Shown: in pieces, positions 1 through 64,000 of the stretch | Position numbering within the stretch: position 1 is the first letter of the stretch | Layout: each line of letters starts with the position of its first letter | Assembly: GCA_002727195.1 (NCBI GenBank) | Contig: PBWH01000003.1 | Coordinates: 135,007 to 199,006, forward strand | Reading direction: 5' to 3' | Length of the DNA stretch: 64,000 nt | Source: Gemmatimonadota bacterium | Lineage (GTDB): Bacteria > Latescibacterota > UBA2968 | Program-made: the position numbers and the translations under genes | Notes under the pieces: model-generated | Seen by the model: only the letters and a program-made list of their open reading frames with translations | The model's database searches: none | What the model was told of the DNA's origin: nothing

Positions 1-1706
1 AGCCTTCCGCATCCCCTCATATGTATCTGGCTTTGTGGGCACACTGAACCCCATTTCTTTCCACGCGATCTCCATCCGTCCGTCTTCCGCCGTCGCTTGT
101 GCCGGCTCGATCGTCCCATTACCGCCTACCTGAAGCGCGAAGCCAATTATAGCCTGATTCGTTTCCGGCAGCACCAAAGCCTCCGTCTCCCCACGATGGA
201 TGGTTAGGTCCAGCCCGACCGCGGCGCCTTCGTTTGTCCGATCCCATCGAATGTCTCGTTGGTCGAAGTGCGCGTAGGGAACGTGGATCCCGATGTCGAT
301 CTCTTGGGATGAGATACACGCAGACTCGGCTAGGGAGGATGGGGCTCTGATGTCATCCTCTGCCGCAAATCCGCTGAATTCGAACCGCAGAGCCAACTCG
401 GCGGCCTCGTAGGTCCCGTTGTCAAGCTTCTCCAGGCTGAGATGTTTGCCGCCCCCGTCGGTCGCAAACGTCAGGGCCCCCAGTACGCAGTGGTCGGTCT
501 GCTGTGTCCAGAGCGCGTCGGTGGAAAGGTCGTATCTGTCGTAAATCAGCCGGACCTTCAAACAGCACGGCTTATCGTGCGTTCCCCAGAAAGCCAGGAC
601 GTTCCGACGCTGATTCCACGTGTCTCGGTGGTTGATCGACCCGAGTGAAACCTCTGGAGTGAGGTAGGTGGTGGCGACGTGGGCGAGCGGCTACCGTTTG
701 GCCATCAGTTCCACGATCGATCTCGGCGAATCGGTCGAGATGAAGTAGGATTCGAGGTCAGCCGGACAGCGGGCATCCATACACGCCCACTCCGGTTCGT
801 GCTTCAGCGTCTTCAGCCCGAAGTCGACTGCATCGGTGGCCCATTCTTCAATCGTACGCAGCACCCCGCGATTCCGGTCGTCACGCCGGCGAGTAAGGAC
901 GTTGTAGCTGCGTGAATTCGGACCTGACCACTGACGCGTGGGGGCGTGGAAATGGTGCGCGATGACTTCCCACGCCAGACGGAACAGGTCATCGACCATT
1001 GGCTTCGCTTCTGGATGGCGAACGTGGTGACGGAAGGTGGCGAGATCACGCACGTCGATCATCGTGTATGTCGGGCTGTTGTATTCCGTGAAGGTGCCGC
1101 TGTCCTCGACATACGCGTGCAGATCTCTGAGCCGCTTGAGACTACGGTTGACCAGTTCCCCATCACCGAGTGTCTCTCCAGCTACGAGTGTGTCGTAGGA
1201 TCCCATCACGGCGATGTTATTGTATCCCGGCGCCTGACGTTTCGGATCCGGATCGCCTCGCACGCGCGCCGAAGGGCCGCCTCGATATCTGCGACGAGAT
1301 CATCGGCCAGGCGATTCTCGTGGTAGATCATCACGTGCAGCAGATCCTTGCTCAGGAAGTCCGCCTAGTTCCGGTCGACGTAAGGCCCCTGACCGAGCGG
1401 CTCCTCCATTAGGTGGGGCCAGATACCGAAATGCTCGTGTTCAGGGTCGTCCTCCTGGATATTCATGATCCGTGCAATGACATCGGAAGCACGCGCGATG
1501 TGCTGGTCGTCATACGTGTCCAGCAGGGCCACGGTGTATCCGAGAGAATCCCGTGTCGGGGGCGCGTGGGCGTTTCGGGTATACCAGTTATAGCTGTACG
1601 CGTCTCCGAACCATTTCTTGAGCAGTTGTTCCCCCGGATCGTATTGTTCGCCCTGTCGCTCGACCCGTGATCGCCGCTTTTCCAATTCCGCTTCCGGTAT
1701 GTTCAT
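1..1706 (-). pseudogene. Broken unrecognised gene, 3' end outside window
   Basis: A single protein can be read on the minus strand from an ATG at 1706 (purine-rich GAGAGG about 10 bases upstream) to the window edge, but only by crossing three lesions. There is an in-frame TAG at 1365-1367, a one-base frame change near 1240-1250, and a second in-frame TAG at 691-693. Sequence beyond each lesion still looks like protein. The first part (MNIPEAELEKRRSRVERQ...) appears alpha-helical. The last part, below position 690, contains aromatic-rich beta-type sequence such as LSLEKLDNGTYEAAELALRF. I do not recognise the family. The layout (helical N-terminus, beta-rich C-terminus) and the pectate-lyase-like neighbour would suit a carbohydrate-active protein, but that is inference. 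Two nonsense codons plus a frameshift argue for genuine decay. Confidence 0.6.
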
Positions 1707-1938
1707 TCCTTATATTCCTCTCTGACAGCAACACCGTCTTGAGAATCGATACCCGTCTTGGTGGACAACCCCAACGGGATTGTTTCGACAGCCCAGGTTC
1801 CTGAACCATGGGTAGAGGCGTGGTACGAATCACAGCCCTGAAAGTGTTGTGGGCGGGTCTATTCGACTATCCAGTGACCGGCCATAGACACTGCGACACG
1901 AGTGAGCTATCGGCAATCAAACAGTTGAGGCTATAGAA

Positions 1939-3456
1939 TTGCAGATCCGACAGATTGCTCTGGGAGTCCTCATCCTGATGTCGCTGATATCGACTCCTAG
2001 TGAATCGAACGCCCAGGCTACCAGCAAGCTCTGGGGTATGCAGGGCGAACACTGGTCAGCCGAGAGCAGACTTCCCGATCACTCACGTGCCGGGTATCAC
2101 AGCGGGGACCGCGACATCCCCGATGTGGCCGTCGTCGCCGATGTGAAGGACTTTGGCGCCGTCGGAGATGGCAAGACCGATGACTCCGTCGCCTTCCAGA
2201 CGGCTATTGATCAGACGGAGCAGGGAGCGATCCTGATCCCGCCCGGACGGTATGTCCTGACCGCGCAGCTGCAGATCAGGAAACCCAATCTCGTGCTTCG
2301 TGGCTCTGGCCGGGACCAGACGATCCTCTACATCCCGAAGTCGCTCCTGGAAGTTCAGCCGAGGGAAGGCTTCGTCGCTCAGGGCGTGGCCAAGCATCAC
2401 TATTCGTTCGGCAGCGCCTTCGTCCAGATACGAGGGGATGACGGATTGGAGCGCATCAGTGGGCTCGAACGACCCTCTAGTCGTGGATCATCGATCCTGG
2501 TGTGTGAGACAGCAGGAGATCTGGCGGCAGGTGAATGGATTCAGCTGAGGCAGAGGCTCGACGAGGATCTTGGCCGTCATCTGCACGCCGGGCAGAACGC
2601 GGGGAAGGATACGCTCTCCCGGCCACGGCAGATCGAATGGGTCGCCCGTGTCGTATCCGTAGGGGGCAAGGAGCTACAACTGGATCGGCCGCTCAGGATC
2701 GATGCGCGCCCCGAGTGGAAAGCGGTGGTCCATCGGTATCGACCCACCGTCCAGGAGGTTGGGATCGAGGGGCTGACGTTCGAGTTCGCGGGAAAACCGA
2801 AAAAGAAACACCTGCTGGAAGAAGGCTTTAATGCCATCCAGATCACGAACGTGATGAACTGCTGGGTCAGAAACGTCCGTTTCATCGACGCCGATATGGG
2901 GGTGAAAATCGGCAAGACCCGTCACTTCCAGGGCGAGGACTTCGAGTTCGCCGAAAAGAAGCGCACTGGACGGACGGGACACCACGCTATCTGGGCCGTC
3001 TCTAACTCGCAGGATTGCCTGTTTCAGCGTTTTCGGATCGAGACGACCTATGTGCACGACCTGTCGGTCGAAGGCTTCGCTCAGGGGATCGTGTTCAGTG
3101 ACGGGTCAGGCCGCTCGATCAACCTCGATCATCACCGGAGCGGTCCCTTCGAGAACCTGTTCACCAATCTCGACGTCGGCGACCCGAAACGGCTCTGGCG
3201 CTCCAGTGGCAGGGGAGACCGGGGCCCGCACTCCGCCGCACGAACAACAGCGTGGAACATCCGGCACTCCGGTGGCGACGTAGATGAGCCGAACAGAATC
3301 CGTCGAATGTTTCCCCTGATTAACATCATCGGCATCGAGGGCTACGCCGAGAAAACGGACGACCCCCAAGGTCCGTGGATCGAACCCAACGCAAAAGCGC
3401 CCCCCGACCTGTATCAAGCGCAGGTCAAGCGGCGCAAAGCTTCCGAGAAACGATAA
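1939..3456 (+). CDS. Secreted pectate-lyase-3-fold protein (right-handed beta-helix)
   Basis: Probable exported polysaccharide-acting protein of 505 residues. It starts at TTG 1939, preceded by TTGAGG at suitable distance. Residues 1-26 form a signal peptide (hydrophobic core ALGVLILMSLIST, cleavage near NAQA). Residues about 68-110 carry the Pectate_lyase_3 opening signature VKDFGAVGDGKTDDSVAFQTAI followed by GAILIPPGRYVL, the usual start of a parallel beta-helix. Later turns contain repeated N/V/D-rich strands (FNAIQITNVMNCWVRNVRFID, then GVKIGKTRHFQ). Enzymatic specificity cannot be read: the family includes polygalacturonate, rhamnogalacturonan and phage tailspike-like enzymes. The protein at 6735-9248 shares the same beta-helix module and may be a paralogue. 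Confidence 0.8.
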   Translation: MQIRQIALGVLILMSLISTPSESNAQATSKLWGMQGEHWSAESRLPDHSRAGYHSGDRDIPDVAVVADVKDFGAVGDGKTDDSVAFQTAIDQTEQGAILIPPGRYVLTAQLQIRKPNLVLRGSGRDQTILYIPKSLLEVQPREGFVAQGVAKHHYSFGSAFVQIRGDDGLERISGLERPSSRGSSILVCETAGDLAAGEWIQLRQRLDEDLGRHLHAGQNAGKDTLSRPRQIEWVARVVSVGGKELQLDRPLRIDARPEWKAVVHRYRPTVQEVGIEGLTFEFAGKPKKKHLLEEGFNAIQITNVMNCWVRNVRFIDADMGVKIGKTRHFQGEDFEFAEKKRTGRTGHHAIWAVSNSQDCLFQRFRIETTYVHDLSVEGFAQGIVFSDGSGRSINLDHHRSGPFENLFTNLDVGDPKRLWRSSGRGDRGPHSAARTTAWNIRHSGGDVDEPNRIRRMFPLINIIGIEGYAEKTDDPQGPWIEPNAKAPPDLYQAQVKRRKASEKR

Positions 3457-3477
3457 CGCAATGCCAAAGAGGAAAAT

Positions 3478-3550
3478 CCTCTCCTGTCAGCGGGAAAGGA
3501 CAGATCGCCTAGAGAAGGTTTAATGCGAGTGGTGATCAGGTGAGGGGGGG
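3478..3550. repeat. Degenerate copy of dispersed double-hairpin repeat
   Basis: Between the pectate-lyase-like gene and the kinase lies CCTCTCCTGTCAGCGGGAAAGG, a hairpin, followed by GACAGATCGCC and later GATCAGGTGAGGGG. The order (CTCTCC...GGGAGAGG-like stem, second GATC-ended stem, GGTGAGGG tail) matches the better copies at 5874-5930, 6047-6100 and 11997-12052. This copy is the most diverged of the set. Confidence 0.5.
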
Positions 3551-3572
3551 ACAGGATGCTACCGCTCCCTCC

Positions 3573-5576
3573 TTAAGAAGCTGTCTCCTTCCCATCCCGC
3601 TTCTCGATCGCCGCTCGCAGGTGCTCGAGAAGAAACGCCATCGGCATCGGCTTCTTCAGCAACTCGAACCCCGCCAACCGGATCCGATGCCAATCACCGC
3701 GCTCGTCCGTGTATCCCGTTACGAGTAGCGCAGCCAGGTCTGGCTGACGCTCCACGAGATTCATCACGAGATCCGGTCCCCGGCCATCAGGCAGGACCAC
3801 ATCGCTCAACACGACGTCGAACTCTATTTCCGTATTGTCGAACACTTCTTTGGCTTCAGCCAAGGTCGAACACGCTTCTACCTCATATCCCTGCTCGACC
3901 AGCGCCCGTCTCGTCATCTCTTTCAGATCCGGCTCGTCCTCGACCAGCAAGACCCGCTCACCCTGTCCCCGATATGTCTTCAGCGGGACTGCGGTGTATT
4001 CGGACTGCGGCGATTCGGCGAGCATATTCACGGCGGGCAGGTAAATCGCGAAGCTGCTACCCACGCCGACTTCGCTCTCGACCGTGATCCAACCGTTGTG
4101 CGACTGCAGGATCCCGTAGACAACAGACAGTCCCAGTCCCGTTCCCTTTCCGGGCTCCTTGGTCGAGAAGAACGGCTCAAAGAGATGGCTGCTTATCTCC
4201 TCGGTCATCCCGGAGCCAGTGTCCGTGATGGTCAGGCAGATGTGTCGCCCGGGATTAGCCTCGGCGACCTGGAGACAGTACGCCTCATCGACCTCGACAT
4301 TTCGCGTCTGAATTGTCAGGGTGCCACCGCCAGGCATCGCGTCACGCGCGTTCACAAACAGGTTAGTCAGGACCTGGTCCACGTTGCCCGGGTCGGCCAA
4401 AGCGCTCCACAGTTCTTCCTCCAGATCGAGAGCGACTTCAATATCCTCTCCCAGCAGACGACCCATCATCTTCTGGAGATCGCTCACGTGGCGATTCGCC
4501 GTGAGCGGCCGTTTGTCGATCGGCTGACGGCAGCTGAACATCAGGAGCTGGTTGATCAACGACGTCGACTTGTCGATCGCCTTGCTCGCCTGAGACAGAT
4601 GCTGGTGGATCCCGAAGTCCTTCGACACGTCCTCCAGAGCCATATCCATATACCCCTGGATGATGGCGAGTTGATTGTTGAAGTCGTGTGCGACACCACC
4701 GGCGAGTCGCCCAATGGCCCCGAGCTTCTGGGCCTGGCGCAGCTGCTCGTCTCGTTCCTTCAGGGCTGCTTCTGTACGCTCTCGCTCCCGAATCGCTCGC
4801 TTGAGTTGTTCGCTCGTGTCGACGAGGTCCCGCGTGCGCTCCTCGACGCGTAACTCGAGCTCGTCTTTCGCTTTCAGCAGCGCGACATCCGGGTCGTAGA
4901 TCCCAGCCAGCATATCGTTAAAGCTGTCGATCAGGATGCCCACTTCGTCCGCGGTCGTCTTGACGGCGCGCACGGAATAATCCCGGTTGTCGGTCACCCG
5001 ACGGACGACGTCCGTCAACTGGAGGATCGGTCCGCTGATGATCCGCTGCACGCCACTGGCTACCACATAGACGACGATAAAGAATCCAGCTAGGACGAGC
5101 AGGACGATCAGAGCGAAGCGATTCTCTCGTTTCTGTAGCTCGCGCAGGTCGGCGCGCAGGAAGATCGTCCGTTCCTCCTCATACATAGAGATGGGGTGAT
5201 ACAGCGTGATCTCCTGTTTGGTCAGGTGAAAGGGCGCAGCTCGCTCGAGAACCTCGAGGGGCTCGCCGTCTCGCTGGTATGCGGCTGAAACGGTCCCGTC
5301 AGGCTTGAGGATCGCACCGTGAACGATGTCTTGATGGGACTTGAGGATCTGGAGCATCCGCTCCGTGTTTCCGGCGTCGTCCTCAGTGAGAGGAGACGTT
5401 GTGCTCGATGCGATGATCGTGGCTAAAAATTCAAGCCTGGATCGGAGCGTCTGCTGGTAGGTATGGCGTTCGTAGGCGAGAAAGACGGTGCTGGCGACAA
5501 TAAACGCGATGCTGCTCGTCACCATAATGACGAGGTTCAACTTTCGGTGGAGCGACAGGTCGGCGAAGAATGCCAT
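3573..5576 (-). CDS. Membrane hybrid sensor histidine kinase with receiver domain
   Basis: A 667-residue inner-membrane hybrid kinase. The start is taken at ATG 5576 (MAFFADLSLHRKL), which puts a basic N-terminus before the first membrane helix. Order: TM1 about 12-34, an extracytoplasmic CHASE8-like sensor about 35-150, TM2 about 153-174, HAMP, a coiled coil about 235-285, then a HisKA domain with phospho-accepting His297 in GGVAHDFNNQLAII. The HATPase domain shows VNARDAM (N box), DTGSGM (G1) and GKGTGLGL (G2). The C-terminal receiver runs from about 541, with EDE near the start, phosphorylatable Asp592 in VLSDVVLPDG and conserved KP near the end. The GGVAHDFNN form of the H-box is typical of NtrB/PAS-hybrid kinases. 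No response regulator or output gene is adjacent, so its target is unknown. Confidence 0.9.
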   Translation of the reverse strand: MAFFADLSLHRKLNLVIMVTSSIAFIVASTVFLAYERHTYQQTLRSRLEFLATIIASSTTSPLTEDDAGNTERMLQILKSHQDIVHGAILKPDGTVSAAYQRDGEPLEVLERAAPFHLTKQEITLYHPISMYEEERTIFLRADLRELQKRENRFALIVLLVLAGFFIVVYVVASGVQRIISGPILQLTDVVRRVTDNRDYSVRAVKTTADEVGILIDSFNDMLAGIYDPDVALLKAKDELELRVEERTRDLVDTSEQLKRAIRERERTEAALKERDEQLRQAQKLGAIGRLAGGVAHDFNNQLAIIQGYMDMALEDVSKDFGIHQHLSQASKAIDKSTSLINQLLMFSCRQPIDKRPLTANRHVSDLQKMMGRLLGEDIEVALDLEEELWSALADPGNVDQVLTNLFVNARDAMPGGGTLTIQTRNVEVDEAYCLQVAEANPGRHICLTITDTGSGMTEEISSHLFEPFFSTKEPGKGTGLGLSVVYGILQSHNGWITVESEVGVGSSFAIYLPAVNMLAESPQSEYTAVPLKTYRGQGERVLLVEDEPDLKEMTRRALVEQGYEVEACSTLAEAKEVFDNTEIEFDVVLSDVVLPDGRGPDLVMNLVERQPDLAALLVTGYTDERGDWHRIRLAGFELLKKPMPMAFLLEHLRAAIEKRDGKETAS

Positions 5577-6046
5577 TACGGACTCGGGGGGAGCGCGGTG
5601 CGTTACGTGATAATGACACACCAAGATACGACACCGTGAACCGGGTGATCAACCCGTATTGTGTTGTGGAAAGCGTCGTTCCCATCCTGCCACTCAGCCA
5701 GATGATCCGGATTCTACAACAGTGCGACAACCTTTGAAACGGGCCGATCGATTTTAACGGAGCAAGTAAACGTCATCATCTTTAGACTCTCGCAAAACGG
5801 ACTACTAAACGAGAATCTTCTCCTGCTTGTGGCCGGTCGAGCTGTAGCCCTGGCGAAGGCCGAGAGAGGCTTGCTCCGGACTTGGTCCGGGGACAGATCG
5901 TGCCGCAGGCGCGATCAGGTGAGGGCTTGGTTAAGGGGGCGATGTAAACGTTCTGTGAGGGTCGGAGTGGGGCCGACTGGGTCTCATTCATTCTGGATAG
6001 GTTTGAGGGCTTCGTGTCGGGAAATTGCAGCCGTGTCCGGGGCTCT
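5577..6046. other. Gene-poor gap upstream of the kinase
   Basis: No coding sequence is convincing here. On the minus strand a TAGAAT-like -10 (5711-5716) sits 17 bases from a weak TTTCAA -35 (5734-5739) and could serve the kinase. The rest holds the repeat copy at 5874-5930 and otherwise shows nothing I can name. Confidence 0.4.
5874..5930. repeat. Dispersed double-hairpin repeat, copy 2
   Basis: Stem 1 is CTCCGGACTTGGTCCGGGG. After GACA, stem 2 is GATCGTGCCGCAGGCGCGATC, followed by AGGTGAGGGCTTG. Its architecture is the same as the copy 150 bases downstream, although the stem sequences differ with paired changes, as expected if the folded structure is what is maintained. Confidence 0.65.
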
Positions 6047-6100
6047 CCTCTCCCGCTCATGGGAGAGGACGATTCGCCTCAGGCGAATCCGGTGAGGGCC
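6047..6100. repeat. Dispersed double-hairpin repeat, copy 3
   Basis: Clear copy: CCTCTCCCGCTCATGGGAGAGG forms stem 1. GATTCGCCTCAGGCGAATC is a perfect second stem with a three-base loop. CGGTGAGGGCC is the tail. It closely resembles the copy at 11997-12052. Confidence 0.75.
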
Positions 6101-6716
6101 TGATTGTGGCTATCCGACCTCGCGTATACCCGTCCCCAAATCCAAAAATCCAATCGTACCCGATCTCTATCGTGTAAAGTCTCATACACCCCAGACTCAA
6201 AATTGCTCTGACAATATCGACTGTCAAACCGCCTGAATCCATCGAGCCCAATCGTCTCTCCGGACACGGCGAGATCCGACTCCCAATCGAATGCCGTGCG
6301 TACCATACCGGGCACATCAAACGTGACCGACAGTCTCTCTTCGCGTCGTAGTAGAGGTTTGAATCTAACTCGGCGAATCCGGTCATCGCTTTGAGGTCGA
6401 TCCATCGAAGGATGCGATCGCGTCCCTTCTTGACGTGCCAGCTACCCGGCTGGTCGACATTGGGGAATGTCTCGTTCTTGAAGAACTGCCCGGCCAGATA
6501 CTGATCGGACCGACATAGCTGCGAAAAGAACCCACCCCGACCCTTGCCACCATCAGCCGACGCCGGATGCGCAAGGAAGCCCTGCTTCTGGCCTTCGTAC
6601 AGTCCTCGTGGTTCTTCCCAATAGTCGTCCGCCAGGTTCACCCCGTTTTGCGATTCACAGTTTCGGTCTAAAGTCTTGCCTATCACTCCGCCCGAGAGTT
6701 GCGCAACAACTCGCAA
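6079..6716 (-). pseudogene. Remnant of an unrecognised protein gene, frameshifted
   Basis: Minus-strand sequence from about 6650 down reads as good protein (WEEPRGLYEGQKQGFLAHP..., GGKGRGGFFSQLCRSDQ, SWHVKKGRDRILRWIDLKAM) up to about 6350. It then continues only in another frame (EERLSVTFDVPGMVRTAFDWE, GLDGFRRFDSRYCQSNFESG), ending at TGA 6079-6081 inside the repeat. No credible start codon with a ribosome site precedes the first block, so this is probably an internal or 3' fragment with one frameshift near 6345-6355. The fragment sits immediately downstream of the dockerin-bearing gene. I cannot name the family. Confidence 0.5.
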
Positions 6717-6734
6717 GCAACACGAAGTGTTGCT

Positions 6735-9248
6735 CTACTCTGGAATCTGCTCCTGCCGCAACACTGCCCACTCGTCGATCAGGCCCGAATAGAATCCTGG
6801 CAACGCGCCCAGTCGCAATTCCATCTGCGCTTCCCATAGCGACTCCGGTTCCACCGGGCTGCCCTGTGATTCCAATACTTCCAGATTCTCCTCGTTGAAT
6901 TCAACCGGGTCCCCATGAAATCCGACAATGATCGGCTGGACGAAGCGATCTCTCGCGTTCTCGCCCTGCCGCCAGAAGTCATAGCTGGTGTTGCTGCCCC
7001 CGTGTCGGAAATTCCAAAGAACGTAATGTTTCATGTGGTTCGGGAGATTCCCGATCGAAGCGCCGCTGCCGTAGAGGATACCACCGTGGACGCAATCCAG
7101 AAGATTGGCATACGGCTGGGCACCGTGCGCATCGATCCGCTGTCCGCGCTGCATATCGTAGCGCCAGTAGACGGTTCCAGTCGATCGACCGCTGGACCCA
7201 GGCCCGTGATGGTGGCTGGCCAGATCCTCGGACAACCCCACCCAGACACCGTAACAGTCGTTCACGGCGACCGAGGAGTGTCCCCGGTTGCCTGACATCG
7301 TCACGTGGTAGATCGACACGTTTGCGCTGTTACTAATCGAGACGGCCCGGTTCACGTCCACGAACGTGCACCTGCGGATCCAGCTGTTGGTCGTTCGGGA
7401 GAAGCGTACCAGACTCCACCCACCGTCGTGGATCGCGTCTTTGTGGTGCACGAAGGTGTCTTTCCACGTCCCCATAAAGCAGATGTCTTCGATGCCGACT
7501 CTTTCGATGTGCTTGAAGTCCGTGATGGTCCAACCGAATCGCGACGAGATATTCGTATGGATCGGCTCGCCAAACGTGACCCGTCGGCCGTCGGTGTTGA
7601 TGATCGAGTGCTCCTCCCGAATCGTGATACCCGTGTTGAACAGGGTCGTCCAAGAGGGTTCGGGCTGGTAGGGCGAAAGAAACTCGCTGACGGCAACGGT
7701 ACTCGTTAGTCTGAGCTTGACCCAACCGCCCACGGTGAGTTCCGAACTGTTGTCGACTGTGACGGTAAACGTCTCCCGTGGAGAGTCAGTCGTAATCCGC
7801 GCCAGCGTCGGTTCCGATTTTGAGGTCGGCTCGAAACGGAACATATATGGAGACGTCCACAGGTTTTCCGGTTGGGTGGGGGGCATGTAGTTGATCTGCT
7901 GGATGATCGTCCCACCGACCCGGCTGCCCTGCCCCTGTAGGACGATGTCGCTGCCCTGGATCTTGATTTGCTGCCGGGGATCGGTATCCGTGTTCACCAG
8001 GTATCGTCCCGCCGCGAATACCACCCTCCCACCGCCGTTTGCTTCCGCCGCGTGAATCGCCGCCTGGATTTCCGAGTGATCCGATACACCGTCATCTGGC
8101 ATCGCCCCATAGTCGGAGACGTGGAAGATCGTTGTCGTCGACTCTGGGATGGGGACCTCGCCCTGGGCATATCCTGCGTGTGAGAAGCGGGGCAGAACCG
8201 GTTCCGTGCCTGCTTCTACGGCCTCCTTGAACTGTAGCCAGGTACGAGACAACCCAGATTGAGGCACGTATGTGGTGGATTGGGTACGGGTTTCCGCGAA
8301 GCCGGACACCTCCGTCCAAAGACGGACCGGGTGGGTATCCGTTGAATCACGCTCGGCCATCAGCGTCGGTGGAACCCGAACGGTGAGGTTATTCGTCCCT
8401 GGAGCAATCCTTCCTGAGAAGATCTGGCTGGATCGAGAACCGATGATAACGGGGAGAGAATCACCCGATGTATTCGTAAAGGATAGCGGAACGTCCCAGC
8501 GTCCCCGGTCGGTTCCGAATCCTTCACTGAACAGGATGAAGTCGGTAAAGCCGACCTTCCCGTCCGTGTCCGCGTCGAATCGTGCGTCGAAGCCAGCGTC
8601 GGTGGACACGGAGCCGAATGCAGAGGCGAACAGGAGAAAGTCCGAGAAGTCGACCGAACCGTTTCCGTCAAAGTCGACATCTGGTCCGGCCGTTGGATGG
8701 AACACGGGAGTGTCCATCGACCACGAGAACGTTTCGTCGATCGCCACCATACGATCGATAAACAGCGTGACCAGTGACCCCGGAGTCGTGACAGTCCGGA
8801 AGGTGATGTAGCGGCGTGCCTGATCTGGTTCGCCACCCCAGCTGTCGAAATGAGGCTCTGCGACTTTTGCGACAGCGAGGGTCCAGTCGGTCGGCGCTTC
8901 CCCCACGTCGTGGAGGGTATACACGGCCTCCATCCCGTTGACGAGCGGGTAGTTACGCACCTTGATCTTCAGGTCCCGTAGCCCCGAGCCCTCGACTTTC
9001 CACCAGAACGCGATCCGGTCATACTGCGACAGGTCAACGCCCGTGTTGGAGTGATCAAAGCTGAGAAACCCGGTCTTGTCGTTAGGAGCCGCGTAGGTGA
9101 TGGCCGAATTGCCCTCATATGCATCGGTCGTGAGGCGCGCGGCACCACCCCAGTTCGCCGTCGACTCGGCGAGGTTAACCACTGTTACCTGGGCATCCAC
9201 ATATGATGCCAGGATCAACCAGCTCAATAGTGTTCTCAGAATCGGCAT
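6735..9248 (-). CDS. Secreted pectate-lyase-like protein with internal dockerin-like EF-hands
   Basis: An 837-residue exported multidomain protein. ATG 9248 is chosen because GGGAAG lies just upstream and the protein then begins with a clean signal peptide (MPILRTLLSWLILASYVDAQ). Residues about 20-185 look like a carbohydrate-binding beta-sandwich (NLAESTANWGGAARL, YDRIAFWWKVEGSG). Residues about 190-245 hold two calcium-loop repeats, DFDGNGSVDFSDFLLFASAFG and DADTDGKVGFTDFILFSEGFG. A linker domain follows, then a Pectate_lyase_3 beta-helix from about 375 (HVSDYGAMPDDGVSDHSEIQAAI, GGGRVVFAAGRYLV). Internal position of the EF-hands is unusual, as dockerin-like pairs normally sit at the C-terminus. 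The substrate is unknown, probably a uronate-containing polysaccharide. Confidence 0.8.
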   Translation of the reverse strand: MPILRTLLSWLILASYVDAQVTVVNLAESTANWGGAARLTTDAYEGNSAITYAAPNDKTGFLSFDHSNTGVDLSQYDRIAFWWKVEGSGLRDLKIKVRNYPLVNGMEAVYTLHDVGEAPTDWTLAVAKVAEPHFDSWGGEPDQARRYITFRTVTTPGSLVTLFIDRMVAIDETFSWSMDTPVFHPTAGPDVDFDGNGSVDFSDFLLFASAFGSVSTDAGFDARFDADTDGKVGFTDFILFSEGFGTDRGRWDVPLSFTNTSGDSLPVIIGSRSSQIFSGRIAPGTNNLTVRVPPTLMAERDSTDTHPVRLWTEVSGFAETRTQSTTYVPQSGLSRTWLQFKEAVEAGTEPVLPRFSHAGYAQGEVPIPESTTTIFHVSDYGAMPDDGVSDHSEIQAAIHAAEANGGGRVVFAAGRYLVNTDTDPRQQIKIQGSDIVLQGQGSRVGGTIIQQINYMPPTQPENLWTSPYMFRFEPTSKSEPTLARITTDSPRETFTVTVDNSSELTVGGWVKLRLTSTVAVSEFLSPYQPEPSWTTLFNTGITIREEHSIINTDGRRVTFGEPIHTNISSRFGWTITDFKHIERVGIEDICFMGTWKDTFVHHKDAIHDGGWSLVRFSRTTNSWIRRCTFVDVNRAVSISNSANVSIYHVTMSGNRGHSSVAVNDCYGVWVGLSEDLASHHHGPGSSGRSTGTVYWRYDMQRGQRIDAHGAQPYANLLDCVHGGILYGSGASIGNLPNHMKHYVLWNFRHGGSNTSYDFWRQGENARDRFVQPIIVGFHGDPVEFNEENLEVLESQGSPVEPESLWEAQMELRLGALPGFYSGLIDEWAVLRQEQIPE

Positions 9249-9430
9249 GTCGCTTCCCGTAACTGAAGGCTTCACACCTTCGGGCTTCTAGAATGAAATG
9301 TTGACAACTTTTACAATTATATGGCTGTGGTGTATGCGAATCAAAACCGACGCATTGAATATACCTTGCGGCGTGCGCAGACAGATGTAACTATCAGTAA
9401 CACGCGGACACGAACTCCTCCAGGGAGGCA

Positions 9431-11926
9431 ATGATGCCAGAATCGGATTTCCAGACAGTCGACCTGAAGCCAGTATACAATGCGAATACATCCAACATCG
9501 CGTCGGGCGACGGATATGTCTGGCCATACCACGGCGATGATCCGGAAAGCACGGCGATTGCGAATCTACCTCAGGGCGACGAGCGCTTCTGGGGTATCCC
9601 GTTCCAGTTGGCTGAATACGATAGAGACGGAGAGGACGCTGTATTCGTCGAGGTGCGGAATGGCGGTGCTGAGTCGGTGACCATACCGGTCGGTGCGAAG
9701 GCGAAGCGCATCTTGATTGCGCACGTTTGTGCCTCTGTCGACGGGTCCGGAGCGACGCTGGATGGGGCCGCTGAAGAGTTGGGTGAAGGGCGTGTTGTTG
9801 TGGGTGGGCAGACCCATACGTTTCCGCTTCGGAGACGGTTCGAGGTCCACGACGTGGCCGTCCCGTGGGGCCACCATCCGTTCCTGTGCCGGAACTGCCG
9901 TGAATTCACTTCCGTTCCGCTCGATGATAAGACGGTGCCCTGGGGACGTGCACAGGTCGGTACGGAAAAGGCGAGCAACGATACGGGTGGATGGTGGATC
10001 TACCAGTGGGTCAACCCGAATCCAGACGTGCCGATCGAGTCCCTGGAATACGTGGCCCTAAGCGATACCCCGCTCCTCATCGGGGCGATCACGCTGTCGA
10101 ATGAAGACGAGAATCCGCTTGCCTGGCCGCCGCGCGAAGATGTCGCCGTCTCTGTCGACGAGGATAAGGACTCACCGATCTCCGTTGAGGTGGAGCGTGG
10201 TGTCCTGGCGCGTCAAGACCGTCTCCACGTTCCGAATGAAGACTATCTCACCACCGACGAGGTGGGATGGGGCGTCGGCGGTCACGAGGTCAGGCCGGAC
10301 GGCTACCTCGAGATCCACGCGTCGCCTAAGGCCAAGATCAACGTGACGGTCGGCGAAGATCGGTCGGCGAGTTTCCGGTGGGGCGATGTACTTTCCGGTA
10401 AGTCCGCAGCGGACGGGGGCGTGCGGATGGAGATGGTCTCCCCAGAAGGCAAGCAGTGGTTGCACGTTCACGTCACTGATGCGGATACCGGTGAGCAGGT
10501 GGGCTGTCGCGTTCACTTCCGGTCGACCCAGGGCGCTTACTTCGCCCCTCATGGGCATCAAGCCGACGTGAACATCGCCTGGTTCGAGGATCTGGGCGGT
10601 GACTGTAAGGTCAGGGGAACCCCGTATGCCTACATCGATGGGAAGTGCCAGATCGAGCTTCCTATCGGACCGGTCTACGTGGAGGTCGTTCGTGGGTTCG
10701 AGTACACGCCGATTCGCGAACTCGTGTACATCAAACCCGGACAACGTGACCTGTCGCTCAAGATCCGACGGGCGATGGATATGAAGCAACGTGGCTACTA
10801 CTCGGGGGACACACACGTGCATTTCCTGACGGCGCAGTCTAGCCACCTTGAAGCGGCTGCGGAGGATCTGAACGTGACGAACCTCCTAGTCAGCCAGTGG
10901 GGCCGTCTCTTCACGAGTTGGGAAGAGTTCACGGGAGGTCTGGCGCCGACGAGCAGTGAGGATTACAAGATCTGGGTTAGCCAGGAGAACCGTCAGCACG
11001 TCCTCGGGCACATCAGCTTGCTCGGCCTGAAGGATATGGTCGCACCCATATGCTCCGGTGGTCCTCAAGAGGATTGGGTCGGTGGTGAGATCCAGGTGCT
11101 GATGGCCGATTGGGCAGAAGAATGCCGTCGGCAGGGCGGTCTGGTAATTATGCCGCATATGCCGGTTCCTGACTTCGAGAACGCCGCCAACATCACTCTG
11201 GGCCACGCCGATGGAGCGGAGATGTGCTGGGTCTGGGAGGGGGAGACGATCGGGCAGGGTGAGAAGGGCTACTATCGCTGGCTGAACGCCGGCAATAAAC
11301 TGCCCATTGTTGGCGGAACGGACAAGATGTCTAACGGGCGTGTGTTGGGAGGGTCCCGCACGTATGCGAAGCTGCAGGATGATGAGGCGTTTACTTTCGA
11401 GAGCTGGGCGCAGGCCATCCGGAACGGGAACACCTTCGCGAGTACCGGTGCGATGATTGACCTCCGTGTCGAGGGAGCCAACATGGGTGACGAGATTCAC
11501 CTGCCCGGTAATGGAGGAAAGGTCGAAGTCGTTGCGACCGCCGAGAGCATTTGGCCACTGACCGCTGTAGAGTTGATCGTGAATGGCGAACGTTCCGCGC
11601 GCGAATACGCCGATGGGGACAAGCGACAGGTCGCCGTGCGGTTCGAACTGGATGTGAGCAAGCCGTGCTGGATCGCTGCCCGGACGTGGGGCGAGTATGC
11701 GACCGATGCCGGTCCCGTGATGGCACATTCCTCACCCGTATATATCTCGTGCGGCGGTCGACGTCCCTTCGTCGAGTCCGATGGCGAATACCTCATGACC
11801 CATATGGAAGGCGGCATTGCCTGGGCCGAAGAGATCGGCGTCTTCAAGGACGAACGGGTCCGCTCCCGCCTGATCGCCCTCTTCCACGAAGCCATCGCCG
11901 AAATCCAACGCCGCGCCATGAGATAG
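9431..11926 (+). CDS. CehA/McbA-like PHP-fold metallohydrolase, large
   Basis: An 831-residue protein beginning at ATG 9431 (or the adjacent ATG 9434) behind GGGAGG. There is no signal peptide. The first 440 residues form beta-rich domains, including PWGHHPFLCRNCREF with two cysteines. A PHP-type domain starts near 455 with GYYSGDTHVHFLTAQSSHLE, where the HxH pair is the expected metal site. It continues with MPHMPVPDF and VGGTDKMSNGR (candidate His and Asp ligands). This pattern fits the CehA/McbA metallohydrolases, named after carbaryl and methyl-carbamate hydrolases, but most members are uncharacterised and the natural substrate here is unknown. It stands alone in its direction, flanked by repeats downstream. 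Confidence 0.7.
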   Translation: MMPESDFQTVDLKPVYNANTSNIASGDGYVWPYHGDDPESTAIANLPQGDERFWGIPFQLAEYDRDGEDAVFVEVRNGGAESVTIPVGAKAKRILIAHVCASVDGSGATLDGAAEELGEGRVVVGGQTHTFPLRRRFEVHDVAVPWGHHPFLCRNCREFTSVPLDDKTVPWGRAQVGTEKASNDTGGWWIYQWVNPNPDVPIESLEYVALSDTPLLIGAITLSNEDENPLAWPPREDVAVSVDEDKDSPISVEVERGVLARQDRLHVPNEDYLTTDEVGWGVGGHEVRPDGYLEIHASPKAKINVTVGEDRSASFRWGDVLSGKSAADGGVRMEMVSPEGKQWLHVHVTDADTGEQVGCRVHFRSTQGAYFAPHGHQADVNIAWFEDLGGDCKVRGTPYAYIDGKCQIELPIGPVYVEVVRGFEYTPIRELVYIKPGQRDLSLKIRRAMDMKQRGYYSGDTHVHFLTAQSSHLEAAAEDLNVTNLLVSQWGRLFTSWEEFTGGLAPTSSEDYKIWVSQENRQHVLGHISLLGLKDMVAPICSGGPQEDWVGGEIQVLMADWAEECRRQGGLVIMPHMPVPDFENAANITLGHADGAEMCWVWEGETIGQGEKGYYRWLNAGNKLPIVGGTDKMSNGRVLGGSRTYAKLQDDEAFTFESWAQAIRNGNTFASTGAMIDLRVEGANMGDEIHLPGNGGKVEVVATAESIWPLTAVELIVNGERSAREYADGDKRQVAVRFELDVSKPCWIAARTWGEYATDAGPVMAHSSPVYISCGGRRPFVESDGEYLMTHMEGGIAWAEEIGVFKDERVRSRLIALFHEAIAEIQRRAMR

Positions 11927-11931
11927 CCTCG

Positions 11932-11961
11932 TTCCCAGGGGGACCCTACCCTGGGAACGCA
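11932..11961. repeat. Perfect 11-bp hairpin, GTTCCCAGG...CCTGGGAAC type
   Basis: CGTTCCCAGGG and CCCTGGGAACG form a perfect 11-bp stem around GGACCCTA, six bases after the preceding stop codon. There is no T-run, so it is not a classical terminator. Sequences of the form CGTTCCCAnnn...nnnTGGGAACG are a common dispersed palindrome in many bacterial genomes. It may still protect or end the transcript of the gene before it. Confidence 0.6.
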
Positions 11962-11996
11962 GAAGCAAGACCTACGTATGCCCCCTGTGCCTCTTT

Positions 11997-12052
11997 CCTC
12001 TCCCGCGTGCGGGAGAGGACGGCTCACCTCTGGTGAGCCCGGTGAGGGCGTG
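11997..12052. repeat. Dispersed double-hairpin repeat, copy 4
   Basis: Stem 1 CCTCTCCCGCGTGCGGGAGAGG, stem 2 GGCTCACCTCTGGTGAGCC, tail CGGTGAGGGCGTG. Relative to the copy at 6047-6100, both arms of stem 2 have changed together (GATTCGCC/GGCGAATC to GGCTCACC/GGTGAGCC), a compensatory pattern that indicates selection or mobility as a folded unit. Confidence 0.75.
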
Positions 12053-12169
12053 TAGCAGCGTACCGCTTGATTTCCTTCCGTAGACCACACCAGCACACCT
12101 CTTGGCTGTCATATTGGCACTTCATTGTCAGTGCATGACGCGTTCTAGAGCCATACTGGCGGATCTAGT

Positions 12170-12237
12170 CTATCGGGCCTGATAGGCTAATAAATCCAGT
12201 ATTCGCATAATACGTTGTTTCTATGTTGGTTACGTAA
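12170..12237. promoter_or_regulatory. Cluster of palindromes upstream of the sigma-54 promoter
   Basis: Three inverted repeats lie 15-80 bases upstream of the -24 element: CTATCGGGCCTGATAG (12170-12185, one mismatched pair), GTATTCGCATAATAC (12199-12213, perfect arms) and TTACGTAA (12230-12237, perfect). Sites of this kind bind the enhancer-binding activators that sigma-54 RNA polymerase requires. They are close to the promoter for classical enhancers, and none has been matched to a known activator. Confidence 0.4.
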
Positions 12238-12250
12238 GCGGTTCTGTGTT

Positions 12251-12266
12251 TGGCACCCTCATTGCA
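12251..12266 (+). promoter_or_regulatory. Sigma-54 (-24/-12) promoter of the chaperone operon
   Basis: TGGCACCCTCATTGCA matches the sigma-54 consensus TGGCAC-N5-TTGCA exactly. The invariant GG (12252-12253) and GC (12264-12265) are ten bases apart. It lies 57 bases before the hsp20 start codon on the correct strand and is preceded by palindromes. No good sigma-32 or sigma-70 promoter or CIRCE element was noticed in the same gap. Confidence 0.75.
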
Positions 12267-12322
12267 AAACGAGTGCGCGGCTACACAAACGAACGAGAAA
12301 CCAACCAACGGAGGAATGAACG

Positions 12323-12745
12323 ATGACACTCGTTAAGTGGAACCCCGCCGCACTCGACCGTGAGATCAACCACCTCGTCAAGTCCTTCTGGGGTGAGCCC
12401 AGGGCTCTGGGTGGCGCCTGGAACCCGAAGGTAGACATCGCGGAACTGGAAGACCGATATGAGGTGCACGCGGAGCTTCCCGGTCTGACCAGGGAAGACG
12501 TCAGCGTGACGCTCGAAGATGGTGTTCTGACGATCTCAGGAGAGAAGAAGCGCACAAGTGAGACCAGCGATGACGCCTATCGCCGGACCGAGCGTGTCTA
12601 CGGGAAGTTCAGCCGATCCTTCAACGTCGGTGACAGAGTTGCCGCTGACAAGATTTCGGCAGGCTATAAGGATGGTGTCCTGACCGTGGCGCTCCCGAAG
12701 GCCGAGGAGGTTAAGCCCAAGGCGATCGAAGTCGAGGTCTCGTAG
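12323..12745 (+). CDS. hsp20: Small heat-shock protein, Hsp20/alpha-crystallin family
   Basis: A 140-residue ATP-independent holdase that binds unfolding proteins in the cytoplasm. ATG 12323 follows GGAGG at good spacing. The alpha-crystallin domain spans about 33-125 and includes the typical PKVDIAELEDRYEVHAELPG opening, the loop GLTREDVSVTLEDGVLTISG, and the closing YKDGVLTVALPK. The C-terminal IxI/V motif appears as IEVEV. First gene of the operon hsp20-cbpA-clpB, giving a holdase, a co-chaperone and a disaggregase together. Confidence 0.95.
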   Translation: MTLVKWNPAALDREINHLVKSFWGEPRALGGAWNPKVDIAELEDRYEVHAELPGLTREDVSVTLEDGVLTISGEKKRTSETSDDAYRRTERVYGKFSRSFNVGDRVAADKISAGYKDGVLTVALPKAEEVKPKAIEVEVS

Positions 12746-12839
12746 AGACAAATCACCGACTGGATGGGTCGAGTGAGTTAGAGGGATTCCGGACCATCCT
12801 GCCACTCGGCGGGGTGGCCCGATCTCTGTGGGGAAGACA

Positions 12840-13767
12840 ATGGAGTTTACGGACTATTACGAAACCCTCGGCGTGAGCCGAACGGCTTCAGAGGAAGACA
12901 TCCAGAAGGCCTACCGGAAGCTGGCCCGTCAGTTCCATCCCGATGTGAACAAGTCGGATGGTGCCGAGGATCGGTTCAAGGAGGTCGGAGAAGCCTACGA
13001 GGTCCTGAAGGATCCTGAGAAGCGCGCCAAATACGATGAGTATGGTGCTGCCTGGAAGCAGATGGAACAGAACAGCGGCGGCTTCCCCGGGTTTGACTTC
13101 AACGGAGTTGGTCCGGCTGGCTTCGACAGTTTCTTCGACATCCTGGAGCATATGTTCGGCCAGGGGGGCAACGGAAAGTTCACCGGCGGATTTCGGGCAT
13201 ACGGAGGCAGTCCGTTCACGTCGGGAAGCCGAGTCAATATCCCGATACGCGGTGCCGACTATGAAGCCTCGATTCGCCTGATGCTTGAAGAAGCTGCTGC
13301 AGGCGGCACTCGGATGCTGACGATTCCTACACCTGATGGTCAAGAACGACGGCTAAGGGTAAACATCCCGAGAGGCGTGACCCCCGGGCAGCGTATCCGG
13401 CTGGCGGGACAGGGCGGCGCTGGGGATAGGGGATCCGGAGATCTCTACCTGGTCGCTGACATCGTGCCGCACCCACAGTACGTGCTCAGTGGCCACGATC
13501 TCCACACGCAGCTTCGAGTTCCGGCCTGGATGGCGGCACTCGGCGGGAAGACCGAGCTGAAAACGCTGACCGGAAAGGTCAAGGTGTCTGTTGCCAAGGG
13601 GACGGAGTCGGGTCGCCAGATCAGGCTGAAGGGCCAGGGCTACCCGAAGGGCGAGGGAGCGGGCGACCTGTATGCGGAAATCCTGATCGAGGTGCCCGAT
13701 CGCTTGTCTGCCGAACAGCGAGACGCTTTCGAAACACTCAAATCAATCGACCTGGAGACCGTGCACA

Positions 13768-13781
<14 letters not shown>
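12840..13781 (+). CDS. cbpA: CbpA-type DnaJ co-chaperone
   Basis: A 313-residue J-domain protein that would stimulate DnaK. ATG 12840 is preferred over the in-frame GTG 12828 because GGGGAAG lies directly before it and [14 protein letters not shown] is the canonical J-domain start. The J domain (1-70) contains the essential HPD in [21 protein letters not shown] Gly/Phe-rich linker follows (about 80-135). Two C-terminal beta domains carry [20 protein letters not shown] and [16 protein letters not shown]. There is no cysteine-rich zinc finger, so it is the CbpA class and not DnaJ proper. No dnaK is in the window. Its end overlaps clpB by 14 bases, implying coupled translation. Confidence 0.93.
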
Positions 13782-16392
<2,611 letters not shown>

Positions 16393-16418
16393 GGTTCCGA
16401 TCATCAGACCGGCTACAA

Positions 16419-16450
16419 AAAGGCCCTCCTTCGGGAGGGCCTTTCTTATT
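16419..16450 (+). terminator. Rho-independent terminator after clpB
   Basis: AAAGGCCCTCC and GGAGGGCCTTT make a perfect 11-bp stem closed by a very stable TTCG tetraloop (16430-16433), followed by CTTATT. It ends the chaperone operon 27 bases after the clpB stop. Confidence 0.93.
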
Positions 16451-16530
16451 GTAAGGATGGTCTGGATCTTTTCCCTTGGGGGGCTCTGGTAGCGCTTATA
16501 TCTTAAATTTTCAGATAGATAGGAGAATTC

Positions 16531-17748
16531 GTGAATCGAGCTAAAATCGAAGGCACCCTCGGGCCAGCGAGTGCAAACGCTGAAACTTTGTCCGCCACGG
16601 TGGATGCCGGCCTGGATGTGGTTCGCCTGAACTTTTCGCATTGGGACCCACGAGGATCACGCTTAGGCGATCGAGCTGATTCGAGAGCTTTCCGGCCGTG
16701 CGGATCGGCATGTGGTGATCACGCAGGACCTTGCGGTTCCCAAAATCCGGGTCGGGACCCTGGAGCAGTCGTTGCCGCTGGAGGAGGGCCAGAAGATCAC
16801 GTTGGAGTCCGGCCTCGAAGATCCGGGAGGCGGGGCGATTCCGACGACCTACGCGAAACTCGCCCGAGACCTGTCAAGCGGGGACAACGTCTTGCTCGAC
16901 GACGGAAAGATAGAGCTCCGGGTGCGGGAGTGGACTGCGTCGCGATGTCCTTCAAACGCGCGCCTGCGGATGTGGGACTGGTCAAACGGGAAGCCCTGAA
17001 CTGGGGGGCTGAGGTGCCAGTGATTTCGAAGCTCGAACGGAGCGAGGCCGTTGCAGCGCTCGATGAGATCCTGGAGGTAGCCGATGGCGTGATGGTGGCG
17101 CGAGGCGACCTTGGCGTCGAGATGGCTCCCGAGCAGGTTCCTGTGATTCAGAAACGGATCATCTCACGTGCGAATGCGGCCGGTGTTTTCGTTATCACGG
17201 CGACCCAGATGCTGGAGTCCATGACCGACAGCCCCCGACCGGCTCGTGCCGTCCTGCTGTCCGGAGAAACGTCCGTGGGGCGCTATCCAGTGGGGACGGT
17301 TCAGATGATATCCCGCATCATCTCCGAAGCTGAGGCGGCGGTCCACGCCCAAACGCTGACGGAGTGGAGGAGTCGGGGGACGGGATCATTCCCAGATGCG
17401 ATCGGGTACGCCACCACCATTGCTGCCCAGGACGTATCCGCTAGGGCCATCGTTGCGTTCATCCAGTCAGGGGCTACTGCGCTTCTGATTTCCAAACGAC
17501 GACCTCAGACCCCGATCGTCGCCTTTACGCTGGAACCGAAGATTGCCCGGCAGTTGAGTCTCTGCTGGGGGACAGAGCCCCACTTGATCGAACGGGCTGA
17601 GGGGACGGATGAGATGATCCGGGAAATCGAGTCACGGTTGCTCGCCGTCCGCCGGGTTCACGTTGGCGAGAACCTCGTCATCCTGTCTGGAGCTCCCATT
17701 ACGGCTTGGGCGGAAACAAACCTTCTCAAGCTGCATCGCGTCGGGTAA
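16531..17748 (+). pseudogene. pyk: Pyruvate kinase pseudogene
   Basis: Homology to pyruvate kinase is clear at the start (AKIEGTLGPAS, LDVVRLNFSH), middle (VPVISKLERSEA, VADGVMVARGDLGVEMAPEQ) and end (LSGETSVGRYPVG, TNLLKLHRVG). The gene is dead by several independent lesions. An extra T near 16641 shifts the frame, and in the corrected frame TAG 16664-16666 interrupts. About 50 codons covering the B-domain exit are missing at 16930. About 15 codons (the usual EVSDVANAILDGTDA stretch) are missing at 17250. The catalytic GPKIR motif reads VPKIR. An in-frame path from GTG 16531 (AGGAG upstream) still exists because the shifts compensate, but much of its N-terminal half is nonsense. Its TAA overlaps the tamA ATG, so translation into tamA may be why that end stays open. 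Confidence 0.9.
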
Positions 17749-19529
17749 TGGTGACGGATGGAGCACGACCGGCACGGCATCTGGCCGGCTGGTGGATCAT
17801 CGCTCTCCTGATGGTCGTGTGCTCCGGAAGAGAAGGCGTCGCGCAGGTGGATACCTTCACCACTCTTTCCGAAGTCGACATCACAGGAAACAGACATTTC
17901 GAGAAATCAGTGCTGATGGAGCTGATCGAGAGCCGCGAGTCCTCCTGGCTGAGCTGGTTGCCGTGGATCGATCCACGTCCGGTCGTTCAGTCTCGCGTGC
18001 GGACGGACATGCTCCGGCTGGCAAGCTTCTACAAGGACGAGGGATTCCTGGCGGTGACCGTGGATACCCTGATCGAACGGAAGGGAACCAAGGTTCGCGT
18101 CGCTTTTCTGGTGTCGGAAGGTCAGCCGGTACTGATCGACTCAGTTCTGGTTCGCGGCGATGCAGATGTGATCGATCCGGGCCGGATGGAAACGCGTGCC
18201 GGGGCCAGGCTGACAAGAGGCGCGCTCGAAGAGGACCGGGTCCGGATGCTGTCCGCGCTCCGCGATTCGGGGCATGCCTTCGCTCGACTCGAGGTCAAGA
18301 CGGCCATCGACCCCGACAAGAACCGCGCGAGCGTGGCTTTCGACGTGAACGCGGGAAATCGTTTCCGGTTCGGAGACGTCGTGGTGCGCGGGAACCGTAA
18401 CGTGGGAGCCGCTACGATTCGGCGGGGCGTCACGTTTCGGCCTGGGGCGGCATTTCAGCAGCGATCAGCTCAGGATGCGAGAAGGCAGCTTTACCGGTCA
18501 CGCGCGTTCAGAAGCGTCGTCATCGATTTTCCCGACAGCCTGGCCAGGGACACGACGGCCACCACGGTCGTCTCTGTTTCGGAACGATCCTTGCGAAGCG
18601 TGAAGCTCGGAGCTGGATACGATACCCAGAACCAGCTCAACGGGTCGATCTCATGGACCCACCGCAGCGTCTTCGGGGGGGCACAGCATTTCCGGATCGG
18701 CATCGACGCATCTGCGATTCTCACGGAGTTCCGCGCCAGCCTGACCCAACCTTATGTGTTCGGCAACCGCAACTGGCTCAACTTCGGACTGTTTATACGG
18801 TCTCGGGTCAAGGCGGATGAGTTCCGGCAGACGGAAATCGGGGGCGACATTGCGTTCGAGCGGAACATTGCGAGTCGGACCACCCTGTTGTTCGAGACCG
18901 GTGGTGGTGTAATAGGTTTCGAAGGCGACAGTCTGTTTGTCGAGTTCGTGACCTCGTTCATCGATGACCACCGAGATGACTTTCTGGACCCGTCGGATGG
19001 GGTGTTCGTGCGAGTTGAGGCAAGGCAGAAGGGTGCGCTGTTCCAGTCCAGCCGGGAGCTTCTCAAGCTGACTGCCGAAGGGCGTTGGTACACGCCCTTG
19101 CCGGCGAGCAGCGTGCTGGCCTCGCGGGTCTCGGGCGGGATGATCGTGAACCTGTCGTCAGAGGGCGAGATCCCGAACTTCGAGCGTTTTTTCGCCGGAG
19201 GCTTGGCAAGTGTGCGCGGCTGGTCACTCGATCAACTGGGGCCGAAAGACAGGATGGGGACGCCTGTTGGCGGGAAGAGCAAGTTCGAGGGCAGCATAGA
19301 AATCAGAACGCGACTTGGAAAATACCTGGGAACGGCGATCTTTCTGGATGGGGGACAGGTCGACCCTCAGTTCAATGCGTTCGATTTTGGGGGCTTCGCC
19401 TGGGCAGTAGGGGGTGGCATACGCTACCTCAGTCCCGTGGGGCCGATCCGCCTCGACGCCGGTCGCCGATTGACCGAGGATGATACCTCTCGATGGCAAT
19501 ACCATTTCAGCATAGGCCAAGCCTTCTAG
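17748..19529 (+). CDS. tamA: Omp85-family outer-membrane protein, TamA-like
   Basis: A 593-residue BamA/TamA-type protein. The start is ATG 17748, which shares one base with the TAA of the pyruvate kinase remnant. A signal peptide follows (WWIIALLMVVCSG, cleavage after GVAQ). Residues about 45-290 hold three POTRA-like repeats (LSEVDITGNRHFEKSVLMEL, then VLIDSVLVRGDADVIDPGRM, then FRFGDVVVRGNRNVGAATIR). The rest is a 16-strand Bac_surface_Ag barrel with the conserved FFAGGLASVRGWSLDQLGP lid-lock motif and a C-terminal aromatic residue (IGQAF). Being directly before tamB, it is assigned to the Tam rather than the Bam machine, which inserts autotransporters or moves lipid to the outer membrane. 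Confidence 0.82.
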   Translation: MVTDGARPARHLAGWWIIALLMVVCSGREGVAQVDTFTTLSEVDITGNRHFEKSVLMELIESRESSWLSWLPWIDPRPVVQSRVRTDMLRLASFYKDEGFLAVTVDTLIERKGTKVRVAFLVSEGQPVLIDSVLVRGDADVIDPGRMETRAGARLTRGALEEDRVRMLSALRDSGHAFARLEVKTAIDPDKNRASVAFDVNAGNRFRFGDVVVRGNRNVGAATIRRGVTFRPGAAFQQRSAQDARRQLYRSRAFRSVVIDFPDSLARDTTATTVVSVSERSLRSVKLGAGYDTQNQLNGSISWTHRSVFGGAQHFRIGIDASAILTEFRASLTQPYVFGNRNWLNFGLFIRSRVKADEFRQTEIGGDIAFERNIASRTTLLFETGGGVIGFEGDSLFVEFVTSFIDDHRDDFLDPSDGVFVRVEARQKGALFQSSRELLKLTAEGRWYTPLPASSVLASRVSGGMIVNLSSEGEIPNFERFFAGGLASVRGWSLDQLGPKDRMGTPVGGKSKFEGSIEIRTRLGKYLGTAIFLDGGQVDPQFNAFDFGGFAWAVGGGIRYLSPVGPIRLDAGRRLTEDDTSRWQYHFSIGQAF

Positions 19530-19553
19530 TCATATGCGCAGGATAAGACGACA

Positions 19554-22500
19554 GTGAGACGCACGACCTTCACGTGGATCCCGGTGGGTGGCGCCCTGTT
19601 TCTCGGCTTGATCGCATTGATCGTGATGTTCGGGTTCCTGAACTATCCGATCAAAGCCGTGCTGGAGAGCCGTCTGTCCGATACCCTTGGAGCGGAGGTG
19701 ACGGTCGAGTCGCTCGAGGGGAATCCGTTCTACGACGTGAGTCTATCTCGTGTAGAGATCAGCGATGCGTCCAAGATGGCATTCGCCTGTGGTGAGGTGG
19801 CGATTACCTACCGTCCCATAGGATTGTTGTGGGGGACGTTCGTTGTCGACAGCCTTCGGCTCGAGAGCCCCAGACTGATCTGGCGGCACACTCCAGGAGA
19901 AGGTCCGGGTAATCGGTCGCTGCCGGCGATCGACCTGAAGCACGTCGTCGTCGAGCGGGGGATCCTGACCCTTCAGCAAGATTCGACGGAAACCGTTGCC
20001 GAAGACCTCAATTTCGAAGTCGGTTTCCAGAATACGTCCGGTGAAGCGATGCTTCAGGTCAACCGGCTGCGGACCCAGGTGCTGGAACCGCCTATACGGT
20101 TGACCAACCTCGAGGGTTTGGTGATGTCCAGAGAGGATATCGTGCTCCTCCAGGAAGTCGTCGTCTCATCCCCCCACAGTAGCGTGACGGTCAGCGGAGA
20201 AATCGTGGGGCTCGCTAACCCCCATTATCGGTTCGATGTGGCCGTCGATTCGCTAAACCTCGATGAAGTGAATCAGGTGGCGGGGACGGATCTCCCATCT
20301 GCGGTGGTCTGGTTGTCCGGACGAGCTGAGGGCTCACGTACTTCGGCCGATCTGGCTTTCGATTGGGTCGTGGGCGGGGCGGCCGGTGACCTTAAGTTCG
20401 GCTTCTCTGAAGTGGGTGACAAATGGCACACGCTCACGGTTAGGGGCCGCGAGGTCGACCTCGCCCGCTTGCTGGGCGTTTCGATCCGGGGAGATTTCGA
20501 AATCCGGGCAGACGGCACAGGGTTGGACGTTGATGCGGCGATCGGTCAGGCCGTTGCCAGTGTGTCCAACGGGTCACTCTACGGGATGCCGATCGATTCG
20601 GTCGCGGCTGAAGTGCGCTATGAGCAGGGGTTGGTGTCCGGAGGACTGCTGCTGGATGGGGAGGTCGGGACGTTCTATGGTTCGATGCGCGTCGACCGGG
20701 ACGAGCGGTTCTGGATGAGGGGACGCCTCGCTGGGATCAACCTCCTCCACGCCGGTGGACCGGAGTCGGTGCTCGCCGGTGACCTGAGTGTCACTCGCCA
20801 CCGCGAGCGGACCACCATCGGTGTCGACATGGATCGCGTCGGTCTGTTCGGTGAAGACGCAGGAACGATATCGGCCCGGCTTCGTCTCGACGAGCAGGGC
20901 CTGGTCCTGGAGCGCGCAGATTGGAAAGACGCGCCGTATGGCCTCGCGTTGCAGGTCGAGGGAGACTGCTGGCGGAGGGAGGACGGGCTGTTTGATCTGA
21001 ACGCCAGTGGCTCCTGGTCCCCGCGCGTCGTCCTTGGTGGGCCTGAGGAGATGGACTCGGTTGCCTTCCAGGGGAGGGCGTGGAGTGAAGGTCTAGCCTA
21101 TGGGGCCACGCGTCGTCGGGCGGACCTTACCGCCGACCTAGAGGGGCTGTTCGGTTTGGGTGAGATGCGGGCCGAAGTGTCTGCCGATGGAGATCGCATT
21201 AGGATCGAGTCTTTCCGTTCCGATGGGGCGAACGCAGTGTTGACCGTCTCCGGAGAGTCGATCCTCGGGAGCGCATACGATCTTCACGCCACCTATGGAT
21301 CCTCGTCTCTCGATGGGATTCCGACGCACCTAGTGGCCGGTGGGGACGGACGGATGATTACGGCCACGGGGTCGGTGGTGGGCGCCTGGGAGAAACCTGA
21401 AGTATCGGCGAACATCTCTGCGGATTCGCTTTACGTGGCCGGTGGGTCGTTCGTGGGCTTGGGGGCGGACGTCAACCTGCCCATCGACGGCGTAGGAGGG
21501 CTCTCCTTGAACGCGCAAACGGCCTCATGGGGTGGACGGACCCTGCACGACTTTTTCGCTGACTTCGGCCAAACGGATGGCGAGACCCTCTTCCTAATCG
21601 GGAGCAGCGAGTCCTACGAGAACCGGCTCTCGATCTGGGGCAATGCAGCCACATCAGGGGACAGCCTGTCCGTTCGTGTAGAATCCGCGCTGATCCAACT
21701 CCAAGATGAATACCTCATCAACAAGGGACCGATCGCCCTGGCCCATTCCCGGTCCGATGGGCTGACCATCGAACATCTCTACCTCGCAGGCCCTGCGGGG
21801 GAACTGGAGGCGGTTCCACCCGATGAGACGGGTGGTGTAAACATCCGCGTGAACGAGTTCGACCTGGGCCCGTGGGCGTTCCTCTTGGGGATGAACGGAC
21901 GAATCGAGGGCGAACTGTCCGGCGGTGTGGCGGTCACACTGGAAGATGGGCAATGGGCGACAGCGGCGACCTTCGAGGTGGCCAACGCTCGGATCGACAG
22001 TTTTGGGGCCGACGTGCTATACGGGGATCTCACGCACCAGGGAGACCGCCTATCCGGAACCGTCGGCGCACGCATTGGGACTGGAAACGTATACCTCGAA
22101 GGGCACGCCGGGATCGGGGCGGATCAGGAGGTGGACACGCGTTTTGGGGCGGAAGCCGTGCCGCTTTCTGCCCTGAACGGGTTCTGGCCCCAGATCGATG
22201 ATATAGATGGCGAGTTGTCCGGGCAGGTTTGGATCACGGGGCCCTCGAACGACGTCCACGTCAATGGTGACCTCGTCGCGAGCAGCGGAGAGTTCCACAT
22301 CCCGTCCCTCAATCGTGGATTGAATAAAGTGTCACTAGAGGTAGACGTTTCTCCCGGTTTGCTGACGTTCACCACGTTCTCGGGGACAGGGATCACGGGC
22401 GATCTGGCCGCGGCCGGAACGATCGATCTGAGTCCGCTCGACCTGTCGAAGCTGTCGACAGATCCGGTGTTTGGCTCGCTCGACCTGGAGATTACGGCGA

Positions 22501-23531
22501 CCACCCTAGACGCGTCGGGGACGCCCGACATTCAGGCGACGATCGATGGGACGGTCCGGATAACAGGATCACTCGACAGCCCGAAACTATCGGGGAGAGT
22601 CGACCTGCAGAAAGCCGAGATCCGCTTGCTGTCGATGCTTCAGGCGCCACCGGATCCGGAGAGTATCTGGCGAGTGGTCCCGTTCTTCAGGAACCTGCAG
22701 ATGGACCTCACCCTGGCCGCTGCCCGGCAGCTCTGGGTTCGCGATGATCTTGTGAACGTCGAACTGGCAGGAGACCTGGATATTCTTCGTGACCTCGAGG
22801 ACATCGCGGAACGGCGTGCGGACGAGCTGGGGTTCCGATTCTTCGGGTCGATGAACAGCCTTCGAGGGACGTACCGGTTTCAGAACAGGACGTTCCGCAT
22901 CTGGCGAGAGGAGGGGGAGGGCGGTATTGTCTTCGATGGGGAGCGCTCAGCAGGTCCGCAGATCGACATGAAGGCTTGGGCGCGGATTCCGACGGTAGAG
23001 CCTGCTGGGGCCGAGGGAGAAGTCACGAGAGGCGAAATCGATATCACAGTCCTGGCGACTGGCTCGTTCGAGAAACCCGAGTTGCTCCTTGTCCAGGGAC
23101 GTCCTGATGCCGAGGAGGATTTTGATCTCGCCGTCGATGAGACCCGGCAAGCTGAGCTGCTTTCATACATCCTCTTCGGCCGAAATCCTGACCTGTTGAT
23201 CGCGGCCGAGCAGAGTCTGCTGGGTGAGCAGTCGACCGGCTTGATCCTGGGGATGGCTACCCGCGAGCTCCAGAGTCGGATTGCTGAAAGCCTGAACCTC
23301 GATTTGGTTCAGGTCGAGATGGGATCTGCTTCGACGATTGACCGGGTGACCGTTGGAAAATACATCGGTGATCGGCTTTTTGTGACGTACGAGGACCAAA
23401 TCGGGCAAGGGCGGGAGTTTGGTGTCGAATACCAGCTGCTCCCTCGGTTCTCGCTCGAATCGAGGTTTGAGGAAACGCCTGACGGTCAGGTTCAGCCGTC
23501 CCTCCGGTTTACGTGGGGGAAGGACTGGTAA
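19554..23531 (+). CDS. tamB: TamB-like inner-membrane-anchored bridge protein
   Basis: A 1325-residue AsmA/TamB-family protein that partners TamA across the periplasm. It starts at GTG 19554, 24 bases after tamA. One N-terminal membrane helix (GGALFLGLIALIVMFGFLNY) anchors it in the inner membrane. A long repetitive beta-strand region forms the periplasmic groove. The C-terminal TamB (DUF490) domain starts near 950 and ends with YLLFGR-like SYILFGRNPDL, VTVGKYIGDRLFVTYED and FTWGKDW, as in E. coli TamB. The E. coli protein is slightly shorter (about 1260). No terminator is evident after it. Confidence 0.9.
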   Translation: MRRTTFTWIPVGGALFLGLIALIVMFGFLNYPIKAVLESRLSDTLGAEVTVESLEGNPFYDVSLSRVEISDASKMAFACGEVAITYRPIGLLWGTFVVDSLRLESPRLIWRHTPGEGPGNRSLPAIDLKHVVVERGILTLQQDSTETVAEDLNFEVGFQNTSGEAMLQVNRLRTQVLEPPIRLTNLEGLVMSREDIVLLQEVVVSSPHSSVTVSGEIVGLANPHYRFDVAVDSLNLDEVNQVAGTDLPSAVVWLSGRAEGSRTSADLAFDWVVGGAAGDLKFGFSEVGDKWHTLTVRGREVDLARLLGVSIRGDFEIRADGTGLDVDAAIGQAVASVSNGSLYGMPIDSVAAEVRYEQGLVSGGLLLDGEVGTFYGSMRVDRDERFWMRGRLAGINLLHAGGPESVLAGDLSVTRHRERTTIGVDMDRVGLFGEDAGTISARLRLDEQGLVLERADWKDAPYGLALQVEGDCWRREDGLFDLNASGSWSPRVVLGGPEEMDSVAFQGRAWSEGLAYGATRRRADLTADLEGLFGLGEMRAEVSADGDRIRIESFRSDGANAVLTVSGESILGSAYDLHATYGSSSLDGIPTHLVAGGDGRMITATGSVVGAWEKPEVSANISADSLYVAGGSFVGLGADVNLPIDGVGGLSLNAQTASWGGRTLHDFFADFGQTDGETLFLIGSSESYENRLSIWGNAATSGDSLSVRVESALIQLQDEYLINKGPIALAHSRSDGLTIEHLYLAGPAGELEAVPPDETGGVNIRVNEFDLGPWAFLLGMNGRIEGELSGGVAVTLEDGQWATAATFEVANARIDSFGADVLYGDLTHQGDRLSGTVGARIGTGNVYLEGHAGIGADQEVDTRFGAEAVPLSALNGFWPQIDDIDGELSGQVWITGPSNDVHVNGDLVASSGEFHIPSLNRGLNKVSLEVDVSPGLLTFTTFSGTGITGDLAAAGTIDLSPLDLSKLSTDPVFGSLDLEITATTLDASGTPDIQATIDGTVRITGSLDSPKLSGRVDLQKAEIRLLSMLQAPPDPESIWRVVPFFRNLQMDLTLAAARQLWVRDDLVNVELAGDLDILRDLEDIAERRADELGFRFFGSMNSLRGTYRFQNRTFRIWREEGEGGIVFDGERSAGPQIDMKAWARIPTVEPAGAEGEVTRGEIDITVLATGSFEKPELLLVQGRPDAEEDFDLAVDETRQAELLSYILFGRNPDLLIAAEQSLLGEQSTGLILGMATRELQSRIAESLNLDLVQVEMGSASTIDRVTVGKYIGDRLFVTYEDQIGQGREFGVEYQLLPRFSLESRFEETPDGQVQPSLRFTWGKDW

Positions 23532-23624
23532 GCAAGGCGGGTTGACGGATGGGCCGCTTCGGCCTAGGATACGTCCCTTGCCGCCACTGAGAGGCAAGCG
23601 CGGCTGGCAATCAAGGAGGGGTCA

Positions 23625-24833
23625 ATGGCGAAGGACTACAAAGTACGGGCGACATACTGCTACCACCGGGCATCGGAAGACGAGGTCTACGCGTCGCTGA
23701 AACGGGCGACAGATCCGCTTGACCGCTCGTGGGAAAAGCTCGGGGCTGCGGACCGGATCGTGGTGAAGTTCAACATGATGAAGCTGCCAGATAGCCTGCA
23801 CTATTTCGCAGGCCGAAGGCGCGAGCTGGTCGATGAGGCGGTATGCCGGTCTGTGCTGAAGCTTCTCAAGGAGCGGACCACCGCGAAGTTGATCGTCACC
23901 GACACCAACCCTTACAACAGAGAAACCCACCTGATGGGCGATGACTTCAACTACGCCCATATCCTGCGTGAATACGACGCCGAGTTCGTGGATTCGAACG
24001 CGGAACCGATCCGGTCATACGACGTGCCCGGAGGCGGGCTGATGTTCGATCGTTACCAGCTCAGCGGGTGCTTCGAGGGGGCGGAGGTGGTGTCCGTCTC
24101 GAAGATGAAGAACCACCTGTTTATGGGCGTGACGCTTTGCATGAAAAATCTGTTCGGTCTGCCGCCGATCACCCCACCTAAGGGACGGTTGCGAAGCTAC
24201 TATCACCACTTTATCCGGCTGTCCTATGTCCTCCCGGACCTGGGGATGATCACCAATCCCTGCTTGAATATCGTTGACGCCCTCACCGGACAGTGGGGGC
24301 GCGAGTGGGATGGCGAAGGCCGGATCTGCGACGCCCTGATCGCCGGTGATCAGGTGACCGCGACCGATGCCTGTGGGACGGCATTGATGGGACACCACCC
24401 CGCGTCCGACTGGCCCACGCCTCCGTTCCGACGGGACCGCAATCATCTGTTGATCGCGGCACGTCACGGGTTCGGTACGGTCAACCTGGACGAGATCGAC
24501 TTCGAGTCTGAAGTCGAGGGACCGCTGGCTGAGTTCGATTCGGAGGCGACGGACTCGGAGGGCACTGTCGAGAGCTGGCGGCGGACTACCTGTGAGCAGG
24601 CCCTGGTCTATCGGGACCGGTCATCTTCTCTGATCGACAAGCATCGGAACGAGTTCATCTTCCTCCAGGATGGGGACGTGGTCTGGTCCGGTTCGGACCC
24701 CTCGAACCTCGGGAGTCGCCGCAAGCTGAGTGGAGACAAGAAGGATCAGGCGATGTGGCTCAAGCTGGTCGACCCGGACGAGGTGGAAGGGGAGCGCTTC
24801 GCCTCCTACGAGGAATGTCTCAACGTGGCCTGA
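23625..24833 (+). CDS. DUF362 domain protein
   Basis: A 402-residue cytoplasmic protein, ATG 23625 behind AAGGAGG. It shows the DUF362 pattern: IVVKFNMMKLP near 46-56, a central VVSVSKMKNHLFMGVTLCMKNLFG block and DACGTALMGH. Related proteins often carry a ferredoxin domain and are annotated as iron-sulfur proteins. Here there is no 4Fe-4S cysteine cluster, so it is the short form. Its function is unknown. It is monocistronic, with a nested hairpin terminator just downstream. Confidence 0.75.
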   Translation: MAKDYKVRATYCYHRASEDEVYASLKRATDPLDRSWEKLGAADRIVVKFNMMKLPDSLHYFAGRRRELVDEAVCRSVLKLLKERTTAKLIVTDTNPYNRETHLMGDDFNYAHILREYDAEFVDSNAEPIRSYDVPGGGLMFDRYQLSGCFEGAEVVSVSKMKNHLFMGVTLCMKNLFGLPPITPPKGRLRSYYHHFIRLSYVLPDLGMITNPCLNIVDALTGQWGREWDGEGRICDALIAGDQVTATDACGTALMGHHPASDWPTPPFRRDRNHLLIAARHGFGTVNLDEIDFESEVEGPLAEFDSEATDSEGTVESWRRTTCEQALVYRDRSSSLIDKHRNEFIFLQDGDVVWSGSDPSNLGSRRKLSGDKKDQAMWLKLVDPDEVEGERFASYEECLNVA

Positions 24834-24840
24834 ATCTTCA

Positions 24841-24890
24841 GGACATGATCCAGCCCACAGGCTCCCGAGTCTGTGGGATTTTTCATGTCC
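24841..24890 (+). terminator. Nested hairpin terminator after the DUF362 gene
   Basis: The inner stem CCCACAG/CTGTGGG (24854-24860 with 24871-24877) is followed by ATTTTT. An outer stem GGACATGA/TCATGTCC (24841-24848 with 24883-24890) is also perfect and encloses the T-run. The inner hairpin would terminate. Pairing of the outer arms would instead sequester the T-tract, so the two folds compete. Confidence 0.7.
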
Positions 24891-24916
24891 CGCGTGCTGC
24901 GCTCCGGGATTCCCGG

Positions 24917-24945
24917 TTGACACTAGAACCCAATCTCATTAGGCT
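24917..24945 (+). promoter_or_regulatory. Sigma-70-type promoter candidate
   Basis: TTGACA (24917-24922), a 17-base spacer, then TAGGCT (24940-24945). The -35 is perfect and the -10 keeps three of six consensus bases. It points into the 330-base stretch before the CBS gene. That stretch (24946-25273) has no convincing gene: the only frames present lack a ribosome site and resemblance to known proteins. It may be a long leader. Confidence 0.45.
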
Positions 24946-25273
24946 GGAAACGCCCTGAGACTGCGGGATTCTACGTGATTCCAGTGGGGTGTCGGGTGGG
25001 ATCTGAGAGTGTGTTTCGACGATGTCTACTGACCCCTTCTTTGGTATAGCCACCCACAAGTCTATGGCCGACGGGCACGAATGTTCCCGTGCAGAGGAGT
25101 ATGTCCAGCGTGGGAGAGTGCGCAATCTGATTCAGCAGGATGGCGTCTACCGTGCCTACGTCCACCGGGCGAGCTGTTACCTAATCAAGATGTGGCACGA
25201 CGGCACTCAGGCTAGGAATACATGCTCGTGCAACTAAAGCAACGCCGGTACCTGCCGTCATACCGCGGCCACG

Positions 25274-25859
25274 ATGCTCGTCATCCTCAAGCGAGAGACC
25301 ACGGCCAAAGCAGAATCCGAATCAGCGGGAATCAATATCTACGAGGCTGGCAACTTTGTGGTCCCGGAGATGACGGATGATCCGATTGTCGATGACTCAC
25401 CCGACGAGGATCAGGAAGAGGATCCAGTCTCGGTTGTCACCCGGGCGCTGACGTCGAGAGATGTGACGTCATCCTCTGTGGGAACACTCAGCGAGGGTGC
25501 GAGCGTCGCCGAGGCGTGGGAGTTCATCCAGAGCGACTCGGTTCGGCATGTACTGATCGTCTCACCCGCCGGCACGATTCATGGTGTCATTTCAGATCGA
25601 GAGTTGCTTCCTGATGCGGTCGCAGATGCTACTTCGCCCGAGGCGCGTCCTCTGTCCGAACGCCGGGTCCGGGATCTGGTGTCTTCACAAACGCCACACC
25701 GCGGGTCCTGACACGGACATCGCTCAGATCGCCCGGGTGCTGTACGAGGAACACGTGGGGTCGCTGCCCATTATCGATGACAGCAAGAATCTGGTCGGTA
25801 TGATTACGAGGAGCGACATCTTCAAGGCGATCGTCGAAGGAGGCCTCCGTGGCGGATGA
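25274..25859 (+). pseudogene. CBS-domain pair protein, frameshifted
   Basis: Two CBS domains are visible. The first (about 25440-25690) reads LTSRDVTSSSVGTLSEGASV and HVLIVSPAGTIHGVISDREL in one frame. The second (25706-25859) reads DTDIAQIARVLYEEHVGSLP and LVGMITRSDIFKAIVEGG in another. The switch occurs around 25660-25705, leaving the first frame to stop at 25711. CBS pairs bind adenine nucleotides and regulate attached proteins, but this one would be a stand-alone pair. The start is uncertain: ATG 25274, or ATG 25370 with GGAG just before it. The end overlaps the next gene by 11 bases. A single indel could also be an assembly error. Confidence 0.7.
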
Positions 25860-26892
25860 CCTGCAAGGCGGGTTGATCGGCTGCGGCTATTTCGCGCGTA
25901 ACCACCTGAACGGGTGGCGGGAGGTCGAGGGAGCCGGGATCGTCTCGCTGTGTGACCAGGATCAGGAGGCTTTGGGGCAGGCGGCGTCGGATTTCGGGAT
26001 TCCCGAACAGTACACCGATCCACAAGCGATGCTGGAATCCGAAGACCTGGATTTCGTCGATGTGGTGACCCAGGCGCCGTCTCACCGGTTTCTTGTCGAA
26101 CTGGTCGCGGCTAGTGGGGCACACGTAATCTGCCAAAAGCCTTTCGCGCCGACGCTGGATGACGCGCGCAGTATGGTGGTGGCCTGTAACCGTGCGGGCG
26201 TCAAGCTGATGGTCCACGAGAACTTCCGGTGGCAGCGGCCCATGCGCGAGTTGTACGAGGTGGTAAGCAGCGGGGCCATCGGTGAACCGTTCTTCGCTCG
26301 GGTGGAGTTCCGATCGGCGTGGGACGTCTACGCGAACCAGCCGTATCTTGCGACAGACGAGCGGTTCATCGTCTACGACCTTGGGATTCACCTTCTCGAT
26401 CTGGCCCGTTTCTTCCTTGGAGAAGTCGAGCAACTGTATGCCAGGTCACAGCGGGTCAATCCTGATATCCGGGCAGAGGATGTTGCGACCATCGTGATGG
26501 ATGTGGCCGGCGGAAAGACCTGTGTGGTCGAGGCGAGCTATGCTTCGAAACTCGAACATGAAGTGTTCCCGCAGACATTGATCAAGATCGAAGGGGAACG
26601 CGGGGCAGCTGTCCTGGGAAGAGATTACGCGCTGAGTGTGACGAATGAAGCGGGTACGGAGACCCGAGCGGTCCCGCCTCATACCTTCGACTGGAGTGAG
26701 TCGCCAGGCCAGGCGATCCAGGACGGCGTCGTGTCGATTCAGCGACACTGGGTCGAATGCTTGAGAACGGACGCCGAACCCGAGACCTCGGGTAGCGACA
26801 ACCTGCGGACACTGGAGTTGGTGTTCGGAACGTATCGATCGGCTGAGGAACGGTCCGTCTATCGTACGGAACGCAGCCTTGGGAGCTGGTAG
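25849..26892 (+). CDS. Gfo/Idh/MocA-family oxidoreductase
   Basis: A 347-residue NAD(P)-dependent sugar or cyclitol dehydrogenase. GTG 25849 overlaps the CBS gene. The Rossmann motif is GLIGCGYFARNHLNGW (residues 8-23), followed by an acidic residue after strand 2 (SLCDQD). The family's conserved lysine lies in HVICQKPFAPT (the usual EKP reads QKP), and the C-terminal domain has YDLGIHLLDLARFFLG, whose D/H pair corresponds to the substrate region. EKP to QKP replaces a usually acidic residue, but the catalytic Lys is kept. The substrate is unknown. Confidence 0.88.
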   Translation: MADDLQGGLIGCGYFARNHLNGWREVEGAGIVSLCDQDQEALGQAASDFGIPEQYTDPQAMLESEDLDFVDVVTQAPSHRFLVELVAASGAHVICQKPFAPTLDDARSMVVACNRAGVKLMVHENFRWQRPMRELYEVVSSGAIGEPFFARVEFRSAWDVYANQPYLATDERFIVYDLGIHLLDLARFFLGEVEQLYARSQRVNPDIRAEDVATIVMDVAGGKTCVVEASYASKLEHEVFPQTLIKIEGERGAAVLGRDYALSVTNEAGTETRAVPPHTFDWSESPGQAIQDGVVSIQRHWVECLRTDAEPETSGSDNLRTLELVFGTYRSAEERSVYRTERSLGSW

Positions 26893-26915
26893 CCGTGCAA
26901 GCGGACGGAGGGAGC

Positions 26916-27929
26916 ATGCCGGAAGAAGAATCGGATGTTCTGGTCAATGAGCTGAGAACGCGTGTTGAACGGCTTGAGTTGCTGTTGATGATCGGGCGAA
27001 TGATGCACGCCACGTCTGATCAAGAGGAGTTGATCAACAGTATTGCTCTCGCTGTGGGGCACTACCTGGATGCCGACCGGTGCTCCGTATTCTTCCACGA
27101 TCGCGAGGCGGACGAGCTCTACACACACCTCGCAGTTCGCACGGATGGGCAGGTGGATGACGCGATCCTGGCTCTGGAAGGCCAGCAGATTCGGATCAGG
27201 GCAGACGAAGGGATCGCCGGGAGCGTGTTCCAGTCCTCCGAGGTATTGAACGTTCAGGACACACGAACGAATGACCGGTTTACAGGGGGCGTCGACAACA
27301 AGACGGGCTACGAAACACGCAGTATCCTCTGCGTACCCCTTAAGAACCGGCGTGACCGGAACATCGGCGTACTGCAACTCCTGAACAAACAGGCCGATCC
27401 CGGATACTTCACGGCGGACGACGAGATCTTTGTCGGAGAGTTGGTCGAGCAGATCGGGGATCTGATGGAGTTAATCCTCAAGCGCAACGACCTGGAAAAG
27501 CGGAACGCTCGGCTGGAAGAGCAGATGCAGGAGCTCTCATCGATCGAGTATCTGGTGGGGGACCGCACGGCGATCAATGCGGTATTCCGACACAACCGCA
27601 GGATTCACTACTGGACGGGCGTCGCGGGTCTGTTCCTCTTGGCCCTGATGGCCGTCACATCGATCGGGATGGTGCATTACGATCCGTGGCGCAAGGTCAT
27701 GCTGGCGATGCACACGGGGACCATCTTTGGACTGGGTCATCGCTACTACTACTTCACAGACACGGTTTCGATCCTCACCCTTCTCATCTGCCTGTCCGGC
27801 CTGCTGATGTATGTGTATCCGCCGCTGAACCGCTGGCTCAAGAGGAAGAAGGATCAGATCCTGAAGGACAAGATGAGGGCCGCGGCCGAGCAAGCTGCCC
27901 GTGAACGCGGTCAAAATGGGTCATCTTGA
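26916..27929 (+). CDS. GAF domain fused to a PepSY-type three-helix membrane domain
   Basis: A 337-residue protein. ATG 26916 is chosen for the GGAGGGA directly upstream. Residues about 15-190 are a GAF domain (LLLMIGRMMHATSDQEELIN, DADRCSVFFHDREADELY, SILCVPLKNRRDRNIGVLQL). A short coiled coil follows (LEKRNARLEEQMQEL). The C-terminal 110 residues resemble the PepSY-associated membrane helices: NRRIHYWTGVAGLFLLALMA, AMHTGTIFGLGHRYYYFTD and a third helix SILTLLICLSGLLMYVYP. The histidines at the membrane faces are positioned as possible heme ligands. GAF normally senses small molecules or redox state in the cytosol, so this would be a cytosolic sensor on a membrane redox module. The next gene is a c-type cytochrome. 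Confidence 0.72.
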   Translation: MPEEESDVLVNELRTRVERLELLLMIGRMMHATSDQEELINSIALAVGHYLDADRCSVFFHDREADELYTHLAVRTDGQVDDAILALEGQQIRIRADEGIAGSVFQSSEVLNVQDTRTNDRFTGGVDNKTGYETRSILCVPLKNRRDRNIGVLQLLNKQADPGYFTADDEIFVGELVEQIGDLMELILKRNDLEKRNARLEEQMQELSSIEYLVGDRTAINAVFRHNRRIHYWTGVAGLFLLALMAVTSIGMVHYDPWRKVMLAMHTGTIFGLGHRYYYFTDTVSILTLLICLSGLLMYVYPPLNRWLKRKKDQILKDKMRAAAEQAARERGQNGSS

Positions 27930-28044
27930 CTTGCCCTTTAGCGGGGCTTATCTTCACGGCGATTCGAGTGCAGAAACCAACCCAATTGAGCCAGTATAGA
28001 CACGACCGGGCCCCGTTGGCCGGACGACGAGGGAGGAAAGACGG

Positions 28045-28494
28045 ATGAAAAATCGCCTGCGCGTGGTTGCCACCGCTATCGGGGTACTCGCCCTGTCAGC
28101 CGGATTCTGGGCGTGCGAAGGAGGGGGGAGCCACGACACCGACGATAATCTTCCGACCCGGCGCGCCAAGATGCGCGAGATCAAGATCAGTGCCGATCGG
28201 ATCATGGCGGTGCTGAAGAATCGGTCTCTTGACGGTGTCGAAGCGGATGCGCGGAAGATGCAGGCCAACTGGGCGACCGTAATCGATCTGTATCCTTCTG
28301 ACCACAAGGCCAAGTATATCGACTACAACCGGGAGGCCCAGCAGCGCGCGCTTGCCCTGGCCGGCCTCGCCAAGTCGGGGAACATCAACGGATCCATCAA
28401 GGAATTCCGCGACCTTGTCCCACTGTGTAACAGCTGCCACGAGGACTGCGCCTACATGCTGGCACCCGCATTCCCCGAATACGAACCAGAATAG
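28045..28494 (+). CDS. Exported mono-heme c-type cytochrome, cytochrome c-prime-like
   Basis: A 149-residue exported protein with ATG 28045 behind GAGGGAGGAAA. The N-terminus (MKNRLRVVATAIGVLALSAG) is a signal sequence. A Cys in GFWACEGGG may be lipidated, though the lipobox is not canonical. The body is alpha-helical, and a single heme site CNSCH lies near the C-terminus, the arrangement of class II cytochromes (cytochrome c-prime and c556). Two further cysteines close by (LVPLCNSCHEDCAYM) are unusual. It follows the GAF-membrane protein in the same direction after 115 bases and is closed by a strong terminator. Confidence 0.8.
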   Translation: MKNRLRVVATAIGVLALSAGFWACEGGGSHDTDDNLPTRRAKMREIKISADRIMAVLKNRSLDGVEADARKMQANWATVIDLYPSDHKAKYIDYNREAQQRALALAGLAKSGNINGSIKEFRDLVPLCNSCHEDCAYMLAPAFPEYEPE

Positions 28495-28513
28495 CCTGAC
28501 GCCCATAAAGCGT

Positions 28514-28545
28514 AAGGGAGCCCCTTCACGGGGCTCCCTTTTTTT
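28514..28545 (+). terminator. Rho-independent terminator after the cytochrome gene
   Basis: AAGGGAGCCCC and GGGGCTCCCTT form a perfect 11-bp stem with loop TTCAC, followed by a run of five further T. It also separates the cytochrome from the convergent phosphatase gene. Confidence 0.92.
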
Positions 28546-28578
28546 CGTTTCCGCATATCTGTTTCCTTCTTTGATCCC

Positions 28579-29337
28579 TTACCTCACCGCCTCCGCTAAT
28601 ACCTCAAAGCACGCCTCCGGAGCGAACAACGTCGGCACATCGACCGCCACACCGTCATACAGCGACGCATAGTCGATTTCTGCCCCGTCCACGTGTCGCG
28701 ACTGTATTCCCTGAACCTTCAAGATCGCAGCCCCCGCCGCGTAGTCCCACACACCCGCCTTGTCCATTGCGCCGACGGCACTCCCTCTGGCGACATAGCA
28801 CAGATGCGCCGCTGCTGACCCAAGGCTCAACACTTTCCCGGGATAGTCGGCGGTCCGGGCCTTGTAGGCGCCTTCGCTGATAAGGAAGATCGCATTCTCG
28901 TCTATGGGTGGCTCCGGTGGAGCCAGTGGTTGACCATTCAGAAACGCCGTCTGGCCATCTGTGTGGTAGATGTCACCAAGGACGGGAAGAATGAAGGCGC
29001 CCAGACAGGGCTGATGGTCTTTCAGGACGCCGATCGACACGCCCCAGACGGGATAGCTGTGGTTGAACACCCGTGTTCCGTCAATCGGATCAAGTGCCCA
29101 AACATATTCCGCGTCCACGTCGCTTTTCTTTTCCCCTTCTTCGCCGATGATCGCATCTTGAGGCCGCCGGGCAGCGATTGCCTCACGGAGAAACTCCTCA
29201 ACGGCCAGATCGGCTTCGGTCACCCATGACTTGTCCGACTTCAACTGACCGGTCGTGTTCCCGAAGTAGCCGTTTGCGATATCTCCGGCCCGACGTGCCA
29301 GGTCAACAATCCACTCCGGATCAATAGTATCTTTCAT
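28579..29337 (-). CDS. Inositol monophosphatase-family phosphatase
   Basis: A 252-residue Mg-dependent sugar-phosphate phosphatase (IMPase/CysQ/histidinol phosphatase superfamily). ATG 29337 gives MKDTIDPEWIVDLARRAGD, the usual family N-terminus. The metal and catalytic motifs are all present: DAIIGEEGEKK, ALDPIDGTRVF and AGVWDYAAGAAI. The exact substrate (inositol phosphate, 3'-phosphoadenosine phosphate or histidinol phosphate) cannot be decided from sequence. It is convergent with the cytochrome gene and divergent from the epimerase gene. Confidence 0.9.
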   Translation of the reverse strand: MKDTIDPEWIVDLARRAGDIANGYFGNTTGQLKSDKSWVTEADLAVEEFLREAIAARRPQDAIIGEEGEKKSDVDAEYVWALDPIDGTRVFNHSYPVWGVSIGVLKDHQPCLGAFILPVLGDIYHTDGQTAFLNGQPLAPPEPPIDENAIFLISEGAYKARTADYPGKVLSLGSAAAHLCYVARGSAVGAMDKAGVWDYAAGAAILKVQGIQSRHVDGAEIDYASLYDGVAVDVPTLFAPEACFEVLAEAVR

Positions 29338-29555
29338 TACGTGTCTCTTAGCTACGATTCTAGGTTTCAGGCTCAAAGGGCCACACGCGAATAGCCTGGG
29401 GTGAAGTCGAGCCGAAAGCGAGACGGACACCCAGGCCAGGAACAGTATGACCGCAGGCGCCGCAGACAAGGTTTGGATAGACGAAGGAATACGCCTCGGC
29501 GCTCCAAACGAAACGCAATACAGAACGCTTCATCATCCATAGACTCGGAATCCAC

Positions 29556-30314
29556 ATGCCTGAACGTAAGAGACTACTGATAACCGGTGCCGCAGGCAAG
29601 GTCGGCGGTGCACTCCGCAAGCATCTTGCCTATCGCTACGACACGCGTCTTCTGCTCAATCGCACCATTCCCGACGACATTAAACCGGAGGAGGAGATGG
29701 TCATCGGCGACATCTCCAACTTCGAGGCCATGCTAGAAGCGACGCAGGGCGTCGACATCGTCGCTCACTGCGCCATCTTCAACCGTACACGTGGGATGAC
29801 TCGCGCGGCTCTGGCGCAACTCACTTTCGATGTTGACATGAAGAGCTGCTACAATATTTACGAGGCCTGTCGAATCAATGGAGTCGAAACCGTCGTCTTC
29901 GCCAGCACGAACCACGTCACAGGGCTGAACGAGAAGGATGGGCTGATCTCTCGACCCGAGTTGCCCGTACGGCCGGACGGGATCTATGGAGCCGGCAAAG
30001 CGTTCGCCGAAGCCCTTGGACGATACTACGCCGACACCCACGGCCTGCGGGTCTTCTGCCTGAGAATCGCGAACTTCAACGGTCTCGACGAGCCGGGACG
30101 TCGGTATGAAGCGGGGCAGGCCCGGTGGCTCAGCCCGCGTGACTGCGCGCAACTCACCTGGCGCTGTATCGAGAATGAGAAACTGAAGTTTGGGATCTAC
30201 TACGGTGTGTCCCAGGGAGGCGAGGAGAAGTGGGACCTCACGAATGCAGTAGAAGAGCTGGGGTATGCGCCAGAGGACAATGGAGCGCTACCAGAGTGGC
30301 AGGCCAAGTACTGA
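29556..30314 (+). CDS. NAD-dependent epimerase/dehydratase, uronate-dehydrogenase-like
   Basis: A 252-residue extended short-chain dehydrogenase. It starts at ATG 29556. The nucleotide-binding motif is LLITGAAGKVGGALRKHL. The catalytic pair lies in GIYGAGKAFAEALGRYY (YxxxK), with Ser/Thr in VFASTNHVTG. The small size (about 250) and the overall pattern resemble uronate dehydrogenases, which oxidise galacturonate or glucuronate to the lactone. That would suit the SMP-30 lactonase and UxaA proteins further along, but the assignment is inference. UDP-sugar epimerases are usually longer (about 320). Confidence 0.8.
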   Translation: MPERKRLLITGAAGKVGGALRKHLAYRYDTRLLLNRTIPDDIKPEEEMVIGDISNFEAMLEATQGVDIVAHCAIFNRTRGMTRAALAQLTFDVDMKSCYNIYEACRINGVETVVFASTNHVTGLNEKDGLISRPELPVRPDGIYGAGKAFAEALGRYYADTHGLRVFCLRIANFNGLDEPGRRYEAGQARWLSPRDCAQLTWRCIENEKLKFGIYYGVSQGGEEKWDLTNAVEELGYAPEDNGALPEWQAKY

Positions 30315-30354
30315 ATCGCACTTGGATCTTGTAGGGTTAGGAGTGTTGACGGTA

Positions 30355-31599
30355 TTGGAAAGCTTACACGGGGCGAATGGACCTGAGTTCCGGCAGGCCG
30401 TTGATGGTGATGCCGATGCGATTCTTCAGATCATGTCGGGGGCGTTTGCACGTGAGCCGGGAACCCAGAAGTACGAGCGGGACAGGAACCGACTGAGGGA
30501 GGAGATCGATACCCACTGGGTCTTATCGTGGCGTGGCGAAGTCGTGGGTGCCCTGCATACTCAGGTAGACGAGATTCAGGTAGGACGCACTACCATAACG
30601 AAAGTGGACGTGGGGGAGGTTTGTGTCTACCCTGCCTGTCAGAGCGAAGGGCTGGGCACGATTTTGATGCAGAGGTTGGTGGATCAGCTGAAAGCGGATG
30701 GACATACCCTTTCGAGACTGGGCGGATATCGACGGTTCTACGAGCGATTCGGGTGGGCACCCTTTCCGCGTGGGTCTGTAGAGTTCCCGCTCCAAGGCCT
30801 GACATCGCGTAGTGGGTTCACCGATCCAGTGACCTTTCTCGATCGGGTTGACGAGGACGTCCACATCAGGCCATACGATGGTAAGCGGGACGCCGAAGCG
30901 TGTGAGCGACTCTACAGGGCTTTCAACGAGGGAAGGACGGGAGCCCGACCGACGAGATCGTTCGGGGCAGGAACAGGGAATCCCTGGCAGGTGGTCCACG
31001 AACAGGAGGGGGAGGTGAGGGCATATGTGTTCGCCAATCAAAACGATCCGCCTTTTGGCCGCTTGTCTTCGGCGGTATCCATCTCCGACGCTGCCTGCGA
31101 TCCTGCCTGGACGGCGCCGCTAGGAGAGAGTCTACGGTATCTGTTGCGACAGGCGGCCGTTTCTGGCGCTGAATCGGTCAGAGCTCGCCTTCCACTGGAC
31201 CCAACTCTCTACGATCTCTATCGTGACGCGAGTTGCGGGTTCATCCCATCCCTGTGGCAGTCCTCCGAAGGTGGGAACATGCTTCAAATTCTAAGCCTGA
31301 GAAGGCTTCTCGAGGAGATCGCGCCGGAGTTGGCCGCCCGTGCGAAGACTGCAGGGCTTCCTGGCACTGATGTCACCCTTCGGGTTCAGGACGAAACGGT
31401 GGGCATCGTGTGGAATGGCAAGTCCGTGGTCGTTGGGGACGCCTCTATGGATCCCGTCGAGTTGGGGCAAGACGGTTTGATGAAATTGATACTGGGACTG
31501 CTGCCTGCTGAGCAGGTGGTCTCTCGCGACCGCACGGATGCGAGTATATTGCGAACACTGTTTCCTGTTCAGCCCACCGCGACTGGCGTTTGGGGCTGA
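30355..31599 (+). CDS. Eis-like GNAT acetyltransferase with SCP2-like C-terminus
   Basis: A protein of about 414 residues built like Eis: a GNAT domain (residues 10-150), a second GNAT-like domain and a C-terminal sterol-carrier-like domain. The GNAT acetyl-CoA region is VGEVCVYPACQSEGLGTILM. RLGGYRRFYERFGWAPFPRG is the usual Eis-type follow-on. The start is uncertain. TTG 30355 lies 11 bases after AGGAG and just before the first conserved residues, while a longer frame from 30265 would overlap the epimerase gene by 50 bases. Family members acetylate aminoglycosides or peptides, and most environmental members have no known substrate. Confidence 0.78.
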   Translation: MESLHGANGPEFRQAVDGDADAILQIMSGAFAREPGTQKYERDRNRLREEIDTHWVLSWRGEVVGALHTQVDEIQVGRTTITKVDVGEVCVYPACQSEGLGTILMQRLVDQLKADGHTLSRLGGYRRFYERFGWAPFPRGSVEFPLQGLTSRSGFTDPVTFLDRVDEDVHIRPYDGKRDAEACERLYRAFNEGRTGARPTRSFGAGTGNPWQVVHEQEGEVRAYVFANQNDPPFGRLSSAVSISDAACDPAWTAPLGESLRYLLRQAAVSGAESVRARLPLDPTLYDLYRDASCGFIPSLWQSSEGGNMLQILSLRRLLEEIAPELAARAKTAGLPGTDVTLRVQDETVGIVWNGKSVVVGDASMDPVELGQDGLMKLILGLLPAEQVVSRDRTDASILRTLFPVQPTATGVWG

Positions 31600-31656
31600 C
31601 GCTAGGCAACGATAACAAAGCAGGCATAGCCTGCGATTCGATGGAGTATAGATTTC

Positions 31657-33825
31657 GTGTATCCAGACAAAGAAGCCGGACTGCTGAAGTCGTTTTCGCC
31701 AACAGAACCCATCTTCGCTGTCGACTCTGACTACATCAGTCGAGCGCGTTCCTCGTGCGCCACGGAGGGGACGCCTTGTTACCTGGCACTGAAGGCACTG
31801 GTCAAGGAGGCCGATGCTGCGCTGGAGCAGGAACCGCTGACTATTGTGAACAAGCCCATCCTGCCGTCCAGCGGGGACAAACACGACTACATGAGCGTGG
31901 GCCCATACTGGTGGCCGGACCCCGATAAAGCGGACGGTCTGCCATACATCCGGAAAGACGGAGAGCGCAATCCTGAGGTCCAAAAGACCGATCGACCGCT
32001 TCTGGCGACAATGATCTCATCGGTACGCGCCCTTGGCTTCGGCTGCGGGTTCACGCAACGAGAGGATTATGCCTCGCATGCCGCACTGTTGCTACGTACC
32101 TGGTTCCTGGATCACAAGACCCGAATGAACCCAAATTTCCTGTTTGGTCAGGCGATTCCCGGGATTTGTGAGGGGCGCGGGATCGGGCTCATCGAGACGG
32201 CGGCACTCGCACGGGACGTGCTTCCTGCGGTCAGCTTCCTGACCGATTCGGACAGCTGGACAGCTGAGGACATGGCGGGCCTTCAGGCCTGGTTCCACGC
32301 GTTCCTGGAGTGGATGTTGACTCACCCTTACGGCGTCGATGAAGCGCGTCACGGAAACAACCACTCGACTGCCTACGACGTTCAGGTTGCGACGTATGCA
32401 CTGTTCATCGGTCAGCCCGATATCGCCCGGAGCGTCCTTGAGGGGGTGGGCGAGCGGCGGATCGCGACGCAGATCGAGCCGGATGGTCAGCAGCCAAAGG
32501 AGCTCGCCCGTACGAAAGCGCTCGGGTATGCGAGCATGAACCTGAGCCTGCTGCTCGAACTCTCCGAGATTGCTCGTCAGTGGGGGATCGACTTGATCAA
32601 CTACGAGTCGGCGGATGGGAGGTCCATCAAGTGTGCCATCGATTGGCTGTTCCCGTTTTGGTCTGGAGAACAGGAGTGGACGTTGCCTCAAATACACCCA
32701 TTCGAGGGGGGGCGCGCGTTCGTGTGTTCACGAATAGCGGCCTATCACTACCTGAACATGGATTACGAGCCGACGAAAGTTGTAATGCCGGAGATGTCTG
32801 ATGCGAAGAAAGCCGGACAACTGTTCAACCTGATCATGCCTCCCTTCGAGGGAAGCCGGCTACACGGCCTGCCGATCGGGAAGGATGTGGTGTTCCACGA
32901 CCCCCAACCGTTGGTCCATCCGGACTTCACGAACGGAGACACCACGCTCAGCCAGACAGAGGTTGAGTTCTTCAAGGAGAACGGATACTTGGTGAAGCGT
33001 GGTTTGCTGGATGAGAAGGAGACCTTCGAGCAAGTCGTTGACCACGTTTGGAACAACGTACCTCGGGACCTCGTGAAACGAGAGGATCCAGAAACCTGGA
33101 TCGACGCGCCGCAAGGAGATTGGACGTCTGAGGACGCGGATCGTCTCGGGCCGTTCAGACGCGGATCGTGGAAGATGCGTGGACGTACGGTGGGGACCGA
33201 ATCGTTCTTCGTGGATGGGATCGCCAACCATCCGCGAATGCGTGAGACGGTCAGAAACTTTATCGGGAATCCGGTGAGGCAGGCGAGCAGAGTGCGTGGA
33301 GTCTACTGCATCTTCCCGAAGTCACCGGATCGCGAAGCGCGATTAGGCCCACACGGTGACCACACGGGCGCACAGTTGTCGGCGATGGTGTTCGTCAGTA
33401 CGGTGCCGCCACACTGCGGAGGGTTCACGATCTGGCCAGGTTCACATCACATGAGCCACGTCTATCATCGAACCATCTACGGTCCACTCGATGACGACCA
33501 GGCGGACGATTATGTCCGGGCTCGTGACGAGATCCTAGACTCGGTCACGCCGGTGCAGTTTCACGGGACAGCCGGGGATGTCGTCTTCTGGCACCCGCGC
33601 CTTGTGCACGGTCCCGGTATCAACTACTCTGCCGAATACGACAAGCCGATCATCCGCTACATCGTCCCGTGCGAATACCAGCGGGACGGCAAGACTTACT
33701 ACTTCAACATGTCACACGGACCCGCACCCAACCGTCAATGGTGGGTCGACACCAAAAATTTCCGCGAAGACGTGCCCGCCACCGATGACAACATCTGGGA
33801 CGAGTGGGCGTTCGAAACCGCGTAA
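31657..33825 (+). CDS. Alginate lyase-phytanoyl-CoA dioxygenase fusion
   Basis: One uninterrupted 722-residue frame from GTG 31657 joins two domains not normally fused. Residues about 70-400 match the alginate lyase (Alginate_lyase, PL5-like) alpha/alpha toroid: KHDYMSVGPYWWPDPDKADG, the catalytic-type GNNHSTAYDVQVATYALF with Asn235-His236, and KELARTKALGYASMNL with Arg285 and Tyr291. Residues about 430-700 are a PhyH-type Fe(II)/2-oxoglutarate dioxygenase: VEFFKENGYLVKRGLL, iron ligands His567 and Asp569 in GPHGDHTGA, the distal His651 in LVHGPGINYS, and Arg667 for 2-oxoglutarate. There is no signal peptide, so both activities would be cytoplasmic. A linker of about 30 residues joins the domains. 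No frameshift or repeat lies at the junction. Confidence 0.8.
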   Translation: MYPDKEAGLLKSFSPTEPIFAVDSDYISRARSSCATEGTPCYLALKALVKEADAALEQEPLTIVNKPILPSSGDKHDYMSVGPYWWPDPDKADGLPYIRKDGERNPEVQKTDRPLLATMISSVRALGFGCGFTQREDYASHAALLLRTWFLDHKTRMNPNFLFGQAIPGICEGRGIGLIETAALARDVLPAVSFLTDSDSWTAEDMAGLQAWFHAFLEWMLTHPYGVDEARHGNNHSTAYDVQVATYALFIGQPDIARSVLEGVGERRIATQIEPDGQQPKELARTKALGYASMNLSLLLELSEIARQWGIDLINYESADGRSIKCAIDWLFPFWSGEQEWTLPQIHPFEGGRAFVCSRIAAYHYLNMDYEPTKVVMPEMSDAKKAGQLFNLIMPPFEGSRLHGLPIGKDVVFHDPQPLVHPDFTNGDTTLSQTEVEFFKENGYLVKRGLLDEKETFEQVVDHVWNNVPRDLVKREDPETWIDAPQGDWTSEDADRLGPFRRGSWKMRGRTVGTESFFVDGIANHPRMRETVRNFIGNPVRQASRVRGVYCIFPKSPDREARLGPHGDHTGAQLSAMVFVSTVPPHCGGFTIWPGSHHMSHVYHRTIYGPLDDDQADDYVRARDEILDSVTPVQFHGTAGDVVFWHPRLVHGPGINYSAEYDKPIIRYIVPCEYQRDGKTYYFNMSHGPAPNRQWWVDTKNFREDVPATDDNIWDEWAFETA

Positions 33826-33946
33826 CCGACGCGCCTTCACTGTCGGCGGTGTTCCCCTCCGAGTGGCCTGATTTCTCTCGTGTCTACGAGATTCCAGAGA
33901 CGCCAGGGACGATAGATCCCGCGATGTCCACGGGGCGCCACCCCCC

Positions 33947-34708
33947 CTACTCAAACTTCCAGATCTTCAACGCCGCCTTCCCGAAAATCCACGCCCGTTC
34001 GTCCTCGCTCAGCGACTCGAAATAATTCATCGGTTCACTCAAACTGTTCGCATACCCTTCACGACCACTAACTGGTGGGTAATCGCTGCCCCACATCACA
34101 CGTTCCGGCCCGAACGCCTCCAGCGCCAGGTCTGGCAGGGGTGGTATCGGCTCGAATGGCAGCGGTACCTCGCAGATTTCGCCGAACCCCGGCAGCTTGA
34201 TCGACAGGTTGGGCCGCTCTGCCAGCTTCATTGCTTCCTTAAAATCGCCGTAAGGCGCCTCCGCACCACGTTCTACACCAGCCAGATGCTCGATGACGAT
34301 CTCCAGGTCAGGGAACGTCTCGATTACTTCCTTGAACTCCGGCCCCAGCAGCTTCGCGACACGACTGGGCGCGCTGACAACCAGGCCCAGTTCTGCAGCT
34401 GTCCTCCAATGTGCGAGAGGATCGTCGGTCTTCGCACGGGAGTCGAGGGGTAGCCGTATCCCCACGATCCCTTTCTCGGCCCATTGCCGGAGAGCGGTTC
34501 CGTCATCCTCTGGATCGACGATCATGGCCGACTGATACTTCCCGGGTTCCGCTTCCATCGACTCGATCATGTAGCTGTTGTCCGAGTTGCCTGCATACTG
34601 GATGAATACCGCCTTATCGACACCGCTCTTCTTCATCATGAAACTGAGGGACTCGACGGGCTCGTATTTCAGGACACCGATATGGCAATGCGTATCAACA
34701 ATCGTCAT
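33947..34708 (-). CDS. Amidohydrolase-2-family metal-dependent hydrolase
   Basis: A 253-residue TIM-barrel hydrolase of the amidohydrolase 2 / 2-pyrone-4,6-dicarboxylate lactonase type. It begins MTIVDTHCHIGVL, with the metal-binding HxH. Further ligand candidates are LEIVIEHLAG (His) and VMWGSDYPPV (the conserved Asp). Family members hydrolyse lactones or decarboxylate ring acids. It is the last gene of a minus-strand operon, 10 bases after the SRAP gene. Confidence 0.85.
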   Translation of the reverse strand: MTIVDTHCHIGVLKYEPVESLSFMMKKSGVDKAVFIQYAGNSDNSYMIESMEAEPGKYQSAMIVDPEDDGTALRQWAEKGIVGIRLPLDSRAKTDDPLAHWRTAAELGLVVSAPSRVAKLLGPEFKEVIETFPDLEIVIEHLAGVERGAEAPYGDFKEAMKLAERPNLSIKLPGFGEICEVPLPFEPIPPLPDLALEAFGPERVMWGSDYPPVSGREGYANSLSEPMNYFESLSEDERAWIFGKAALKIWKFE

Positions 34709-34718
34709 GGGTCGTTTC

Positions 34719-35429
34719 CTATAGCAGTGAAAGTTGCTCCGGGTCAGTAGAAGGTGTGATGGTAACTGGCTCGATACAGTTGGCCACGTCGTTCCGCGGT
34801 GAGTTCACCGTGTTAGCCACGGGGTGGGCAGTCATCTCGTCTGCAGGATACGGTACGAGGAGACCGTTCAGGATTTCAGCCTCAGTCGTGTCGTGGTCCA
34901 GCCACAGATCGTAGGCTTGCTCAGGCAAGATCACGGGCATCCGGTTGTGGATGTCCGCAATCAGCTCGTTCGGCTCGGTCGTGATGATCGTGCACGTCTT
35001 GAGATGCTCTCCGTCTTCCTGCTTCCACGTGTCGTATAGGCCGGCGAACGCGAAAGGACGTCCTCCCGTCAGCGTGATATACATCGGCGTCTTCGTCTTG
35101 CCGTCACCCGATTGCTTCCACTCGTAGAAACCGTCAGCGATGATCAGGCAGCGCTTGTTGCGGTAGGCGTCGCGGAAGGCGGGTTTGCTCGTAAGCGTCT
35201 CACCCCGAGCGTTGATCATGCGGTTCCCGATCTTCGGGTCTTTTGCCCAGAACGGGACAAGCCCCCACTTTGCTGAGCCAACGGTGCGCTCGCCATCGTT
35301 CGCCACGTGCAGGATCTGCAGGGAGGGGGCGATGTTGTAGTGTGCTTCGACTTCGTCCGGGAAGACGAAGCCCTTGAACGCCAGTTGCAGGTCAGCGATT
35401 GGCGTGTGCAGACTGAACCGACCGCACAT
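34719..35429 (-). CDS. SRAP-domain protein, YedK/HMCES-like
   Basis: A 236-residue protein that forms a protective thiazolidine link to abasic sites in single-stranded DNA. It starts MCGRFSLHTP, so Cys2 is the catalytic nucleophile after Met removal. Other conserved elements are YNIAPS (Asn), MINARGETLTSKPAFRDAY, IIADGFYEWK (Glu) and MPVIL preceded by HNR (His). The length is usual for the family. Its ATG shares one base with the TGA of the SMP-30 gene upstream, so a DNA-repair factor is translated with sugar-lactone genes. Confidence 0.95.
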   Translation of the reverse strand: MCGRFSLHTPIADLQLAFKGFVFPDEVEAHYNIAPSLQILHVANDGERTVGSAKWGLVPFWAKDPKIGNRMINARGETLTSKPAFRDAYRNKRCLIIADGFYEWKQSGDGKTKTPMYITLTGGRPFAFAGLYDTWKQEDGEHLKTCTIITTEPNELIADIHNRMPVILPEQAYDLWLDHDTTEAEILNGLLVPYPADEMTAHPVANTVNSPRNDVANCIEPVTITPSTDPEQLSLL

Positions 35430-36286
35430 CAGAGCCCGACACGAGAGTAGTGTTCCTCGATACCCCGGATGCCGAGGTTGATCCGATACAGCGCACCGGC
35501 ACCTTCACCGTCGGTCTCCTTGAGGTGGCCGCCCGCCGTCGTGACATACATGTCGGTGTAGTCCTCGCCGCCGAATGTGACGCAGGAGACTTTCCTGGCG
35601 GGGAACTCGACCGTCCGTTGGACGGTTCCATCGGGTGCGTATCGCGTCAGGCAGCTCCGATCCCATCCAGCGGACCATACATAACCGTGGGCATCGACGG
35701 TCATCCCGTCAGGCACGCCGTCCTGGTCGCTGCTGTCTGCAAACACGCGCTGGTTCGTGATCTCGCCCGTTGCCAGATCGTAGTCGAACAGGTAGATCTT
35801 CTTTGCCCGTGAATCCGTGTAATACATCGACTTCATGTCGAGGGTAAAGCCCATCCCGTTCGAGCAGCCGATCTCGTCGAGGACCTCGGTGATGGAACCG
35901 TCGATGTCCAATCGGTATAGCCGGCCGAGATGATCAGGGCTGGGCATCGTTCCACAGAAGACCCGACCTTTCGGGTCGGCCATTACGTCGTTGAAGCGGG
36001 ATTCCGTCTCGTGGGGAAGTGATTCAATCTGCGTTTGGAGGTATCCGTTGTCCCACAGCCGAACGGCGCCTTTCGACATGAACAGAAGAAGTTTGCCGTC
36101 TGCCTGGATCGTGAAGCCGCCGATCTGGTCCCCCTCGTAGCACATCTCGTGGTTTTTCGACGCGGGGTCGTATCGAAACAGCCGGCCCTGAGGGATGTCC
36201 ACCCAGTAGACACGCTTCTCCTGCGGATGCCACAGGGGTCCTTCTCCGGTCTGACACGCATAGTCCGCGATCAGTTCTGGTGCCAT
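35429..36286 (-). CDS. SMP-30/gluconolactonase-family lactonase
   Basis: A 285-residue six-bladed beta-propeller that hydrolyses sugar lactones such as gluconolactone. ATG 36286 is preferred to the upstream ATG because AGGA lies eight bases before it. Metal-site and fold markers include TGEGPLWHPQEKRVYWVDI (Glu), RFNDVMADPKGRVFCGTM (Asn), GCSNGMGFTLDMKSMYYTDS (Asn) and DGVPDGMTVDAHGYVW (Asp). First gene of the operon with the SRAP and amidohydrolase genes. Together with a uronate dehydrogenase it would convert aldonolactones to acids. Confidence 0.92.
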   Translation of the reverse strand: MAPELIADYACQTGEGPLWHPQEKRVYWVDIPQGRLFRYDPASKNHEMCYEGDQIGGFTIQADGKLLLFMSKGAVRLWDNGYLQTQIESLPHETESRFNDVMADPKGRVFCGTMPSPDHLGRLYRLDIDGSITEVLDEIGCSNGMGFTLDMKSMYYTDSRAKKIYLFDYDLATGEITNQRVFADSSDQDGVPDGMTVDAHGYVWSAGWDRSCLTRYAPDGTVQRTVEFPARKVSCVTFGGEDYTDMYVTTAGGHLKETDGEGAGALYRINLGIRGIEEHYSRVGL

Positions 36287-36539
36287 GGTGTTATCCTTTT
36301 TCATTTTTCTGAGATCTTCCTGTGACGTGACTGTGACAGCTCGGACCCCGGCGCATTGTCATCATGGATTCCCTGTCCTCCCTGGCTTGGCGCATGAGGA
36401 CCAATCCTCAATTCTCAATCCTTTAGCTCTGATGTCAAGCCGTCCCCACACGGGCCTCGAGCTTGCGGCTGCGAGGCAATCCGATTACATTGCCGCCCTC
36501 GAAAATGCACCACACTTGGCAACGGATGGAGTTCCTGTT
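36287..36539. other. Divergent intergenic region between SMP-30 operon and oxidoreductase
   Basis: 253 bases between divergent genes. It contains AT-rich patches near 36296-36315 but no promoter or operator that I can support. A frame open to the right across it lacks a ribosome site and is not taken as coding. Confidence 0.4.
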
Positions 36540-37592
36540 ATGGCAGATGAAGTAGGATTTGCAGTCGTCGGACTGGGGATGGGCAAGCACCATTGCCGAT
36601 CGATCATCTCCGGAAAAGGATCTAAACTGATCGCGATTTGCGATATCGATGAGGAGCGTCTTTCCAAGGGGAAAGAGGACTATAACTGTCGGACCTATGT
36701 CAGCTTCGACGAGATGCTGAACGACCCCGAGATCCAGTGCGTCAACATCGCGACGCCGTCTGGTATGCACAGTGATTTCGGCATCATGGCGGTCGAGGCC
36801 GGTAAGCACATCATCGTCGAGAAGCCGGCCGACATCACGCCGGACAAGATCGACAAACTGCGTGAAGCGGGGGAGAAGGCCGGGGTAAAGGTTGGCTGCA
36901 TCTTCCAGGCGAGGCTTGACCCGCTGAACATCGCCATCCGGAACGCCATCCAGAGCGGGCGGCTCGGTAAGCTGATCGGGATCCACGGTCACCTGCCGTG
37001 GTATCGCAAGCAAAGCTACTACGAAGGCGACCACGGGAGCTGGAAGGGGACGTGGGACACGGACGGCGGCGGTTCGCTCATGAACCAGGGCGTCCACACC
37101 GTCGACCTGATCCAGTGGTTAGGCGGTCGTGTTGAGAAGGTGAACGGGATGTTCGGGGTCTTTGGCCACGATATCGAGGCAGAAGACCAGACCGTGGCGC
37201 TCCTGAAGTTCGAGAACGGCGCGCTCGGTACGATCTACACGACCACGTGCTGCTATCCCGGATACGATCAGCTGATCACGATCTACGGGACCAAGGGGTC
37301 CATCATGAAGGATGCCAGCAAGCTGCTCAACTGGCGCATCGAAGGGGACAACGAGGACGAGGAAGAGCAGGAAATGCTCGCGAAGTACGGTCCCAAGGAC
37401 AAAGAGGAGGGCATCTCGGCTGATCCGATGGCAGTGAGTTCCGATGGCCACACGCAGATCGTCGAGGACATGGCGAAGGCCATCGTTGATGATCGCGACC
37501 CGATGATCGGGCTCGACAGCGCAAAGCACGCCGTCGAGATCATCACCTCGGTCTTCGAGGCCGGACGTTCCGGGCAGACGATCTCCGTCTGA
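36540..37592 (+). CDS. Gfo/Idh/MocA-family oxidoreductase
   Basis: A 350-residue NAD(P)-dependent dehydrogenase. ATG 36540 has GGAG eight bases upstream. The Rossmann signature is GFAVVGLGMGKHHCRSI. The catalytic lysine is in HIIVEKPADITPDKID (EKP intact), and the C-terminal catalytic block is GGGSLMNQGVHTVDLIQWLGG, with Asp/His at the expected places. An acidic insert (NEDEEEQEM) lies near 280. It precedes the solute-binding protein gene by only four bases, which suggests a link to uptake of its substrate. Confidence 0.93.
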   Translation: MADEVGFAVVGLGMGKHHCRSIISGKGSKLIAICDIDEERLSKGKEDYNCRTYVSFDEMLNDPEIQCVNIATPSGMHSDFGIMAVEAGKHIIVEKPADITPDKIDKLREAGEKAGVKVGCIFQARLDPLNIAIRNAIQSGRLGKLIGIHGHLPWYRKQSYYEGDHGSWKGTWDTDGGGSLMNQGVHTVDLIQWLGGRVEKVNGMFGVFGHDIEAEDQTVALLKFENGALGTIYTTTCCYPGYDQLITIYGTKGSIMKDASKLLNWRIEGDNEDEEEQEMLAKYGPKDKEEGISADPMAVSSDGHTQIVEDMAKAIVDDRDPMIGLDSAKHAVEIITSVFEAGRSGQTISV

Positions 37593-37596
37593 GCCT

Positions 37597-39534
37597 GTGA
37601 CGCGTCTCGGTCTTCTCCGCATCATCCTGTGCCTGGGTCTGGCGGCATGTCTGCCGTCAGATCCCGGACACGGGCCCGCCGAATCAGCTCCCAAGCAGAA
37701 TGACGATCCCGCGATCGTCTTCACCAACACCTCTCCAGAAACGCTTCTCGCCGATGTCCTGACCGATCGACGATTCGGTGAAGCGCCCTCGCTCGCCGAG
37801 CGTGTGTCGAAGGGCACGCTCCCGAGAGTAGGTGAACGTTTGCCGGATAGCCCTCTGGTGATGCGTCCCCTTCGGGAAATCGGTCAATATGGGGGATCGA
37901 TCCGTCGAGCCCTTACGGGAGATATCGTTCAGACTGCCGGTGTCAGCAAGACGATCGGCGAGAATCTGATGTCCTATGAGCGTCCGCTCCCGACAGAGCT
38001 TATCTACTCGCTTGCAGAGAGCCATGAGTTCTTGGATGAGGGCCGGGTCGCCCTCTTCAAGATCCGCAAAGGGATCAAATGGTCCGACGGCCATTCGTTT
38101 ACCATCGACGACATTCTGTTCTGGTACTACGATCTCCAGTTGGATGAGGAGGCTCGGGACAGTGCGGTTCCCCCGACCGTCTGGGTGGTGGATGGCGAGC
38201 CCATTAAGATGGAGCGTGTCGACGACACGACGTTACGGATCGAGTCACCGCGACCCCTTGGTCGCGTCCTCTATGCGTTCTCGACGAATGAGATCGCCCT
38301 GGCCAAGCACTTCTTCAAGAAGTGGCATCCTCGCTACAATCCCGAGTCGGATTACCAGACTTGGCGGGACAGCACGACAACGGCGCAGCGCTTGTATCGG
38401 CCCGGTACACCGATGCTAGGCCCGTGGGTGCCCTCGGAATGGGAACGCGGGCAGCGACTTGTGTTCGAGCGCAATCCTTACTACTGGAAGGTGGATACGG
38501 CGGGGAACCAGCTGCCTTATATCGACCAGCTCGTTTTCACGGTCATTCAGGATGCCCAGGTTATCATGCTTAAGTTCATGAACGGCGAGCTTGACCTCCT
38601 CGCGCGGTATTCCAATATCGAGATGCTCGAGACGCTGAAGGCGCACGAACATCACGGACGGTATCGCATCGGACTTTCCGGCCCCGACAGCGGCCCCGCT
38701 TTCTACTTGAACTGGGATGCGGAAAAGACGAACCTCAAAGAGGCATTCAGAGACAAACGTGTAAGGATCGCCTTGTCTCACGCGATCAACCGGGTAGAGG
38801 TGTCGGAGATCGTTTACGGTGGCTGGCTCGAACCGAGTGGCTACAGCATCGGTCGCTCGAACCCGTATTTCGACGAATCCGATTACAAGCGATACGTTGC
38901 CTTCGACCCGGAACTGGCAAACAGGCTACTGGACGAAGCCGGCTATCCGTGGCCCGAGGGGAGTCCCAGCCGGGTGTTCAGGGATGGGACACCTTTCGAG
39001 ATGACGATCGACATCTCGGGGACAGGAACCAGCGATGTATGTGAGCTTGTCAAATCTCACTGGGAGGCCGTGGGGATTCGCGTGCACCTCAACATCAGCC
39101 TGCGCGACATGATCTGGCCGCGACGCGTAAACGGCGAGTTCGACATACACCACTGGGGCTTCGAAGGCCCGGCAGATCCTTTAAATCGACTGAATGACTG
39201 GGCCATCATGGGGGACACTGTCCCCTTCTGGCACCGGAACGCATCCCGTGAGGGTCCGGACTGGCTCAAGGAAGCGACCGACCTGATTATGTCGACACTG
39301 ACGTCGATCGATTCCGATCAGCAACGGGAATTCATGAACCGCGCACGCCGCCTGCATTCTGAGAACGTCCCTGTCATTGTTGTCGGATCGGGATACCGAC
39401 CCTGGGGCGTTAACGCCCGTCTCGGAAATACCCCCGAAAAGGTCCTTCTCTCTGACGTCTATCGGAGCACACGTGCGTTCATGCACGAACAGCTGTATAT
39501 CAAAGAGGCTTCTCCTGGATCAGGAGAAAACTAG
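37597..39534 (+). CDS. Peptide/oligosaccharide ABC transporter solute-binding lipoprotein
   Basis: A 645-residue SBP_bac_5 (DppA/OppA) family protein exported as a lipoprotein: LLRIILCLGLAACLPSD has a good lipobox ending in Cys18. It begins at GTG 37597. Typical family features are LESYERPLPTEL-like ENLMSYERPLPTE, FKIRKGIKWSDGHSFTIDDI and VRIALSHAINRVEV. No permease or ATPase genes are near, so it is an orphan binding protein. Members with this N-terminal extension often bind oligosaccharides instead of peptides. The immediately upstream sugar oxidoreductase supports a sugar ligand, by inference. Confidence 0.9.
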   Translation: MTRLGLLRIILCLGLAACLPSDPGHGPAESAPKQNDDPAIVFTNTSPETLLADVLTDRRFGEAPSLAERVSKGTLPRVGERLPDSPLVMRPLREIGQYGGSIRRALTGDIVQTAGVSKTIGENLMSYERPLPTELIYSLAESHEFLDEGRVALFKIRKGIKWSDGHSFTIDDILFWYYDLQLDEEARDSAVPPTVWVVDGEPIKMERVDDTTLRIESPRPLGRVLYAFSTNEIALAKHFFKKWHPRYNPESDYQTWRDSTTTAQRLYRPGTPMLGPWVPSEWERGQRLVFERNPYYWKVDTAGNQLPYIDQLVFTVIQDAQVIMLKFMNGELDLLARYSNIEMLETLKAHEHHGRYRIGLSGPDSGPAFYLNWDAEKTNLKEAFRDKRVRIALSHAINRVEVSEIVYGGWLEPSGYSIGRSNPYFDESDYKRYVAFDPELANRLLDEAGYPWPEGSPSRVFRDGTPFEMTIDISGTGTSDVCELVKSHWEAVGIRVHLNISLRDMIWPRRVNGEFDIHHWGFEGPADPLNRLNDWAIMGDTVPFWHRNASREGPDWLKEATDLIMSTLTSIDSDQQREFMNRARRLHSENVPVIVVGSGYRPWGVNARLGNTPEKVLLSDVYRSTRAFMHEQLYIKEASPGSGEN

Positions 39535-39549
39535 GAGCGGTTTCGGGCT

Positions 39550-40020
39550 ATGAAGGATTCGCCGAATGTGCTTCCCCTTTCCTGCGAAGCGGGAGAGGGA
39601 TTCTGGTGGACCCGACGATTCGCCCGCCAGATGGGTGAGGTCCTTGCCAGCTTAGCGGGAGAACCGCAGGGCAGTGAGGTCACGGATCAGGTGCAGGTCC
39701 TAAATGAGAAACTGAAGGAGGAAGGTGTGGCGGAAACAGTAGAAGAACTGACAGCAAACTACGAGGAAGACGGTGTCCTCAAGGTGAAGGAACTGGATAA
39801 GTATGTCCTGACCAAGGGTGCCTGGGCGACGGTGATGTTCCTCTACCAGGACTTCGACCGCGTGAAGGATGACTACGGCCCGAAGAAGGTCACCATTCGA
39901 AGGTTCCAGAAGCGGGACGGCGAGTATGCCTATCGGAGCAAGTTCAACATCTCGAGCATTGGGCAAGCCAAGATGGTCGTTGATGCGCTAGAGAAGTGGA
40001 TTGCGGAGGAGGAAGGGTAG
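39550..40020 (+). CDS. Small acidic protein of unknown function; 5' end contains a repeat
   Basis: A 156-residue soluble protein if read from ATG 39550 (AGGAG 12 bases upstream). The C-terminal 80 residues look conserved and structured (LDKYVLTKGAWATVMFLYQD, KVTIRRFQKRDGEYAYRSKF, NISSIGQAKMVVDALEKWI). The N-terminal 30 codons coincide with a diverged copy of the dispersed double-hairpin repeat, so the original start may have been lost or replaced. ATG 39631 is an alternative start without a ribosome site. No family name can be given. It is followed by a terminator shared with the convergent UxaA gene. Confidence 0.65.
   Translation: MKDSPNVLPLSCEAGEGFWWTRRFARQMGEVLASLAGEPQGSEVTDQVQVLNEKLKEEGVAETVEELTANYEEDGVLKVKELDKYVLTKGAWATVMFLYQDFDRVKDDYGPKKVTIRRFQKRDGEYAYRSKFNISSIGQAKMVVDALEKWIAEEEG
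39571..39640. repeat. Dispersed double-hairpin repeat, copy 5, inside a reading frame
   Basis: CCCTTTCCTGC/GCGGGAGAGGG form stem 1 (two G-T pairs). TCTGGTGG and CCGCCAGA form stem 2 around a 14-base loop containing CGACGATTCGC. TGGGTGAGG is the tail. The order and tail match the intergenic copies. It lies within the first 30 codons of the gene at 39550. Confidence 0.55.
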
Positions 40021-40044
40021 GGAGAGTCGGAGGAGGATGTTGCA

Positions 40045-40080
40045 AAGCCCCCCGGCCACATTGGCCAGGGGGCTTCTTTC
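40045..40080. terminator. Terminator between convergent genes
   Basis: AAGCCCCC pairs with GGGGGCTT and an inner GGCCA pairs with TGGCC, with a single unpaired C/A between the stems. The tail on the plus strand is CTTTC. The near-symmetry lets it act for the plus-strand gene ending at 40020, and possibly also for the minus-strand gene ending at 40081. Confidence 0.75.
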
Positions 40081-42765
40081 TTACATACTGACACCCAGAA
40101 GGCCTCTGGTAAACTGGAAGTCGGTATTGCCGAGGCCGACGGTTCTGGGCGTATAGCTTCCAGATGCGGTTTCCGCGACCCGGGCGACCAGGAGATCGAG
40201 ACCGTTCGCTTCCACATCTACGTCGATGTCATCGGCAAAGCGTGAACTCAGAGTGGCGTCCGTCACCTGAAGTGTTGGGACCAACGGGTGGCCCTGAAGG
40301 GGATGATCACCCGGCAGGGCTAGAATCATGTCGGTACCGGCGGCGGCAAGACCGGTCAGCGTCTCAACCCAATGGGAGGTCGGATTCTCCACTGCGTGCA
40401 GCCCTTGGGTTTCCGGCCGGCCCCCATGGGGCAGAGTCGCTCGACCGTCGAATTCGCCAACAGTCGTGTTCACGTAAACCGGATCCTGCCACAAACCGTC
40501 CGTCGCGGGCACGATCACCGTCCCGCCGTGGCTGCACAGGCGGTTGACGAGTGCGCCGATCACAGTTACGACCTCGCCTGATACAGCCCCTTCGCTGGCG
40601 ATCCCGATCCTCAGGTCGGAGAGTGGCCTTGGCTGGCGTTTACTCGGCGCTGCACTGGCTACTTTGTCGGCGAACCATTCGCGCGCCCTGTCGAGCACGT
40701 TGTCGATGCCACCGTCCAGCTGAATGCTTGCCCAGCCGAATCGGCCGCGGTCGATCCCGTATTCGTCGAGGTGGTGACGGATGAAGTCGTTGTGCGTTTT
40801 CTCACAGCCGTGCTCCATGATGAACGCAAATCGAACTGATGGGTGCGTCAGGTAGTTCAGCATCGATCTCGTGTAGATCCGTTCCGTCTCTTCGCCTGCC
40901 ACGCCACACCCTTCCGTGTGTACAAGTGCCGTATACCGGCTGAGGGTGTCCGGGACTCCGACTCGGAACGCGTTCAGCTGTTCTGCGCACTTCTGGGCAA
41001 TCTGTCCAGAACAGAGACTGGTGGGCAAGATTAATCCGACAGCGTCGCTGCTGGCTTCTCCTTCCGGCGTTGTCCAACCGCTGAAGGATTGCGCGATCGG
41101 GCCACCCGGATCGGCGATGGCCAACGGACTGCCGGTCGGGGGGAGGGATGACTCGATCGTCGCCAGGTTTGTCGTGTCCGTCTGCCGCCAGTTCCGCCAC
41201 AGAGAGACCTGAGCGTGTTTGGCGAGCTCTCCTTTGCTCCGTTCTCCAGAAGCGACTCCTAGCGTCTGATCGTAGAAGGTGGCTCCCACCTCATCCATCG
41301 ACTGGCCGTCTAGGTAGGCTCCCGCATTGACGTCCATCTCTCCGGAGAGGAGCTCGTATCGGCCTGTCGTCGTGATGATCTTGAGCGTCGGCACGAACGG
41401 GAAGTTGGTGATCGAGCCGTTGCCGGTGACGAAGAAGATCACGTTACAACCCGAGGCGACCTGGCCGGCGATGCTTTCGAGGTCGTTGCCCGGACTGTCC
41501 ATGAAGTAGTAGCCCGGCTCAACCATCGGCTCGCCATAGTCGATCACTGCGTCCAGCCGCACATCGGGGTGCCGCTTCATCGCCGCGCCGATGGACTTGA
41601 GCACGATGTTGTAAAGGCCACGGTATTTGTTCCCACCCGAGGGGTTCCCTTCTGCGGATGTGCCGTGCCACGCAGCGAGCTCTTTGTAGGCTTCCACTTT
41701 CGCGACAAACTTCCGGGCTGTTTCGAGATCCTTGGCGTTCTGGAGGACGTAGGCTTCCGCGCCGATCAGCTCGTCAGTTTCGGCTAGGTTGGCCGCGCCA
41801 CCGTTCCGGATTACCTCGCGAGCAACCCAGGAGGCGAGAGGATTCCCGGAAACGCCCGAGAAAGCGTCCGATCCTCCGCACTGGAGCGCGATCTTTAAGG
41901 CCGAAACCGGCTGATCCGTCCGAGGCGTTGCGCTGACAGAATCGATCCAGCCCTCTACGACCCGTGCGGCATCGTCGAGGTTGTTGTTCAGGTTGCCCTC
42001 GATCCTGAAGTAGGCGTGTGGGACATCACTGATCGGATAGTCGTTCTGGGCCAGATACGCCTTGAGGTCGTCGTTCGTAATCGACTCCGTTCCGTAGTCG
42101 ACGGCAATCACCGCGCCGACGTTCGGGTGGACACAGAATCCGGAAAGGGTGCGCAGCACATACTCGTAGTTGTTAGGCTTGTCGGATTCGCCCCCCTCCG
42201 TGTGCGCAACCGCGACGATTCCGTCCAGGTTGGGATGGGCATCAATCCGGTCAGCGAATCGCTTCTCGAGGAGCTTCACAAAGCTCCCCGTCCTCGAAGA
42301 CGTTCCCAGCAGGACGATCGTGTTTCGGGTTCCGATACCTCTCTTGCCTCGGTCATATCCACTGAAGGTGCGAGGGGTTTCGGTGGGGGCAACCTGCTCG
42401 CCGGGAACGAAGTTCTTCTCGCTCACATCGAACGGCACGATCCGGTCCTGGAAGTTCGGCGCTTCGGGGAGGTCGAAGGGAAGGTTTCGAAGGCTGAGGG
42501 CGTCGAGAATTCCGGTATTGCAGACATACTCGCCGGGCTCGATATCGCGCGTCGCCACACCGAAGGGGAGGTCCCACGAGAGCAGGAACTCGCCTTGTGG
42601 AATCCTGCGAAGCGCGAACCGGTGTCCCTCAAGCAGGCCGTGGGACAGAACGATCTCATCCTGGTCGACCTGAATGTTCGTTCCGGCATCCAGCGGCTGC
42701 GTTACGATCGCCACATTGTCACCAGGCATCGGGAGACGTGCAATCTCATCGAACAGAACAGGCAT
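40081..42765 (-). CDS. Tandem-duplicated UxaA-family altronate/galactarate dehydratase
   Basis: An 894-residue protein, against about 500 for UxaA. GGAG lies upstream of ATG 42765. Residues 1-90 are the SAF domain (SHGLLEGHRFALRRIP). The first UxaA core (about 150-530) has the C-terminal substrate motif LQCGGSDAFSG near 297 but has lost cysteines at the other sites: HTEGGE at 188 and DYGTES near 224. A second core (about 575-894) repeats both domains. There the cysteine motifs are intact (HTEGCG at 616, EHGCEKTHND near 652) but the CGGSD-type motif has become ASEGAVSG. The two halves look complementary and may work together as one active site or as a pseudodimer. The family dehydrates altronate or galactarate to keto-deoxy sugars. 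Confidence 0.8.
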   Translation of the reverse strand: MPVLFDEIARLPMPGDNVAIVTQPLDAGTNIQVDQDEIVLSHGLLEGHRFALRRIPQGEFLLSWDLPFGVATRDIEPGEYVCNTGILDALSLRNLPFDLPEAPNFQDRIVPFDVSEKNFVPGEQVAPTETPRTFSGYDRGKRGIGTRNTIVLLGTSSRTGSFVKLLEKRFADRIDAHPNLDGIVAVAHTEGGESDKPNNYEYVLRTLSGFCVHPNVGAVIAVDYGTESITNDDLKAYLAQNDYPISDVPHAYFRIEGNLNNNLDDAARVVEGWIDSVSATPRTDQPVSALKIALQCGGSDAFSGVSGNPLASWVAREVIRNGGAANLAETDELIGAEAYVLQNAKDLETARKFVAKVEAYKELAAWHGTSAEGNPSGGNKYRGLYNIVLKSIGAAMKRHPDVRLDAVIDYGEPMVEPGYYFMDSPGNDLESIAGQVASGCNVIFFVTGNGSITNFPFVPTLKIITTTGRYELLSGEMDVNAGAYLDGQSMDEVGATFYDQTLGVASGERSKGELAKHAQVSLWRNWRQTDTTNLATIESSLPPTGSPLAIADPGGPIAQSFSGWTTPEGEASSDAVGLILPTSLCSGQIAQKCAEQLNAFRVGVPDTLSRYTALVHTEGCGVAGEETERIYTRSMLNYLTHPSVRFAFIMEHGCEKTHNDFIRHHLDEYGIDRGRFGWASIQLDGGIDNVLDRAREWFADKVASAAPSKRQPRPLSDLRIGIASEGAVSGEVVTVIGALVNRLCSHGGTVIVPATDGLWQDPVYVNTTVGEFDGRATLPHGGRPETQGLHAVENPTSHWVETLTGLAAAGTDMILALPGDHPLQGHPLVPTLQVTDATLSSRFADDIDVDVEANGLDLLVARVAETASGSYTPRTVGLGNTDFQFTRGLLGVSM

Positions 42766-42798
42766 GCGTCTTTACTCCAGGTATCGAGTGAGGTCAGG

Positions 42799-42827
42799 TA
42801 TAAACAATAGCGTTTCCCTTAAGTCAA
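42799..42827 (-). promoter_or_regulatory. Sigma-70-type promoter of the UxaA-like gene
   Basis: Read on the minus strand: TTGACT (complement of 42822-42827), a 17-base spacer and TTTATA (complement of 42799-42804). It is oriented toward the start codon at 42765, about 25 bases downstream of the expected start site. Confidence 0.55.
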
Positions 42828-42925
42828 GCCTTAACCCCGAATGGAAGGTTATCAGGAGGGGTGGTCCGGGTCGCGCGGCTTGACGGAATGACAGACTTCG
42901 ACTTTCTTGTGTGGGACGAGTCCTG

Positions 42926-43480
42926 ATGGATCCCTCTTCGGTGGATGTGCCTTTGGCAACAGAGATCTGGAAAGAGTTCGAGCACAACGAGATCAGCCAT
43001 AGTGTTGCTCATCATCTTACGGCGATCGATGAGTTGACGGAGCGGCACGGCTATGCGCGTGTGTCTGATGTCGCCCGGCATCTCGACATTACGCGAGGAA
43101 GTGCTTCGCTTACGCTTAAGGCGCTCAAGCAGAAGGACTTCGTGCTTGAAGATGGGAACAAGTTCCTCAAGCTCTCTGAGGAAGGGCAGCGAATCGTCGA
43201 CATCATCCAGGCCAAGCGACGCGTCTTCAGGAAGTTTCTCGGTGATGTGCTCAAGGTAGAAGAGCGTCAAGCCGAGGTCGATGCCTGTAAGGTCGAGCAT
43301 CTTTTGAGCGCGGAGACAGGGGGGAATTTGCTCCGGTTTCTCCGCTTCCTGCTCGCGGACATTGACCAGTCCACAGACTTCCTGCGTGCGTTCTGGGCAA
43401 AGGAAGATGTGTGCGATGACCCGGAAGCCTGCCCGGTCTGTACGGATACCTGCCTGATGAAGCTTCAGATCAAAGCCTGA
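42926..43480 (+). CDS. DtxR/MntR-family metal-dependent regulator with C-terminal cysteine cluster
   Basis: A 184-residue DNA-binding protein. ATG 42926 is preferred over the in-frame GTG 42911, though neither has a strong ribosome site. A winged helix-turn-helix lies at about 20-85 (ARVSDVARHLDITRGSASLT, LKALKQKDFVLEDGNKFLKL). The dimerisation helix follows (EEGQRIVDIIQAKRRVFRKF, CKVEHLLSAETG). The C-terminus CDDPEACPVCTDTC has four cysteines in place of the SH3-like domain of full-length DtxR. This cluster could bind a metal or an iron-sulfur centre, by inference. It is upstream of an unknown exported protein and the metal ABC operon. Confidence 0.8.
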   Translation: MDPSSVDVPLATEIWKEFEHNEISHSVAHHLTAIDELTERHGYARVSDVARHLDITRGSASLTLKALKQKDFVLEDGNKFLKLSEEGQRIVDIIQAKRRVFRKFLGDVLKVEERQAEVDACKVEHLLSAETGGNLLRFLRFLLADIDQSTDFLRAFWAKEDVCDDPEACPVCTDTCLMKLQIKA

Positions 43481-43522
43481 CTTGGAATTCCAGTCGTATT
43501 CCGCCCGGAAAATCTGATGCAT

Positions 43523-43537
43523 ATTAGCTAGGGTAAT
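43523..43537. promoter_or_regulatory. Candidate metal-regulator operator, half-site shared with the ABC operon
   Basis: ATTAGCTAGGGTAAT is an imperfect inverted repeat. Its left half TTAGCTA is identical to the half-site of the perfect palindrome at 44293-44308. It lies upstream of the promoter at 43555-43583. Confidence 0.4.
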
Positions 43538-43554
43538 CTTGCGTGTATTTTTAG

Positions 43555-43583
43555 TTGTTTCATTCTTACTGGATGCTTATAAA
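43555..43583 (+). promoter_or_regulatory. Sigma-70-type promoter of the exported-protein gene
   Basis: TTGTTT (43555-43560), a 17-base spacer and TATAAA (43578-43583). Transcription would begin near 43590, which excludes start codons before that and supports GTG 43645. Confidence 0.55.
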
Positions 43584-43644
43584 TCTTTCTCGACTATGGT
43601 TGTATGTATGGGTCACCAGGTTAGTGAAAGCAGGAGGTTCGAGG

Positions 43645-44205
43645 GTGAGTCTAAAAGTTCTGCGCTGGGGCGGCGTGATTTGGATCTCCATCGCCTGCCT
43701 CAGTATGCTCGTTGAGCAGGTAGAGGCCAAGAAGAAGAGACTGAACGACAAGATCCTGAAGGAAGCCGTGGCGTTGGCGAAGGACCGGGAAAAGAAATTT
43801 TCGGGCGAAACGGCGATGGACAACGAGGCCTTTCAGGCAAGTTGGGCAACGTTTACGGAAAAGCTAAACGGCGAGTATGCCGGTCACGAAGTCAAGCTGA
43901 AGAAATTCGGCAACGACGTGAGATACCGGAATGGTTTCACGCACGTGATGTATATGGCGCTACGATCGCAGACCAGGGGTGTCGAGCTCAAACCGCCGGC
44001 CCAGGAGGTCATCGCCGCGCATCCCTTTCTCCAGGAGTTGATCATCGAAGGGTCTTGCTACACGGGAGGCGATCCTTTCCCCAAGAAAGTCGCCGAACTC
44101 ATTGAAGCAAACCCGGGGATCCCGTTCCTCCTTTCTGAGAAACTGGACCTCTGGGACCGAAAGCTTCGTAGTAAGTTTGAGAAGGCGCATCCAAAGGCAA
44201 ACTGA
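43645..44205 (+). CDS. Exported protein of unknown function near metal genes
   Basis: A 186-residue protein starting at GTG 43645 with a perfect AGGAGG seven bases upstream. An N-terminal hydrophobic segment (VLRWGGVIWISIACLSML) is a signal peptide or anchor. The remainder is soluble, lysine-rich and mixed helix/strand (KILKEAVALAKDREKKF, YRNGFTHVMYMALRSQTRGV), with one Cys in IEGSCYTGGDPFP. No family is recognised. It sits between a DtxR-type regulator and the metal ABC operon and has a related half-operator, so a role in metal homeostasis is plausible but unproven. Confidence 0.75.
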   Translation: MSLKVLRWGGVIWISIACLSMLVEQVEAKKKRLNDKILKEAVALAKDREKKFSGETAMDNEAFQASWATFTEKLNGEYAGHEVKLKKFGNDVRYRNGFTHVMYMALRSQTRGVELKPPAQEVIAAHPFLQELIIEGSCYTGGDPFPKKVAELIEANPGIPFLLSEKLDLWDRKLRSKFEKAHPKAN

Positions 44206-44226
44206 CTCATCGTAACCCGATGATCG

Positions 44227-44258
44227 AAGAGGCGGCCAGAGGGTCGCCTCTTTTTTTT
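44227..44258 (+). terminator. Rho-independent terminator
   Basis: AAGAGGCG pairs with CGCCTCTT and three more inner pairs continue to an AGAG loop, followed by eight T. It closes the transcript of the exported-protein gene before the metal ABC operon. Confidence 0.92.
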
Positions 44259-44265
44259 ATGCTTG

Positions 44266-44308
44266 TTGCCGAGATGGATGGTAAAATATATATTTAGCTA
44301 TAGCTAAA
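44266..44308 (+). promoter_or_regulatory. Promoter and palindromic operator of the metal ABC operon
   Basis: TTGCCG (44266-44271), a 17-base spacer and TATATT (44289-44294) form the promoter. TTTAGCTATAGCTAAA (44293-44308) is a perfect 16-bp palindrome overlapping the -10 and start site, the classical place for a DtxR/MntR repressor. The last gene of the operon encodes such a regulator, so autoregulation by metal is expected. Confidence 0.7.
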
Positions 44309-44400
44309 CCTTGGCGAGTTCTGCACGCCGCTAGGCGTGTGGCCCGTGCACACGCGTCCAAGGCCGTTTGGTGTGTGTGACTAATCTCAAGGAGCAAAAG

Positions 44401-45312
44401 ATGGTGAGACGTTTCACGGTCTGGGCGCTGGTCGTGCTGGTCCTTGGATGCGCCGAGGAGCAGACGACATCGTCCGGCAAGATAAATATAGTGTGTACGA
44501 CTGGGATGGTAGGCGACCTTGTCTCGAATATCGCGGGTGATGGGGCCACCGTGACGACGTTGATGGGGCCCGGGGTCGACCCGCATTACTACAAAGCGAG
44601 CAAGGGTGACGTTGAGCGCCTGGCCTCTGCGGACGTGATCTTCTACAACGGGCTGTTTCTCGAGGGAAAGATGCAGGAGATCTTCGAACGGATGGAATCG
44701 TCGCACAACGTTGTCGGTGTGACGCGCGATATTGCGGTCGACAGGTTACGTCGACCGCCAGAGTACGAGGGACAGTATGACCCACACGTCTGGTTCGACG
44801 TGTCCCTGTGGAAGGAGGCCGTGGGGCCGGTGGTAGATGCGCTGTCGAAGCAGCAACCCGAGCTCTACGGGGACTTCAAGGTCCGAGGGGAAGCGTACAG
44901 GGCACGCCTGGACACCCTGCATCACTGGGTCGCCGACGTGATTCGGTCGATTCCCGAGCGGGGCCGGGTTTTGATCACGGCGCACGATGCCTTTGGCTAC
45001 TACGGAGATGCCTATGGGATCAAGGTCGTCGGTCTGCAGGGGATCTCTACGGTCTCAGAGTATGGGGTCACCGACGTGATCCGGATGGTCGACCTGATTG
45101 TGGAGGCCCAGGTGAAGGCGATCTTTGTAGAGAGCAGCGTGCCCGAGCGGTCCATTCAGGCGGTGTTGGAAGGCTGCAAGGCCAGGGGAGCAGACGTCAG
45201 GATCGGGGGAACCCTGTACTCCGACGCGATGGGGGAAGCTGGGTCCGGCGCGGATACCTATACCGGCATGGTTCGATCCAACACGGCCACGATAGCAGAG
45301 GCACTGCGATGA
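44401..45312 (+). CDS. Mn/Zn/Fe ABC transporter solute-binding lipoprotein (cluster A-I)
   Basis: A 303-residue ZnuA/TroA/MntA-type metal-binding protein. ATG 44401 follows AAGGAG. VLVLGCAEEQ supplies the lipobox. Metal ligands expected in the family are visible: His in GVDPHYYKAS, His in YDPHVWFDVS, His in LITAHDAFGYYG and Asp late in GTLYSDAMGE. There is no His-rich loop, which argues for Mn or Fe over Zn. First gene of a five-gene operon (binding protein, ATPase, two permeases, regulator) with overlapping start and stop codons. Confidence 0.95.
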   Translation: MVRRFTVWALVVLVLGCAEEQTTSSGKINIVCTTGMVGDLVSNIAGDGATVTTLMGPGVDPHYYKASKGDVERLASADVIFYNGLFLEGKMQEIFERMESSHNVVGVTRDIAVDRLRRPPEYEGQYDPHVWFDVSLWKEAVGPVVDALSKQQPELYGDFKVRGEAYRARLDTLHHWVADVIRSIPERGRVLITAHDAFGYYGDAYGIKVVGLQGISTVSEYGVTDVIRMVDLIVEAQVKAIFVESSVPERSIQAVLEGCKARGADVRIGGTLYSDAMGEAGSGADTYTGMVRSNTATIAEALR

Positions 45313-46121
45313 GCGTGTTGCCGGGGTCTGCTGCCAGTGTGGATGAGCGAGAGGATGCCCACATTCCTGTTCACATTCACGACATGACCGTCGCCTATGA
45401 CCGTAAGCCGGTGTTGTGGGATGTGGATCTGGCTGTACCCGAAGGGAAGTTGGTGGGAATCGTCGGACCGAACGGAGCAGGCAAGTCGACGTTGATCAAG
45501 GCGGTGATGGACCTCGTGCCGAAGGCGTCCGGCTGGGTACGCATCTACGGACAGCCCTACGCGGCCACCCGACAACAGATCGGGTATGTTCCACAGCGGG
45601 AATCCGTGGACTGGGACTTTCCCGTCAGCGCATTCGAGGTGGTTCTCATGGGCCGGTATGGCCACGTGGGTTGGATCCGTCGCCCCCGGAAGGCGGATCG
45701 TGACGCCGCTGAAGAGGCGCTGAGAAAGGTTGACATGGAGGCCTACCGTGACCGCCAGATCAGCCAGCTCTCCGGGGGACAACAGCAACGGATCTTCCTG
45801 GCGCGCGCCCTCGCGCAGGACGCACGGGTCTACCTCATGGATGAGCCCTTCGCCGGGGTAGACGCCGCGACCGAGCGGGCGATCATCGACATCCTGATGG
45901 AATTGCGTTCCCGGGGTAAGACGATGCTCGTTGTCCACCACGACCTGCAGACCGTCCGAGATTACTTCGACTGGCTTATTATGATCAACACGCGGGTTGT
46001 CGACTCTGGGCCGACAGATGAAGTGTTCACCGACGAGAATCTCCAGAAGACCTACGGGGGACGACTAACCGTGTTGTCGCAGGCTGCTGAAGCGGTCGCG
46101 AGCGGTAAGGTGAAGGCATGA
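45309..46121 (+). CDS. Metal ABC transporter ATP-binding protein
   Basis: A 270-residue ATPase. ATG 45309 overlaps the preceding TGA (ATGA). Walker A GPNGAGKST, signature LSGGQQQRIFLARAL and Walker B VYLMDEPFAGVD are intact, with His in LVVHHDL. It resembles MntB/ZnuC/TroB. It overlaps the first permease gene by four bases. Confidence 0.96.
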   Translation: MSVLPGSAASVDEREDAHIPVHIHDMTVAYDRKPVLWDVDLAVPEGKLVGIVGPNGAGKSTLIKAVMDLVPKASGWVRIYGQPYAATRQQIGYVPQRESVDWDFPVSAFEVVLMGRYGHVGWIRRPRKADRDAAEEALRKVDMEAYRDRQISQLSGGQQQRIFLARALAQDARVYLMDEPFAGVDAATERAIIDILMELRSRGKTMLVVHHDLQTVRDYFDWLIMINTRVVDSGPTDEVFTDENLQKTYGGRLTVLSQAAEAVASGKVKA

Positions 46122-47413
46122 GTGCCCCACTCTTCGACCTCAACTTTCAGCTGGTTCTGATCGGGAGCCTGCTGATTGGGGCCACGGGCGGGTTGCTCGG
46201 GACGTTTGCAGTATTGAGGAAGCGGAGCTTGCTCGGCGACACGTTGGCCCACGCAGCCCTTCCGGGCGTGGCAGTGGCCTTCCTGCTGACGGGATCCAAA
46301 GCGCTCCCCGTTTTGATCGCTGGTGCGACGTTCAGCGGTGTGCTCGGTGTTCTGATGATCCAGTTTGTTGTCAACCACACGCGGATCAAGGCCGACGCCG
46401 CCCTTGGCATCGTCCTCTCTGTCTTCTTCGGTGTGGGGATCGTCCTGCTGACCCATATACAGCAGTCGGGCGTCGGCAATCAGAGCGGGCTCGACAAGTT
46501 TCTGTTCGGCCAGGCCGCATCGATCGTCCGTTCCGACGTTCAGGTCATGCTGGTGCTGTCCCTCCTGGTGCTCGTTACCGTGGCGGCGTTTTACAAAGAA
46601 TTCAAAGCACTGATCTTCGACCCCGATTATTTCTCATCTATCGGCTACAACGCCCGGGGCGTTGACCTGCTGCTGATGGGGCTGATCGTCCTGACCGTCA
46701 TGGTAGGGCTGCAGGCAGTGGGGGTGATCCTTATCGCGGCTTTGCTGATCACGCCAGCAGTGGCCGCCCGGTTCTGGACCGATGATCTGGGAGCGATGGT
46801 GTGGATCGCCACAGCACTTGGTGCGATCTCCGGCGCGACCGGGACCTGGATCAGTACGCTTGCACCCAAAATCCCGACAGGTCCAGTGATGGTTCTTGTG
46901 GCGACTGGCGGATTCATTGTTTCCGCGATCTTTGCGCCCAGCCGGGGAGTTCTTGCGCGTCTAAAACGCCTCCGCGACAACAGACTTCGTGAATCGCGCC
47001 ACCATTTCCTTCGGGCTTTCGCGGAGTTGGCAGAAGCCACGGGGCGACAGAGCGAACTGACGATCGCGGAAGTGTCCGGTCATCTCCAGGAATCGGAGCG
47101 GACGACAGCGAAGACGGCATCTCGAATGGTGCGCGGTGGTTGGCTCGAGCGATGTGGTACGGGCGTCTGCTTGACGAATCAGGGCCAGGTCGATGCAGAA
47201 TTCGTGCTCAAGTCTCATCGGCTATGGGAACACTACCTGATCTATCGCTCGAACCTCAAGTTGGACCATGTCGATCGGCCGGCCGACGATGTCGAGCACA
47301 TCCTGACGCCGGAGATTGTCGCCGCGCTTGAGGACGCGCTTCGAGAGGAAGTGGTGGACATCGCGACCCCCGAAAGCGTTCACCCGACAACGAGTATGGG
47401 GGAGACGTCGTGA
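46118..47413 (+). CDS. Metal ABC permease with DtxR-like cytoplasmic domain (1)
   Basis: A 431-residue protein. Residues 1-280 are an ABC-3 family permease with about eight or nine membrane helices (LVLIGSLLIGATGGLLGTFA, SLLGDTLAHAALPGVAVAFL, VGLQAVGVILIAALLITPAV). Residues 285-431 are a soluble domain resembling the winged helix plus dimerisation region of DtxR/MntR: LTIAEVSGHLQESERTTAKT, GWLERCGTGVCLTNQGQ, LKSHRLWEHYLI and RPADDVEHILTPEIVAAL. Such a tail could sense metal or hold the regulator. It could also regulate transport directly, by inference. Ordinary permeases of this class end near residue 280. Confidence 0.88.
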   Translation: MSAPLFDLNFQLVLIGSLLIGATGGLLGTFAVLRKRSLLGDTLAHAALPGVAVAFLLTGSKALPVLIAGATFSGVLGVLMIQFVVNHTRIKADAALGIVLSVFFGVGIVLLTHIQQSGVGNQSGLDKFLFGQAASIVRSDVQVMLVLSLLVLVTVAAFYKEFKALIFDPDYFSSIGYNARGVDLLLMGLIVLTVMVGLQAVGVILIAALLITPAVAARFWTDDLGAMVWIATALGAISGATGTWISTLAPKIPTGPVMVLVATGGFIVSAIFAPSRGVLARLKRLRDNRLRESRHHFLRAFAELAEATGRQSELTIAEVSGHLQESERTTAKTASRMVRGGWLERCGTGVCLTNQGQVDAEFVLKSHRLWEHYLIYRSNLKLDHVDRPADDVEHILTPEIVAALEDALREEVVDIATPESVHPTTSMGETS

Positions 47414-48708
47414 TCACACCAGGTGAAGCCTGGATCCTGCTGACGGGCGCGCTGGCGACGGTATCCTGTGCGTTGCTCGGTACGTTCCTCGTGCTGCGCA
47501 AGATGTCGCTCCTCGGAGATGCGCTGAGTCATGCCGTACTGCCCGGGATCGTGATCGCGTTCATTCTATCCGGCAGCAGAGACGTCGTCCCGATGTTTGC
47601 GGGAGCCGCAGTCTTCGGTATTATCGCCACGGTTTTGATCGATGCGTTCCACCGACGTTGGCGAGTCCAGGAAGATGCCGCCATCGGAATCGTGTTTACA
47701 GCACTCTTCGCTTTGGGTGTTGTACTGGTTACAGCTTACACGGGTCACATCGACCTGGATCAGGAGTGCGTTCTCTACGGCGAGATTGCTTACGCTCCGT
47801 TGGATATCTGGACCTTGAACGGCAATGATATGGGCCCGAGGCCGGCCTGGATCCTGGGGACGGCCTTCATCCTCACGGTCGCCTTTGTCGGCCTGTTCTA
47901 CAAGGAACTGCAGATCTCTTCGTTCGACCCGGCGATGGCCCTTTCGGTCGGGATCAACGCAACGATCATGCACTACGCGCTGATGACGATGGTATCGATC
48001 ACCACGGTGGCTGCCTTCGAGTCGGTCGGAGCAATCCTGGTGGTCGCGATGTTTATCGTGCCCGGGGCCGCCGCCTACCTCTGGAGCAACCGGCTCAAGG
48101 TTATCCTTTGGCTCTCAGCCATTTTCTCCGTGCTGTCGGCGGTCGGTGGCTACGTCCTCGCTTCGGTCTGGAACAGTTCTATCGCAGGTGCCATGGTCGC
48201 AGCGGTCGGGATGATCTTTTTCCTGTCTGTGCTGGCTTCCCCGTCCCAGGGACTGCTGGGCAAGGCGATCGTCCGTGCTCGGCTGTCGGTGCGGATCGCC
48301 CAGGATCACCTGCTGCTGGGCTTGATCCGTCAGTCCGAACGGGATTCTTTCGAAGGCGTTCTATGCCAGGAGATTCCCCGGTTGGTCGGGGCAGGTCCCT
48401 GGGTCTCCCGGGCGGCGACACGGCGACTGACGAGCGGTGGACTGATCCGCGATGAAGGCGATCGCCTCGTCCTGACGGCGGAGGGAGAACGGAATGCCAC
48501 CCGCCTTCTCCGAAGCCACCGTCTGTGGGAGAGCTACCTGAGCAATCTCGGACTGCCCCATGATCACACACACGTGCCGGCGGACTTGCTGGAGCACTTC
48601 ATCGACGAAGGACTTCGAGAAAGAATCGATCAGGAACTCGGCGGTTCGGGTGTCGATCCGCAAGGGAAACCTATCCCGCAAGAGCGCGCTGACGGGGAGG
48701 CCGGTTGA
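47410..48708 (+). CDS. Metal ABC permease with DtxR-like cytoplasmic domain (2)
   Basis: A 432-residue second permease. GTG 47410 overlaps the previous TGA. The membrane part (1-285) has the same ABC-3 signature (LGTFLVLRKMSLLGDALSHA, AFESVGAILVVAMFIVPGAA). The C-terminal 145 residues again resemble DtxR winged-helix and dimerisation segments (VSRAATRRLTSGGLIRDEGD, LLRSHRLWESYLSNLGL, HVPADLLEHFIDEGLRERID). The two tails are diverged from each other, so the fusion is old and kept in both. Confidence 0.88.
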   Translation: MITPGEAWILLTGALATVSCALLGTFLVLRKMSLLGDALSHAVLPGIVIAFILSGSRDVVPMFAGAAVFGIIATVLIDAFHRRWRVQEDAAIGIVFTALFALGVVLVTAYTGHIDLDQECVLYGEIAYAPLDIWTLNGNDMGPRPAWILGTAFILTVAFVGLFYKELQISSFDPAMALSVGINATIMHYALMTMVSITTVAAFESVGAILVVAMFIVPGAAAYLWSNRLKVILWLSAIFSVLSAVGGYVLASVWNSSIAGAMVAAVGMIFFLSVLASPSQGLLGKAIVRARLSVRIAQDHLLLGLIRQSERDSFEGVLCQEIPRLVGAGPWVSRAATRRLTSGGLIRDEGDRLVLTAEGERNATRLLRSHRLWESYLSNLGLPHDHTHVPADLLEHFIDEGLRERIDQELGGSGVDPQGKPIPQERADGEAG

Positions 48709-48755
48709 CCGTGCTTTCACATTCGACTAAGGTAGTGTGATCGGGAGATAACGAA

Positions 48756-49451
48756 GTGTCGAAGGATGCACCGGCAATCAGCCACGCCGTTCAGGACTAC
48801 CTCAAGGCGATCTACAAGCTTCAGAACGGCCACGAGGCGGACGGGAGCGTGAACACCAAGGTTCTGTCCGATCATCTCGACGTGGCCGCCGCTTCTGCCA
48901 CGAACATGGTCAAGAAGCTGGCGGAGATGAAGCTCGTCGCATACACCCCGTACAAGGGGTTTGCGCTGACGCTTTCCGGAGAGAAGATCGCGCTCGAGGT
49001 GATTCGCCACCATCGTCTGCTCGAACGGTATCTGGCAGACTCGTTGGGTTACTCGTGGGACGAGGTCGACGCCGAAGCGGATCGGCTTGAGCACGTGATC
49101 TCCGAGGAGTTTGAGGATCGGATCGATGCGGCCCTGGGATTCCCGAAGACGGATCCGCACGGCGATCCGATTCCGGCCAAAGACGGGTCGATCCAGAAAC
49201 AGGACACCCGACGCCTGAGCGACATCGAGATGGGTGAAACGGTTGTGATTCGACAGGTAAGCGACGAAAGTTCCGAGATGCTTCGCTACATGGACGACCT
49301 CGGGCTGCGCCCGTCGGCCACGGTTCTCGTCAAGGATCGCGCGCCCTTCAACGGTCCGATGCTTGTCAGCATCGACGATTCTGGTGAACATTCTTTAGGT
49401 CTCGAAGTGGCTGGGAATATTTTTGTGAGTGCAATGGACGAGGCAGCGTGA
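48756..49451 (+). CDS. DtxR/MntR-family metal-dependent repressor, full length
   Basis: A 231-residue regulator. GTG 48756 follows GGGAG. It contains the winged helix (VQDYLKAIYKLQNGHEADGS, VLSDHLDVAAASATNMVKKL), the metal-binding dimerisation domain (VIRHHRLLERYLADSLGYSW, EADRLEHVISEEFEDRIDAA, DPHGDPIP) and a C-terminal FeoA/SH3-like domain (MGETVVIRQVSDESSEMLRY). The RHHRLLE and LEHVISE ligands are those of the ancillary/primary site. It ends the metal ABC operon and is the probable ligand of the palindrome at 44293-44308. Its TGA overlaps the metalloprotease start codon. Confidence 0.94.
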   Translation: MSKDAPAISHAVQDYLKAIYKLQNGHEADGSVNTKVLSDHLDVAAASATNMVKKLAEMKLVAYTPYKGFALTLSGEKIALEVIRHHRLLERYLADSLGYSWDEVDAEADRLEHVISEEFEDRIDAALGFPKTDPHGDPIPAKDGSIQKQDTRRLSDIEMGETVVIRQVSDESSEMLRYMDDLGLRPSATVLVKDRAPFNGPMLVSIDDSGEHSLGLEVAGNIFVSAMDEAA

Positions 49452-51061
49452 TGAAAAGATCAGTCTATTTTCTCGGAACTGTATGTCTGACCCTGAGTTT
49501 GCTCCCGGGTATGGCACTCGGACAACCGGATCACAATCCGCTCACTCCATCCTTGGATGAGCGGGTTTTTTGCGATGTATGCAGCGTATTGCGGCCGGAT
49601 CTCTTGCCCGCTGATCGGCAGATCGAGCCCCCCAAAGCTGCACGGTGTGGAACGGCTCTGCTCATGGAGGCGATGTCGCACTGGGACCGTCTACAGCCCT
49701 CCACACGAGCCAAACTGACGACGCTGTTTCAGCGACCCTCGAATCAGCGCTCCTATACCTCTCCCACCGGCCACTTCATGATTCACTATGACCTGACCGG
49801 GTCCGATGCAGTCGATACCTCTGACAGCAACGGAGATGGTATCCCGGACTACGTGGAATTGGTGGCCGAATCGTTCGATCACGCGAGAGATCGGGAGGTT
49901 AACGAACTCGGCTACCTCCCACCACCGGACGACGGAGACGGCGTCTACGACATCCATATCCAGCAGCTGGGGCTGCAGGGGGTCTATGGGCTGGCCTGGA
50001 GCGATCAGTCGCAGATCACCTCGGACAGCTACATCCAGATCGACAACAACTTCACTGACAACATCTACGCCACCCGTGGCTCGGATGGTGTGCAGGTCAC
50101 GGCCGCGCACGAATACTTCCACGCCATCCAGTTCGCCTACTTCACGCCGTTCTCCGCGGCGTGGTGGCAGGAACTCACGGCCACCTGGATGGAGGACGTC
50201 ATCTACGATGACATCAACGATTACTACCAGTATCAGATGTTCTTTTTCCAGGACCCTGAGACCTCGCTGGATGATTCGCCATTCAAGGGGCTCCAGCCGT
50301 TCGCGGCCTCGGTGTTCGCTCATCACCTTGAGCAGGTCTATGGTCGTGATCTCATCCGGGCGACCTGGGAGTCGCTGGGAACGCGTGAGCCCTCTGTCTA
50401 CGATATCACCGACATCGAGGTCGCACTTCCGGGGGGGTTCTCCTCCGTGCTGCCCCGGTTCGCCGTGTGGAACTACCTGACGGGCACACGACATGTCGGT
50501 TCCTATTACGAGGAGGGCGCACAGTACACCGAGATCAACCCCAGGCAGATCACGGTGACGCCGGGCGTTATGACGAGCGGATCTGCTAGGATCGATCACC
50601 TGGCTTCCACCTACCTGTCGGTCAATACGCGCTCTCTCAGCGGGGGACTCCGGGTTTCACTGTCACTGGAGTCGGGATCGACCTACGAGGTCGTCATGAT
50701 GCTGATGAAGAACGGTGTGCCCGAGGTCGTGAGCTGGGCGGGGACAGAGACCACGATCGCCAACGTGTCCCGTTATGACGAGGTGGTCGTCATCCCCGTG
50801 TCGACATCGACCTCAGGCGATCGGTTCGACATCGGTTACAGCGTGACCAACGCGACATCGGTGGCCACGACGTCCGATCTGGTGGGAGATTTCGACCGTG
50901 ATGGCTCGGTCGCCTTCTCCGATTTCCTGTCCTTCGCAGAGTCTTTTGGCAAGCTGGCCACCGACGCCGGCCACGTCCGTCAGCACGATCTCAACGCCGA
51001 TGGAGACATCGGTTTCGGGGACTTCCTGATTTTTGCCGGCCACTTCGGCGAGTCTCGCTGA
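49451..51061 (+). CDS. Secreted zinc metalloprotease with C-terminal dockerin-like EF-hands
   Basis: A 536-residue exported protein. ATG 49451 overlaps the preceding TGA (TGATG). The signal peptide is SVYFLGTVCLTLSLLPGMALG. A calcium-type stretch DTSDSNGDGIPDYVEL lies near 120. The zincin motif is VTAAHEYFHAIQFAY (HExxH, around residue 215), followed by WWQELTATWMEDVIYDDIND, which supplies Glu ligands. This pattern resembles the MXAN_6640-type putative metalloproteases. After a beta-sandwich, the C-terminus carries DFDRDGSVAFSDFLSFAESFG and DLNADGDIGFGDFLIFAGHFG, the same type of EF-hand pair as the protein at 6735-9248. Translational coupling to a metal regulator is odd for a secreted protease. 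Confidence 0.82.
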   Translation: MKRSVYFLGTVCLTLSLLPGMALGQPDHNPLTPSLDERVFCDVCSVLRPDLLPADRQIEPPKAARCGTALLMEAMSHWDRLQPSTRAKLTTLFQRPSNQRSYTSPTGHFMIHYDLTGSDAVDTSDSNGDGIPDYVELVAESFDHARDREVNELGYLPPPDDGDGVYDIHIQQLGLQGVYGLAWSDQSQITSDSYIQIDNNFTDNIYATRGSDGVQVTAAHEYFHAIQFAYFTPFSAAWWQELTATWMEDVIYDDINDYYQYQMFFFQDPETSLDDSPFKGLQPFAASVFAHHLEQVYGRDLIRATWESLGTREPSVYDITDIEVALPGGFSSVLPRFAVWNYLTGTRHVGSYYEEGAQYTEINPRQITVTPGVMTSGSARIDHLASTYLSVNTRSLSGGLRVSLSLESGSTYEVVMMLMKNGVPEVVSWAGTETTIANVSRYDEVVVIPVSTSTSGDRFDIGYSVTNATSVATTSDLVGDFDRDGSVAFSDFLSFAESFGKLATDAGHVRQHDLNADGDIGFGDFLIFAGHFGESR

Positions 51062-51170
51062 CCGCTAACCCCTCGTCTCTACCCCTGAAACGTGACCGTA
51101 CTTCCTCAGATGCAGAAGGTTTACTATATTCACGCCCAGATTTGGATAAGCAAAGGTTAAGGATTCGGGC

Positions 51171-51938
51171 GTGATAGCACTCAGAACGGCCAAAGAGTTT
51201 GAGCTGATCCGGCGGAGTTGCCATGTGGTGGGGAAGGCCCACCAGGCGCTCAAGTGCATGGTGAATCCTGGGGTCACGACGCGGGAACTAGACGAGGTGG
51301 CGGAAGAAGCCGTCCTGTCTACGGGCGCCGTCCCTGCGTTCAAGGGATACCACGGGTATCCCGCGACCGCCTGTGTGTCGGTGAACGAGCAGGTCGTGCA
51401 CGGGATTCCGGGCGACCGTAAACTGGTCGAGGGCGATATCGTGAGCATCGACCTGGGGGCGAAGCTAGGGGGATATTTCGGCGATCAGGCCGTGACTGTG
51501 GCCGTTGGGCGGGCGGACAAGGATGTGGCCAGCTTGATGAAAGTGACTCGGGAGAGCCTGCATAAGGGCATCGATGGCGCACGGCCAGGGAATCGACTGA
51601 GCGACATCAGCGGCGCGGTCCAGGATTGGGTTGAGGAGCACGGGTTTTCCGTGGTCAGGCAGTTCGTCGGGCACGGGATCGGGAGAAAGCTCCACGAGGA
51701 TCCACCCGTGCCGAACTACGTTCCCGTCGACCGGAATCCTCGGTTACGGAAAGGGATGGTGTTGGCAATCGAGCCGATGGTGAACCTGGGAAGCGCTGAG
51801 GTGGTTGTGGCGGCAGATGGGTGGACGGCGTCCGCAACCGATGGGAAAGCGTCGGCGCATTTTGAGCACGTCGTCGGGATAACTGATGGTGATCCCGATA
51901 TCCTCACCATGACCGAAGACGAGTTGGGTTACGCATGA
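51171..51938 (+). CDS. map: Type I methionine aminopeptidase
   Basis: A 255-residue enzyme that removes initiator Met. GTG 51171 has AAGG upstream, and TATATT at 51125-51130 is a likely -10. Family motifs are FKGYHGYPATACVSVNEQVVHGIP (His79 region), DLGAKLGGYFGDQAVTVAVG with two metal Asp, FVGHGIGRKLHEDPPVPNY (His) and the Glu ligands in LAIEPMV and HFEHVVGI. Length and motif order are those of the short type Ia enzyme. The GDQA in place of GDSA is a mild variation. Confidence 0.95.
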   Translation: MIALRTAKEFELIRRSCHVVGKAHQALKCMVNPGVTTRELDEVAEEAVLSTGAVPAFKGYHGYPATACVSVNEQVVHGIPGDRKLVEGDIVSIDLGAKLGGYFGDQAVTVAVGRADKDVASLMKVTRESLHKGIDGARPGNRLSDISGAVQDWVEEHGFSVVRQFVGHGIGRKLHEDPPVPNYVPVDRNPRLRKGMVLAIEPMVNLGSAEVVVAADGWTASATDGKASAHFEHVVGITDGDPDILTMTEDELGYA

Positions 51939-52462
51939 AGCGGTTTGTCTGGGCAGTTCTGGTCGTGGTTCTCGGGTGCGGCCAGCATTATGAAGAAGGA
52001 TCACATCCTGCTCCTAAGCCATTTCCGGCCAGCGGGTTACCTGCTGGACACTCGAAAATGTCGCCCTCGGCGGAGCAAGCCAGTGCTGAGACCGCCCCGG
52101 ATGAGGCCGGCGCGATCTCGGGGACGATTCGCCTGTCATCGGAATTCAAGACACGCGTTCCCGGGAACGCCTACCTCTACCTGATCGCGCGCGAACGGGC
52201 CGACGGCGGCCCACCTTATGCGCTCAAACGGGTCCCGCTCCCACAGTTTCCTTATAGCTTCACGATGGGGCAGGCTGACGTCGGGCAGATGTTCGGGGAC
52301 GGGATCGTGATGGCGGAGATTCCAGAAATGTATCTGATCGCCCGGATCGACCAAGACGGTATGGCCATGGCACAACCTGGCGATCTCGAGGGGACGTGCT
52401 TGCAGAACCCGATTGCCGGTGGCGCCAGGAACCTCGAGATCGTGATCAATAGAGCATACTGA
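51935..52462 (+). CDS. Lipoprotein with CcmI/CycH C-terminal-like domain
   Basis: A 175-residue lipoprotein. ATG 51935 overlaps the map stop codon. The lipobox is VLVVVLGCGQ. After a Pro/Ser-rich linker, residues about 60-175 resemble the C-terminal domain of the cytochrome c maturation protein CcmI: ISGTIRLSSEFKTRVPGNAY, LYLIARERADGGPPYALKRV, FPYSFTMGQADVGQMF, LIARIDQDGMAMAQPGDLEG. Normal CcmI has a membrane anchor and TPR domain before this. Here the domain stands alone on a lipid anchor. A role in apocytochrome handling is possible but not shown. Confidence 0.72.
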   Translation: MKRFVWAVLVVVLGCGQHYEEGSHPAPKPFPASGLPAGHSKMSPSAEQASAETAPDEAGAISGTIRLSSEFKTRVPGNAYLYLIARERADGGPPYALKRVPLPQFPYSFTMGQADVGQMFGDGIVMAEIPEMYLIARIDQDGMAMAQPGDLEGTCLQNPIAGGARNLEIVINRAY

Positions 52463-52529
52463 GCGATTCGCCCGGAACCCCTGTCGCCTCTTAGCGTCAA
52501 CGGAACGTGATGAACCCATTGAAAGTGTG

Positions 52530-53687
52530 ATGAAAATTCTGCCAAGACACCTGTTAGCCATCTTGCTGATTGCCGGATGCGGGACCAAAGACCCGAGCCC
52601 GGTCGGAATCGACCTTGTCAACCTGTCTGGAGGCGAGGTGGTCGAGCTCCTGAACGTCCCGTCTGCCATAACGGCGCCTCAGCTGCTCGACATATTCCCG
52701 AGTATTCTGGGAGGAACTGAGGAGGTTCTTGTCGGCCGGATGAACGGGGTGGAGTACACGGGCGTATTCCGTGTCGAGTTCGCCCCCACGGACTTCCCTG
52801 GCGGGGATGCGTCTACTTTGGCAGTGGACTCGCTCTTCGTCGAGCTCAGGGTGCTCGGTGGCCTGGTCCGGGGTGACCTGGGGAACATCATCGTCTCTCT
52901 GCCGATGGAGTCCTGGAGCGAGACGCGCTCTTTCGTCGATACGACCACATTCAGGGCCGCCCGGTTCCCGCGGGACATACTGGCTGAAGTGACCCCGACA
53001 CTCGCGGACAGCACGGTCCGCGTTCCTCTTCCCACGAGCTTGTTGAGTGATGCAATTGCTCTGGGTGGCAGGACGCCAGCAGTGGAATTCGCTCTCTCTG
53101 GTGCTGAGGGTAACGACTTCCTGGTCGTCGCCGGGTCCAGGGAATCGAGCCTTACTGGCAAATCACCCGTCCTTTCCGCGGTCTACGCTGGTGGCGCTGG
53201 GTCCAGCGTCGGTACGGCCCTCGACACGTACTACGCCGATCGCCTTCAGGAACCTCAGCCAGGGGAGGTACTCCTCCAGACTGGCATCCTGACAGGGACC
53301 ACCATGAAGTTCGAGCTTCCCTCCATCCCCGAGGCGTCGACCGTGAACGTGGTGGAGCTTTCATTCGATTTCGATTTTGACCGTTCTTTCCTGACCTCTT
53401 TGAGGCTCCGGATCGAGCGTCTCGATGTGGCCGGCGGAGACACCACACGGACGATCACCAGCAGCAACGCGCTGAACGAGCAGGTCGTGGTTCCGTCGGG
53501 ATCACCGTTCTTGATGAACCTGGATCAACTGATGTTCCACGGCTGGATGTCCGGTCAGCAGACGAACAGTGGCTTCTCCCTCACGCCGATCTTCGAGATT
53601 ACGCCCGATCTGCGATACGAGTGGGGCCTCTTCTCCAACCCCAGGCTTCGCATCGTATACTCACTTCCACCGGCATCGGGTTCCTGA
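52530..53687 (+). CDS. Lipoprotein of unknown function, beta-rich
   Basis: A 385-residue lipoprotein (LLAILLIAGCGTKD lipobox) starting at ATG 52530. The mature part is beta-rich with evenly spaced valine/aspartate strands (LAVDSLFVELRVLGGLVRG, VNVVELSFDFDFDRSFLTSL, LRLRIERLDVAGGDTTRTIT). Two stretches with serine-linked repeats suggest a repeated immunoglobulin-like or jelly-roll domain. No family is recognised. It is followed after two bases by an outer-membrane protein gene, so the pair may be an outer-membrane lipoprotein/barrel unit. Confidence 0.7.
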   Translation: MKILPRHLLAILLIAGCGTKDPSPVGIDLVNLSGGEVVELLNVPSAITAPQLLDIFPSILGGTEEVLVGRMNGVEYTGVFRVEFAPTDFPGGDASTLAVDSLFVELRVLGGLVRGDLGNIIVSLPMESWSETRSFVDTTTFRAARFPRDILAEVTPTLADSTVRVPLPTSLLSDAIALGGRTPAVEFALSGAEGNDFLVVAGSRESSLTGKSPVLSAVYAGGAGSSVGTALDTYYADRLQEPQPGEVLLQTGILTGTTMKFELPSIPEASTVNVVELSFDFDFDRSFLTSLRLRIERLDVAGGDTTRTITSSNALNEQVVVPSGSPFLMNLDQLMFHGWMSGQQTNSGFSLTPIFEITPDLRYEWGLFSNPRLRIVYSLPPASGS

Positions 53688-53689
53688 TC

Positions 53690-54871
53690 TTGCCTGGACT
53701 GCTTCGATACACCTGCCTTCTCCTAGTCTGCCTGATGGCCGACCAGGTCCACGCCGGTTCGATCTTCTCGTTCAACGGTCAGGGATACCCGATTCGGCGT
53801 CTCGGACCTAGAGCATACGGGATGGGGGGCACTGGCCGCGCGATCGTCGACGGTCAGAATTTCTCGTCCTTCAACCCGGCCCTCCTGGGAGCGTTCAGGA
53901 AACCGGGTGTCTATGGGTTGTTCACCCTGCAGCGTCGTAACGTGGAAGATCGCCGTACGAGCCGCGCGATTGCTGACGGCGACGTCACCGGGTTGAAGGC
54001 TGTGTTCCCGTTCCGGTTCCGGGGCGCGCTGACGGTCGGTATCGAGGGCCTTACAGACACGGACGTCACGGTAGTGGACACGGTGGGAACCGGGGGCGAG
54101 CAGCACTTGCTCGGGCTGAACGGCACTGGCGGGATCGGTGCGGTCGTGATCGGGTTCGGCCAAAAGGTGGGGAACCGGCTGTTTCTTGGCGCCCAGGCCG
54201 ACGTGATGGTGGTCGGGACGCTGACCGAGTCGTGGAGCAAGGACCTGCTGAATGAGTCCTCCGCGTTCTTCTCCCTGGACAAAGTAACCCGAAGCCAGAA
54301 GGGTGCACAGTTCACACTCGGCGGTGTCTTCACACTTGGGAACCTCAGCCTGGCCGGTGTCTTCAAGCCTGAAGCATCGATTATCCAGACGGTTCGGATT
54401 GAGAATAGGTTGACGACGAACGCGATCACGGAGAACGCTCAGGAGACCGAGCGGGATGTGCTGTTTCCGGCGACGTATGCGTTCGGCCTGGCCTACGCGC
54501 GCACGATTCGCTGGATGGCCGCGCTCGATGTCGAATACGCCGCCTGGGGAGACACTGGCCCGGGGCGCCACGATACCACCGAGATTGCGGCCGGTATCCA
54601 GTATCAAACACGACCGGGAAATGCCCGGGGGATCGGCCGCCGATACGACCTGATGGCGGGCGTGTATCATCGATCCCTCTACTTTGAGACGGCGTCGGGC
54701 GATCCCGTCAACGAACTCGGCGCCACCGTCGGCGTCGCCTTCCCTTTCAGCCGTGACTCCGGGACGTTCCGCTGGACGCTGGAGGTCGGCAGGCGCGGAG
54801 ACAAGCAGTCTCACGGCGCCCGTGAGACCTTCTTCAAGCAGACATTCAGCATCACGGGGTGGATTCAGTAG
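53690..54871 (+). CDS. FadL/PorV-like outer-membrane beta-barrel protein
   Basis: A 393-residue outer-membrane protein. The start is uncertain. TTG 53690 gives MPGLLRYTCLLLVCLMADQVHAG, a clean signal peptide, whereas ATG 53621 would overlap the previous gene by 67 bases. Residues about 35-70 have the FadL/PorV-type opening (LGPRAYGMGGTGRAIVDGQN, FSSFNPALLGAF). The rest alternates barrel strands (GALTVGIEGLTDTDVTVVDT, MAALDVEYAAWGDTG, LMAGVYHRSLYFETASGDPV). It ends FKQTFSITGWIQ, without a classical terminal Phe. It may transport hydrophobic compounds or anchor surface proteins. The ligand is unknown. Confidence 0.75.
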   Translation: MPGLLRYTCLLLVCLMADQVHAGSIFSFNGQGYPIRRLGPRAYGMGGTGRAIVDGQNFSSFNPALLGAFRKPGVYGLFTLQRRNVEDRRTSRAIADGDVTGLKAVFPFRFRGALTVGIEGLTDTDVTVVDTVGTGGEQHLLGLNGTGGIGAVVIGFGQKVGNRLFLGAQADVMVVGTLTESWSKDLLNESSAFFSLDKVTRSQKGAQFTLGGVFTLGNLSLAGVFKPEASIIQTVRIENRLTTNAITENAQETERDVLFPATYAFGLAYARTIRWMAALDVEYAAWGDTGPGRHDTTEIAAGIQYQTRPGNARGIGRRYDLMAGVYHRSLYFETASGDPVNELGATVGVAFPFSRDSGTFRWTLEVGRRGDKQSHGARETFFKQTFSITGWIQ

Positions 54872-54886
54872 CGATGGGGGGATGGT

Positions 54887-55908
54887 GTGTCGCAACTCAG
54901 GTATGACCCGCAGCAGGAGCGCTGGGTAATCATAACGTCGGGTCGGGCGAGAACCCCGTCCGATTTTTTTCCCGGGAAGAAGTCCGCCTGGCTTTCTCGC
55001 CGTTCTTCGAAGGGAACGAATCCCTGACGCCACCCGAAGTCTATGCCGTGCGACCGGACGGAGGTGAGCCGAATAGCCCCTGTTGGTCCGTCCGGGTGGT
55101 GCCGAACAAGTTTCCAGTGCTTGGTATCGAGGGGGAGACGACGATTCACGCGGATTCGGTGTTCGAATGAATGGAAGGCGTCGGTGTTCACGAGGTCGTG
55201 ATCGAATCACCCGACGCGATGCAGGATCTGGCAGATCTGGACGGTGAACACGTCGGGCGCGTTTTCCTGGCGTGTCAGGCCCGTGTACGAGATCTAGTGA
55301 AGGACCGACGGTTGCGCTTGCTTCTGGTCTTCAAAAATCACGGCGTGGAGGCGGGCTCGACGACACCGCACAGTCACACGCAGATCATCGGCTTGCCCGT
55401 GACGCCGATAACGCTCTGGAGGGAGTTGAACGCCTCGCGGGCGTAATATCGCGAGAAGGGGGCGTGCCTGCTCTGCGATCGGCTGTCGGCTGAACTTGCG
55501 TCGGGGGAGCGGATCGTGGCCCTAAACGATCGTTTCGTCGCCTACACGCCCTATGCTTGGCGGTCGCCGTTCGAGATGACGATCGCGCCTATCGCCCGTG
55601 CCCACGACTTTGCCGCGGCCCCGGACGAGGACATCGTTGCGCTTGGTGAGATATGTCGTGATGTGCTCGCCCGGCTGAAGGTGACGTTGAAGGATCTTCC
55701 CTACAACTTCGTGCTGCACGCGGCACCAAACGTGGATTCCGAACCTGTGGCGGCCGGACACTTGGATACCCTCGAGCGCAATTTCCATTGGCATCTGGAG
55801 ATTGTCCCGCGCGTCAGGCAGCTGGCCGGATTCGAGGTGGGAACGGGGTTCTATGTCAACTCCATGCCGCCAGAGGATGCGGTCAGGTTTCTTCGGGAAG
55901 CGCTGTAG
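54887..55908 (+). pseudogene. galT: galT (galactose-1-phosphate uridylyltransferase-like) pseudogene
   Basis: The family start is clear (MSQLRYDPQQERWVIITSGR), as are TPPEVYAVRPDGGEPN, VRVVPNKFPVLGIEG, GVHEVVIESPDAMQDLADLD and FKNHGVEAGSTTPHSHTQII. The C-terminal half has FNFVLHAAPN-like NFVLHAAPNVDSE and FHWHLEIVPRV (the HxH of the HIT fold). Lesions: a frame change near 54980-55000, TGA at 55168-55170 and TAA at 55444-55446. The usual zinc CPFC reads SPFF, so both cysteines are lost as well. The last 58 bases overlap the convergent antiporter gene. The combination indicates real decay, and galactose entry through the Leloir route would need another copy. Confidence 0.88.
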
Positions 55909-57071
55909 CGCCAGAAGCGACCGAGAGCGCTGGTAACACAGGGGAGTACGACCAGACCTAACAGGAGCGTTGGTGTGATGGCTGCCGCCGGATCCGCCAT
56001 TTTTCCCAGGAACAGGTGATCGGGTGTCACAGCTGGCAGAATCTCCACGGCCACGATGCCGATCGGGTAGGTCGTCATCCAGTCGCGTGGCCCGAACCGG
56101 CTGATCCTGTCCGCCACCAGCCCTGCCGCCATCTTACCGAGCACCATTGGCAAAATGATCGCCGCGCCGAGGGCCCACGCCTCGACCGGCGCGCCCAGCA
56201 GGTGCCGACCGTCCCACTCTGCAGTCACAAACCCCAACACAAACGGACCGACAAAGGCGGAGGCCTCCAACAGGGGCGCCGTCGTGTCCTGGCGCTTCCT
56301 GGCCCGCAGGCCGAGCAGGATGCCGAACGCCGCGCCGGTGATCGCCGAATGAATCCCGAGTTGCTCGGAGACACGCCACAGGGCCCCGACGATAAGAATG
56401 TAGGCCAGGTATCTGCCCGGCCCGGAGATGCTTCGCTTCAGGCTCTGGAAGGCGATCTCGGTCGCGACAAGGGCGACGCCGCCGGCATAGAGCATCTTGA
56501 TGGGGGGCGGGAGGACTTCGTGGTGAGTGACGACCACCGTGACCCCGAGCAATCCCACCGCGAAGAGTGTGGCAAGACCCGTCAGCCCGATCTCGTCGCG
56601 ATGACGGCCACGTTCCAGGATCGTGAAGATCGGTGCGCATACTGCCCCGGCGAGCGCCATCTGGAGGCGTTCAAGCAGCGTCAACGGGAAGACGGCCGTG
56701 GCGCCGCAGATGAGCAGGGCAGACCCAATCACGATGGACAGCGCAGAGACAAAGCTTGGACCACGCCAGGAGGGTGCTCTCGCGACCTGAGTCCCGAGGA
56801 AGAGGCCCAACCAGGCTAAGCCGACGTCCTTGAAGGGGCCGACCCTCACCATATTCGCTTCACTGAGGAGGCCGGATTGATTCAGGATGATGCCGGCTGC
56901 GATTGCCCCCACGGCCGGGGGGAGTCGCCAGTTCCGAAACAGACGTGCGCCCAGGACAGGGAACGCGACGAGGATGCCCAGATACGTCGCCGGTTCGACC
57001 ACTGGAGAGGGGCCACGCTGCACGACCGCTACGAGCGTTGCGAGCAGGAAGCATATGAACAGATTTCTCAC
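55851..57071 (-). CDS. CPA2-like cation:proton antiporter subunit B
   Basis: A 406-residue membrane protein with about 11-13 helices. GTG 57071 overlaps the stop of the upstream gene (GTGA). It resembles the KefB/NapA-type Na+/H+ exchanger domain (PVLGARLFRNWRLPPAVGAI, AAGIILNQSGLL, LGLFLGTQVARAP). The diagnostic two-aspartate pair of helix 6 is not evident. A second antiporter-like gene precedes it in the same operon, suggesting a heteromeric carrier. The ion is unknown. Its 3' end overlaps the end of the galT pseudogene on the other strand. Confidence 0.78.
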   Translation of the reverse strand: MRNLFICFLLATLVAVVQRGPSPVVEPATYLGILVAFPVLGARLFRNWRLPPAVGAIAAGIILNQSGLLSEANMVRVGPFKDVGLAWLGLFLGTQVARAPSWRGPSFVSALSIVIGSALLICGATAVFPLTLLERLQMALAGAVCAPIFTILERGRHRDEIGLTGLATLFAVGLLGVTVVVTHHEVLPPPIKMLYAGGVALVATEIAFQSLKRSISGPGRYLAYILIVGALWRVSEQLGIHSAITGAAFGILLGLRARKRQDTTAPLLEASAFVGPFVLGFVTAEWDGRHLLGAPVEAWALGAAIILPMVLGKMAAGLVADRISRFGPRDWMTTYPIGIVAVEILPAVTPDHLFLGKMADPAAAITPTLLLGLVVLPCVTSALGRFWRYSASRRNLTASSGGMELT

Positions 57072-58327
57072 GAGTGTTCTCCGTGCGTGCTGTCGGCACG
57101 TGTTCGGTGACGGACTTCACCCTTCACGGGCAGCACAATGGCCTGACTCAGGGCGACGGCTAGCAGCAGGGCGGCAAGAACACCGGTATCCTCAAAGGTG
57201 ACGGGAAGGACCGCAGCCTGTAGCACGATCGCGGTCGAGTTCCTCCCCATCGGCCGCCAGGTGAACTCAGAGATCAGGCGGGCGCTCGACTTGCGAACGC
57301 TCAAATCACTGGCTGCCTCGCCGACCGTCCGGCTTACGCCGCGCAGCAGGGCCAGGCTGATGGCCACAACGATGATCGTGGCTGGACCAGAGGCTGAGGT
57401 GGTCAGGCCCTGAACGAGCAGAGCGCCGAAGAGCCCCATCAGCAGCGGCTCTATGAGGTTGGAGGCGAATTCGGCTCGCTCCGTGAATTCGCGCTTCCGA
57501 ACCGTCGTGTTGATAACCCAGACGCCTCCCACAAATCCGATGAAGATCGACGGCAGATTCAGCTGCAGGGACGGCCCGCTGAACGCAGCGCAGGCTGCCA
57601 GCGCGAGGATCGTACATCTCAGGGCGTCGCGATGTGCCCGCAAAGTAAAGTCTACGGTGATCCCGATCAGCAGGCCCAGTGCCAACAGGACGACCAGCGT
57701 CGGCGCATACCCGACGATCAGGAAAGGCCCCAGGTAGCGAATCTCGTCCGGAGCGACTGCTGGAAACAGGAGACCAAGGAAACAGAGCGCCAGAGGATTC
57801 GCTGCGAAGGCTGCCGGGCCGGCTGGAGGTGATGTCGGCCGTCCGGCCAGGATGGAGATGAACCCGGTTAGGCGGGCGCTGACTGCAATGGAAGCGGCGA
57901 TGAGCGCGACGACGGAGGCACCGCTCTGAATCGCCAGTTGCTCACCAAGCGTGGTCGACAGGGCGATACATAGGGTGAAGACCATGAGGAACGTGACCGT
58001 CAGGCGGAGAAGCTCCGCGGTCAGGGTTGACTTCTGAAGGGTGCGAAGCTGGCGTAAGTCGAAGTCCAGACCCGCTCGGAACCCGACCCAGGTGAGCCCG
58101 ATCGCCAGCAGGCTGCGCTGGAGACTGCCCGACTGGTGGAACGGATGGCCCTGGGCGCTCAGGAAATAGGCCGTAGCGCATCCGCACAGGAGGTAGTGCC
58201 AGCGACCGATCCGCAGGCTCTCCAAAACAGCGGGGAGAGAGGCCTTTCTGCGGAACGAGGCGACGAGGAGGCCAAGTGCCGCCAGCAAGGAGAGGCCGAT
58301 GACTGATTGTAAGGTTGTCTGCGCCAT
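57068..58327 (-). CDS. CPA2-like cation:proton antiporter subunit A
   Basis: A 419-residue polytopic membrane protein. ATG 58327 is chosen because the promoter at 58367-58395 would start transcription near 58360, after the longer alternative start. Helices include LQSVIGLSLLAALGLLVASF and RSLLAIGLTWVGFRAGLDFD, with AGLDFDL resembling the antiporter GLxFD motif. Many helices follow to FEDTGVLAALLLAVALSQAI. Together with its downstream partner it looks like a two-subunit relative of single-chain CPA2 exchangers. Confidence 0.72.
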   Translation of the reverse strand: MAQTTLQSVIGLSLLAALGLLVASFRRKASLPAVLESLRIGRWHYLLCGCATAYFLSAQGHPFHQSGSLQRSLLAIGLTWVGFRAGLDFDLRQLRTLQKSTLTAELLRLTVTFLMVFTLCIALSTTLGEQLAIQSGASVVALIAASIAVSARLTGFISILAGRPTSPPAGPAAFAANPLALCFLGLLFPAVAPDEIRYLGPFLIVGYAPTLVVLLALGLLIGITVDFTLRAHRDALRCTILALAACAAFSGPSLQLNLPSIFIGFVGGVWVINTTVRKREFTERAEFASNLIEPLLMGLFGALLVQGLTTSASGPATIIVVAISLALLRGVSRTVGEAASDLSVRKSSARLISEFTWRPMGRNSTAIVLQAAVLPVTFEDTGVLAALLLAVALSQAIVLPVKGEVRHRTRADSTHGEHS

Positions 58328-58366
58328 ATCGTCGTCGGGGGGCGGATAGGCCCTCCGAAGAATCCG

Positions 58367-58395
58367 AGTATATTTCTCGGTACCCGGCAAGTCAA
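58367..58395 (-). promoter_or_regulatory. Sigma-70-type promoter for the antiporter pair
   Basis: On the minus strand, TTGACT (complement of 58390-58395), 17-base spacer and TATACT (complement of 58367-58372). It faces away from the promoter at 58417 and is back-to-back with it. Confidence 0.75.
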
Positions 58396-58416
58396 GGGTG
58401 CTTAGGGGCCGTAATC

Positions 58417-58446
58417 TTGACAATATCTGGGGAAATCAAGTATATT
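58417..58446 (+). promoter_or_regulatory. Sigma-70-type promoter for the zinc-ribbon/RsbW/HPF/HprK operon
   Basis: TTGACA (58417-58422), an 18-base spacer and TATATT (58441-58446). The -35 is perfect and the -10 has five of six consensus bases. The transcript would start about 35 bases before the small ORF at 58488. Confidence 0.8.
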
Positions 58447-58487
58447 CAAGCTGGCTAAAGCATCTATTCTTTATGGGGTTACGCACA

Positions 58488-58661
58488 ATGAGCAAGCGTC
58501 CATATATTGGCGTGCTGTTCAAATGCTGCAACGTTTACGGTCGTGCGTATCTCAACCAGAAACAGAATGCGTTCACTGCCAGTTGTCCCCGTTGCCTGAG
58601 TCCAGTTCGCATCGGCGTCTCACCCACCGGGAACAAGAGCCGATTCTTCTCCGCAGGCTGA
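58488..58661 (+). CDS. Small zinc-ribbon-like protein
   Basis: 57 residues from ATG 58488. It contains LFKCCNVYGRAY and, about 20 residues later, CPRCLSPV, so two CxxC-type pairs (KCC and CPRC) could bind a zinc. The end is SPTGNKSRFFSAG. I believe small proteins of this pattern are widespread in environmental bacteria but unnamed. It is the first gene of the operon that follows, 30 bases before the RsbW-like gene. Confidence 0.7.
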   Translation: MSKRPYIGVLFKCCNVYGRAYLNQKQNAFTASCPRCLSPVRIGVSPTGNKSRFFSAG

Positions 58662-58691
58662 AACAACTCCCTGTCCAGGAAAAAGACGAAC

Positions 58692-59132
58692 GTGGCCAAT
58701 CCTGAAACTGATGATCTCCAGATCACGATTCCGAGTTCCTACGACGCGATGGAAAAAGTCGCGGCGATGATCGAGGAAGCGGGCGACCGGGTCGGGATCA
58801 CCGAGGATGACGAGGTAGATCTGATGATCTCGGTTATGGAAGCAGTGAACAACGCCATCCAGCACGGTAACAAAGAGGACGCATCGAAGAACGTGCACAT
58901 CAAGATCGAGGCGACACCCGGGCAGTTGAACTGCTGGGTAAGGGATGAGGGCGAGGGGTTCGATCCCGCTCGCGTCCCGGATCCGCTGAGACCCGACAAT
59001 CTGCTGAACCCGTCGGGTCGAGGGATCCTGATGATGCGTGAATTTATGGACCAAGTCGAGTTTAGTGCCGGCAAAGAGGGAACGTCGGTAAAAATGTCGA
59101 AGATGTTCACGGTGAGTGGGCAAGGCGCCTGA
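58692..59132 (+). CDS. RsbW/SpoIIAB-like serine kinase (anti-sigma factor)
   Basis: A 146-residue HATPase_c_2 (GHKL) protein. GTG 58692 follows AGGAAAAAG. The ATP-binding motifs are VMEAVNNAIQHGN (N box), VRDEGEGFDPARV (G1) and SGRGILMMREFMDQVEF (G2). Such kinases bind sigma factors and phosphorylate STAS antagonists, but the matching STAS protein and sigma factor are not in the window. It lies in an operon with HPF and HprK. Confidence 0.88.
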   Translation: MANPETDDLQITIPSSYDAMEKVAAMIEEAGDRVGITEDDEVDLMISVMEAVNNAIQHGNKEDASKNVHIKIEATPGQLNCWVRDEGEGFDPARVPDPLRPDNLLNPSGRGILMMREFMDQVEFSAGKEGTSVKMSKMFTVSGQGA

Positions 59133-59148
59133 GACCAAGGGGATAGAC

Positions 59149-59472
59149 GTGCAGGTAACCATCTCAGGACATCGCTATTCAGTATCCGATCGCACCCGCA
59201 GTTACTTAGAAGACGAGATCAAGAAGTTCGAGAAGTTCTTCACGCCGATCGTTGACACTCACGTTACGATCCCCGAGGAGGGCCGTCGGCAGCACGTTGA
59301 CTTGGTTGAAAACGTTCACGGCCACACGCTCAAGTCCAGCGGTGAGGATGACCGAAACTACTCGGCCATCGATCAGGCGGCGAATCGGATGGTCTCACAG
59401 CTGAAAAAGCTCCACGACAAGAAGAGGACCTATCACGATGACAGCCGTGGGGAAATGAGTACCGGGGGCTAA
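59149..59472 (+). CDS. hpf: Ribosome hibernation-promoting factor HPF
   Basis: A 107-residue short-form HPF (RaiA/YfiA) that occupies the 30S decoding site in stationary phase. GTG 59149 follows AAGGGG. It has the beta-alpha fold (VQVTISGHRYSVSDRTRSYL, EKFFTPIVDTHVTIPEEG, DDRNYSAIDQAANRMVSQLK). There is no long-form C-terminal dimerisation domain. It lies immediately before hprK, and the HPF stop abuts the next start. Confidence 0.94.
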   Translation: MQVTISGHRYSVSDRTRSYLEDEIKKFEKFFTPIVDTHVTIPEEGRRQHVDLVENVHGHTLKSSGEDDRNYSAIDQAANRMVSQLKKLHDKKRTYHDDSRGEMSTGG

Positions 59473-60441
59473 GTGCAGACGATCACTGTGGGGGAGGCGT
59501 TCGAGCAGTTCGGCGAACGTCTTGATCTGACCCTAGATGCCGGCCAGTCCGGACTCGGCAACCAGCTCGTTTCGAGCGATGTGCATCGCCCTGGGTTGGC
59601 GCTGGCCGGGTTTGTCGGGATGTTCACGTTCGATCGCGTCCAGGTACTCGGCAATACCGAGATGCTTTATGTTTCGAGCCTCTCGGATCAGCGGATCGAG
59701 CAGGTACTCTCGACCATCTTCCAGTTCGATATCCCGCTTCTCGTGATCACCGATGGGAACGACGTGCTTCCCATCATGCGAGAGCTTGCGGAGCGGCACG
59801 CCGTGCCTCTGATGCAGACTGCGTCCTCCACGACCAAGTTTGCCCACCTGTTCTCCCTTTATCTCGACGACTATTTCGCGCCGAACACCGCACTCCACGG
59901 ATCACTGGTCGATGTCTATGGCATCGGTCTCCTGCTCATGGGGCGGAGCGGGATCGGAAAGAGTGAGATTGCCCTGGATCTGGTCGAGCGTGGTCATCGG
60001 CTTGTGGCCGATGACGTAGTGCTCGTATCCCGGACGATCCGTGGCATCCTGGTTGGCATGAGCGGGGAGACCTTGCGGGATCACATGGAAATCCGGGGGC
60101 TCGGCATCCTGAACGTAAGGAACATGTTCGGGGTGCGGGCTGTTCGTGTGCAGAAGCGAATCGAAGTTGTCGTCAAGCTCGTCGAATGGAACGATTCGGC
60201 GACATTCGATCGGATCGGATTGGAGGAAGACTGGGTGTCAATCCTCGACGTAGAGGTGCCCCAGGTCACCGTACCGATTTATCCGGGTAAGAATATTACT
60301 GTGATCGCCGAGGCGATCGCGATGAATCACCAGTTGAAGATTCAGGGATACCACACGGCGCACGAGTTCAACCGCCGTCTGGTCGAGAAAATGAAACAGA
60401 AACGCAAATCGGAAGTCCTGCTCAGGGCGGACGATGAGTAA
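59473..60441 (+). CDS. hprK: HPr kinase/phosphorylase HprK
   Basis: A 322-residue bifunctional enzyme that phosphorylates and dephosphorylates HPr at Ser46 to signal carbon status. GTG 59473 directly follows the hpf TAA. The N-terminal domain (1-130) is followed by catalytic HGSLVDVYGIGLLLMGRSGIGKSE, with His near 139 and the P-loop GRSGIGKS. RLVADDVV carries Asp for Mg2+, and EIRGLGILNVRNMFG is the HprK signature. It is complete. No HPr gene or PTS is in the window, as is common in phyla that use HprK outside Firmicutes. An intact HprK next to dead pyk and galT genes is notable. Confidence 0.97.
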   Translation: MQTITVGEAFEQFGERLDLTLDAGQSGLGNQLVSSDVHRPGLALAGFVGMFTFDRVQVLGNTEMLYVSSLSDQRIEQVLSTIFQFDIPLLVITDGNDVLPIMRELAERHAVPLMQTASSTTKFAHLFSLYLDDYFAPNTALHGSLVDVYGIGLLLMGRSGIGKSEIALDLVERGHRLVADDVVLVSRTIRGILVGMSGETLRDHMEIRGLGILNVRNMFGVRAVRVQKRIEVVVKLVEWNDSATFDRIGLEEDWVSILDVEVPQVTVPIYPGKNITVIAEAIAMNHQLKIQGYHTAHEFNRRLVEKMKQKRKSEVLLRADDE

Positions 60442-60454
60442 CACGGAGGACCGT

Positions 60455-61402
60455 ATGCGAGGCTATTGTGCATGGAAAAGCGGGAACGTGACTAGGCTCG
60501 TGGCGGCGACTTGCGTCATCGTGGCGGTTGCGTGTTCGGGACCTGAGAGCGATGAACCTGGAGCCGCACGCGCGATGTCAAAGGCGAGGGACGTAGAGGG
60601 GGAACTGACCAGGCTTTCGGATGCTATCACCGCTTACGACGAGGTTGCAAAGACATTCCACAAGACTGATTCCGGGAAGTGGGCAGCGGAGAGAGTGACG
60701 CAACTGAAGGCGATCGTGGACTTGATGCCTGGCTACGAAGCGGCCCCCGAAGACTCGCTCCCGTCTGTTTCTGGAGACATTCTGCGACTGGCTCCGAACT
60801 ACGAACCTGTCCTCCACCGGTTGGGCGCCCACTACGCGGGTCGATCCAAATTCTACACGAGGGCTGCCGCGTCGTTCCAGGACTCCGCCATGACCCGTCG
60901 GCTCCTCAGGGTGTGGGCGTTCCAGGACTCGCTCTGGTCCGGCTACGAGTTCCGGGCGACACACAAGGATCGACAGATGCGCGATATGCTGTGCCAGCAT
61001 TCGTTGGACGTGGCTCGGATGTTCGAAGGTGCCCGCGATTACAGTCGCGCGGATCAGATTATCCAGCGTGGGCTCGATTACGGGAGCGGGAAGGACATCG
61101 TCTCCAAAGCGAAAGTTTACGGTTCTTTCTACAAGTTCAGGACCGGGAGTGAAGACGAGGCCTATCGCATGGCGGGAGAGGTGCTCGAGAATAGCGAGCT
61201 CGAAGACCGCCTGAAGGCGAAGGCTCACCACGTTCGTGGACTGATCATGACCTACCGCTATCAGGATCACAAGCAGGTGGCGGATCTCGATAAGGCGATC
61301 GAGTCTCTGAACGCGGCCGTCGACCTGGATCCGGCGATCGGCGACGCGAGGTCATTGCTCAGGCAGCTTAGGAAGACGCGCAGCAAACTCCAAGCGTCGT
61401 AG
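60455..61402 (+). CDS. TPR-like lipoprotein of unknown function
   Basis: A 315-residue lipoprotein. ATG 60455 has GGAGG six bases upstream and is better than the overlapping ATG 60434. The lipobox is VIVAVACSG. The mature part is entirely alpha-helical with TPR-like spacing (EGARDYSRADQIIQRGLDYG, AKVYGSFYKFRTGSEDEAYR, LDKAIESLNAAVDLDPAIGD). No enzymatic motif is seen. Probably a periplasmic scaffold at the inner or outer membrane. Confidence 0.78.
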   Translation: MRGYCAWKSGNVTRLVAATCVIVAVACSGPESDEPGAARAMSKARDVEGELTRLSDAITAYDEVAKTFHKTDSGKWAAERVTQLKAIVDLMPGYEAAPEDSLPSVSGDILRLAPNYEPVLHRLGAHYAGRSKFYTRAAASFQDSAMTRRLLRVWAFQDSLWSGYEFRATHKDRQMRDMLCQHSLDVARMFEGARDYSRADQIIQRGLDYGSGKDIVSKAKVYGSFYKFRTGSEDEAYRMAGEVLENSELEDRLKAKAHHVRGLIMTYRYQDHKQVADLDKAIESLNAAVDLDPAIGDARSLLRQLRKTRSKLQAS

Positions 61403-61449
61403 GTTGTGTGTTCTCTGCTCGTCACCAGAATCACGGGATTCTTTCACCG

Positions 61450-61893
61450 GGGTGGCGTGTTCTCGCTATCGACGATGCCCCACTATTTCCGGAGGTGGTG
61501 CGGGTCTCCCTGAAGCGGTCCGTGCGCCTGGTTGAAACCGAGTCCGATCCTCGGGGGGGCCTGAATCTGGCCATCTAAGGGGGATATGATCTCATCCTCC
61601 TCGATCTGAAGATGCTAGGGATGGCGGGGGAAGAGGTACTGACACTACTAAAGCCGTGCAGCTTTGGTCAGAAGCCTGTTGATACTCGTCAGTTCACCCA
61701 TTTGTTGATCGATCTTCTTGAGGACCGGACCCGGGATGCTCAGCTGGAGGAAGCAGCATCGGCTCGCACAATACTGGGCAGAGTGGTTCAGTTCGTGTTC
61801 GGCGAGTGTGAACCAACGGCGGCAAGGAAGATGGGTGTCATTGTCAACGCGCTCGTCCTGCTCGGGGCCGTGGGGTTCCTCGCCATCGGGTGA
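61450..61893 (+). pseudogene. Response-regulator receiver remnant
   Basis: WRVLAIDDAPLFPEVVRVSL and YDLILLDLKMLGMAGEEVLT are the first and middle parts of a receiver domain, including the phospho-accepting Asp in LLDL. A TAA at 61576-61578 interrupts between them. After LLKP the next stretch (GQKPVDTRQFTHLLIDLLED) resembles the distal KP-containing helix, so the segment between was deleted. The tail ends with a hydrophobic helix (MGVIVNALVLLGAVGFLAIG). No start with a ribosome site and no output domain remains. The gap from 61403 to 61449 shows nothing else. Confidence 0.7.
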
Positions 61894-61979
61894 GCCACGA
61901 GTCGATTCGTCGGTGCAACTAAGACGCTGGGTGTGTGACGCCCGGCGTTTCTGTTTCTATATGGAGGATACGAGGGAGG

Positions 61980-63293
61980 ATGGGGGACATCGTTTGCAAA
62001 TTCGGCGGGTCGTCGCTCGCTGATGAGGATCAGATTCGGAAGGCCATCGAGATCGTCGAGGCGCGGAGTGAGCGTCGCTTTGTCGTACCGTCGGCACCAG
62101 GAAAACGGGATGACGGCGATACCAAGGTGACGGATCTGCTCTATCTCTGCCACGAACTTGCGAGGCAGAAGGTCGACATCGCAGAACCGTTCAGTTACCT
62201 CAAGCGTCGCTTTCTCGGCATCACAGAAGCGCTGGGGCTCGACCTAGACATGAAGGGACTGCTCGATCAATTGCGTGTCGACATCGAGCAGGGCGCGAGT
62301 ACGGATTATGTGGCGTCGCGCGGAGAGCATCTGAATGGACGGATCCTTGCTGCCGCGCTGAGGGCCAAGTTCGTCGAGCCGGCGGAGGTGATTCGGTTTG
62401 GGAGATCTGGCACGTTGGACCCGGACTCATACGACGTCATCGCCCGGAAACTGTCTGGATCGGGAAGGTTTGTGATCCCAGGGTTCTACGGAGCCGAGGC
62501 AGACGGTGAGATCAAGACGTTCTCGCGCGGAGGCTCGGACATCACTGGGGCTGTTGTCGCCAGGGCGATATCGGCCGACGTGTATGAGAACTGGACCGAT
62601 GTGTCCGGTATGCTGATGGCTGATCCACGAGTCGTTTCGGACGCGAAGCCGGTGACCGAGATAACCTACCGAGAGATTCGTGAGCTTGCCTACATGGGGG
62701 CCAGTGTCTTCCACGATGAGGCGATGTTCCCCGTGCGTGAGGCCGGAATCCCGGTGAACATCCGGAACACCAACTGTCCTGATGATGCGGGGACGATGAT
62801 CCTTCCCGAACGTGATATGTCGAAGCAGGCGCTGGCCGGCGTGGCCGGTCGGGCGAACTTTTCGATGTTGTTCATCGAGAAGGCGCTGATGAACCAGACC
62901 AAGGGGTTTGGTCGCAGAGTGCTAGATGTGATAGCTGAGCAGGACATCAGCTACGAGCACTCTCCCAGCGGAATCGACACGATGTCTGTGATCATCAGTG
63001 ACGACGAATTGGGAGGCAAGGGTCCCGAACTCGTGTCGAAGATCGAACAGGTCCTCCAGCCGGATCGCGTAACGCTGCTCCCGGGGCTGGCGCTGATTGC
63101 GACGGTCGGGGAGGGCATGTCACATCGGATCGGCATCGCGGCCCGTCTGTTTGCGGCGCTTGCCGATGCCGAGGTCAACGTACGAGTGATCGACCAGGGC
63201 GCGTCGGAGATCAACATCATCGTTGGTGTGGAAGCGGCCGACTTCGAGCGTGCGGTGCAGGCGATCTACCGGGCCTTCGAGGACGAGTCGTGA
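61980..63293 (+). CDS. lysC: Aspartokinase, monofunctional
   Basis: A 437-residue enzyme for the first step of lysine, threonine and methionine synthesis. ATG 61980 follows GAGGGAGG. The catalytic domain has VCKFGGSSLADEDQI (KFGGS), GRSGTLDPDSYDVI, TFSRGGSDITGAVVARAI and WTDVSGMLMADPRVV. The C-terminal half carries two ACT domains (about 295-437, MLFIEKALMNQTKGFGRRVL then TVGEGMSHRIGIAARLFAAL), the usual feedback site for lysine or threonine. It is followed by phosphofructokinase after 13 bases. Confidence 0.95.
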   Translation: MGDIVCKFGGSSLADEDQIRKAIEIVEARSERRFVVPSAPGKRDDGDTKVTDLLYLCHELARQKVDIAEPFSYLKRRFLGITEALGLDLDMKGLLDQLRVDIEQGASTDYVASRGEHLNGRILAAALRAKFVEPAEVIRFGRSGTLDPDSYDVIARKLSGSGRFVIPGFYGAEADGEIKTFSRGGSDITGAVVARAISADVYENWTDVSGMLMADPRVVSDAKPVTEITYREIRELAYMGASVFHDEAMFPVREAGIPVNIRNTNCPDDAGTMILPERDMSKQALAGVAGRANFSMLFIEKALMNQTKGFGRRVLDVIAEQDISYEHSPSGIDTMSVIISDDELGGKGPELVSKIEQVLQPDRVTLLPGLALIATVGEGMSHRIGIAARLFAALADAEVNVRVIDQGASEINIIVGVEAADFERAVQAIYRAFEDES

Positions 63294-63306
63294 GAGGAGC
63301 GACGGG

Positions 63307-64000
63307 ATGAAACGCATCGGGATTCTCACGGCCGGCGGAGACACGCCTGCGCTGAACGCGACGCTGCACGGGGCTGTGGCCAGGGCGAACCAGCTTCGAG
63401 TGGAGGTTGTCGGCCTGATCAAGGGGTTCAGCAGCCTCCAGAATTCGCGCGTGCCGCACGTCCAGCTGAACCCTCTATTCCGTGAAATTCCTGAGCTCGA
63501 TGCGACCCAGGGCGGGACGATCATCGGGGCTTCACGGGACTACGTCGATCCCGAGGACCGTGAACAGCTCGACAGGATCATTGGGCGCCTGAATCACCTC
63601 AAGGTCGATGGCCTCATCTGTATCGGTGGTGACGGGACTCTGAACGGTCTGCAGCCGATCGCCGAGCAGATGCCAGCTGTGCTGGCTCCCAAGACGATCG
63701 ACAATGACCTGGGCCTCAATTATATGAGCGAGGCCCAGGAATGGGTTCGAAAAGAGCAAGCGGATGGCATGGTCGACTACAGCCGCTCCAGGACCCGCAC
63801 GGAATTCGATCTCGAGTATATGGTCAACTATGTGACCCCCGGATATGCAACCGCCGTCTTCGACGTCGCGATGGGGATCAATCGGGTCCGCACCACTGCG
63901 GAGAGTCACCGCCGGATCGCGATCGTCGAGGTGATGGGACGGGATTCGGGCTACATCGCCCTTGGGGCCTCCTACGGCCAGCCGGATTTCATCCTGATCC
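63307..64000 (+). CDS. pfkA: 6-phosphofructokinase, 3' end outside window
   Basis: The first 231 residues of a phosphofructokinase. It starts at ATG 63307. GILTAGGDTPALNATLHGAV is the nucleotide-binding N-terminus. ICIGGDGTLNGLQPIAEQMP has Gly after the catalytic-site Asp, whereas the fructose-6-phosphate motif reads PKTIDNDLGL with Lys where E. coli PfkA has Gly. Gly/Lys is the mixed combination of group III enzymes, which can be ATP-dependent. Strict pyrophosphate enzymes have Asp/Lys. An acidic insert (about 40 residues) precedes YVTPGYATAVFDVAMG. The rest lies outside. Confidence 0.93.
   Translation, partial: MKRIGILTAGGDTPALNATLHGAVARANQLRVEVVGLIKGFSSLQNSRVPHVQLNPLFREIPELDATQGGTIIGASRDYVDPEDREQLDRIIGRLNHLKVDGLICIGGDGTLNGLQPIAEQMPAVLAPKTIDNDLGLNYMSEAQEWVRKEQADGMVDYSRSRTRTEFDLEYMVNYVTPGYATAVFDVAMGINRVRTTAESHRRIAIVEVMGRDSGYIALGASYGQPDFILI

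Follow-up and report, generated by a model that had tools for sequence, protein, structure and literature searches.

Predicted sigma-54 control of an hsp20-cbpA-clpB chaperone operon in Latescibacterota, with a proposed enhancer and a candidate activator

The hsp20-cbpA-clpB operon of a bacterium of the phylum Latescibacterota raises the question of how its disaggregation chaperones are switched on. The first-pass annotation of this DNA had placed a sigma-54 promoter before hsp20 and supposed a stress-linked AAA+ activator. Here we surveyed the window (the whole stretch of 64 kb that was analysed), the home genome from which it comes (G000; 5.42 Mb, 38 contigs, 91.7% complete and 7.1% contaminated) and its relatives, making a set of 60 genomes with the home genome included, 51 of which have Hsp20. 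The explanation as a whole, to which we give a probability of roughly 0.6, is that the operon would be transcribed by sigma-54 RNA polymerase, that a Fis-type activator would act from paired upstream palindromes, and that the operon would belong to a wider chaperone regulon.

Promoter site and operon structure

The string noted in the first-pass annotation, TGGCAC-N5-TTGCA with GG and GC ten bases apart, is present exactly, with GG at 12252-12253 and GC at 12264-12265 (Table 1). It is separated by 56 bases from the ATG of hsp20; the transcription start is predicted at about 12277, and GGAGG precedes the gene at 12310-12314. The earlier gene names were borne out by family matches, that of clpB lying above its cut-off, and Pfam gave no zinc-finger family match in the cbpA-type DnaJ. 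All three genes run in the same direction, with a gap of 94 bases between hsp20 and cbpA, and the start of clpB overlaps the end of cbpA. The hsp20 regions of 20 relatives, several of which are cut by contig ends, have a clpB match alongside hsp20 in 11 cases and a cbpA match in only one (L075); the usual pairing is hsp20 with clpB, and these regions do not show the arrangement of three genes to be common. Further along the window, a pyruvate-kinase-like frame (16531-17748) seems to shift, and an overlapping ORF (16712-16999) carries part of it, perhaps through a sequencing error or because the gene is broken.

Table 1. Features of the chaperone locus in the window (positions are those of the window)
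Feature	Position	Strand	Basis and remarks
UAS1 TGTCATATTGGCA, perfect TGYCA-N3-TGRCA, proposed activator site	12107..12119		Centre at about -164; conserved before hsp20 and dnaK
UAS2 AGCCATACTGGCG, weaker copy, proposed second activator site	12149..12161		2 mismatches; 42 bp downstream of UAS1; centre at about -122
Palindromes of the first-pass annotation, CTATC-N6-GATAG (12170-12185) and GTATT-N5-AATAC (12199-12213)	12170..12213		Exact sequence; second not conserved
Predicted -24/-12 sigma-54 promoter TGGCACCCTCATTGCA	12251..12266	+	Exact TGGCAC-N5-TTGCW match, conserved
hsp20 (small heat-shock protein, Hsp20/alpha-crystallin)	12323..12745	+	PF00011, E=1.4e-24, alignment
cbpA-type dnaJ (J domain and DnaJ_C)	12840..13781	+	PF00226, PF01556
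clpB disaggregase	13768..16392	+	TIGR03346, 1331.5 bits, cut-off 1232.1
Terminator-like hairpin 3' of clpB, likely operon end	16419..16444	+	Consensus match only

The rarity of the -24/-12 string was considered as evidence and dropped. The promoter is the sole exact match of TGGCAC-N5-TTGCW in the window, against 0.04 expected, and five exact matches were found across the home genome; when one mismatch was permitted genome-wide, the reversed control pattern outnumbered the real one (120/135 against 41/32). Since the genome-wide number shows no excess, the weight of the site lies in its position and conservation. The gene rpoN, for which the first-pass annotation had proposed to look, is present in the home genome as one match (PF04552, E=1.4e-60) in an open frame of 512 aa.

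Exact sites were also noticed before other genes. One of these (TGGCACAAGCATTGCA, G000:C34:220610-220625, locus L019) precedes a gene for an RpoS/RpoD-like sigma factor by about 78 bp, counted to its likely start (ATG 1594), an arrangement which recalls the RpoN-RpoS cascade of Borrelia. By eye, others (L015, L016 and L018) precede an apparent secreted protein, a sugar-nucleotide epimerase and a TlpA-type thioredoxin; two of these three loci are without the palindrome described below, and L016 has only a distant one-mismatch copy.

Conservation of the site and of an upstream palindrome

The hsp20 sample was made of the 30 best loci, one per genome, and 26 upstreams were counted after leaving out the home locus and three with at most 150 usable bases; one locus (L061) is a run of N. 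Sites were scored out of 11 with GG and GC required, and the threshold was set at 10/11 or more. Such a site was found in 21 of the 26 upstreams, against none in antisense and a mean of 0.19 in dinucleotide shuffles, and these counts are not independent because 9 of the 26 (10 of the 30 loci) share one genus. The sites are spread over families f1, f2, f4, f5 and f8, and their distance to the start of hsp20, or to its match, is in most cases 72 to 118 bases. Among the 30 loci, those without a site are L062, L070, L071 and L060, the last having only about 100 upstream bases.

The same was seen for dnaK, for which the 30 best loci were taken among the 50 genomes with a match: 18 of the 30 upstreams have a site at the threshold (antisense 0; shuffles mean 0.35), and the 12 scoring below 10 include the f4 loci L225 (partly N), L226 and L228. 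Each of three separately placed clpB genes (L176, L185, L186), which were met through the enhancer search and not through a clpB survey, has a site of 11/11. The claim of sigma-54 control with a stress-linked AAA+ activator is well supported comparatively by these hsp20 and dnaK counts, and sigma-54 RNA polymerase would be expected to transcribe hsp20-cbpA-clpB from the site in Table 1. That the -24/-12 match is due to chance and hsp20 uses another promoter is very improbable: the five exact matches in the genome are indeed no excess over chance, but a site is conserved at a similar distance among the relatives with none in antisense, it recurs at dnaK and clpB, and a consensus scan of 11900-12322 for sigma-70-type hexamers found no sigma-70-like site.

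Some dnaK loci have features of their own. In L201, L206 and similar loci, a small FmdB-like (zinc ribbon) gene precedes dnaK and the sigma-54 site stands before that gene, and in L219 (G021) the end of an apparent sigma-70-family sigma factor gene is directly upstream of dnaK.

The first-pass annotation had counted three palindromes upstream of hsp20. CTATC-N6-GATAG and GTATT-N5-AATAC do exist as sequence, and the suggestion that the latter might recur at stress genes was not borne out: outside the window site, it was found in only 1 of 446 fetched loci (L079:1224). It was ruled out as the activator site by this non-recurrence. A different palindrome, TGYCA-N3-TGRCA, was found conserved by side-by-side reading of the hsp20 upstreams, its centre being 50-171 bases before the -24 element. 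In the window it is represented by UAS1, which lies just outside the coordinates of the first-pass annotation and is the sole exact copy there, against 0.14 expected. The rarity of a single palindrome was dropped as evidence in its turn, the home genome having 11 exact copies with no excess over the 13 of the reversed control. UAS1 is the only one of the 11 whose fetched locus of 2.2-3 kb also has a sigma-54 site scoring 10/11 or better.

The palindrome is often paired. Of the 25 hsp20 loci having a sigma-54 site, 17 show the relaxed motif TGNCA-N3-TGNCA (at most one mismatch) at least twice, with spacings mostly of about 30, 39-44 or 62 bp and some others, which would fit binding on the same face of the DNA; the home hsp20 locus has one copy only at this threshold. 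As the palindrome was defined on hsp20, dnaK provides an out-of-sample test: 20 of the 30 dnaK upstreams have a palindrome with at most one mismatch (1.76 in shuffles), and 18 of the 30 have it together with a sigma-54 site (0.02 in shuffles). The home dnaK is weaker, with a site of 9/11 and two one-mismatch palindromes.

All 60 genomes were also searched for a strict pair, that is two strict copies 15-45 bases apart. There are 14 such places in 9 of the 60 genomes. The reversed control was empty in 59 of the 60; in G056, at a repeat-like stretch, it gave 6 matches and the strict pair only 1. Six of the 14 places are before hsp20, two before dnaK (L180, L182) and three in the clpB region, and three are without a clear chaperone target (L175, L177, L183). 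The three of the clpB region (L176, L185, L186) have the pair between convergent genes, at a distance of 1.1-1.35 kb upstream of clpB's sigma-54 site, and these enhancers may have stayed in place while a gene was inserted. The palindromes there are downstream of an apparent CehA/McbA-type gene, like the neighbour of hsp20 in the window (9431-11926), and in L176 and L185 a third, one-mismatch copy lies between the two strict ones.

What is observed is the conservation of palindromes upstream of the promoters, and their binding by an activator is our proposal. A dimeric Fis-type enhancer-binding protein would sit on the two TGYCA-N3-TGRCA palindromes, loop over to the promoter and open it by ATP hydrolysis. 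By its conservation in relatives, this arrangement would put the operon in a wider sigma-54 chaperone regulon with dnaK and, in some relatives, a separately placed clpB.

HrcA, CIRCE and the candidate activator

The first-pass annotation had contrasted this locus with HrcA/CIRCE control, and the contrast holds for the operon without being exclusive in the genome. HrcA is found in 52 of the 60 genomes, the home genome included. The CIRCE pattern (TTAGCACTC-N9-GAGTGCTAA) has its best match in 11927-12322 with 9 mismatches of 18, so the home hsp20 operon is without it, and CIRCE with at most 4 mismatches occurs in 0 of 26 hsp20 and 0 of 30 dnaK upstreams. Both main groES copies of the home genome have CIRCE (0 mismatches in one, 1 in the other), and a further, divergent Cpn10 match at C20:140406 stays outside the groES counts. 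Outside f4, 23 of 24 groES loci have CIRCE (at most 2 mismatches) and 0 of 24 a sigma-54 site scoring 10/11 or better; in f4 the numbers are 0 of 6 and 6 of 6, respectively. In each of the 12 loci of second groES copies, CIRCE is present within 4 mismatches, and one of them (L296) also has a sigma-54 match of 10/11. From these counts, groES appears to be controlled by HrcA/CIRCE, and hsp20-clpB and dnaK by sigma-54, in most of the families examined, with groES of f4 apparently under sigma-54.

Sigma-54 promoters fire only with an ATP-driven activator, and therefore the disaggregation machinery (Hsp20, ClpB, DnaK) would stay off until a sensor engages. The search for an AAA+ activator elsewhere, which the first-pass annotation had suggested, gave five full-length PF00158 proteins in the home genome plus broken or partial ones. 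Two activator genes (G000:C20:55642-56092 and G000:C24:21764-22212) look interrupted, with split PF00158 matches and a stop codon in one part each. Of the intact proteins, L003 (G000:C32) has the domains of a bacterial enhancer-binding protein, a Sigma54_activat domain (PF00158, E=4e-72) and a Fis-type HTH (PF02954, E=6.4e-14). In a tree of 86 activator proteins from 9 genomes, its clade has local support of 0.97 and one member in each of 8 genomes, covering families f1, f2, f6 and f8, and no other home activator has a clade above 0.9 that reaches these families. A profile of its C-terminal part gave an L003-type match in 53 of the 60 genomes and in 19 of the 19 of good quality, with a single match in 46.

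Several features are shared by the L003 type. The motif RTLYRK is found in the recognition helix of 49 of the 50 fetched loci (five genes being represented twice), and the last one ends at a contig edge; it occurs in other activator types too (L418, L420), and a Bacteroidetes relative (L409) has RSLYRK. The linker is long, with the conserved stretch S.RDLLYWAILEVA.DIKELK in f1. Pfam gave no Response_reg receiver match in L003 or L231, and in L329 a weak one of 18.7 bits against a cut-off of 30.2. The loop of the members displayed reads GAFTGA in f5, f6, f8 and f9, while those of f1-f4 have GAFTDA or GAYTDA. The GAFTDA form is workable, because NorR G266D, the change that gives GAFTDA, is reported still to activate and to escape repression by the regulatory domain (PMC2941729).

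The L003-type AAA+/Fis protein, which is phylum-wide and has a long conserved linker, an RTLYRK helix and no detected receiver in the home genome, is the likeliest candidate for the activator of the chaperone promoters. Its signal, by analogy with PspA-PspF, would probably be misfolded protein, acting through release from a holding chaperone or partner, which is speculative. Choosing the activator by autoregulation or promoter linkage was dropped: the palindrome (at most one mismatch) is in none of the loci around the five intact activator genes of the home genome.

It is also conceivable, though rather unlikely, that sigma-54 control is real and another regulator sits on the palindromes, such as L004 (NtrX-like), L005 (GAF-type) or the product of the CRP/FNR-family gene next to L003. 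There are four other intact activators in the home genome, and a wider group around L005 spans f1, f2, f6 and f8 at the weak support of 0.76; yet above 0.9 no other home activator has a clade joining f2 with f6/f8, the families that have the palindrome in common. The L003 gene is flanked by the CRP/FNR-like gene and htrA, and a CRP/FNR-like gene adjoins the L003 type in G000, G001, G003 and G056 (Pfam-checked in G000). Against a binder of this family, CRP/FNR proteins bind half-sites of another kind at another spacing (TGTGA-N6-TCACA, TTGAT-N4-ATCAA), and sigma-54 promoters would need an AAA+ activator anyway. The palindrome also stands before hsp20 in phyla whose tested genomes gave no full-length L003-type match, a point that favours another regulator and is taken up below.

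Around L003 the neighbours also bear on the signal. That the regulon answers envelope or secretion stress, stationary phase or redox, and is not a strict heat-shock circuit, we consider unlikely, a shade more so than a different binder. It would agree with htrA being beside L003 in G000, G001 and G003, and with lptE-like genes adjoining the Bacteroidota relatives of L003, one of which (L440) is clustered with miaB-, lptE-, secG- and groES-groEL-like genes (all named by eye). The targets kept in many relatives are, however, the cytosolic disaggregation chaperones Hsp20, ClpB and DnaK. Upstream of the htrA next to L003, no sigma-54 match of at least 9/11 was found in the locus; by eye, an ECF-like sigma promoter (GGGAACC and a downstream element) was noticed there (L003:2640-2774).

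To place the L003-type activator in a wider setting, L003-type matches were searched in the 26 genomes behind the hsp20 loci of other phyla, and were full-length in 7 and split in 4 more. Their labels are Bacteroidetes, Ignavibacteriae, Melioribacteraceae, Flammeovirgaceae, Fodinibius, Calditrichota, Gemmatimonadetes and Zixibacteria, and a similar linker is found in the relatives from Bacteroidota, Ignavibacteria, Calditrichota, Gemmatimonadetes and Zixibacteria. Several from Bacteroidota and Ignavibacteria are only about 385-390 residues long, which leaves no room for a receiver. The genomes of Verrucomicrobia, Planctomycetes, Hydrogenedentota, Proteobacteria, Chloroflexus, Acidobacteria and Nitrospirae (one to four each) gave no L003 matches or HTH-sized ones only, and a Calditrichaceae genome (L099) gave no L003-type match, though a palindrome and a promoter-like site are there. 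Palindromes are present in the hsp20 upstreams of Zixibacteria (L164) and Gemmatimonadetes (L127). Before hsp20 of non-FCB phyla the palindrome was found in 10 of 55 upstreams against 1.94 in shuffles, and in FCB in 8 of 19, a difference which is not significant (Fisher p=0.06), and this contrast was set aside as not decisive proof of the activator. Because the palindrome exceeds shuffles in non-FCB phyla and the FCB excess stays at p=0.06, the link between palindrome and L003 type is one that we infer.

A broader picture, which we offer tentatively and with more doubt than belief, is that a dedicated heat-shock activator ancestral to the FCB superphylum drives chaperone genes through sigma-54, working from paired TGYCA-N3-TGRCA in place of sigma-32. 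It may have lost its receiver or never had one, and may be held off at the linker by a chaperone or partner, with groES switching, inside the phylum, between this control (f4) and HrcA/CIRCE (most other families examined).

As a separate observation, hsp20 upstreams of Verrucomicrobiota (L105 to L167) have sites of at least 9 in 15 of 17 (antisense 0; shuffles 1.12), many of them ending in AGCT, and sigma-54-type hsp20 promoters look common there too.

Comparison with known systems

If the proposal is true, the heat-shock response of these bacteria would differ from sigma-32 or repressor-based systems in staying off as long as no sensor has engaged, and non-standard heat-shock control may be common across this bacterial branch. 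The split between HrcA (groES) and sigma-54 (hsp20-clpB, dnaK), with groES of f4 reversed, offers a natural series for the study of regulatory rewiring. Since an enhancer sequence and a candidate with relatives in Bacteroidota are at hand, the question of the stress sensor can be tested in a laboratory strain.

Sigma-54 control of chaperones is not without precedent (PMC9723704, PMC12316311). In Flavobacterium psychrophilum, mapped starts with a -24/-12 motif (SM4) are reported at groESL, lon, dnaK, grpE-dnaJ, htpG and clpB, and three PF00158 proteins are given, none of which is assigned as the chaperone activator in the available part of that paper (PMC9723704). The present case differs in its phylum, Latescibacterota, in having hsp20, cbpA and clpB in one operon, and in groES going with HrcA/CIRCE in most families; moreover, we put forward an enhancer sequence together with a candidate for the activator. 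A survey of 2025 on Bacteroidota and Planctomycetota reports predicted sigma-54 promoters at GroEL, GroES, IbpA (COG0071), GrpE, DnaJ, DnaK and COG0542 (PMC12316311). Latescibacterota have no mention in its main text, and for this chaperone set the portion available gives no enhancer, unlike the TGYCA-N3-TGRCA proposed here. In E. coli, a sigma-54 promoter is reported for ibpB (Kuczynska-Wisnik 2001, cited in PMC4316790), where, going by that citation, sigma-54 is added to the sigma-32 control of the operon, whereas for hsp20 of the window sigma-54 is the only promoter type recognised in scans that covered sigma-54 and sigma-70-type sites. The available parts of the studies on Desulfovibrio (PMC4641369) and Geobacter (PMC2725144, PMC7962754) hold no clear precedent for a sigma-54 chaperone promoter, the chaperones of Geobacter having changed without a recognisable RpoN site.

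With respect to the activator, PspF, NorR and L003 are alike in being Fis-type AAA+ activators, NorR acting from three sites upstream. Like PspF, the L003 relatives seen in Bacteroidota and Ignavibacteria begin almost at the AAA+ domain (L437, and by length the others). L003 itself is unlike PspF and NorR in falling far below the equivalog cut-offs (268.6 bits against 443.55 for the PspF equivalog TIGR02974), in its long linker and in the GAFTDA/GAYTDA loop of f1-f4. HrcA/CIRCE is a known system in the same genome, placed at both main groES copies, with no CIRCE at the hsp20 upstream.

As sigma-54 chaperone promoters are mapped in Flavobacterium, predicted in Bacteroidota and Planctomycetota and reported in E. 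coli, the kind itself is already known. Within our searches of open-licence literature, where no paper among those listed joined Latescibacterota, sigma-54 and heat shock, what appears new is the occurrence in Latescibacterota, the gene order hsp20-cbpA-clpB, the enhancer with its candidate activator, and the way in which control is divided with HrcA.

Follow-up and report, generated by a model that had tools for sequence, protein, structure and literature searches.

Polysaccharide lyases of family PL38, which include BoPL38 (8bdq), CUL-I, TpPL38A, Aly38A and RiPL38, have been reported to act on alginate, glucuronan, hyaluronan and chondroitin (HA/CS) (PMC13027841), and one PL38 enzyme has been tested on GAGs (PMC11790493). 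In BoPL38, Y298 is the base for syn elimination and H243 is the base for anti elimination (PMC13169297). The structure of a single-domain 'alginate lyase', BACOVA_01668 (3nfv/3nnb), has also been solved, and no publication on its function was found in the literature searched. The PhyH family (PF05721) includes PHYH (2a1x), EctD, SnoK, SnoN, PHYHD1 and FJS, which share an HxD...H...R facial-triad and 2-oxoglutarate signature; the PDB title of SnoN calls it an epimerase, and the substrate of both SnoK and SnoN is a nogalamycin sugar. Bacterial FJS and human PHYHD1 carry out O-demethylation of 2'-O-methyl ribose (PMC12709175). A high number of PhyH genes has been described in Poribacteria, a sponge-associated uncultured lineage, and the section describing this abundance reports no lyase fusion (PMC3909097). 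The literature searched, which covered few subscription journals, yielded no paper on the fusion of a lyase with PhyH and none that deals with PhyH together with sulfatases in symbionts of sponges.

Both kinds of domain were found on a single reading frame in the window (the 64-kb stretch of DNA that was analysed, from a Latescibacterota genome), with the following features:

31657..33825, + strand: PL38-like lyase / PhyH dioxygenase fusion gene, 722 aa, GTG start; frame open in 12 assemblies of one family
31843..32679, + strand: PF05426 lyase domain, residues 63-341; closest structures 3nfv and BoPL38 8bdq
32359..32364, + strand: N235-H236, equivalent to BoPL38 N242/H243 by alignment; roles as given in PMC13169297 and PDB titles
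32527..32529, + strand: Y291, equivalent to BoPL38 Y298 (syn base/acid); BoPL38 H297 is G290 in the fusion
32812..32952, + strand: inter-domain linker of about 45 residues (386-432); low model confidence; in genus g5 it carries 13 inserted residues
32971..33633, + strand: PF05721 PhyH Fe(II)/2-oxoglutarate dioxygenase domain, residues 439-659
33352..33360, + strand: HxD metal motif H566-G567-D568
33607..33609, + strand: distal metal ligand H651
33655..33657, + strand: 2-oxoglutarate-binding R667

Pfam matched Alginate_lyase (PF05426) to residues 63-341 (E=4.9e-81, 272.7 bits against a cut-off of 22.2) and PhyH (PF05721) to residues 439-659 (E=7.2e-12, 46.5 bits against a cut-off of 22), which bears out the original prediction of a lyase and a PhyH domain on one frame; the two motifs that it had picked out, GNNHST and KELARTKALGY, are both present. 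The GTG start is sound, because an in-frame stop lies nine codons 5' of it and because most relatives use an ATG as start at this very residue (MYPD...), with only five open codons before it. The predicted absence of a signal peptide was likewise confirmed, in that no 10-residue stretch of the N-terminus exceeds a mean hydrophobicity of 0.79; the N-termini of stand-alone Latescibacterota lyases also lack a signal-peptide-like hydrophobic run, whereas the chains of several homologues in other phyla begin with a hydrophobic, leader-like segment. The lack of a signal peptide supports a cytoplasmic location for the fusion protein, and the lyase would then act on imported oligosaccharides, as had been proposed.

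The lyase half had been described as PL5-like, and this assignment did not hold. Its best PDB sequence matches were 3nfv (BACOVA_01668; 7e-89) and BoPL38 (8bdq; 4e-63), whereas the AlgL/PL5 NCBIfam model, with a cut-off of 366 bits, gave only 15.7 and the profile match to the PL5 enzyme A1-III reached only 1e-6. An AF2 model of the lyase half, with a mostly confident core (blocks at pLDDT 75-98, some loops at 50-70), matched PL38 structures across the full PL38 fold in Foldseek (TMt 0.81-0.84, 31-32% identity), and TMt values against 3nfv and BoPL38 were 0.81-0.86. By fold, 3nfv was 39% identical (E 1.7e-24) and is the closest solved structure, while PL5 structures showed 14-18% identity and a weak fold score. 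PL5 (AlgL, A1-III) belongs to the same fold group and has an Asn-His-Arg-Tyr set equivalent to that of the lyase half, but the two are far apart by identity and family model, and PL5 membership was rejected on the model score, the profile match and the fold comparison. Taken together, sequence and modelled fold place the lyase half closest to characterised PL38 members, and we refer to it as PL38-like.

The BoPL38 residues Y91, D108, Q173 and N242, which PDB titles name as mutated, and the catalytic H243 and Y298 correspond to Y84, D101, Q165, N235, H236 and Y291 in the fusion. Among the mapped active-site residues only H297 is changed, to Gly290, and 3nfv also has Gly before the Tyr; this position varies across homologues and was not treated as family-defining. 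The fusion therefore shares with PL38 enzymes the PF05426 domain, the fold and these equivalents, and differs from them in its attached PhyH domain, its probable cytoplasmic location and the Gly in place of H297. Because PL38 activity spans several polymers, the substrate is not readable from the family, and alginate, the substrate first proposed, was dropped as the evident one in view of this multi-specificity (PMC13027841; PMC11790493) and of the sulfatase-rich sister loci, with PL4-like lyase and BNR_4 proteins, described below.

In the PhyH half, H566, D568, H651 and R667 are invariant in the complete fusions; H651 and R667 had been correctly predicted, and the HxD pair, placed at 567/569, was off by one residue. 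A profile search of the PDB with this half returned SnoK, PHYH, SnoN and EctD as the nearest solved relatives, all of them distant (SnoK, the nearest, at only 26 bits); PHYHD1 was absent at E<=1, and on sequence the PhyH half does not appear closest to the PHYHD1/FJS 2'-O-methyl nucleoside demethylases. An AF2 model of the PhyH half had a pLDDT of 31, from an alignment of only eight closely related rows. The fusion's PhyH half thus carries the signature of its family, yet is distant from the solved members and joined to a lyase. The FJS/PHYHD1 demethylation is a precedent for it by analogy only, because family resemblance does not place the PhyH half in the PHYHD1/FJS subgroup.

The fusion was intact in 12 assemblies from four genera of one Latescibacterota family, with 68-76% of aligned residues identical to the query, and its carriers include a single-contig complete genome (G037, OX638329); a second, partial copy was present in G025. 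A stop codon at the junction, named in advance as the sign that would speak against the fusion, was looked for in related genomes, and the fusion was intact with no junction stop. No fusion was found in the other Latescibacterota families searched, nor in other taxa by a pattern-based, non-exhaustive scan of GTDB contigs. In the tree, the lyase halves of the fusions group together (100/100), separately from the stand-alone lyases of Latescibacterota and with a Bacteroides protein nearest to them (98/96), and from this monophyly we infer that the fusion arose once. A split-gene ancestor at the junction was not seen: the stand-alone homologues in the fusion's own genome (PhyH 55%, lyase 43%) are separate paralogues.

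Across the fusions, the two halves are conserved to a similar degree, with G027/UBA6620 as the exception. Lyase identity is 74-96% among the complete fusions compared, G027 aside, and the mapped lyase residues are kept in the other 11 complete fusions and in one further partial copy. In G027/UBA6620 (L011/L044/L099; fusion at L044:8001-10043), a large deletion over the GPYWWPDPDK segment of the lyase half has removed Y84 and D101, and Q165R, N235H, R285H and Y291S are also present; the PhyH half is intact. Relative to other fusions, the G027 lyase half is 61-69% identical and the PhyH half 77-82%. This decay indicates that lyase activity is dispensable in the G027 lineage.

The following neighbours of the fusion were identified in the window:

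29556..30314, + strand: uronate-dehydrogenase/Azf-type SDR; best PDB match uronate dehydrogenase (4.6e-27), NCBIfam Azf 158 bits, below the cut-off of 400
30265..31599, + strand: GNAT acetyltransferase (Acetyltransf_9), ending 57 bp before the fusion
35429..36304, - strand: SMP-30/gluconolactonase-type sugar lactonase
40081..42765, - strand: galactarate/altronate-dehydratase-like protein, with its domains matched twice

The SDR and GNAT reading frames overlap, and both genes lie upstream on the fusion's strand. The SDR, lactonase and dehydratase-like protein suggest sugar-acid catabolism; in sister genomes this set is not kept next to the fusion, and in the window no sulfatase was present among the 30 window genes scanned. 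The dehydratase-like protein (894 aa) is apparently a tandem fusion, and two adjacent ABC-3 metal-transporter permeases (46118-47413 and 47410-48708) each also contain an iron-dependent-repressor C-terminal domain. An Acetyltransf_9 GNAT gene adjoins the lyase in two families (window 30265-31599 and L113:3564-4673), perhaps by coincidence.

In genus g5, the fusion is clustered with sulfatases, a PL4-like rhamnogalacturonan-lyase-type protein and BNR_4 proteins, and an aldehyde dehydrogenase is also present in three loci; in L094, L097 and L100, the start of a sulfatase overlaps the fusion stop by 4 bp. Conserved proteins of 700-890 aa with no Pfam match also lie beside the fusion in this genus (L098:11121-13220, 13574-16249 and homologues). 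The G027 fusion is flanked by a sulfatase and another PhyH. The sulfatases, PL4-like lyase and BNR_4 proteins of these sister loci argue for a sulfated uronic-acid polymer. Stand-alone PL38-like genes in the phylum also form same-strand clusters with PhyH, arranged as PL-Ldh_2-PhyH (L108, L114), PL-PhyH-PhyH (L111) and PL-amidase-PhyH-PhyH (L112), where the Ldh_2 in L114 and the leading one of the two PhyH genes in L112 were assigned by BLAST cluster; the link between lyase and PhyH therefore does not rest on the fusion alone. No PhyH adjoins the lyase in L113 or L115, and scanning the flanks of PL38-like genes outside Latescibacterota with a clade-specific profile, a weak negative, revealed no PhyH relatives. 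At a density of approximately one PhyH per 40 kb, a single lyase-PhyH neighbour pair would be unremarkable; two independent arrangements together with the fusion are more than expected, on an informal expectation.

The complete genome G037 yielded at least 150 PhyH and at least 150 sulfatase matches, and several of its ORFs contain two PhyH domains. Gene coordinates in this genome were compared with a rotation null, and 29 of the 150 listed PhyH genes lay within 700 bp of a sulfatase, compared to 9.7 expected (maximum 22 in 300 rotations), which is approximately 3-fold above chance; the two genes were on the same strand in 26 of these 29 pairs. Poribacteria likewise have very many PhyH genes, and the text of the poribacterial paper does not mention sulfatases (PMC3909097).

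Altogether, we favour a model in which the fusion is a bifunctional enzyme of the cytoplasm whose substrate is an imported uronic-acid oligosaccharide, decorated and probably sulfated, and in which lyase cleavage is combined with oxidative removal of a blocking group; we consider the chances of this model to be about even. The PL38-type half would cleave a 1,4-linked uronate through beta-elimination by its catalytic residues Y291 and H236, and the PhyH half would hydroxylate the same oligosaccharide or its product using Fe(II), 2-oxoglutarate and O2. The likeliest outcome would be loss of the blocking group, most simply an O-methyl released as formaldehyde, and sulfatases and uronate catabolism would then finish the breakdown; the architecture, the catalytic residues, the location, the conservation and the linkage of PhyH genes to lyase and to sulfatase genes are what the analysis shows, whereas the substrate, the oxidised position and a direct hand-over between both sites are what we infer. 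The model draws on both active sites being kept, the conservation of the fusion, the sulfatase and lyase neighbours, the lyase-PhyH clusters, the PhyH-sulfatase co-location and the FJS/PHYHD1 precedent. However, it is weakened by the window itself, where the 30 genes include no sulfatase and the neighbours are general sugar-acid genes, by the PhyH half being nearest to SnoK/SnoN and PHYH, not PHYHD1, and by the G027 lineage keeping the fusion with a decayed lyase half. Some PhyH neighbours are also expected by chance, because each genome has more than 150 PhyH genes, and we know of no methylated substrate for these bacteria.

The original prediction had the PhyH half oxidise the unsaturated uronate released by the lyase, opening a new route for tailored uronates. 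Both activities lie on one chain, and the SDR, lactonase and dehydratase-like protein of the window would suit such a route, but their lack of conservation beside the fusion in sister genomes, and a PhyH half conserved in G027 despite the decayed lyase and hence independent of that lyase's product, make it unlikely. Oxidation of the unsaturated product is possible, and O-demethylation, which bacterial PhyH-family enzymes perform on ribose (PMC12709175), is at least as plausible. The G027 divergence, with mapped residues lost from the lyase half and a better conserved PhyH half, would instead fit a working PhyH enzyme whose lyase half mainly binds the uronate oligosaccharide; we hold this to be just as improbable, since the other 11 complete fusions and one partial copy keep the mapped lyase residues, with high lyase identity among the complete ones compared. 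It is more doubtful still that a chance join was fixed amid the more than 150 PhyH genes of each genome, with the halves working on unrelated substrates: the very large PhyH expansion and the different join (lyase-amidase) in a sister family would allow this, but the intact frame was retained across four genera, and stand-alone lyase and PhyH genes are also clustered on one strand in other arrangements. AtsK, a TauD-type alkylsulfatase, hydroxylates the carbon bearing a sulfate ester, and the 3-fold PhyH-sulfatase co-location could reflect similar oxidative desulfation by the PhyH half; such genomes already contain at least 150 ordinary sulfatases, and we know of no PhyH-family sulfatase, so that we regard this as very improbable. 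An assembly artefact joining two neighbouring genes, for which no supporting point was found, can be set aside with near certainty, as the same open frame and junction in 12 assemblies, including single-contig G037/OX638329, excludes a chance or assembly join.

Returning to the bifunctional model, the fusion, which often lies near sulfatases, suggests an undescribed oxygen-using step in the breakdown of decorated, probably sulfated, sugar-acid polymers. More broadly, and only tentatively, Latescibacterota might break down sulfated polysaccharides partly by an oxygen-dependent route: inside the cell, PhyH dioxygenases would free uronate oligosaccharides of blocking groups such as ethers. If true, the fusion would couple this stripping directly to beta-elimination, and the route would help to account for at least 150 PhyH alongside at least 150 sulfatases per genome. 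No explanation for the abundance of PhyH in sponge-associated uncultured bacteria, such as Poribacteria, was found in the literature searched; the fusion, the lyase-PhyH clusters and the co-location with sulfatases point to sulfated or methylated uronate oligosaccharides as a candidate PhyH substrate class. An Fe/2OG route of this kind, if right, would join the few known oxidative steps in algal and animal glycan breakdown.

Further rearranged copies were observed. G037 carries a second, internally deleted fusion copy (C1:4169736-4170608; L093:1237-2142) approximately 10 kb upstream of the intact one, in which residues 1-157 are joined to 587-721 and the HxD motif is gone. In a sister family (L109:432-2870 and L112:9239-11665), a lyase of this type is joined to an amidase (PF01425) in a fusion, and L112 has lyase and amidase side by side.
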